From positions 1 to 21,787 of the IMG/VR virus record IMGVR_UViG_3300027806_000175: a stretch of DNA of 21,787 nucleotides, one strand, 5' to 3'. Origin of the DNA: a virus. Under the pieces are notes generated by a model that did not search any database, was not told the origin of the DNA, and was given only the letters and a program-made list of their open reading frames with translations. This document shows, one piece after another, positions 1 to 21,787 of the stretch. How positions within the stretch are numbered: position 1 is the stretch's first letter; each line of letters starts with the position of its first letter. Both the position numbers and the translations under genes were made by a program.

Positions 1-2
1 CC

Positions 3-335
3 ATGAAAAACAACACAGTCACCAAGAATGCAATTCAGCGTGAAAAACAATCCTTTGTGGATTTTTTCAAAGCAATCAAGAAGCAAATCGGAAGCGATAC
101 ACTTGTTGAGACGGGCGACGGTGAAAAGCCCGGCATCGAAGTTACAATCGGATTTCGATACGACAAAGAATCTGACGAGCTGGAATGGAACTACCAGACT
201 GGCGACAATAGTTGCATGGGGGCTGCTTACAGTTTCGCGCACTGGGCAACTACAACCGTCATGAAGCGCTCTAATTGCAACGAGCTTGCTAATGACATTT
301 GCGAGCAGATGGAGAATCTGCCGTGGGAGGAGTGA
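3..335 (+). CDS. Hypothetical protein, 110 aa
   Basis: Unrecognised soluble protein. It starts with a lysine-rich N-terminus, followed by a predicted helix (about residues 12-30), an acidic middle with aromatic residues (WNYQTGD near 63-69) and a C-terminal helix ending in WEE. There is no signal peptide or membrane segment. The window begins two bases before this ATG, so the ribosome-binding site cannot be seen and an upstream start is possible. The stop lies just before the next gene, whose GGGAGGAG Shine-Dalgarno is inside this gene's last codons, so the two are probably translationally coupled. Function unknown. Confidence 0.7.
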   Translation: MKNNTVTKNAIQREKQSFVDFFKAIKKQIGSDTLVETGDGEKPGIEVTIGFRYDKESDELEWNYQTGDNSCMGAAYSFAHWATTTVMKRSNCNELANDICEQMENLPWEE

Positions 336-336
336 G

Positions 337-711
337 ATGACATACGATAGAGCGAAGCATTTGCAAGAATCTCGTAAACGATTCATCGAGGATCTGAGCA
401 ACGCATTGCAAGTTTGCCACGAGAATGATTTTTATCCTGAGGTGTTCAAGCGCTATTACGAGCATCCAGATTACGAGTGGCTAACCACAATGCAAGATGA
501 TCTTGCTGAATTGACGGATAGCCAGCTTGAAGAAATTGCTGATAATTGCGTTGAAAGGCTAGATGAATTTACGATGCGTATGCCAGACGACGATGCCAAA
601 TGGCTTTACAAGAATGGCGGTGGAACAATTTCACCTGCCTCTGTTCTTGATTGGCTAAGGCATACTCAATGCAATTACTACTTCTTCCTCAATCGTCAAA
701 ACAATGACTGA
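337..711 (+). CDS. Hypothetical protein, 124 aa
   Basis: Unrecognised, mostly helical, acidic protein with a run rich in Asp, Glu and Leu (about residues 48-75) and an aromatic C-terminus (NYYFFLNRQ). I chose ATG 337 because GGGAGGAG lies just upstream (326-333). A longer in-frame extension to 286 would overlap the previous gene deeply and lacks a comparable site. The last 8 bases overlap the start of the next gene (ATGACTGA), which is typical of phage operons. Function unknown. Confidence 0.75.
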   Translation: MTYDRAKHLQESRKRFIEDLSNALQVCHENDFYPEVFKRYYEHPDYEWLTTMQDDLAELTDSQLEEIADNCVERLDEFTMRMPDDDAKWLYKNGGGTISPASVLDWLRHTQCNYYFFLNRQNND

Positions 712-964
712 GTATCATCCTCACATTCTTCCCGATGGATGGGAATGGATTGGTGCAATTGCTGCTCCCGATGGTTACAACGGCCTTGCGCATGTTGCAA
801 ACGTTGCGAGATGCACAGAAGGCTTTTTGTGGGAATTTACAAAACCAGGAAGGTATCGCATTCACGAAGATCGTTTCAATCGCAGGAGGATTTCTGATTC
901 AGCCCTGGCCGGAGCGCCGTTTCAATTTCACTCAGTAAATTACAATGACGAAAACGAAGATTGA
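704..964 (+). CDS. Hypothetical protein, 86 aa
   Basis: Small unrecognised protein. Its start overlaps the end of the preceding gene by 8 bases. It has an early PDGWEWIG segment and a basic stretch RFNRRRI (about 57-63), followed by a Phe/His/Asn-rich tail ending in an acidic run. No membrane segment. The next tiny gene starts inside its last codons, so the four genes from 337 to 1486 look like one transcript. Function unknown. Confidence 0.7.
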   Translation: MTEYHPHILPDGWEWIGAIAAPDGYNGLAHVANVARCTEGFLWEFTKPGRYRIHEDRFNRRRISDSALAGAPFQFHSVNYNDENED

Positions 965-1088
965 GCAAGAGTTTGAACGTGAATGCTGGTGGCTTAAGTA
1001 CAAAGGCAGCAGCATTTCATGTAACAGCAGGAAAATGATCCTGCAGGCCAACGATGCAATTCAACAAATCAAGGAGTTTTCACGATGA
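945..1088 (+). CDS. Hypothetical small protein, 47 aa
   Basis: A complete short reading frame beginning MTKTKIEQEFERECWW and ending IQQIKEFSR. It starts at ATG 945 inside the last codons of the upstream gene, preceded by the recurring TTACA motif, and its TGA overlaps the next gene's ATG (ATGA). The tight overlap at both ends and the amphipathic helix-like composition argue that it is real despite its length. No recognisable family. Confidence 0.6.
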   Translation: MTKTKIEQEFERECWWLKYKGSSISCNSRKMILQANDAIQQIKEFSR

Positions 1089-1486
1089 GGATTCGACTAA
1101 AAGATGGTCTGACAATTGAAGAACGTGGCTGGCCTGGACATTTCATTCTTGCCAGAAAATGCTTATTTCATCGCAATACCTTGATAAGGTATAACGATTA
1201 CGCCATTGTTGTTAGCACGGTTGGGCTAATGCAATCGCAAACTATTCCACATGGTTTTGAAGAAATCGGTCACAACCGCTTTTTTGAAACAATGGCATTT
1301 CATGCTGATCAAAACGATACTCGTTACTACGATGCAGACGTCAGTAGGCAGGTTCGATTTGAATCACAATGGCAGATTGCAGAGATGGATGCTGATGACA
1401 AAGCAAATCAAATGCACGATACGGTTGTGAGAGAGATTGCACATAGATTGCGAGCCGGGGAGGATCTCGGCGCATCCGCCGACTGA
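1085..1486 (+). CDS. Hypothetical protein, 133 aa
   Basis: Unrecognised protein. ATG 1085 overlaps the stop of the preceding small gene (ATGA), and an AAGGAG site (1072-1077) supports the start. It begins with a beta-rich basic segment and ends in a helical acidic region (EMDADDKANQMHDTVVREIAHRL). The last dozen codons run into a sharply G+C-richer tract that continues past the stop. The C-terminus may therefore have been altered by recombination. Function unknown. Confidence 0.7.
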   Translation: MRIRLKDGLTIEERGWPGHFILARKCLFHRNTLIRYNDYAIVVSTVGLMQSQTIPHGFEEIGHNRFFETMAFHADQNDTRYYDADVSRQVRFESQWQIAEMDADDKANQMHDTVVREIAHRLRAGEDLGASAD

Positions 1487-1690
1487 TCGCATCCCATCGG
1501 CCTCGGATCGATGTCCAGGCGCCTCGGGAACCACGCTGCGTCCTGCCTGTCGTCACATTGGCGCCGGACGGGTCACAACCGCCTTCCTGGGGCTCCTGTG
1601 GACACCGCCCACCAGAACACATCACGGCAATCTGTAATACATTTTTGCTGTATTGCCTGTAAAGTTCTGCCATGCCTGCTAGAATGCAGG
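1487..1690. other. Non-coding, G+C-rich gap before the first promoter
   Basis: About 200 bases without a convincing gene. From roughly 1451 to 1620 the G+C content is about 65-70% by hand count, against about 43% just upstream. Short open frames on both strands show no recognisable protein and no ribosome-binding site. Near the end are a short inverted repeat (AATACA, loop, TGTATT, about 1636-1654) and a perfect GCCTGC/GCAGGC inverted repeat (1675-1692). The second abuts the -35 box of the next promoter. Confidence 0.5.
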
Positions 1691-1691
1691 C

Positions 1692-1720
1692 TTGACAGCG
1701 CTTATTGCTTCTGGTATAAT
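1692..1720 (+). promoter_or_regulatory. Sigma-70-type promoter P1
   Basis: Perfect consensus: TTGACA at 1692-1697, a 17-base spacer and TATAAT at 1715-1720. GGC immediately precedes the -35 box, as in the other five promoters of this family. It should start transcription near 1727 and drive the four genes from 1773 to 3431. A GCCTGC/GCAGGC inverted repeat directly upstream could be an operator. Confidence 0.9.
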
Positions 1721-1772
1721 GTACTTATCGGATGGGATGGCCTGTCTGATTGTTTCACCACATCACAAAGCC

Positions 1773-2270
1773 ATGCAAATCAATCAATTGGAACTGGAGG
1801 TTGCAACACGCAACCGAGTTAATCAGAAAGCAATCGAATGTCGGATTGCATTGCAAGAAGCACTCAAGCCATTTATTGGCAAGAAGGTAATTAAATACAA
1901 TCCCTACAAGACATGGACGGTTGCCGTCAAGACAAAGCTCAACGAGGTTGAAAAGCAGTTGCGACTTGCTGAAGACAAGTTCCGACTTGTTTATGACATC
2001 AGCCTTTCCCTTGTTTGGATCACGGTTGATTGCACTTATGACGTTCCTGGCAAATGCGGCTGTGAATACGTCAAACGTGACATTGCAATTTGCACCATTG
2101 ATGGTGACATTCTGGTTGACCTGACAGACGACACGATTCAACCCAGGACTGATTACACCGTTGAGGAGGTAATTCACAACATTGAAGAGATGAAAAAATT
2201 GCGTGAGCAGATTAGCAACATTCGTTCCGCAATGGTTGATTTCCGAAACGTTTACGATTTTAACCGCTGA
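1773..2270 (+). CDS. Hypothetical protein, 165 aa
   Basis: First gene behind promoter P1. Two helical, charged segments (about residues 1-70 and 135-155, with coiled-coil-like spacing of Leu/Ile) flank a beta-rich centre with a CGCEY motif. ATG 1773 follows the recurring ATCACAA leader motif. An in-frame ATG at 1737 would lie about 10 bases after the predicted transcription start and is less likely. No recognised family. A soluble accessory phage protein is the most I can say. Confidence 0.75.
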   Translation: MQINQLELEVATRNRVNQKAIECRIALQEALKPFIGKKVIKYNPYKTWTVAVKTKLNEVEKQLRLAEDKFRLVYDISLSLVWITVDCTYDVPGKCGCEYVKRDIAICTIDGDILVDLTDDTIQPRTDYTVEEVIHNIEEMKKLREQISNIRSAMVDFRNVYDFNR

Positions 2271-2292
2271 TTTTGTTTTGCATTCTAGGCAA

Positions 2293-2412
2293 ATGATTGG
2301 ATACACACAAATCACCAAAAAAGAATTTTACGCTCTTGGTGGATTTTCAAATTCTCGCTGCGTTAGGTTACAGCATGGTCGTTGCTGGGCGTACTTCTAC
2401 CGAGTTGACTGA
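2293..2412 (+). CDS. Hypothetical small protein, 39 aa
   Basis: Short frame beginning MIGYTQITKKEFYALGG and ending in an aromatic, Cys-containing segment (GRCWAYFYRVD). It fits between two larger genes of the P1 operon with short gaps. The Shine-Dalgarno is weak, so the call rests on position and protein-like composition. The order (helix, then a short strand-rich tail) is reminiscent of a tiny DNA-binding or inhibitor protein, but that is a guess. Confidence 0.45.
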   Translation: MIGYTQITKKEFYALGGFSNSRCVRLQHGRCWAYFYRVD

Positions 2413-2442
2413 ACTTCACGTCCTGTTGTTGTTTTATTTGCA

Positions 2443-2916
2443 ATGCCAAAACGCAATCCCCGAGTCTTCACGATCAAAGAGATGAATCAACGTCTCAAGG
2501 TCGCTAAAGACTACATCGCAACGAACGATCGCGTTCGGTTGATCCATAGCAATGATTGCATTGCATTGGATTACGACTCAGAAAGCATCGACGCTTTCCT
2601 TACAAAAGAAAGACTCGATCATTCGCTTTTGCAAGACGCTGTATTTGGCGTGATTGTTGACTACGTGTTTGCTTCTGACATTCCGAATTACAAGTTTGCT
2701 ACTGATCCATTCACGTTCTGTCGTGCTAAGGATCAATCACGTGATGTTGGCCTTGTTGTTCCAATGGTATTCCACAGGCCGAACAGCGATCTCATCACAA
2801 AACATGCTGCATGTTGGCTCGGTACGTGGCATCACGCTCCAGTGATTGCATGGAACAATCGCAAAGAAGCGGAAATCAAAGTTGAGAAGCTTCCTTTTTA
2901 TTCTGATCTGCTGTGA
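2443..2916 (+). CDS. Hypothetical protein, 157 aa
   Basis: Unrecognised soluble protein. It has a basic N-terminus (MPKRNPR), a helix near residues 12-25 and a long mixed alpha/beta body with WLGTWHH near residue 126. ATG 2443 is preceded by TTTGCA, a form of the region's recurring motif, and not by a strong Shine-Dalgarno. Its TGA overlaps the GTG of the next gene, so the two are probably coupled. Function unknown. Confidence 0.75.
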   Translation: MPKRNPRVFTIKEMNQRLKVAKDYIATNDRVRLIHSNDCIALDYDSESIDAFLTKERLDHSLLQDAVFGVIVDYVFASDIPNYKFATDPFTFCRAKDQSRDVGLVVPMVFHRPNSDLITKHAACWLGTWHHAPVIAWNNRKEAEIKVEKLPFYSDLL

Positions 2917-3431
2917 AAAACTTTATCCTGGAGGTTAAAAACATCAAGCCGTGCCCTGGTGGTCACAGTTGCAGCCTGACCGCAAACGGCAAGAAAGTTG
3001 CCTACGTTGCTCCTGATGACATCTTTGAATGGACTAATCACAATGCAATGGTTGATGTTCTTGAGTTTTATGGCGCTTCACTCGGACTGGACAATACGGG
3101 ACCGGTTGAGCTTGAAGACGGATGGATGGAAAAGAATGCACCCAGCAGAAAGAAACTGGAAATGCAATCACACGCCCAGGACAAGCTTTCAGCGTGGGTG
3201 CGTAGTTACGTTGCAAGGCATCTAAAAGCAAAGCAGGTGCTGGATCTTTGCAAGCAAACTGTTTTGATTGGAATGCCGATGGGGAGGGGTTCAATGCAGG
3301 TGGTTGACTTTTGTCAATCCCCTTCAACGTTAAAGAATCCACTCAGACGAAAGTTCATAGAAGATGTCCTTGTTGCAGGACAGATCATTCTTAATGACAT
3401 GACACTGGATCAGCTAATTACAATCCTCTGA
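2913..3431 (+). CDS. Hypothetical protein, 172 aa
   Basis: Last gene of the P1 operon. It starts at GTG 2913, overlapping the previous stop (GTGA). The N-terminal 60 residues look beta-rich with CPGGHSC near 14-20. The C-terminal half is helical with several Cys and Met residues. A GTG start with overlap usually means low, coupled expression. No recognised family or membrane segment. Confidence 0.7.
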   Translation: MKNFILEVKNIKPCPGGHSCSLTANGKKVAYVAPDDIFEWTNHNAMVDVLEFYGASLGLDNTGPVELEDGWMEKNAPSRKKLEMQSHAQDKLSAWVRSYVARHLKAKQVLDLCKQTVLIGMPMGRGSMQVVDFCQSPSTLKNPLRRKFIEDVLVAGQIILNDMTLDQLITIL

Positions 3432-3458
3432 TCTGCGGCTGAATTACGGCAGATTTGC

Positions 3459-3521
3459 GTGTTAAACTTTGCTAACACTGCTAGTTTGCGGCTTGACGTA
3501 CTAGAAAGTATCTAGTATAAT
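3459..3521 (+). promoter_or_regulatory. Promoter P2 with upstream repeat and spacer dyad
   Basis: TTGACG (3493-3498), a 17-base spacer, then TATAAT (3516-3521), with GGC before the -35 box. The spacer is occupied by a perfect 7-bp inverted repeat, TACTAGA/TCTAGTA (3499-3505 and 3511-3517), which overlaps the -10 box and would suit a repressor. Upstream, TGTTA at 3460 and TGCTA at 3470 lie exactly 10 bases apart. They sit within a second inverted repeat, GTGTTA/TAACAC (3459-3478). Confidence 0.88.
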
Positions 3522-3529
3522 GAGCTTAA

Positions 3530-3556
3530 GTCGGGGGAGGAGCTTCCTCAATCGAC
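3530..3556 (+). promoter_or_regulatory. 5' leader hairpin of the P2 transcript
   Basis: About 9 bases after the -10 box lies a G-rich hairpin. GTCG (3530) pairs with CGAC (3553), and GAGGA pairs with TTCCTC inside it. It occupies the same place as the G-rich leader hairpins behind P3, P4 and P5. Probable roles are mRNA 5' protection or control of early elongation (inference). Confidence 0.55.
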
Positions 3557-3586
3557 ACTCCACATTACGTTGCAACGGAGAACACA

Positions 3587-3856
3587 ATGCAAACCGGTCC
3601 TGTCATCAAGACGACTTACAGCGGCCCAACTAACATTCGTGACGCCATCATTATTGCATCGCATCGGCGTGACAGTGAAACGCTGTGGCGTGCAATTCAC
3701 GTGTACGATCACAATCTCAGCCAGGACGAGAATCATCGCGCTGCGGCCGAGAACTTGATTCAGCGCTGGCCGCTGAATGCAAAGGGTTCGGTCGGTGCAT
3801 GTGGTTACGATCACAAGCATCATTACTTTGTGTTTGCGTTGGATGCTTACAACTAG
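3587..3856 (+). CDS. Hypothetical protein, 89 aa
   Basis: First gene behind P2. It has a clear start: GGAG at 3577-3580 and the stereotyped leader ending ACACAATG. The protein is alpha/beta, His- and Asn-rich, with a DYNLSQDE-like acidic loop and a C-terminal HHYFVFALDAYN strand. No recognised family. A position immediately after a strong promoter and good ribosome-binding site suggests high early expression. Confidence 0.75.
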   Translation: MQTGPVIKTTYSGPTNIRDAIIIASHRRDSETLWRAIHVYDHNLSQDENHRAAAENLIQRWPLNAKGSVGACGYDHKHHYFVFALDAYN

Positions 3857-3898
3857 CAATCCAGTTCATTTCTTTTCCCCTCACCCCACAAAACAATC

Positions 3899-4024
3899 AT
3901 GCCTAAGCTTTATTCCGCTGCCTGGGTTCTTTTGATTGCGGCGCTTTTTGCTGCGTCTGCATCAACGCTTACAATCAGTTTCATGCGGGATCTTCAATAC
4001 AACGGTCCTGCATGCGTTGATTGA
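3899..4024 (+). CDS. Small single-pass membrane protein, 41 aa
   Basis: A 41-residue frame: a short basic start (MPKLYS), a hydrophobic alanine/leucine helix of about 20 residues (positions 8-28), then a short polar tail with one Cys (NGPACVD). This is the layout of a small inner-membrane protein, or of a signal peptide with little beyond it. The gene lies in the P2 operon between two well-supported genes. Small phage membrane proteins in early regions often modify the host envelope or block superinfection; nothing here proves that. Confidence 0.6.
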   Translation: MPKLYSAAWVLLIAALFAASASTLTISFMRDLQYNGPACVD

Positions 4025-4058
4025 TTGCTGCTAGTCCAAATTACAACAGAGAACTCAC

Positions 4059-4463
4059 ATGACCTGGACTGTTTCACATCTCAAGGATCGTCTTGGTATT
4101 TCAGACGAGGAAGCCGCAGATGTCATTGCGATTGTTCGGGGTAACATTGACCCGCTGAATGACGATCGGTTCCCTAAGACGCAACAGTGGGTGCAACAGT
4201 GTTACAGATGCCACCGACCACATACTGTTGAACTCAAGATGGAGGCGTTGAATGAGTTGTTGTGTGGCTGTGGTGTAGAAGCCGTTGAGCATGAAGACAT
4301 TTGGGTAGACCGTTATCACGGTAACATCGTTGGCACTTATGTCAACTTTGGTGATACTTACATTCCAACCGTGATTTACGATACACGTCGCGGCGTGTTT
4401 ACAATCAACTCCTGGGGTGATTTTTACGAAGCCCTGAAGCCAGATTCTGACGAGGAGGAGTGA
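4059..4463 (+). CDS. Hypothetical protein with possible zinc site, 134 aa
   Basis: The N-terminal 30 residues look like a small helical domain (HLKDRLGISDEEAADVI). They are followed by CYRCHRPH (Cys48, Cys51, His52, His55) and CGC (Cys69, Cys71). These residues could bind a metal as a zinc ribbon or knuckle. The C-terminal half is beta-rich and ends in an acidic tail (DSDEEE). The start follows GAGAACTCACATG, a variant of the shared leader. The next gene starts inside its stop (TGATG). Zinc binding is inferred from residue spacing only. Confidence 0.75.
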   Translation: MTWTVSHLKDRLGISDEEAADVIAIVRGNIDPLNDDRFPKTQQWVQQCYRCHRPHTVELKMEALNELLCGCGVEAVEHEDIWVDRYHGNIVGTYVNFGDTYIPTVIYDTRRGVFTINSWGDFYEALKPDSDEEE

Positions 4464-4654
4464 TGCACGACATCAGCGAAATGACAATCGTTAAGGGCGA
4501 GGTTGCAATGTCTCGCCGGCTGAAAGAATTGGGTTGGGCGAACACAGAACAATTCGCCAATCGAACTGTTTACAAGAATAGAAGGGGAGAAGTCATCGGC
4601 ATTACTTTATTTTGGCATCAGGGCGGAACAGATCACACTCACTTCGTCAAATAA
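4463..4654 (+). CDS. Hypothetical protein, 63 aa
   Basis: Starts at ATG 4463, overlapping the previous stop, with a strong GAGGAGGAG site at 4451-4459. A GTG three bases earlier is possible but weaker. It is a small alpha/beta protein with RRLKELGWANTEQF (helix) and a beta-hairpin-like C-terminus (YKNRRGEVIGITLFWH). It is the last gene before a strong terminator. Function unknown. Confidence 0.75.
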   Translation: MHDISEMTIVKGEVAMSRRLKELGWANTEQFANRTVYKNRRGEVIGITLFWHQGGTDHTHFVK

Positions 4655-4667
4655 TACATTTCATTTC

Positions 4668-4699
4668 GGGGTTGATTGCATTGCAGTCAGCCCCTTTTT
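4668..4699 (+). terminator. Factor-independent terminator of the P2 operon
   Basis: A long, nearly perfect hairpin: the arm starting GGGGTTGATTGCA (4668) pairs with the arm ending GTCAGCCCC (4694), with a few G-T pairs. TTTTT follows directly at 4695. It stands 14 bases after the stop codon and upstream of promoter P3, so it insulates the two units. Confidence 0.9.
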
Positions 4700-4741
4700 G
4701 CCATGTATAAAAAACACTAATGGAAGTCCTTTAATTCAGGC

Positions 4742-4770
4742 CTACCATGTAGACTCCAGCATGGTATAAT
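4742..4770 (+). promoter_or_regulatory. Promoter P3 with spacer dyad
   Basis: TATAAT at 4765-4770. The hexamer 17 bases upstream is CTACCA (4742-4747), a poor -35 match but again preceded by GGC. A perfect 7-bp inverted repeat, TACCATG (4743-4749) and CATGGTA (4760-4766), spans the -35/-10 interval. This suggests operator control, as at P2 but with different sequence. The 10-base TGTTA repeat seen at P4-P6 is only vaguely present. Confidence 0.75.
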
Positions 4771-4777
4771 AGGTATA

Positions 4778-4797
4778 AGCCGGGGGAGAGCCCGGCT
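4778..4797 (+). promoter_or_regulatory. 5' leader hairpin of the P3 transcript
   Basis: Perfect 7-bp stem AGCCGGG/CCCGGCT with the loop GGAGAG, starting 7 bases after the -10 box. The transcript would therefore begin at or next to the stem. The stem bases differ from those behind P4 and P5 while pairing is kept, which suggests selection on RNA structure. Confidence 0.7.
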
Positions 4798-4831
4798 AGT
4801 TACAAGTTCTACATCACAACGGAGAATCACA

Positions 4832-5227
4832 ATGCAAACCACGTTTGCTTCGCTATCAGAACTCAAGGAACAGGAGCCGGCGATTTACAAGCTGATCTCC
4901 AGGCTGGGTCACAATTCGTGGTATCGCTGCGATGAAATGACGTGGCGGTTCAGGATTCAAGACGACTTCAATCCGTATTGCGTTGCGGCGAACCCGGATT
5001 ACATGACAGACGCCCAGTTTAAGTTCCTGGCAACTGAGGCGTTGTATCGGGAGGGCGCCATGGACATTCCGTTCCGTCGATACATCGAAGACATGAAGTA
5101 CAACACAACCATGATCTTCGTGAATGATGGCGACATGCTGATGACATTCGAGGTTCCCACTTACATCAGTGGGTGGCTCAATGGCATTTACATCGGCGTT
5201 GATGCCGATGGTCGTTCCAACTCCTGA
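4832..5227 (+). CDS. Hypothetical protein, 131 aa
   Basis: First gene behind P3. Its start is decided by the stereotyped leader ACAACGGAGAATCACAATG, with GGAG at 4821-4824. The protein begins with a helical segment (SELKEQEPAIYKLISRLG), followed by an aromatic, mixed alpha/beta body. No membrane helix is evident; the GWLNGIYIGV stretch near the end is too short. Unrecognised. Confidence 0.78.
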   Translation: MQTTFASLSELKEQEPAIYKLISRLGHNSWYRCDEMTWRFRIQDDFNPYCVAANPDYMTDAQFKFLATEALYREGAMDIPFRRYIEDMKYNTTMIFVNDGDMLMTFEVPTYISGWLNGIYIGVDADGRSNS

Positions 5228-5240
5228 TTACAACACGGCC

Positions 5241-5450
5241 ATGAATCAATTTACATTGCCAACGGGTCGCATTGTCGAGAAGGATGCAACCCACTGCGTC
5301 GCAGTTCAATCACGCGGTCGCTGGAGCCACAAGTTTTTCAAAAGTTACAAGGGGGCGATGAATGAAATTAAGTCACTTCGCGCTATGAGTGATGATACGA
5401 AGGCTTATTACGACGTTACAAGCTTCAGGTTGATTAAACCCAATTCTTAA
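5241..5450 (+). CDS. Hypothetical protein, 69 aa
   Basis: ATG 5241 was chosen because it follows the previous stop and the recurring GATTACAACAC spacer. The longer frame from 5169 would overlap the previous gene. Predicted shape is two or three beta strands, a helix (SYKGAMNEIKSLRAMS), then a strand. The neighbours at 5456 and 6618 have the same apparent beta-beta-alpha-beta layout without obvious sequence identity. Function unknown. Confidence 0.72.
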   Translation: MNQFTLPTGRIVEKDATHCVAVQSRGRWSHKFFKSYKGAMNEIKSLRAMSDDTKAYYDVTSFRLIKPNS

Positions 5451-5455
5451 ATACA

Positions 5456-5668
5456 ATGCAGTACCAATTTCGCAACAATCCTTCAACCGGACGACGTTAC
5501 AGCATTTGGGTTGAACGCTTCATTACGGACATCGGAACTCGTCCAGTCCTGGAATGGTTCGATACGATGGAGGATGCAATTCAAGCAGCCGAAGAAATGA
5601 AACAAGACGGCAGGTTCTTTGGAATCTGCAGTTACGTTAGATCACAGCAGGTTGCCGACTGCTCTTGA
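5456..5668 (+). CDS. Hypothetical protein, 70 aa
   Basis: Starts 6 bases after the previous stop at AATACAATG, with no clear Shine-Dalgarno, so it probably depends on coupling. The N-terminus is beta-rich (FRNNPSTGRRYSIWVERF), followed by a helix (TMEDAIQAAEEMKQ) and a short C-terminal strand. This resembles the layout of the gene at 5241. No recognised family. Confidence 0.72.
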   Translation: MQYQFRNNPSTGRRYSIWVERFITDIGTRPVLEWFDTMEDAIQAAEEMKQDGRFFGICSYVRSQQVADCS

Positions 5669-5682
5669 TAATACATCGCATT

Positions 5683-5708
5683 GGATGGGCCATTCCACTG
5701 GCTCATCC
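5683..5708 (+). terminator. Hairpin after the P3 operon (possible terminator without U-tract)
   Basis: A 9-bp stem, GGATGGGCC (5683-5691) with GGCTCATCC (5700-5708), one G-T pair and an 8-base loop. It sits 14 bases after the last stop of the operon and before promoter P4. No T-run follows, so it may be a weak terminator, a 3'-end stabiliser or a factor-dependent site. Confidence 0.5.
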
Positions 5709-5718
5709 CATAAAACAG

Positions 5719-5770
5719 TGTTAATGACTGTTAATTCGGGCTCGCGGTTCTATAAAGCATCTGCTATAAT
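5719..5770 (+). promoter_or_regulatory. Promoter P4 with 10-bp direct repeat
   Basis: TATAAT at 5765-5770. Seventeen bases upstream is TCGCGG (5742-5747), not a normal -35 box, preceded by GGC as in the whole set. Upstream, TGTTA at 5719 and TGTTAAT at 5729 are spaced exactly one helical turn apart. A perfect -10 with no normal -35 but a conserved upstream repeat suggests an activator-dependent promoter. Confidence 0.78.
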
Positions 5771-5778
5771 GTAGAAGT

Positions 5779-5794
5779 GCGGGGGAGGCCCTGC
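5779..5794 (+). promoter_or_regulatory. 5' leader hairpin of the P4 transcript
   Basis: Six-bp stem GCGGGG/CCCTGC (one G-T pair) closed by the loop GAGG, starting 8 bases after the -10 box. The loop and position match the P5 hairpin exactly, while one stem pair differs (G-T here, A-T there). Confidence 0.65.
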
Positions 5795-5828
5795 GCTGAT
5801 TCCAACCCCACATTACAAGGAGAATTAC

Positions 5829-6083
5829 ATGGCAACCGAGCTTTCCATCACGATCCGCAACGCAGGTGAGATTGCAGGGTTCCTGGTTGACATTCTCGGT
5901 GACGACACCGATGAACAGCTCAATACGATTCTTGAGCAGTTGTTTCATTACGAAAGTTGGTCAGAAGATGAAGATAATGCGCCACGCTTTCCGGTGGTTC
6001 TTGGTTACGTCAAGTCGGCGTTATTTCATGCGTTGCACGAGCGGGAGATTAAACGTTGGTCACAAGCTGGCTTGAATGGATGA
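5829..6083 (+). CDS. Hypothetical acidic protein, 84 aa
   Basis: First gene behind P4, with a strong AAGGAG site (5817-5822) six bases before ATG 5829. The protein is strongly acidic and helical (VDILGDDTDEQLNTILEQLFHYESWSEDED), with a C-terminal helix rich in His and Arg. Acidic composition of this kind is common in phage DNA-mimic or inhibitor proteins, but no specific family is recognised. Confidence 0.75.
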   Translation: MATELSITIRNAGEIAGFLVDILGDDTDEQLNTILEQLFHYESWSEDEDNAPRFPVVLGYVKSALFHALHEREIKRWSQAGLNG

Positions 6084-6120
6084 CACTGGCAACCTGAACA
6101 CATCACAACCGAGAGCCACA

Positions 6121-6612
6121 ATGGAACCCAATCACTTTGAGTTCGCGGTCACTCGTCACATTGACTGGCGAGATCGTGAAACGATTTACGTCAAGGCGCT
6201 TACATCGCATGAGGCGATTGACTACATGCGATCCATCACCGACGATGAAGACGACAATAAAGAGTTTGCGGATTTCATTTACAGGTGCTACGTTCCAGAG
6301 TCCGCCCTGCTCAATGGAGTTTCGGTTTACAACGCAATGCAGAAGCCATTGCCGGTTGTGGAGTTCTCGCAAGAAAACAATCCAGGGATTCCGTTCATGG
6401 ATTGGTGGGTTGCACGTTGCGATGGCCAGCTGATTGCAACGATCGGTCGTAATCACAACTGCGAGTCACATTACAGCATGACTGCGTATTCGATGTTTGG
6501 TGCCCCTTGGTGTCGCACTGTCATTGATTACAATTTCACTGGCGGTGGAATGACATTGGAGGAAGCGAAAGACAAAGCATACGAGTTCGCCCGTCATCTC
6601 AACGGAGTTTGA
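6121..6612 (+). CDS. Hypothetical protein, 163 aa
   Basis: ATG 6121 was preferred to the upstream in-frame ATG at 6076, because 6076 lies inside the previous gene and 6121 follows the GAGAGCCACAATG leader. The N-terminal half is beta-rich with an acidic helix (SITDDEDDNKEFADFIYRCY). The C-terminal half contains WWVARCDGQLIATIGRNHNC and a Gly-rich turn before a final helix (TLEEAKDKAYEFARHL). Several Cys and His residues are present but form no clear metal motif. Unrecognised. Confidence 0.75.
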   Translation: MEPNHFEFAVTRHIDWRDRETIYVKALTSHEAIDYMRSITDDEDDNKEFADFIYRCYVPESALLNGVSVYNAMQKPLPVVEFSQENNPGIPFMDWWVARCDGQLIATIGRNHNCESHYSMTAYSMFGAPWCRTVIDYNFTGGGMTLEEAKDKAYEFARHLNGV

Positions 6613-6617
6613 TCACA

Positions 6618-6803
6618 ATGCACGACACTGACATTCAACAGCAGGAGCCGGTTGGTTACAAGCTGGCTTGGATGGATGACACTGGTAACTGGAGGACATT
6701 ACAAGAGTTCTCCAGTTATTCGGAAGCTGATTTAGCTTTCGATGAATACGACGAGTCCGGCGAGTATGACAATACGATGATGGACATCATTCCAATGTAT
6801 TGA
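6618..6803 (+). CDS. Hypothetical acidic protein, 61 aa
   Basis: ATG 6618 follows the previous stop in TGATCACAATG. A TTG three codons earlier overlaps that stop and is less likely. It is a very acidic small protein: strands (GYKLAWMDDTGNWRTLQEF), a helix (SYSEADLAFDEYDES), then a hydrophobic end (MMDIIPMY). Its layout resembles that of the proteins at 5241 and 5456. Last gene of the P4 operon. Function unknown. Confidence 0.7.
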   Translation: MHDTDIQQQEPVGYKLAWMDDTGNWRTLQEFSSYSEADLAFDEYDESGEYDNTMMDIIPMY

Positions 6804-6840
6804 ACGTGGTGGAAACCGCCGTGGTGCCGGGCTAATTACG

Positions 6841-6891
6841 TGTTAGCGTTTGTTAATCCGGCCCACGGTGCAGAATCCTACACGCTATAAT
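6841..6891 (+). promoter_or_regulatory. Promoter P5 with 10-bp direct repeat
   Basis: TATAAT at 6886-6891. The hexamer 17 bases upstream is CCACGG (6863-6868), again preceded by GGC. TGTTA at 6841 and TGTTAAT at 6851 form the same one-turn direct repeat as at P4 and P6. From TTACG (6836) to TTAAT (6857) the sequence is identical to that at P6. Confidence 0.8.
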
Positions 6892-6899
6892 AGGTGTAA

Positions 6900-6915
6900 G
6901 CAGGGGAGGCCCTGC
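6900..6915 (+). promoter_or_regulatory. 5' leader hairpin of the P5 transcript
   Basis: Perfect 6-bp stem GCAGGG/CCCTGC with the loop GAGG, beginning 9 bases after the -10 box. This is the clearest example of the leader hairpin that follows the promoters of this family. Confidence 0.7.
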
Positions 6916-6955
6916 CAGGTTACAAGCTCCAGATCACAACACAACGGAGAATCGC

Positions 6956-7258
6956 ATGACAAGCGACCTCACACAATTCGCGATGCACTTCTGCCAGATC
7001 ATCTCAGTGGAAGATGGCAGTAAGTACATCATCTATGGGTGCGAAGACGAGATTCAAGACTTCGTGGAAGGCATCACGAAGCGTCGCCCCGGTCAATACA
7101 TCTGTGGTGAATCGTTCATCGCAAAGGCCAAGTGGATTACAAACCCCAAGAAGTTTGCCAAGAAGTTTGGTGACAATACAGGTCTCTGGGATCTGTACGG
7201 CGAGCAGATCGTTCACATCGTCAACGGTAAGTGGAAGGTCGTTGCCGAGATGAGCTGA
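6956..7258 (+). CDS. Hypothetical protein, 100 aa
   Basis: First gene behind P5. Its start is set by ACAACGGAGAATCGCATG (GGAG at 6946). The protein is alpha/beta: strands (FCQIISVEDGSKYIIYGC), a helix (EDEIQDFVEGI), a basic stretch (KAKWITNPKKFAKKFGDN) and a C-terminal hairpin (QIVHIVNGKWKVVAEM). The basic middle could contact nucleic acid, but no family is recognised. Confidence 0.77.
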   Translation: MTSDLTQFAMHFCQIISVEDGSKYIIYGCEDEIQDFVEGITKRRPGQYICGESFIAKAKWITNPKKFAKKFGDNTGLWDLYGEQIVHIVNGKWKVVAEMS

Positions 7259-7283
7259 TTACATTCCAACGAATCAAATCACA

Positions 7284-7511
7284 ATGACGAAAACCGCTTT
7301 TCTTCAAGCCTACCGGTCAGAGCTTGAAGTTCGTTACGATTGGGCTGGTGATAACACGAAGCTCGATCGGTTCATGTCGAGTGTCGAGACAACGATTACT
7401 ACAACGACATCGACTTGGAATTACGATGGCGATGCAGTTACGTCTGCCTGGCGCAAGATTGGTTGCAAGGGCAAGCCTACATTGAAGGCATTGCGTGCAT
7501 TGCCGAACTGA
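7284..7511 (+). CDS. Hypothetical protein, 75 aa
   Basis: Starts at AATCACAATG after a 25-base gap, with no strong Shine-Dalgarno. It has helices at both ends (FLQAYRSELEVRYDWAGD; TLKALRALPN) and a Thr-rich centre of consecutive threonines (about residues 37-43). Small and polar, with no membrane segment. Second gene of the P5 operon. Function unknown. Confidence 0.7.
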   Translation: MTKTAFLQAYRSELEVRYDWAGDNTKLDRFMSSVETTITTTTSTWNYDGDAVTSAWRKIGCKGKPTLKALRALPN

Positions 7512-7537
7512 TTACAACACAACCACGGAGAATCACA

Positions 7538-7729
7538 ATGTCAGCAACCTACTTCACGAACTACACCGTTCGTTTCGATGGCGGTCCCGAGATTGTTGTT
7601 ACAGAAGTCGATAACAGCGAGTCGCTTGCCATTGAGCAAGCACAACGCATCATGCGCCGCAGCGGTCGCATTCTGAACCCGGATGTTCTCAATACAGCGC
7701 GAGTGGTTTACGAGGAGTCGGCTGATTGA
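7538..7729 (+). CDS. Hypothetical protein, 63 aa
   Basis: ATG 7538 has the full stereotyped leader (GGAG at 7527, then AATCACAATG). The longer frame from 7415 overlaps the previous gene and is rejected. The fold looks like strands, a helix (ESLAIEQAQRIMRRSGR), then a strand, with an acidic C-terminus. Unrecognised. Confidence 0.75.
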   Translation: MSATYFTNYTVRFDGGPEIVVTEVDNSESLAIEQAQRIMRRSGRILNPDVLNTARVVYEESAD

Positions 7730-7734
7730 TCGCA

Positions 7735-7905
7735 ATGGCGCAAAACAAGGATCCGCACGCCAAATCACAAGACATTTGGCTGTTATTGAATCAGGTCGAA
7801 CAACTTATGATGAACGATCCTGATTACATTGATGCCATTGCTCTCATTGGAGTGGCAATGCACATTACAGAGGAGGTGCAAGAAAGACTTGAGTCTGGCT
7901 GCTAG
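7735..7905 (+). CDS. Hypothetical small helical protein, 56 aa
   Basis: Short frame starting MAQNKDPHAKSQDIWLLL and ending EEVQERLESGC, almost entirely helical. It begins 6 bases after the previous stop at ATCGCAATG and probably uses the GAGGAG site at 7718-7723. It is the last gene of the P5 operon. The next 76 bases hold promoter P6 and no terminator that I can see. Function unknown. Confidence 0.65.
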   Translation: MAQNKDPHAKSQDIWLLLNQVEQLMMNDPDYIDAIALIGVAMHITEEVQERLESGC

Positions 7906-7934
7906 AAAACGGCGGCGAGTCGGCGTTAGTTACG

Positions 7935-7986
7935 TGTTAGCGTTTGTTAATTCCGGCTCGCGGTCTTAATTGCAGCGTGGTATAAT
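7935..7986 (+). promoter_or_regulatory. Promoter P6 with 10-bp direct repeat
   Basis: TATAAT at 7981-7986. TCGCGG 17 bases upstream (7958-7963) is identical to the hexamer at P4 and is preceded by GGC. TGTTA at 7935 and TGTTAAT at 7945 repeat the P5 upstream sequence. Downstream the leader carries GGGGAGG at 7998-8004 and the palindrome GGCCATGGCC (8003-8012). ACCG and CGGT flank it and could close a looser hairpin. Confidence 0.78.
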
Positions 7987-8053
7987 TGGTATGTACCGGG
8001 GAGGCCATGGCCTTAATCACGGTGCAAGTCACATCACAACCACGGAGAACACA

Positions 8054-8329
8054 ATGTACTGGCTTCTTTCCGGTTGGACGCTTTACGTTTCGTCCTCGAA
8101 GAAGAAACTGCGCAAGTTCGCCAAGTCACTTCACCACGGCTCAGGACACAAGCAGTCCTTTGGGTACATGCACCTCAATAAAATTGAGGATGCATTTAAT
8201 TTTATCGAGCAGTTCGGCTCGGCCACGAGGCTTCAATACATCACAGTTCCCGACATGACGCTTGAGCCAGAACTTGGCCGCAAGTTTCAGCCAACCGGCA
8301 AGTGGATTCTTTCCGCCTGCTCCAGGTGA
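8054..8329 (+). CDS. Hypothetical basic protein, 91 aa
   Basis: Only gene behind P6, with GGAG at 8044-8047 and the ACACAATG leader. The start is hydrophobic (MYWLLSGWTLYVSS) but is followed at once by a basic run (SKKKLRKFAKSLHHGSGHK), so it is more likely an RNA- or DNA-binding protein than a membrane one. The C-terminal half is alpha/beta. The longer frame from 7970 begins upstream of the predicted transcription start. Unrecognised. Confidence 0.75.
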   Translation: MYWLLSGWTLYVSSSKKKLRKFAKSLHHGSGHKQSFGYMHLNKIEDAFNFIEQFGSATRLQYITVPDMTLEPELGRKFQPTGKWILSACSR

Positions 8330-8336
8330 TTGCAAC

Positions 8337-8403
8337 GTCGAGAGTGCGTGAATACAATACCTTCGGGGAATAAACGCACACTACATGAATGACACCTCTC
8401 GAC
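8337..8403 (+). ncRNA. Structured RNA element or terminator-like fold
   Basis: A perfect 8-bp outer stem, GTCGAGAG (8337-8344) with CTCTCGAC (8396-8403), encloses a second stem GTGCGT/ACGCAC (8344-8349 and 8374-8379). The inner loop contains CCTTCGGG, a C(UUCG)G tetraloop. The element starts 8 bases after the stop of the P6 gene and has no T-run. It could be a small RNA, a processing or stability element, or a DNA site for packaging. It is not a tRNA: no anticodon arm, T-loop or CCA. Confidence 0.5.
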
Positions 8404-8495
8404 ACAATCCATTGTTCTTTGTTAATGGTTTATGAAGCATCACAAGCGTTACAAAGCAACGCCGTGTGGGATTATTTAGTGTTGAATGGCTTGTG

Positions 8496-8523
8496 ATCGA
8501 ATGTAGCGCCAAATACATTCGAT
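8496..8523. repeat. Perfect 10-bp inverted repeat upstream of the terminase-small-like gene
   Basis: ATCGAATGTA (8496-8505), the 8-base spacer GCGCCAAA, then TACATTCGAT (8514-8523). It lies 34 bases before the start of the small-terminase-like gene. It could be an operator for that gene or part of a packaging recognition site. Confidence 0.6.
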
Positions 8524-8557
8524 TGGCTTTGAACATGGTTACTACTGGAATAAGTCA

Positions 8558-9394
8558 ATGGGGTGTGGCAATGTCACATCCCATTTTTTGTGTCAACTCA
8601 CATTACGTTACAGGAATGGAAACGTTACAACCAGTCCCCAGCACAAACATCCCACCCGTGGTAGAATTACAACCACCCGCCCCCAATCACAAGTGCCCAA
8701 CCAATCTGATTACAACGAAGACACGAATGAAGATACAACACAGTATGACTTTGAATACAATGACGCTGAAGATGAATCACAAGATGATGCTACTGTTGAT
8801 GTCAATCCTTTTGGTTTTGATAGTGATGACAATACCCAAGAAGAAGTTATTCTCGCGCCCACTAACTCCTCCCCCACAACCAAAACACATTCCTGGCTAT
8901 ACAGGTCACAGTACGCCCCTCTTGAATCTGAACGAGAATTTCAATTCCTACAATCCTTCCTAGAACTGGGAGGGGGTCGATCAATACAATATATCTCGCA
9001 GATACTCAATATACAAGAATCAACCATCTACAAGATTTATTGCAAGAACAATTGGAAGCTACGTGCTGCTGATTACGACAGGTACATGCTATCCCAGAAG
9101 ATCAAGCTGTCCCAGGATGCAAGACAACAGGAACACTTAATGCAACTGGAGAGGTATCGCCAGGAACAAGAAGCAATTGGTCGGCAGCTAAGTATGAATG
9201 CAGCAAAGATTGCACAACTTGCCAATGCCACCTTGAATACAATGCTGGACAATGCAGAAAACATTACAGTACGGGACATGCCATCAATGTTAAACGCTGC
9301 TGCCAAGTTAGCTGACATCGGGAAGCAATTACAATCTACCGCACTTGGTGTCGATCAACTGTTAGTTGCATTGGAGGAGTCCGAGGTTGAATAG
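8558..9394 (+). CDS. terS: Terminase small subunit-like protein, 278 aa
   Basis: Proposed DNA-recognition subunit of the packaging motor. Residues 1-110 are disordered: a Thr/Gln-rich start and then a highly acidic linker. From about residue 116 (PLESEREFQFLQSFLELGGGRS) comes a helix-turn-helix-like domain (IQYISQILNIQESTIYKIYCKNNWKLRAADYDRYML). A long helical region follows (QQEHLMQLERYRQEQ), and then a region I recall from terminase-small-like proteins of cyanobacterial phages and prophages (ATLNTMLDNAENI, MPSMLNAAAKLADIG). ATG 8558 is the only ATG ahead of the domain and has no clear Shine-Dalgarno, so the exact start is uncertain. Unusually, the large subunit lies 3.1 kb downstream. Confidence 0.6.
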   Translation: MGCGNVTSHFLCQLTLRYRNGNVTTSPQHKHPTRGRITTTRPQSQVPNQSDYNEDTNEDTTQYDFEYNDAEDESQDDATVDVNPFGFDSDDNTQEEVILAPTNSSPTTKTHSWLYRSQYAPLESEREFQFLQSFLELGGGRSIQYISQILNIQESTIYKIYCKNNWKLRAADYDRYMLSQKIKLSQDARQQEHLMQLERYRQEQEAIGRQLSMNAAKIAQLANATLNTMLDNAENITVRDMPSMLNAAAKLADIGKQLQSTALGVDQLLVALEESEVE

Positions 9395-9559
9395 CAACGA
9401 GTATTGCATTACATTGCAACGGCTGTCAAGTTGCATTACAACGTTGTGCGTGGTCGCATTGCAACCATAGGGATTGCCGTACAGGCCATAAATAATAATA
9501 AGCAACTCCCGAGATCGACTGCGCCGCAATGGATCTCAAACCGGGAATTTGACAATCCC

Positions 9560-10042
9560 ATGGCGAGAACCCCAGTCCACGACAGGGTTTTACAAAACTC
9601 GTTTACAATTCGGGGCCGCCCGGAACCCATCCCAAATTTCTACAAAATGCAACTAACTACAAGCCTTGGTACGTTACCTCCATGGAGTGCAAGACTGCTT
9701 AAAATACTTCGCAACAGGGGTGATCTCAATCTTTCGATGACATCATTTGCAATACTTGCCACGCTTATTGACGTTTCTTATTGCAAGATGTTGATACATT
9801 ACAATCTGGTGGAATTCGCAGAAGAAACCATCATTCATGAAAGAACAATGCGGCGAGCAATACAAGACCTGCGTGAACTTGATCTCATTCGCATGGTAGA
9901 TTACAAAGAGAAAAAATACATTATTGTCGATCCCTTGCTTGCAAACCCTGGCACCAAGCAACAGAGAACCCACAAGATACAAGTTTGGAATAACGCCATT
10001 CAATACAAGCGCATTCGCAACACTGATCTGGGCCATTCATGA
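9560..10042 (+). CDS. Winged-helix DNA-binding protein, RepL-like, 160 aa
   Basis: The C-terminal half reads as a winged helix. Helices run through the LSMTSFAILATLIDVSYC region, then comes the recognition helix (HERTMRRAIQDLRELDLIRMV), a wing (DYKEKKYIIVDP), and LLANPGTKQQRTHKIQVWN. The last pattern, an NP near a Gly and then an Arg and a Trp, recalls plasmid/phage replication proteins of the RepL type. I prefer ATG 9560. The frame stays open upstream to a TTG at 9404, but that extension looks like translated motif repeats. The gene's last codons overlap the first unit of a repeat array, as when a replication initiator lies beside its iterons. A transcription regulator is the main alternative. 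Confidence 0.5.
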   Translation: MARTPVHDRVLQNSFTIRGRPEPIPNFYKMQLTTSLGTLPPWSARLLKILRNRGDLNLSMTSFAILATLIDVSYCKMLIHYNLVEFAEETIIHERTMRRAIQDLRELDLIRMVDYKEKKYIIVDPLLANPGTKQQRTHKIQVWNNAIQYKRIRNTDLGHS

Positions 10043-10210
10043 CAAGCCCCAGGCCCATTCATAACAAGCCATTCACGCATTCATTACATTACAACGCCAT
10101 TCACATTACATCGCAACGCCATTCATTACAGGCGATTGCGCCATTCATTACATCGCAACGCCATTCATAATACATTACAACGCCATTCATTACATTACGC
10201 CATTTACCTT
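10031..10210. repeat. Iteron-like array, block 1 (20-22 bp units)
   Basis: About nine degenerate copies of a unit close to GCCATTCATTACATCGCAAC. They begin near 10032, 10053, 10068, 10096, 10118, 10140, 10160, 10182 and 10199. Most spacings are 20-22 bases, about two helical turns, with one of 28. The first copy overlaps the stop of the RepL-like gene. Open frames across it are only translated repeats. A candidate initiator-binding array. Confidence 0.8.
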
Positions 10211-10254
10211 ATTGCATTACGCTTGCGCCACGTTACGTTACGCCCGTTCCGTGC

Positions 10255-10330
10255 TACAATACAACAAGTACGCCTTACAATACAACGAATGCACGTTACA
10301 ATACAACGCCCCGGTGCATTACAATACAGC
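10255..10330. repeat. Iteron-like array, block 2 (TACAATACA units)
   Basis: Four copies of TACAATACA(A/G)C at 10255, 10276, 10297 and 10320, so spaced 21, 21 and 23 bases. The phasing matches block 1 with a different core. This points to one protein or filament contacting the same face of the helix across both blocks. Confidence 0.75.
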
Positions 10331-10704
10331 TGCAGTTACATTACAATGCACAGCCTTCTACATTACATTACGATCGAATTACAATACATTGCAATCGCTG
10401 TTTGTTACATAGCAATTGCTGATAGATAACAATACATAGCAGATGCTAAACACAATGATACATTGCAATCGCTAAATACAACAAACCCAACCGATGCAAG
10501 ATAGGGTGCCGGCGCTGATGCAAACCGCGCCAGGTGTTAGTTACATCGACCTGCCGGTTCCCCACAATTCCCGCGTTTTTATCTGTATGGCACGGCTGCT
10601 AGCACGTTCCCGCAACGGCTAAAAACGAATGTTTTTTGCGGTTCACCGTCCTACAACGTGGCGAGACTGTTACGGTTTGCAAACCGGTTTAGCCTGTAGG
10701 TTGC
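10331..10704. other. Non-coding region between repeat arrays and alanine-rich gene
   Basis: No credible gene. From 10331 to 10480 the DNA is A+T-rich and carries further repeats. ATACATTGCAATCGCT occurs exactly twice (10384 and 10458), and ACATAGCA...TGCT occurs twice, once as the palindrome AGCAATTGCT. From 10480 to 10704 the composition becomes more G+C-rich and holds overlapping palindromes at 10673-10690. I see no confident sigma-70 promoter. Together with the two arrays this would suit a replication origin with an unwinding region. Confidence 0.5.
10673..10690. promoter_or_regulatory. Overlapping palindromes, candidate operator
   Basis: CGGTTTGCAAACCG (10673-10686) is a perfect 14-bp palindrome, and AAACCGGTTT (10681-10690) is a second one overlapping it. 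They lie 15 bases before the likely GTG start of the alanine-rich gene. A dimeric regulator could bind there and block expression. Confidence 0.5.
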
Positions 10705-11619
10705 GTGGCAGGCAGGGGGTTGTATGATTCCTGCAACGGGACAAACCTCTACCAGTCCCGCCTACCGGAAAAAACCGTGCCCAACAATCGCAAGAACAAC
10801 GGCCGCTCCTTCAACTACGTCAAGGATGCCGCTGCTGCTGCTGATCGGATCGCCGCTGCTGCTGCTGCTGTGGCCGCTGATCCTGACGCTGCTACCGCTG
10901 TGGCCGCTGCTGCTGACGCCGCCGCTGCTGCTGCTGTGGCCGTGGCTGACGCTATGGCGACCGGCGACCTTACTGCTGCTGCTGCTGCTGCTGCTGACGC
11001 CGTGGCCGCTGCTGATTCTGCTGAGAGGATCGCCGCAAGTGTGGCCGCTGCTGACGCGGCAGAGGACGCCGCTGTGGCAGAGGACGCCGCTGTGGCAGAG
11101 GATGCCGACGATCCGGTAATGCTGGAGCTTGATACGCTCCTAGCGTCAATGGCGGCCCCCCTGCCCCCCCTGCCGACCGTTGAGAAGGGTTCACGTACCG
11201 TCAAGCCCGGACAGCCTGTCTGGGAGCCTGATGCGATCACGCGCGCCGCAATGGAGCGCGCTGGCTGGGGAATCAGTGAGAAGATCAATACTGGTTACAG
11301 TCCGCGTGACATTGATGCTCTGACGCGTCCAATCATCACATCGATCAGTGCCAATGAAAAGCGCGGTAAATTGCAGAAACATGCCCTGCTTAATTGGGTT
11401 ACAGCTCAAACGAACTTGACCAGTAAGGGTGGCAGTGCCAGGGTTGTATCACTGGCAGCATATATGATCCAACACAAAGATACGTTTAAGGGCGTGGCAC
11501 GGTTTAATACGTTGGAGGGCACTCTTAATGCTCTCGCAGATTACTGCGGCAGGGTAGTCCTTCGCCGTGGCGATGTTATCACATTTTCCAACAAGCAGGA
11601 GGAGAATCGCAAGCGCTGA
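10705..11619 (+). CDS. Alanine-repeat protein with unknown C-terminal domain, 304 aa
   Basis: Residues 41-135 are almost entirely Ala with spaced Asp, Val and Thr, encoded by runs of GCTGCTGCT and GCCGCT. They probably form one long helix or a flexible rod. After a Pro-rich hinge (PLPPLP), the last 130 residues look like a normal folded domain (VWEPDAITRAAMERAGWGISEKIN; then a helical end with FNTLEGTLNALADYCGR) that I do not recognise. The start is uncertain. GTG 10705 is the first possible codon after an in-frame stop and has a poor ribosome-binding site. Such proteins can be DNA-binding (histone-like) or structural. The triplet runs should vary in length between relatives. Confidence 0.65.
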   Translation: MAGRGLYDSCNGTNLYQSRLPEKTVPNNRKNNGRSFNYVKDAAAAADRIAAAAAAVAADPDAATAVAAAADAAAAAAVAVADAMATGDLTAAAAAAADAVAAADSAERIAASVAAADAAEDAAVAEDAAVAEDADDPVMLELDTLLASMAAPLPPLPTVEKGSRTVKPGQPVWEPDAITRAAMERAGWGISEKINTGYSPRDIDALTRPIITSISANEKRGKLQKHALLNWVTAQTNLTSKGGSARVVSLAAYMIQHKDTFKGVARFNTLEGTLNALADYCGRVVLRRGDVITFSNKQEENRKR

Positions 11620-11631
11620 TTAACAGTAACG

Positions 11632-11661
11632 GCGGCCCCTTTAATACAATCAAGGGGCCGC
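11632..11661 (+). terminator. Perfect 10-bp hairpin after the alanine-rich gene
   Basis: GCGGCCCCTT (11632-11641) and AAGGGGCCGC (11652-11661) with a 10-base loop, 12 bases after the stop codon. The stem is strong but no T-run follows, so it is either a terminator of unusual type or an mRNA 3'-end stabiliser. Confidence 0.6.
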
Positions 11662-11760
11662 TACATTGCAATACATCGAAGCAGAGGTTACGATGCAATA
11701 AGGAATGGGTTACAATTTAGCCGGGGTGGGTTACATTTTGCGCGGAACGGCGGCGACCAC

Positions 11761-11995
11761 CCACTCCCAAATTTTTTTCCCGTTTTCAACGGGCCCACCA
11801 CCAAATTTTTTTTCCATTTTCACCAAACCCACCCCTAGATTTTTTTTCCAATTTCACCAAGCCCACCACCAAATTTTTTTCCCAATTTCAACGACCACAA
11901 TTTTTTTCCCATTTTCAACAAATCCTTCCCAACCACAATATATTTTCACCACACCATATAACAACAAGTCCTTGCCACCAAATTTTTTTCCAAAA
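11761..11995. repeat. 33-34 bp T-tract repeat array
   Basis: About seven degenerate copies of a unit that begins CCCACCACCAAA, continues with a run of 7-8 T, and ends CCAATTTCACCAA. They start near 11761, 11794, 11828, 11862, 11895 and 11928, with a final copy near 11968. The spacing is about 33-34 bases. Because the period is not a multiple of three, the frame that stays open across it (11705-12046) is not a repeat protein. Phased A/T-tracts like these bend DNA. The array fills the gap between the + strand alanine-rich gene and the minus-strand cassette. Confidence 0.8.
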
Positions 11996-12021
11996 AAATC
12001 CCCCGGATCTCACCCCGAGGG
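11992..12021 (-). terminator. Minus-strand factor-independent terminator
   Basis: Read on the minus strand: CCCTCGG, an 8-base loop, CCGGGGG (7-bp stem, one T-G pair), then A and a run of seven T. On the + strand the stem is 12000-12021 and the A-run 11992-11998. It ends the minus-strand pair of genes 22 bases after the second stop codon. Confidence 0.8.
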
Positions 12022-12042
12022 AAGTGTCCTCCAAGAACGTGA

Positions 12043-12321
12043 CTAGGGTAGCACGGGTTCCTTGATCTGTCGAACAATAAGTGGTGCTGGATGAACCGTC
12101 AAGATTGTTGCAGGCTTACTATCCAGACCACGTTCGCACATACCATTGGCATCCATGAAAACAGATATAACCTCTCCAGCGCTGACATGGCACGAGATTG
12201 CCTTGTCAATGAAATTTCCACTGGCATCAAAGACATAGCATGGCCCCCATCTTTCATTTGACTCGTGGGCATCAACATGACGATCAATGGGCCAGCCGTC
12301 AGGAACAATGAAATCAGCCAT
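12043..12321 (-). CDS. Hypothetical protein of the minus-strand cassette, 92 aa
   Basis: Unrecognised soluble protein beginning MADFIVPDGWPIDRHVD and ending IVRQIKEPVLP. It looks beta-rich with two Cys in the middle and later part, and has no membrane segment. Its ATG overlaps the end of the upstream 34-residue membrane gene (ATGGCTGA on the minus strand), so translation is coupled. It is one of only two minus-strand genes in the window, with its own promoter and terminator. This is the typical signature of a moron: a gene added to a phage for lysogeny, host fitness or exclusion of other phages. Confidence 0.7.
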   Translation of the reverse strand: MADFIVPDGWPIDRHVDAHESNERWGPCYVFDASGNFIDKAISCHVSAGEVISVFMDANGMCERGLDSKPATILTVHPAPLIVRQIKEPVLP

Positions 12322-12418
12322 GGTGCAGTTGGATCATTGCATCAGTTACTGTAAACAGCATAGCAATGACAGCAGATGCAACAACGATGGTGATTGCGGT
12401 GATTTCGGCCTTTGTCAT
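12314..12418 (-). CDS. Tiny single-pass membrane protein, 34 aa
   Basis: Minus-strand frame beginning MTKAEITAITIVVASAVIAM, with one hydrophobic helix (about residues 6-24), and ending MIQLHHG. It is the first gene after a near-consensus minus-strand promoter and overlaps the next gene by 8 bases. The size and layout match small toxins of type I systems, superinfection-exclusion peptides and small holin-like proteins. Nothing in the sequence decides among them. Confidence 0.65.
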   Translation of the reverse strand: MTKAEITAITIVVASAVIAMLFTVTDAMIQLHHG

Positions 12419-12438
12419 GGCAGCCAAGCAACGGTGAT

Positions 12439-12468
12439 ATTGTATCCCACTGTTCTTTTCCTTGTCAA
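12439..12468 (-). promoter_or_regulatory. Minus-strand sigma-70 promoter of the two-gene cassette
   Basis: On the minus strand: TTGACA (12463-12468), an 18-base spacer, then TACAAT (12439-12444). The predicted start of transcription is about 15 bases before the ATG of the 34-residue gene. It lacks the GGC prefix and leader hairpin of the P1-P6 family, which suggests that the cassette answers to different control. Confidence 0.8.
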
Positions 12469-12500
12469 TGCTTTAAGATTCCGACAGAGGGTTGACACGA

Positions 12501-13904
12501 ATGCCGATCAAGGCAAAGGCGACACGATATGCGGACCAGGCATCGCTGCGCGGATTGGGGCTACTGGCAGATCAAGCGATCTTGAATCGGCTATCGAAGC
12601 GAACGAAATCGAGACTGGATGGCGAGGATCTTGAATCCAGGCTGGTTGCTGATTTACTGCCGTATCAGCGTGACTTTGTATGTGACTTTGATCACAAGTA
12701 CGTTGGGTTCTGTGCGGGCTACGGTTCTGGTAAATCTTACAGTGCCGTAATAAAAGCAATTCTTCTTTGCTTGCGATCTCCTGGCTTCACGCATTTGTTT
12801 CTGGAGCCCACCGTTCCGCTAATCATGGACGTGGCGCTACCTACTTGGTTCCAGGTGCTGGAGAAATACTCGATCCCGTATGAGTTCCGCGCTTCTCCCC
12901 GCCCGAACATCATTCTGAAGATTCCCGGTGGTGACACTCCGATACTACAGCGGTCGCTTGAAAACTACCAACGTCTCGTCGGTGTCAATGCTGCTTCACT
13001 GGTAGCTGATGAAATTGACACGTCCAGGCATGACATTGCCGAGAAAGCAATGGTGAAGCTGCAGGGTCGCGTTCGTGTTGGTAACTGCCCACAAATTTGC
13101 ACCGTGTCAACGCCTGAAGGCTTTGCATGGATGTATTCCTTCTACGTTAAAGAACCAGCTGACAACAAGAAGCTGTATAAAGGTAAGTCCCGCGAAAACC
13201 CATACCTTGATCCCGGTTTTATTGCTGACCTCGAATCTAAGTACCATCCGTCACTGATTAAGGCGTATCTCGAAGGTGAGTTCGTCAACCTTGAATCTGC
13301 CACTGTCTTCTACGAGTTCGATCGACAGAAGCATTCCACTGGTCTGTTTCATCCCGAAGCCGGTGAACGCATTGTGTTTGGCGCTGACTTCAACGTGGGT
13401 CAATGCCAATCCGTTTATGGTGTTGTCCGTCCTGGTCCTGGTGGTCAGCAGCTGCACTGTTTTGATGAAGCTCGTGTCCCTGATACCTTTGCGCTTGTTG
13501 CTCATCTGCAACGCAAATTCCCACGTCATCTGGCGAATGGCATGATCACCTGCTACCCGGACGCCAGCGGCAGCCACGGCTCGACTGCCTCGACCCAGAG
13601 CGACCACGACATCCTGCGGAATGCCGGCGTGCAGGTGGTGACGGAGCGCCGCAACCCGCCGATCGCGGAGACCCTGGCCCACACCAACCTCTACATCCAC
13701 CGGAATTGCATTCTCGTCAATCCAACGACCTGTTACGACACCATTGCATCACTGGAGCAATGGGTGTATGACAGCAAGACGATGAAGCCGTTGAAGGGTG
13801 GTGCCACCGACCACTCCCATGCTGGTGATGCGTTCCGCTACCTCGTTTGGCAGGTATTCCCCAGGGCTGGTATGCGTGCTGGCTATGGCCCGCGTTGGAA
13901 GTAG
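12501..13904 (+). CDS. terL: Phage terminase large subunit, 467 aa
   Basis: ATPase-nuclease that cuts the replicated genome and drives it into the prohead. Walker A is AGYGSGKS (residues 72-79), Walker B is SLVADEID (166-173, Asp170 and catalytic Glu171), and the coupling motif is TVSTPEG (201-207). The RNase H-like nuclease has candidate metal-binding Asp296 (GADFN), Asp354 (PDASG) and Asp443 (HAGDAFRY). The length is normal and all key motifs are intact. ATG 12501 was preferred to the TTG at 12492. Codons for residues 354-393 lie in a patch of about 72% G+C against about 50% on either side, which suggests recombination inside the gene. Confidence 0.95.
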   Translation: MPIKAKATRYADQASLRGLGLLADQAILNRLSKRTKSRLDGEDLESRLVADLLPYQRDFVCDFDHKYVGFCAGYGSGKSYSAVIKAILLCLRSPGFTHLFLEPTVPLIMDVALPTWFQVLEKYSIPYEFRASPRPNIILKIPGGDTPILQRSLENYQRLVGVNAASLVADEIDTSRHDIAEKAMVKLQGRVRVGNCPQICTVSTPEGFAWMYSFYVKEPADNKKLYKGKSRENPYLDPGFIADLESKYHPSLIKAYLEGEFVNLESATVFYEFDRQKHSTGLFHPEAGERIVFGADFNVGQCQSVYGVVRPGPGGQQLHCFDEARVPDTFALVAHLQRKFPRHLANGMITCYPDASGSHGSTASTQSDHDILRNAGVQVVTERRNPPIAETLAHTNLYIHRNCILVNPTTCYDTIASLEQWVYDSKTMKPLKGGATDHSHAGDAFRYLVWQVFPRAGMRAGYGPRWK

Positions 13905-13936
13905 CGCTATGATTGCGGCGCACCACAGCCACATCA

Positions 13937-14257
13937 ATGAAGCCATCCACTCGCTACATGCAATTCAAGAAAGAAATTGGTGATATTTTACTTGAGTGCG
14001 GACAGTTTGAGACCTGCGAGCAAATCACCGATCTGATTGGCCAGCTTCGGCTTGTTGTCAATGACGTCGCCCACTATCGTTCTGTTGCGCTTTCATTTAC
14101 CTGCCCAGAGCTTTATAGTAAGTTGATCACGGTTTGCATTGGCGTGATTGAAAGTGGAGAGATGACAATTTACTCAGTCATTGGCACGCTTGAAATGCTG
14201 ATCACCATCTACTGTAATACCTTGAATGAAATCATCGCCAGGGGTAGTGCCGAATAA
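13937..14257 (+). CDS. Hypothetical protein, 106 aa
   Basis: Mostly helical protein (MKPSTRYMQFKKEIGDILLECG) with several Cys, and a hydrophobic C-terminal part (YSKLITVCIGVIESGEMTIYSV and LEMLITIYCNTL) that may be buried helices rather than membrane spans. ATG 13937 is one choice; an upstream TTG at 13913 and a later ATG at 13958 are possible. It lies between terminase and portal, where phages often keep small head-assembly or accessory genes. Unrecognised. Confidence 0.65.
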   Translation: MKPSTRYMQFKKEIGDILLECGQFETCEQITDLIGQLRLVVNDVAHYRSVALSFTCPELYSKLITVCIGVIESGEMTIYSVIGTLEMLITIYCNTLNEIIARGSAE

Positions 14258-14286
14258 GGCTATAATGGTGGCAAAGTGATAAAACC

Positions 14287-15987
14287 ATGATTGCCACGCC
14301 CAGCTCGCTGATTCTCGGGGCCGACGATAATCTCGATCCGTTTGAGCGTCGGTTCCCGGAACAGGAAACATTCCTGGAAGAGGTTGTAGATGCTGATTCC
14401 TACTCTCCCGAGCAAGCGCAGCAGATGACACGGCTGATGCCGATCAAATTCTGCACCTATCCCGAGTATTGGCTTGATGAAGCGGCGCCTGGAACGATTC
14501 CGCAAGATCATCGAGAGCACCCGGAGTCTTACAACGTCCGCAAAACCCGTGCACTGACGTGTTTCGAGCCGTATTATAGCCATCTTGTTGACCTGATTGT
14601 TGGTACAGCACTGCGAAAAGGGGTAATCCTTCCCCAGGACGTACCTCCGCAATGGGAAGAATTCTTCAAAAACGTCGATCTCCAGGGCAATGCCATCACT
14701 TCGTTCACTAAAGAGCTGTTCACGAAGGCTCTGAATGGTGGTGTTGCCGGCATTTGGTCTGAATATCCACGAATGCGCGACGGAATTACGTCCGCCGAGG
14801 AGATCATGCTGAATGCCAGGCCCTATTTTGTCATTATTCCGACTGATGATGTGCTTGATATTCGTGATGATCGTGGCCCGGTAACAATCAATGGGGTTAC
14901 GAGGTACGATACTCGCGTTACATATCTGCGAATCAAGTCGGAAATTCGTCGCCCAAGCCTTGAAAACGAACATTTTGAGGAAGTTATTCCTACTGTCGTT
15001 GTTTACGATCTGATTCCGTACCAAAATCCTGGTAGCGATGTCGTTGAAGAGCGTGTTCGTTGCCGTATTTACGAAAAAGACACCGGAAACGAGAATGTCA
15101 ACAGATATTTGCTTAATGAAGGCATGACAACCATCCTTTCGCTGTCATTTATTCCCTTCCGGCCCTGCTACGGCGGCAAAAAAGAGGCATTTTTCCGTGC
15201 CCGTCCACTTCTGTATGACGTTGCCCGCCTCAATCTGCACCACTGGGCCGTTTCTGCTGATCTTTCCGAGAACATTCACCTCAATGCGTCCACGATGCTG
15301 ACCGGTACTGGCATCAGGCCGGATGAAGAGATTTTTTCTGGTGCTGGTCGTGCCTTGTTTAGCGCTAATCCAGATGCAAGGTTTGGAATGCTGTCTCCTG
15401 GCATGGAGGGTGCCGACACAACATTGAAAGAACTTGCACGGATTGAAGCCGCGATGGACAAGTTAGCTGCCGTGACGATGACACCTGGCAAAACACAGGT
15501 TGAATCAGGCTTTGCCAAGCTGCTCGATCGCTCTCAATCTGATTCGCAACTTGCTGTGCTGATCAGTTCACTGCAGGACTGCCTGAATGCAGCGTTGATG
15601 TACGCCTCCGCCTACCGCAACTACCCACCGATTGAAATTACGATTAGCAAGAACTTCATTCCCGTCAAGCTTCATAGCCAGCAAGTCATGGCATACAGCA
15701 GCTTGTTCAAGGATTCCAATGCTATTCCCATTGGCACATTTCTTGAAATGCTCGATGCTGGTGAGCTGTTTGAAGGCTTGCCGAACTTCAGCGTTAAGAC
15801 ACTGCTTGAAAAGATGGGCCTGGAGGGAAGCGAGACCGCAAAGGATCTCGGAATCGGCCCCAACAAGGAACAGCTTGCCCCGGAGCCCCCTGCAACAAAC
15901 AACATGCAGAACACTATGGAGGAAGCTACTGGCAGAGCGCTGGAGGGCGAGAGCATGGAAGCGAGCGTCGAAAGCAGGGAATCCTGA
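14287..15987 (+). CDS. Portal protein, DUF4055 type, 566 aa
   Basis: Forms the ring at the capsid vertex through which DNA is packaged. It resembles the DUF4055 portal family: an N-terminal helical region with FEPYYSHLVDLIVGTALRKG (residues 98-117), then FTKELFTKALNGGVAGIWSEYP, PYFVIIPTDDVLDI, and LNLHHWAVSADLSENIHLNA. Next come a Gly-rich segment and a long helix (LKELARIEAAMDKLAAVTM), then a helical region similar to those of family members. It is somewhat longer than I recall for the family because of a Glu/Pro-rich tail (about 520-566). Its place between terminase and scaffold fits. A TATAAT at 14261 lies 20 bases upstream but has no convincing -35. Confidence 0.88.
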   Translation: MIATPSSLILGADDNLDPFERRFPEQETFLEEVVDADSYSPEQAQQMTRLMPIKFCTYPEYWLDEAAPGTIPQDHREHPESYNVRKTRALTCFEPYYSHLVDLIVGTALRKGVILPQDVPPQWEEFFKNVDLQGNAITSFTKELFTKALNGGVAGIWSEYPRMRDGITSAEEIMLNARPYFVIIPTDDVLDIRDDRGPVTINGVTRYDTRVTYLRIKSEIRRPSLENEHFEEVIPTVVVYDLIPYQNPGSDVVEERVRCRIYEKDTGNENVNRYLLNEGMTTILSLSFIPFRPCYGGKKEAFFRARPLLYDVARLNLHHWAVSADLSENIHLNASTMLTGTGIRPDEEIFSGAGRALFSANPDARFGMLSPGMEGADTTLKELARIEAAMDKLAAVTMTPGKTQVESGFAKLLDRSQSDSQLAVLISSLQDCLNAALMYASAYRNYPPIEITISKNFIPVKLHSQQVMAYSSLFKDSNAIPIGTFLEMLDAGELFEGLPNFSVKTLLEKMGLEGSETAKDLGIGPNKEQLAPEPPATNNMQNTMEEATGRALEGESMEASVESRES

Positions 15988-16033
15988 TCCCCGTTCGGTG
16001 CTACACTTCCAATAGTCACAACGCAAACTGTTC

Positions 16034-16882
16034 GTGCCTCCCGAATCCCAAGACCCCACCACCAACGACTCCAGCAACCTGACCATCGAGGAGCTGCAAC
16101 GCAAGCTGGACGAACAGGCCATCAAGATCAAGAGTCTTGAGGGCACCAAGTCCGGCCTGCTTGCTGATCTACGGAAAAAGAAAACCGTTGAATCACTGAT
16201 CAAGGCTGCTGGTATTGACTTGAATGCCGAGAACTTTGAAGATCAGGTGATCCAGGCTGTCACCGCTGTTCGCACCGGCACCACCGCCACTGGCACCCAG
16301 GAGACCCAGCAGCAGCCCTCTGGCCAGTCCAGCGGGGAAACTCCCAGCGAGGCGGTGGACTCGGCCCTGCGGGCGCAGCTGTCGGCCCTGCAGAACCAGA
16401 TCAACCGCCTGACCGAGGAGAATGTGCAGAAAGATCAGATGGCGCAACGCGAAAAGCAACTGCGTCGCCAAAGCATTCTGCAATCCAAGGTTGTTCAGGA
16501 ACTCGAAAGGGCCGATTGCCAGCGGCCGAGCCATGTCTACAAGCTGCTGCAAGATAAGTTTCATCTCCTCGATGATGATGAAACCGCTGTTTTTGGCTCC
16601 GAGGATGATCCGGTTACTCTTCGTGATGCTGCAACGAAGCTTCGTGAAGATGAGGAGTATTCAATTTACTTCCGAGGATCTGGCGCGAGTGGTTCTGGCC
16701 TGCCCGCCTCTCGCACTTCCGTTCCGATGTCCAACAATCCTTTCGCCGTTGGATCTGCAAACGCAACCGAAGCGGCAAGGATCATGACCGAAGATCCGAG
16801 CAAGGGTCGTCGTCTGATGCAAGATGCAAGGCTGGCCGGCAAGCTCGATCCGATCATTGGCCGTGCGCTCTCGGCGTCCTAA
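16034..16882 (+). CDS. Capsid scaffolding protein, 282 aa
   Basis: Internal scaffold for prohead assembly. It has a polar start, a coiled coil (LTIEELQRKLDEQAIKIKSLE, about residues 17-36), a Thr/Gln/Ser-rich disordered middle, a second coiled coil (LRAQLSALQNQINRLTEENV, about 116-135), and a basic helical C-terminal region. Length, composition and position between portal and capsid are typical. The start appears to be GTG 16034. The bases for the disordered middle (16261-16380) are about 72% G+C against about 50% before and after. A terminator follows. Confidence 0.75.
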   Translation: MPPESQDPTTNDSSNLTIEELQRKLDEQAIKIKSLEGTKSGLLADLRKKKTVESLIKAAGIDLNAENFEDQVIQAVTAVRTGTTATGTQETQQQPSGQSSGETPSEAVDSALRAQLSALQNQINRLTEENVQKDQMAQREKQLRRQSILQSKVVQELERADCQRPSHVYKLLQDKFHLLDDDETAVFGSEDDPVTLRDAATKLREDEEYSIYFRGSGASGSGLPASRTSVPMSNNPFAVGSANATEAARIMTEDPSKGRRLMQDARLAGKLDPIIGRALSAS

Positions 16883-16905
16883 GATCGGAAGGGACTTGGG
16901 CTATG

Positions 16906-16932
16906 AGACCTCCGCGAGGGGGTCTTTTTTTT
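16906..16932 (+). terminator. Factor-independent terminator after the scaffold gene
   Basis: AGACCTCC (16906-16913), loop GCGA, GGGGGTCT (16918-16925) and a run of eight T. The stem is 8 bp with one T-G pair. It separates the portal-scaffold unit from the small basic genes downstream. Confidence 0.9.
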
Positions 16933-16963
16933 GTGCCTAGACTGGGCCAACCGCCGAAATACT

Positions 16964-17119
16964 ATGCCACTGAAATCTGGTAAATCCAGCAAGGCAATGT
17001 CTTCCAACGTGAAGAAGCTGATGGATGAAGGCTATCCGCAAAAGCAAGCGATTGCCATTGCTTATTCCAAAGCCAGCAAGAGCAAGAAAAAGCCAAAAAC
17101 CAAAAAGGGCGGAAAATGA
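16964..17119 (+). CDS. Small lysine-rich phage protein, 51 aa
   Basis: Short basic protein. MPLKSGKSSKAMSSNVKKLM and GYPQKQAIAIAYSKA are a pattern I recall as a widespread small protein of aquatic and other phages, followed by a Lys-rich tail (SKKKPKTKKGGK). Its function is unestablished; nucleic-acid binding or packaging with the genome is plausible. ATG 16964 is chosen because the family begins here. The stop overlaps the next start. Confidence 0.8.
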   Translation: MPLKSGKSSKAMSSNVKKLMDEGYPQKQAIAIAYSKASKSKKKPKTKKGGK

Positions 17120-17286
17120 AAAAGAACATTCCAACCGACAAAGCTCTTTACGCAAGGGTTAAGGCCGAGGCAAAAAGAAAGTTCAAGGTTTATCCAAGTG
17201 CCTATGCAAATGGATGGCTTGTTCGTGAGTACAAGAGGCGTGGCGGTGGCTATAAAACCCAGGAGGTAAAGAGTGGCAAAAAGTAA
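17116..17286 (+). CDS. Small basic phage protein, 56 aa
   Basis: MKKNIPTDKALYARVKAEAK, then FKVYPSAYANGWLVREYKRRGG, a motif found in many phage proteins, often next to the type encoded just downstream. It starts within the previous stop and overlaps the next gene by 14 bases. The highly basic, compact sequence suggests DNA or RNA binding in the virion or during head assembly. The biochemical role is unknown. Confidence 0.8.
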   Translation: MKKNIPTDKALYARVKAEAKRKFKVYPSAYANGWLVREYKRRGGGYKTQEVKSGKK

Positions 17287-17536
17287 AAAGCCAAGGGGCG
17301 GCTTGGGCCGTTGGTTTGCTGAAAAGTGGATTGACGTCAAGACTGGCAAGCCCTGTGGCAGACAGGAGGGTGAAAAGCGTAAAGGGTATCCGGCCTGCCG
17401 ACCATCAAAGCGGGTATCCTCCGAAACACCAAAGACTTCAGGCGAGCTTTCCAAGAAAGAAAAAGATAAGTTCAAGAGAGAGAAGACAAGCTCAAAGAGA
17501 ATTGGCTATCAACACAAAAGGAAGAAGCGCTCCTAG
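17273..17536 (+). CDS. DUF5872-like basic phage protein, 87 aa
   Basis: GLGRWFAEKWIDVKTGKPCG (residues 10-29) and GYPACRP (38-44) are the hallmarks of a small phage protein family I recall as DUF5872. Cys28 and Cys42 may pair or bind metal. A Lys/Arg-rich tail makes up the rest. It begins at GTG 17273 inside the previous gene, with AGGAGG at 17261-17266. It belongs with its two upstream neighbours as a cluster. Exact function is unknown. Confidence 0.75.
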   Translation: MAKSKKPRGGLGRWFAEKWIDVKTGKPCGRQEGEKRKGYPACRPSKRVSSETPKTSGELSKKEKDKFKREKTSSKRIGYQHKRKKRS

Positions 17537-17583
17537 CGGCAATGGCTAAAATTACAACTGAAGCTATTTGTGGATGATCAGAG

Positions 17584-17913
17584 ATGGCGGCAACACCTGA
17601 GCGGGTCAAAAGCACCATGAAGAGGCTTGGCCTTTCTGGTGTCAACAAGCCTAAGCGGACTCCAAGTCACGACAAAAAATCTCATGTCGTGATGGCAAAA
17701 GAAGGCGATACCTATAAGCTAATTCGTTTTGGCCAGCAGGGTGTGCAGGGCGCTGGCAGCAATCCAAGTTCCGCAAGTGAAAAAGCCAGGCAGCGATCTT
17801 TCAAAGCTCGCCATGCCAAAAACATTAAAAAAGGAAAGCTGTCGGCTGCCTATTGGGCTGATAAGGTAAAATGGATTGTTGTGGCTACCCTGATTTCAAG
17901 CTCTATCTGCTGA
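17584..17913 (+). CDS. Small basic phage protein, 109 aa
   Basis: Contains SHVVMAKEGDTYKLIRFGQQ and, further on, SFKARHAKNIKKGKLSAAYW then ADKVKW, motifs I recognise from uncharacterised phage proteins encoded near head genes. The last 12 residues are hydrophobic and lie beyond the usual end of this family, so the C-terminus may be a local extension. Preceded by a 47-base gap. Likely virion- or assembly-associated, role unknown. Confidence 0.75.
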   Translation: MAATPERVKSTMKRLGLSGVNKPKRTPSHDKKSHVVMAKEGDTYKLIRFGQQGVQGAGSNPSSASEKARQRSFKARHAKNIKKGKLSAAYWADKVKWIVVATLISSSIC

Positions 17914-17919
17914 TTGACA

Positions 17920-18201
17920 ATGGGAAAACTGTTTCGTGGGCAGATTGACATCTCGATGTTTCTGCCGATGGTCATTGGCATGATCTATGCGGGTACTGGT
18001 GGCTGGAGTGAATCCAGATGGACGGCTGCGCTGGCAATCATGGGCCTCGGGCCTGCGGCTCGCATTGGCTACGAGCGTGGCTACTGGACCGAAAACCCGG
18101 AGATTAGCCGATCCGTGCAATCGCGTGAACTTGTAGTGGATGCCCCAAAGCCCGCTACCAGGGCTCGCACACAATCCACCAAGCGTCCTGTAGCAAAGTG
18201 A
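17920..18201 (+). CDS. Hypothetical membrane-associated protein, 93 aa
   Basis: Two moderately hydrophobic segments, ISMFLPMVIGMIYAGTGGW (about 11-29) and WTAALAIMGLGPAARIGY (about 34-51), are followed by a polar, Arg/Thr-rich tail. The layout could be a two-helix holin-like protein, but the second segment is weak and no lysis gene is adjacent. ATG 17920 was preferred to TTG 17914. Unrecognised. Confidence 0.6.
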   Translation: MGKLFRGQIDISMFLPMVIGMIYAGTGGWSESRWTAALAIMGLGPAARIGYERGYWTENPEISRSVQSRELVVDAPKPATRARTQSTKRPVAK

Positions 18202-18203
18202 CA

Positions 18204-18488
18204 ATGGAGCAATTTCGTGCAGTGAGTTCCCAGAACCCGCTGGTATTGGATATTTTGAGGGCGCTTGGAGTTGAAAACTACGAAACCGTAACATCGTTTT
18301 CAATTAACTTTGTTGCGGGAGAAGTTGCAACGGTCGATGTTTCCTACATGCCAAGCGAAAAGCAAATTGAAGAATTGAAGAAAGAGCTTGTTCAAAGACG
18401 ATATAGCCTACTGGAGATAGTCCAACCGGAGACTGTCGCTAACATGGAAGACGGAACGTTCCATTCCAGCCATGGCCCTCAAAACTGA
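18204..18488 (+). CDS. Hypothetical protein, 94 aa
   Basis: Small alpha/beta protein: helix (NPLVLDILRALG), strands (VTSFSINFVAGEVATVDVSYM), helix (EKQIEELKKELVQRRYSLL), with an acidic/His tail. ATG 18204 follows the previous stop in TGACAATG; the upstream in-frame GTG overlaps that stop. It overlaps the next gene by 17 bases. Small alpha/beta proteins before the capsid gene are often head decoration or completion factors, but no family is recognised. Confidence 0.68.
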   Translation: MEQFRAVSSQNPLVLDILRALGVENYETVTSFSINFVAGEVATVDVSYMPSEKQIEELKKELVQRRYSLLEIVQPETVANMEDGTFHSSHGPQN

Positions 18489-18747
18489 TCGCAATGTCAT
18501 CGCTCGTCAGATCACGACCGAAGTTGACGAAGTTCTGACTGCAATTCGTATTGCTACGGATTCCGTGAAGAACTGGACTTTCGTGCTTCCCGATGCTTTC
18601 ACCGAAGCTCAACTGAATTCGCTGTTTGCCCAGGCTCCTACCGTCACTGGTACCAAAACCATTACCGCCAGTGGCTGTGCTGGTTGGGCTGCTCTCGATG
18701 CTGGCGAAAAGGCTGTGCTGACTGGTAAGGGCTATACCCTGAACTGA
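18472..18747 (+). CDS. Hypothetical protein, 91 aa
   Basis: Polar N-terminal helix (VDEVLTAIRIATDSVKNW), then FVLPDAFTEAQLNSLFAQAP and a C-terminal ASGCAGWAALDAGEKAVLTG segment. ATG 18472 overlaps the end of the previous gene. The composition (Ala/Thr-rich, few charges) resembles small virion proteins. It is the last gene before a strong terminator and immediately precedes the capsid gene. Unrecognised. Confidence 0.7.
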   Translation: MALKTDRNVIARQITTEVDEVLTAIRIATDSVKNWTFVLPDAFTEAQLNSLFAQAPTVTGTKTITASGCAGWAALDAGEKAVLTGKGYTLN

Positions 18748-18768
18748 TCACACGATCTTGCAATGTAC

Positions 18769-18800
18769 GCCGGGGATAACACCCCGGCTTTTGTTTGTTT
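18769..18800 (+). terminator. Factor-independent terminator before the capsid gene
   Basis: Perfect 7-bp stem GCCGGGG (18769-18775) and CCCCGGC (18782-18788), 6-base loop, then TTTTGTTTGTTT. The capsid gene must therefore have its own promoter or depend on read-through. Confidence 0.92.
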
Positions 18801-18938
18801 CTCCGTAGCCAGTGGCTATCATCTAGGCAATGAGGCCGTGCCTCGCAGCAGGATCGCTAGGCGGTCCAGCAGCAGTGCTGTGAAGCTGAACCGTCTAGCG
18901 GTCGTACCGCAACCCCTCGTACACTCGCATTAAGGACA
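18801..18938 (+). promoter_or_regulatory. Capsid-gene leader with several small hairpins
   Basis: About 138 bases between terminator and capsid start. It holds the palindrome TAGCCAGTGGCTA (18806-18818) and two similar hairpins with CGT loops, GAGGC-CGT-GCCTC (18832-18844) and GCGGT-CGT-ACCGC (near 18898-18910). TATCAT at 18817-18822 is a possible -10, but the -35 candidate (TTTGTT) is poor. The arrangement suggests a promoter plus a structured 5' untranslated region giving high capsid expression (inference). Confidence 0.45.
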
Positions 18939-19922
18939 ATGCTGCTCGCAGGCGTTCCTTTTATCCCCACTCTCTTTCTTGAGTACCAACAGGAAGAAAT
19001 CCAGGATCGCAATGCCCTGGTTTCCTCCGGCCTCATGGTGACGAACTCTGCTATCCAGGCTGAGTTTGCCAAAGGCGGCAAGACGATCGACCTTCCTTTC
19101 TTCGGTGATCTCTCGGGTGATTCGGAGATCCTGAGCGATACATCTGGCCTGAGCCCCGCCACCCTGACCGGTGACGTGCAGACCGGTGTTCGCAACATGC
19201 GTGGCCGCGCCTGGAAGGCCAGCGATCTCGCTGGTGAGCTTTCTGGTGCTGACCCGATGCAGGCCACTGCTCGTCGCACCGGTCAATACTGGGTGCGTGA
19301 CATGCAGAAGACTGCGATCAACATCATGCAGGGTCTGTTCAATACCGGCGGCCCTCTGGCCAGTAGTCACGCTGTTGGCGGCACCTCTACTCAGCTTTCG
19401 CAAAGCGCGATGGTTGATGGTATCGCCAAGCTGGGCGACGCGGGCCAGGAGCTGACCGGCATCATGATGCGTAGTGAGGTTTACTACGCGCTGATGAAGA
19501 TGGACCTCATCATTCCGGCGTCTACCACATCGCAGCTCGACAGCCGCCTGTCCGCGCAGCGCCTGGAACTTGGCACCTATCTCGGTCGCCCAGTGTTCGT
19601 TGACAACACACTTCCGTATGACGCTGGTGCTGGTACCGGTGGTGCCGATGTCCATCACACCTACTTCTTCGGCCCTGGCGCTTTTGCCTATGCAAATGCT
19701 CCCGCCAAGAACCCGCTCGAAACCGATCGGGACAAGCTGATGGGTATCGACTACCTGATCAACCGCACCCACTACATGATTCACCCGAACGGGATTAGCT
19801 GGGTCGGTAACGCTGCCGGTAACGCCCCTACCAACGCTGAACTTTCTACCGGTTCCAACTGGCAGAAAGTGTTCACCGACAACCGCAACATCCGCATCAC
19901 CCGCCTTCGTTGCTACGTCTGA
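18939..19922 (+). CDS. Major capsid protein, 327 aa
   Basis: Main shell subunit. MVTNSAIQAEFAKGGKTIDL, PFFGDLSGDSEILSDTSGLS, then NMRGRAWKASDLAGELSGADPM are characteristic of a family of phage coat proteins related to the gp13-like group. They are followed by a helical segment (YWVRDMQKTAINIMQGLFN) and a beta-rich remainder ending in RNIRITRLRCYV. The fold is expected to be HK97-like. AAGGA just upstream supports ATG 18939. The gene is flanked by terminators on both sides, so it is a monocistronic unit, as expected for the most abundant virion protein. Confidence 0.85.
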   Translation: MLLAGVPFIPTLFLEYQQEEIQDRNALVSSGLMVTNSAIQAEFAKGGKTIDLPFFGDLSGDSEILSDTSGLSPATLTGDVQTGVRNMRGRAWKASDLAGELSGADPMQATARRTGQYWVRDMQKTAINIMQGLFNTGGPLASSHAVGGTSTQLSQSAMVDGIAKLGDAGQELTGIMMRSEVYYALMKMDLIIPASTTSQLDSRLSAQRLELGTYLGRPVFVDNTLPYDAGAGTGGADVHHTYFFGPGAFAYANAPAKNPLETDRDKLMGIDYLINRTHYMIHPNGISWVGNAAGNAPTNAELSTGSNWQKVFTDNRNIRITRLRCYV

Positions 19923-19946
19923 TCACTTCTAGTTGATCGAGTGATT

Positions 19947-19973
19947 AAGCCCTCCTGCAATGGGGGGCTTTTT
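19947..19973 (+). terminator. Factor-independent terminator after the capsid gene
   Basis: AAGCCCTCC (19947-19955) pairs with GGGGGGCTT (19962-19970), one T-G pair, loop of six bases, then a T-run. It lies 24 bases after the capsid stop codon. Confidence 0.88.
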
Positions 19974-20022
19974 CATGGCTAGCATTGGTTTGGCGGCTTT
20001 CCGCCGCACAACAGCATGAGCC

Positions 20023-20370
20023 ATGACCTCGGCAACCGTAATTCCAGCTACTTATGCGTTGGTTATTCCGCAAAAGGCGACGTTGCGGGAAGAGTTTGAA
20101 TTTCCGTTTTCCGGCAGCGGCAAAACGGTTGTTGCCCAAGTTTGGTCTAGTGGCTGCGAGCCAAGGGAGCTTTTATTTCAGTTGACGGTTGTTGTGACAC
20201 AGCTTACGCCGACCCTGAAGGTAAGGCTTGAGGCCCCGTGGACTGTAACGAAGACAGTTACAAAAGATGCTGCCTGGGATTTGCTTATCATCAATTCGGA
20301 TGGCACCAGGGATCATTACTTGCGTGGTCCCGCTCCTCTTGACGAGCGCTCAACAGAGGCACTGCCATGA
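20023..20370 (+). CDS. Hypothetical virion protein, 115 aa
   Basis: Beta-rich protein with alternating hydrophobic strands (YALVIPQKATLREEFEFPFS; LLFQLTVVVTQLTPTLKVRL; AAWDLLIINSDGTRDHYLRG). It resembles small immunoglobulin-like or connector-type phage proteins. Its place right after the capsid gene and before fibre-like genes fits a head-tail junction or decoration role, but no family is recognised. The stop overlaps the next start (ATGA). Confidence 0.65.
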   Translation: MTSATVIPATYALVIPQKATLREEFEFPFSGSGKTVVAQVWSSGCEPRELLFQLTVVVTQLTPTLKVRLEAPWTVTKTVTKDAAWDLLIINSDGTRDHYLRGPAPLDERSTEALP

Positions 20371-20675
20371 CCGAGCCATCAATCAGCGTATCTGGGGCAA
20401 TCCGTCCGATTATCAATGTTGTCGAGGACGGCGGCGTTAGAATTGTGAAAATCCTCGTCCCTGGTCCCCCAGGCCCATCAGCTCCAACCTACATCCACAC
20501 ACAGACATCTCCATCTACAACGTGGACAATTTCCCACAATCTTGGTCTCAAGCCAAGTGTTGAGCTTCTGAATACAGCAAGCCAGGAAATTGATGGTGAC
20601 GTCTTTCACCTTTCCGATAACGTCACCGTTGTCAACTTCAACATTCCCGTCGCTGGCCTCGCAAGGCTTACCTGA
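20367..20675 (+). CDS. Tail-fibre-associated short protein, 102 aa
   Basis: After a beta-rich start comes a short collagen-like PGPPGP (residues 32-37), then THIS-type fibre sequence: TYIHTQTSPSTTWTISHNLG (41-60) and a strand-rich end. The HNLG segment occurs in many phage fibre and receptor-binding C-terminal domains. It is repeated in the next protein (residues 211-214). Probably a small adhesin or fibre-tip component of the virion. It overlaps the previous gene by four bases. Confidence 0.68.
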   Translation: MTEPSISVSGAIRPIINVVEDGGVRIVKILVPGPPGPSAPTYIHTQTSPSTTWTISHNLGLKPSVELLNTASQEIDGDVFHLSDNVTVVNFNIPVAGLARLT

Positions 20676-20677
20676 TC

Positions 20678-21469
20678 ATGGCTCGTCCCATTTACGTCGA
20701 TCTTGACCTGCTGAGCGCTAGCAGGATTCTGAACCTGCCGGATGCCACTGATCCGCAGGAGCCCGCAACCCTTGCGCAGGTTCGGACGTTTGTCGAGGGA
20801 CTGGCCTGGAAGGATTCCGTACGTGTCAGCACGCAGGGAAACATCAACCTGTCTGCTCCTGGCGCCACGATCGACGGCATCAGCATGAGCAGTGGCGATC
20901 GGGTGCTGGTGCGACTGCAGACCAGCGAGCCAGGGAACGGGATTTACGTGTGGACCGGGGCCGCGACGCCAATGACGCGGGCACTGGATGCTTCGACGTT
21001 TGCCGAACTGGAAGCTGCGGTTGTCACCGTCGAAGAAGGTACGGATGGTGGCACGCAATGGCGGCAGACACAGGTAAACGGAACGATTGACAGCAGCAAT
21101 GTTGTATGGACTGCGTTTGCTGCTGTGATCCCGCTGGCAAGCGAGACGACCGCCGGCCGAATCGAAATCGCCACGCAAGCCGAAACTGATGTTGGTACGG
21201 ACGATCAGCGGGCTATCACGCCGCTGAAGCTAACGACTTGGAGTGGCAAGACGAAGCGCTATACAAGTGATATTGGCGACGGCTCGGCTACCAGTTTCAC
21301 GCTGACGCACAACCTTGGCACTCGGGCGCTACAGGTGGCGATCTACAGGAACTCGGGAAATTACGACCAGATTGAAGCCGAGGTGCGTCATACCAGCACG
21401 TCAGCGCTGACGCTGCTGTTCACTTTGGCGCCGACTTCCAACCAGTTTACTGCTGTGGTGACTGGCTGA
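20678..21469 (+). CDS. Tail fibre-like protein, 263 aa
   Basis: Contains three modules common in phage fibres. The first is WKDSVRVSTQGNINLS, then TIDGISMSSGDRVLVRLQ and GNGIYVW (about 44-92). The second is ASETTAGRIEIATQAETDVG, then DDQRAITPLKL (154-185), the repeat typical of shaft regions. The third is a distal beta domain with FTLTHNLGTRALQVAIY (207-223). It probably forms a trimeric receptor-binding or baseplate-associated fibre. The start is 3 bases after the previous stop, and its own stop overlaps the next ATG. Confidence 0.85.
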   Translation: MARPIYVDLDLLSASRILNLPDATDPQEPATLAQVRTFVEGLAWKDSVRVSTQGNINLSAPGATIDGISMSSGDRVLVRLQTSEPGNGIYVWTGAATPMTRALDASTFAELEAAVVTVEEGTDGGTQWRQTQVNGTIDSSNVVWTAFAAVIPLASETTAGRIEIATQAETDVGTDDQRAITPLKLTTWSGKTKRYTSDIGDGSATSFTLTHNLGTRALQVAIYRNSGNYDQIEAEVRHTSTSALTLLFTLAPTSNQFTAVVTG

Positions 21470-21787
21470 TGGCAAAAGAGTTCCACGCCGACGTTGACCT
21501 GAAGGGTGCCCTGCTGCTTGGTGGTAGTGCCGGCATTCCTGGGCAGATCCCATACTCAGCGGGGCCTGGGGCGCCTGCCGTGTGGGACGACCCGCCGGCT
21601 GGTGGTACGGGCAGTGTCACGATTGCCGCCAGCGCCGCTGATGTGCTGTCAGCTATTGCCGGTGAGATCAGTGCAGATGATCCTGGCGCCGATCGACTGG
21701 CGTTCTGGGATGATAGCGCTGGCAAGTTGACATATCTGGAAGTAGGTAGTGGGCTAAGCATTAGCGGCACCACGATAACTGCAACGG
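21469..21787 (+). CDS. Fibre-like protein, N-terminal part (runs off the window)
   Basis: Starts at ATG 21469 overlapping the previous stop (TGATG) and stays open to the right edge for 106 codons. It begins MAKEFHADVDLKGALLLGGS, then a Gly/Pro-rich stretch, and has DRLAFWDDSAGKLTYLEVGS followed by a SGTTIT strand. This pattern (FWDDS...L.V.GL.I.GTTI) is common in phage tail-fibre or virion adhesin proteins. The C-terminus is missing. Confidence 0.75.
   Translation, partial: MAKEFHADVDLKGALLLGGSAGIPGQIPYSAGPGAPAVWDDPPAGGTGSVTIAASAADVLSAIAGEISADDPGADRLAFWDDSAGKLTYLEVGSGLSISGTTITAT

Follow-up and report, generated by a model that had tools for sequence, protein, structure and literature searches.

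In phage T4, the middle promoters are served by MotA and AsiA, about half of them carry TGn before the -10 box, and the MotA box lies 12 ± 1 bp from the -10 (PMC2988021). Phages phiEco32 and 7-11 encode their own sigma factors, gp36 and gp47, and their early genes use host sigma-70 (PMC8948821). The cyanosiphovirus P-SS2 is described as having a group-2-like sigma (PMC2784084). At the RNA level, stabilisers of the ompA/papA type place a stable stem a few nucleotides from the 5′ end and leave the ribosome site free, and a 5′ hairpin impedes 5′-end conversion by RppH and can stabilise the mRNA (PMC3997798). During infection by cyanophage P-SSP7, host RNase E goes up and protective antisense RNA covers phage transcripts (PMC9692554). 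Our search of the literature on repeated phage promoters and stoperators found nothing.

The DNA analysed here, which we call the window, is a 21,787-nt stretch of an IMG/VR virus record (IMGVR_UViG_3300027806_000175) without close isolate relatives. Its terminase is 35–40% identical to those of Synechococcus and Prochlorococcus siphoviruses, e.g., S-H1 and KBS-S-2A, and the carrier is probably an uncultured relative of cyanobacterial siphoviruses. Near-identical contigs exist. One of them, G001 (71,317 nt), is apparently circular, given a 33-nt overlap of window sequence between its ends. Searching bacterial genomes with the terminase gave no prophages or hosts, so a cyanobacterial host is suggested only by the nearest isolate phages. 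Among isolate phages, nothing matched the region at the DNA level or gave a meaningful hit for the promoter cassette described below, and no T7-type RNA polymerase was matched in a search run without a positive control. Uncultured relatives were fetched with the terminase, the sigma factor, an early protein, and the small terminase.

Six promoter cores before small early genes

The pattern GGC-N6-N17-TATAAT occurs six times in the window, always on the + strand, and these are the sites and hexamers that the initial annotation had claimed. By pattern search, the cores are P1 (GGC-TTGACA-17-TATAAT with TGG before the -10; 1689..1720), P2 (GGC-TTGACG-17-TATAAT; 3490..3521, with an orthologous site in relatives), P3 (GGC-CTACCA-17-TATAAT, TGG; 4739..4770), P4 (GGC-TCGCGG-17-TATAAT, TGC; 5739..5770), P5 (GGC-CCACGG-17-TATAAT, CGC and so no TG; 6860..6891), and P6 (GGC-TCGCGG-17-TATAAT, TGG; 7955..7986). 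The chance expectation from shuffled sequence is 0.06 sites, none of 100 shuffles reached six, and six of the eight TATAAT words in the window fall within these sites. Counted from P1 to P6, the differences from TTGACA are 0, 1, 3, 4, 6, and 4, and the proposed grading of the hexamer along the map is thus broadly right. When a matrix built from the six sites was run over G001, as the annotation had proposed for the full phage, it returned the same six and none further above shuffles, a closed family with members only 5′ of small early genes and none before structural genes. A generic promoter scan was of no use here except for P1 and P2 (10 found versus 9.8 expected).

The reading frames downstream form six units of about 18 small genes of unassigned function (1773..8329, + strand). 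The first genes of the units start 46–62 nt after the predicted transcript starts, and five of the six have a GGAG Shine-Dalgarno sequence. The terminator scan placed an intrinsic terminator with a 12-bp stem and TTTTT just 5′ of P3 (4668..4699, + strand) and a terminator-like stem after the last unit (8557..8589, + strand). A terminator between every unit was considered and rejected, as the other hairpins, unlike the terminator before P3, lack a U-run. Sense-strand UUACA words lie along the early transcripts, and no tRNAs were found.

Conservation among the six copies reaches well past the -35 and -10 boxes and takes in parts of the cassette overlooked earlier, namely a conserved upstream element, an extended -10, and a 5′ hairpin right after the predicted start. 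The upstream element, GYTARY, lies at a fixed place upstream of the -35 segment, and, counted from the -10, the first base of its CTAAC-type form lies at -45 in most relatives and at -43/-44 in the copies P2, P4, P5, and P6; P1 is without it and in P3 it is ambiguous. All on the + strand, the element reads GTGTTAAACTTTGCTAACAC in P2 (3459..3478), where it forms an inverted repeat (GTGTTA-N8-TAACAC) with GCTAAC at the clade position, GTGTTAATGACTGTTAAT in P4 (5718..5735), and GTGTTAGCGTTTGTTAAT in both P5 (6840..6857) and P6 (7934..7951). In this upstream part, P5 agrees with P6 at 23 of 25 positions with one gap, and P4 agrees with P6 at 16 of 24. TGn stands directly before TATAAT in P1, P3, P4, and P6 but not in P2 (TAG) or P5 (CGC), and clade-wide it is present in 25 of 34 cassettes. 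As candidate recognition elements within the cassette, we singled out GGCTCGCGGT, TG, and the GTTAGC element.

Hairpins at the predicted 5′ ends and cassettes across the clade

The TATAAT boxes were fixed before folding, and hairpins were scanned for from 6 nt after each box. All six predicted transcripts enter a stable hairpin 0–3 nt after the predicted start, with energies from -11.6 to -16.5 kcal/mol. On the + strand, folding placed these hairpins at 1727..1750 for P1 (10 bp, -11.6 kcal/mol), 3530..3556 for P2 (-13.8), 4778..4797 for P3 (-15.1), 5776..5797 for P4 (-16.3), 6900..6915 for P5 (-11.8), and 7992..8026 for P6 (-16.5). An equally good hairpin is met at 6.5% of positions in the region, which makes six out of six by chance about 7e-8. 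Since the hairpins begin at the place that the boxes predict, the start of the transcript would fall where the boxes put it, at about 1727, 3528, 4777, 5777, 6898, and 7993 for P1 to P6, and this bears, if indirectly, on part of the refuting condition set in the initial annotation. Stem sequences vary between the copies while the pairing is kept, and what the hairpins have in common is limited to G-runs and a purine-rich loop. On the 3′ side of each hairpin, an unfolded stretch is predicted that includes the ribosome-site region. Measured from the predicted start, the stems are stable and lie within the ~4 nt of the 5′ end that is typical of stabiliser stem-loops. Rfam returned no match.

In a profile search, 11 genomes yielded about 34 distinct homologues of the cassette, with the clade consensus TTACAGnnnGCTAACTTTACAGG-N6-GGC-TTGnnn-N14-TGG-TATWAT-N7-9-hairpin with GGGGA(A/G). 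Within the -35 segment of these cassettes, GGCTTG is conserved and the last three bases are free. Across the set, the 5′ arms of the hairpins fit their own 3′ arm more closely than permuted ones (0 of 20,000 permutations as good). The hexamer ranges over TTGACA, TTGCTA, TTGCAT, and non-TTG forms while the layout is kept, and these classes are mixed within single genomes; the orthologue of P2 in relatives reads GGGC-TTGCTA-17-TATAAT, TTGCAT, or TTGACG. Because the profile contains the hairpin and folding helped to set the -10 register of the 34-member set, the presence of the hairpin in 34 of 34 is not an independent test, and the clean test consists of the six window copies and 16 distant copies. 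The latter come from G010, G013, and G015, whose cassettes cannot be aligned with those of the clade and have a near-consensus TTGACA; with -10 registers chosen without reference to folding, 14 of the 16 have the same 5′ hairpin. There is strong support for reading the six sites as a functional promoter family, since their hairpins line up with the predicted starts and 10 further genomes carry homologues of the cassette. The comparison further shows, as far as predicted elements allow, that promoter and 5′ mRNA hairpin evolve as one unit across the phage clade.

Reading of the drifting -35 segment

A perfect TATAAT is found in all eight non-TTG cassettes versus 7 of the 26 TTG cassettes (Fisher P 3.5e-4, with relatedness ignored and two cassettes re-registered by hand before the count). 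Four of the eight are in the window, and the others have TACTTT (twice), TACCTT, and TGGCTT. Loss of the -35 thus appears to be offset by a strong -10, and the -35 itself may be dispensable. Cyanobacterial -35 boxes are usually weak; a statement to this effect was not found in PMC6091082. P4 and P6 are identical at 10 of 10 positions over GGC, the -35, and one further base and at only 2 of 13 spacer positions, which suggests that something still reads the segment, since a dispensable -35 should drift. The spacers are mosaic in their likeness (P2 and P4, 10 of 13; P3 and P5, 9 of 13), and homogenisation by recombination is therefore the alternative to a non-canonical P4–P6 segment that has apparently been maintained and has not merely decayed. 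The earlier view that the first two promoters look host-recognised agrees with the retention of TTGACA or TTGACG in many copies across the clade. A strength series is plausible, as one genome can hold -35 segments of differing quality and non-TTG copies all have a perfect -10.

A sigma-70-family gene lies at G001:31365-32234 (Pfam region 2, 2e-20; region 4, 1e-4, which is below the cut-off). Its -10-reading residues are kept, with region 2 as in SigA, and its region 4.2 helix reads LSPQAIRDRI where the host has VTRERIRQIE, with changes at the positions that correspond to R584, E585, and Q589 of E. coli. Sigma factors of the relatives in the clade vary at the same helix, and G030 has two such genes. 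Of the cassette-bearing contigs, the longer ones that were examined (G001, G004, G024, G026, G029, and G030) encode a sigma of this clade, and none was found in G033, a cassette-bearing contig of 43.6 kb that may be a fragment. No rule linking the sigma helix to the -35 sequence was found across genomes. The sigma factors of S-CBS1/3 are 38–39% identical to this one, and KBS-S-2A also has a sigma.

Our preferred reading, at a probability of about 0.55, is that of a six-copy early promoter/leader cassette read by host SigA, with loss of the -35 compensated and the mRNA protected by a hairpin at its 5′ end. The cassette would run from the upstream element through the GGC-prefixed -35 segment and 17 nt to a perfect, often extended, -10, with initiation ~7 nt past the -10 and then the 5′-terminal hairpin, an unstructured leader, and the ribosome site. 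Host polymerase with a sigma-70-type factor (SigA) would most likely read all six at the start of infection, and P3–P6, with the canonical -35 largely lost, would depend on TATAAT together with TGn and the upstream element, which may act as an activator or UP site, to give a strength series. Counting against SigA are the missing TGn of P5, the altered region 4.2 of the phage sigma, and the kept P4/P6 segment. The latter two observations, with the presence of the clade sigma in the longer contigs, speak for the initial annotation's suggestion of a phage-modified polymerase with another -35: region 2 of the phage sigma would open TATAAT and its rewritten region 4.2 would recognise GGC-YCRCGGT in P3–P6, which would form a second class and leave P1 and P2 to host sigma as immediate-early promoters. 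However, where a genome encodes a sigma of this clade, its cassettes are mostly of the TTGACA, TTGCTA, or TTGCAT kind, no P3–P6-like site stands before structural genes, P3 (CTACCA) is unlike P4–P6, helix and -35 have no clean match across genomes, and G033 showed no sigma, so we consider this explanation unlikely, though it ranks next. Its elaborated form, in which the cassette evolved from host-read P1/P2 to P3–P6 read by the phage sigma at GGC-YCRCGGT-17-TATAAT, with hairpin and UUACA marking the transcripts, is the more doubtful.

Control of P2 and P4–P6 by a phage or host activator (or repressor) at GYTARY / TTA-N8-TAA, where a poor -35 would suffice much as in T4 middle promoters in principle, ranks between these two and is likewise improbable. 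The near-constant place of the CTAAC-type element, the inverted repeat of P2, and the 23/25 likeness upstream of P5 and P6 point to it, but P1 is without the element, that of P3 is ambiguous, and no activator was found, with neither MotA nor AsiA matched in five genomes by a search that had no positive control. These readings partly overlap. As to the hairpin, protection of early mRNA is its likeliest role, given the hindrance of RppH by 5′ hairpins and the rise of RNase E in P-SSP7 infection, and at the extreme 5′ end it would shield the transcript from 5′-end-dependent decay. The alternative is an RNA antitermination element (put/nut-like) that lets early transcription pass terminators between units. 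A hairpin does open each unit, a terminator lies 5′ of P3, and early transcripts carry UUACA words, but the stems differ between copies, unlike HK022 put RNA, which is sequence-constrained, and we regard antitermination as the least probable of the explanations weighed here.

The cassette family is a natural set of homologous promoters that differ in the -35 but keep frame, -10, and leader, and it is accompanied by a sigma factor of matching ancestry. With this layout, which polymerase factor reads a drifting -35 becomes a testable question, and both -35 evolution and mRNA protection in the RNase E world of cyanophage infection are open to synthetic templates.

Comparison with known systems

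A T4-middle-type system is not supported. The excellent -10 and non-canonical -35 region are alike, but here the conserved segment lies 17 nt from the -10 in place of 12 ± 1 bp, its consensus is different (GGC-TTGnnn / GGC-YCRCGG), and relatives use TTGACA at homologous cassettes, so the parallel drawn in the initial annotation proved weak and goes no further than the notion of combining a good -10 with a replaced -35. Like phiEco32 and 7-11, this phage encodes a sigma, but their phage-sigma promoters have elements of their own and serve middle and late genes, whereas the sites here have a host-type -10 and stand before small early genes only. Closer in phage type are P-SS2 and S-CBS1/S-CBS3, which have a group-2-like sigma as here; the searched passages of their literature yielded neither a cassette family nor a 5′ hairpin. 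The hairpins resemble ompA/papA-type stabilisers in their 5′-terminal stem and free ribosome site, with the difference that they sit within a repeated phage promoter cassette and their stabilising effect is putative. Extended -10 sigma-70 promoters share the 17-nt frame, a weak or missing -35, and -10/-35 compensation with the cassette, and TGn-TATAAT with four of its six copies; the cassette in addition has GGC before the -35, a fixed upstream element, a hairpin in each copy, and six copies in one genome.

Strand-polar words in the early half

Strand-polar words lie on the + strand of the window at 1-11600. When words were counted over 1-10500, TTACA occurred 73 times versus 4 for its complement and TACAA 69 times versus 1; TCACA was found 42 times against 4 for its complement, and all three words are near zero in the structural half. 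Synonymous shuffles of the coding sequence gave 28.4 +/- 3.6 copies of TTACA plus TCACA, and 56 were observed. TTACA also ranks among the most polar early words in relatives of the same clade (G024, G026, G029 and G004), and in the same comparison it is not among them in the outgroups G010, G013 and G015.

Repeats near the terminase genes

The interval from the small-terminase region to the large terminase holds a dense, degenerate array of CATTCA/ATTACA/ACGCCATT words (window 10020-10480). Arrays near the terminase genes also occur in relatives, built from other units (for example, L065:7900-8270, L088:690-1095 and L090:14744-15200). C- and T-rich CCCA..AAATTTTTTTTCC repeats (11760-12000) precede the large terminase, and the N-terminus of the ORF at 10705-11619 contains an alanine-rich, low-complexity stretch (10780-11130) of GCT/GCC runs.

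Phage-encoded sigma factor

The near-identical genome G001 encodes a sigma-70-family factor (L062:11365-12234) belonging to a clade from uncultured phages, with at least 576 relatives in IMG/VR, whose -35-reading helices are variable.

Follow-up and report, generated by a model that had tools for sequence, protein, structure and literature searches.

We found that the late region of this phage carries, next to its small terminase gene, a cluster of direct repeats that on sequence evidence is a candidate pac-like packaging-recognition region of the lineage, a reading to which we assign about half of our confidence, and we consider the array more likely to be a packaging-start signal than a plasmid-type replication origin. 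The window (the whole stretch of DNA analysed here, 21,787 nt, from IMGVR_UViG_3300027806_000175) is part of a circular phage genome of 71,284 bp (~71.28 kb), as revealed by the record IMGVR_UViG_3300042691_019356, which is 71,317 bp long, closes to 71,284 bp through a 33-bp end overlap, and matches the window with zero mismatches. The gene order in the late region is terS (terminase small subunit), a winged helix-turn-helix (wHTH) protein gene, the repeat arrays, an Ala-rich ORF, terL (terminase large subunit), portal, scaffold and major head protein. The genome also encodes a sigma-70 family factor (L036:11365-12231; genome 47458-48327, - strand) for which the closest plasmid-borne proteins come from cyanobacteria (Nostoc, Acaryochloris), so the host of the phage is probably a cyanobacterium.

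Evaluating the repeats, we found three arrays, all read on the + strand. Array A (9995..10206) holds ten CATTCA units, starting at 9997, 10034, 10056, 10070, 10078, 10098, 10120, 10142, 10162 and 10184 (successive spacings of 37, 22, 14, 8, 20, 22, 22, 20 and 22 bp), the first two of which start within the last codons of the wHTH gene (9560..10042, + strand, with the stop codon ending at 10042). The hexamer is confined to one strand: within 960 bp all 10 copies lie on the + strand and the - strand has none, and the + strand count exceeds that of every one among 200 dinucleotide shuffles (mean 0.42, maximum 2). Array B (10254..10388), which is lineage-specific, has TACAATACA copies at 10255, 10276, 10297 and 10320 (21, 21 and 23 bp apart) and one more at 10380, while array C (10384..10473) is made of TACAT(A/T)GCA...GCT units at 10385, 10406, 10433 and 10459, with exact copies of ATACATTGCAATCGCT at 10384 and 10458, variants at 10406 and 10433, and steps of 21-27 bp. 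Upstream of the wHTH gene, an array-C-like copy at 9410 lies in a short repeat-like stretch of the TACATTGCAACGGCT type (9403..9445, + strand; repeat families D4, D5 and D7) between terS and the wHTH gene. The cluster occurs a single time in the complete 71-kb genome, and the array stretch is mildly A+T-rich (GC 0.42 vs 0.50 genome-wide).

These observations partly support a sequence-only reading of the same DNA, which had placed phased repeats at 9560-10480 and taken them for a replication origin: support extends to the layout, not to the function. The repeats are present where it had placed them, its four further units at 21-23 bp spacing correspond to array B, and direct repeats do adjoin a gene for a DNA-binding protein. 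Its nine units at 20-22 bp were right in beginning inside the end of the wHTH gene but proved to be ten CATTCA copies at spacings of 8-37 bp, and its A+T-rich stretch lies below the genome mean in GC, though only mildly.

Other repeats and low-complexity stretches were seen in the same genome and its relatives. The Ala-rich ORF (10705..11619, + strand), the gene next after the arrays, has an Ala-rich N-terminus followed by a C-terminal domain and contains GCT/GCC trinucleotide runs; its counterparts (L016, L020, L027, L029, L041, L337) look alike by eye in the Ala-rich start and C-terminal pattern, while phmmer matches pairs of them only. Five 34-bp tandem repeats of CCCACCACCAAATTTTTTTCCCAATTTCAACAAG lie at 11759-11921, 5' of terL, and the upstream region of a relative (L006) contains a 49-bp repeat in two copies. 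A CGGCTA hexanucleotide tandem repeat of about 33 copies lies inside or beside an ORF at genome positions 62957-63152 (circular map, window-based coordinates).

To place the arrays in a comparative frame, nine loci with the wHTH gene were read closely (the window, L013, L016, L019, L020, L022, L027, L029 and L041), revealing a CATTCA array at or after the end of the wHTH gene in all nine, with 4-15 copies on one strand. A terS gene was visible in eight of them, the exception being L019, whose contig begins inside the cassette. Relatives that keep the wHTH gene thus keep the repeats beside it, both in these loci, which were the first examined, and in others that the motif by itself brought up (below), so the outcome that the sequence-only reading had named as its own refutation, repeats missing where the gene persists, is not what we see. 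What follows array A varies more among lineages, with elements related to array C (AGCAATCGTT, AGCGATTGCT) coming after array A in several relatives; the array region is very A+T-rich in L019, L020 and L022, whereas that of the window is mildly so. Spacing differs as well: several lineages have 18 bp, L027 has 13 bp and the window has 20-22 bp, and L041, L029 and others show no regular step. Aligned across lineages, the sites have CATTCA alone in common, so helical phasing is not the shared feature; the 20-22 bp spacing is a trait of the window's lineage, not of the array type, and two-turn phasing, which had been proposed as the hallmark of the arrangement, holds for this single lineage and gives way elsewhere to 13, 17-18 or 20-22 bp or to irregular steps.

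The association of the array is with terS rather than with terL. The L009 genome (G011, a 109-kb contig; locus L337 = G011:C1:3000-13000) carries the whole cassette, namely terS (E 3e-76), the wHTH gene (E 5e-9) and the array, with the usual next gene after it, and terL lies 26 kb downstream. The array thus moves as one unit with terS-wHTH and independently of terL, and this separation rules out a simple terL-promoter role. Because the L009 genome keeps its cassette 26 kb away, TerL relatives that lack an array upstream of terL (L008/L009/L012/L018/L031) are invalid as negative controls, and the valid control is a scan with a permuted motif.

A motif scan was run across 2.9 million viral contigs for three spaced copies of GCATTCA or CCATTCA, using no protein information, with the permuted motif ACTTACG as control; the figures that follow are all among the matches listed. 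A TerS-family ORF lay within 3.5 kb of 57 of the 92 diverse-spacer arrays (51 on the same strand), compared to 0/26 for the permuted motif. For 62 of 93 evaluable diverse arrays TerL followed on the same strand at no more than 6 kb; it was upstream in none and on the opposite strand in one, while the control gave 0/4, or 0/25 counting simple arrays (Fisher on all arrays, p = 2e-7). The array-associated TerLs among these matches fall into 9 clusters at 70% identity and 3 at 50%, so the terminase linkage is not one lineage counted repeatedly, though redundancy remains.

Beyond many more terS-wHTH loci, the scan recovered two other arrangements. Group 1, that of the window, has the order terS1-wHTH-array; groups 2 and 3a (L139, L153, L227, L236, L164, L270, L250, L271) lack a wHTH gene at the array, which begins at the terS stop codon or a short way from it; and in group 3b an exonuclease gene (phrog_298) has the array lying across its 3' end, with terS about 2-2.5 kb and terL 3-4 kb downstream. 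In the gap between array and terL in group 2 (L236:4314-4757, L227, L139) there are genes opposite to the terL strand, including a second HTH protein that looks TerS-like by eye. What the arrays of all groups have in common is that they lie near terS and on the same strand as the packaging genes, and the simplest reading of this pattern would be a pac-like site for TerS assembly.

In the window, terS (8558..9394, + strand, 278 aa) matches phrog_6299 (E 2.8e-9) and is linked to terL (12492..13904, + strand; Terminase_6N E 2.2e-8; phrog_2 E 4.4e-34), which places it in the terminase small subunit family; a repeat-rich site linked to terS, one of the features of a pac-type region, is present. Its orthologues are 39-44% identical, and the TerS homologue of L049 (phrog_6299 E 2e-19) is encoded immediately 5' of terL. 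The protein has a low-complexity N-terminus, an HTH and a long coiled coil, the AF2 model showing an HTH and long helices, and structure comparison of TerS returned no significant PDB match. In the mechanism that we propose, the small terminase would assemble on the strand-specific CATTCA cluster of concatemeric DNA, the adjacent wHTH protein would probably take part in this assembly in the window's lineage, and TerL would then cut and package the DNA. What we observed is the array itself, the one direction in which its units run, a linkage to terS that persists in divergent phages, and no dependence on where terL lies; from these we infer that TerS and/or the wHTH protein may bind CATTCA, that cleavage or packaging may begin at the array, and that arrays B and C may have a part in packaging. 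The circular assembly is compatible with permuted headful ends.

Several points count against a packaging site. The TerS of the window's group (TerS1) has no detectable homology to TerS2 or TerS3, although these two are related to each other (hhalign E 1.4e-6), which leads us to reject a common ancestry of TerS in all groups; the group 3b array stands 2-2.5 kb before terS; and the array was not found in the related named phages S-H1, KBS-S-2A, MED4-184 and Vibrio LP.2, which removes the named cyanosiphoviruses as array carriers. We regard the first two, together with the contig ends described next, as weak points of the reading. In vitro, SF6 TerS showed little preference for its own pac repeats, which also counts against it (PMC4737164). 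Contig ends bear on the question too: two near-identical contigs from different metagenomes end at 8338 and 8375-8407, 150-220 bp before terS and about 1.6 kb upstream of the array, exactly where an inverted repeat lies (GTCGAGAG...CTCTCGAC; 8337-8344 / 8396-8403), and the contig of L013 likewise begins some 115 bp ahead of its terS ORF. These ends could be a real genome end (cos-like) or an assembly break, of which the former would count against a pac site.

Of the readings that assign the arrays another role, the one that survives best, though we think it unlikely, is a second, late origin resembling SPP1 oriR, in which the wHTH protein as initiator would bind the array, open the A+T-rich part, and start or switch replication next to the packaging genes. 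In its favour, nearly all closely read terS-wHTH loci have an array that begins at the end of the wHTH gene, array B is very A+T-rich in some relatives, and in SPP1 oriL lies within the initiator gene and oriR in the late region (PMC6316719). The general resemblance to SPP1 oriL/oriR and to lambda-type iteron origins is one of direct repeats in or beside the gene of a DNA-binding protein. The difference is that a separate replication module exists here, comprising an initiator gene (50195-51004; phrog_4707, 1.8e-16) and a DnaB helicase gene (51001-52449; 2.7e-55), at 50.2-52.4 kb and about 30-40 kb away from the arrays; the initiator gene carries repeats of its own, the module has no CATTCA array, and the phasing of the arrays is not conserved. 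Direct and inverted repeats within the replication initiator gene (L036:9051-9151) are themselves a candidate lambda/SPP1 oriL-like origin. Also against a late origin, arrays lie beside terS or the exonuclease gene where there is no wHTH gene, the spacing has no common helical phase, and GC skew shows a local C-rich dip at 8-12 kb without a clean switch on the 71.28-kb circle, leaving skew, which had been suggested as a check, uninformative as origin evidence here.

The identity of the wHTH protein weighs on the same question. The 160-aa product is a predicted DNA-binding wHTH protein, co-conserved with terS and the array: profile searches gave HTH_36 at E 0.0056, below the curated cut-off, and weak matches to DnaD-like and O-like PHROGs, and its AlphaFold (AF2) model (pLDDT 69) shows a wHTH followed by a C-terminal helix, with MarR- and SmtB-type wHTH proteins as the best Foldseek matches at low TM-scores. 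The weak similarity of the family to DnaD-like, O-like and RepL proteins speaks for an initiator, but all of these matches fall under cut-offs. For RepL in particular, to which the gene had been likened, PF05732 gave no hit for the window protein, an E-value of 0.0096 at best for two relatives, and none in five genomes, so the curated cut-off was never reached. RepL and other wHTH plasmid initiators share with this locus a small wHTH protein that adjoins repeats; they differ in that the family match failed and in that arrays here also occur without the protein. With this failure, the separate initiator and DnaB module, and plasmid genes not found, we reject a RepL or plasmid-type origin. The suggestion of a phage-plasmid fared no better, as the genome is circular but ParA, TubZ, RepL and integrase were not found in it. 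For group 1, where the protein is encoded between terS and the array, a role as packaging partner or regulator is plausible.

A packaging start might not be read by TerS by itself. Since TerS1 is not detectably homologous to the other TerS proteins, the presence of one motif in all groups calls for an explanation by remote homology, by convergence or by some third factor common to them. We think it improbable that environmental phages whose small terminases are non-homologous share CATTCA arrays as a signal for the start of packaging, and that what recognises it is not each TerS alone but a common factor, either a DNA-binding protein of the host or a phage partner that is conserved.

Regulation is slightly less probable than a late origin: at the end of an operon, the wHTH protein or a host factor would bind the repeats, or a CAUUCA copy in RNA, to regulate late transcription, termination or the stability of mRNA. 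Such a role would suit a strand-specific array at the 3' end of a wHTH, terS or exonuclease gene, the terminator-like hairpin or convergent genes that follow the array in some cases, the closeness of the wHTH fold to MarR/SmtB regulators, and the array-C-like copy that also lies upstream of the wHTH gene; at least 10 hexamers over 200 bp is nevertheless large for an operator, and the linkage is specifically to terS and holds with terL 26 kb away. We reject, as very improbable, a TubR/tubC- or ParB-like partition site of a phage-plasmid, for which centromeres are iteron arrays and the wHTH family profile weakly matches TubR (E 0.012), given that a search of five genomes for ParA and TubZ found neither and that the arrays follow terminase genes instead.

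Returning to the packaging-site reading, only a small number of phages have a known site of this kind, and sequence seldom allows one to be predicted. In several systems the binding of TerS to pac is noted to be weak and difficult to measure (PMC9611059). If the array marks the terminase region in divergent phages, the packaging start would become locatable in uncultured genomes, and the CATTCA array would offer a defined substrate for testing DNA recognition by small terminases and a wHTH partner. There is also a caution in it, as an iteron array beside a wHTH gene need not mean a plasmid origin. A literature search of titles and abstracts gave no evident description of CATTCA as a terminase motif, and we know of no description of such an array, though absence from the literature searched is not proof of novelty. 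Among known systems, the pac site of phage P1 consists of multiple irregularly spaced hexanucleotide elements, hexamers for Dam methylation, near the packaging gene pacA, and the arrays resemble it in having irregularly spaced hexamers close to a packaging gene; they differ in that CATTCA contains no GATC and in that P1 is unrelated to these phages. SPP1 and SF6 are a further precedent, with several sets of direct repeats near terS and an HTH-type TerS (PMC4737164, PMC6316719), SPP1 pac having three such sets around the start of the terS gene (PMC4737164; PMC6316719). In SPP1, however, pac covers the promoter and the beginning of terS, whereas the array described here lies downstream of terS or follows the wHTH gene, has a conserved hexamer as its unit, and turns up repeatedly in divergent phages.
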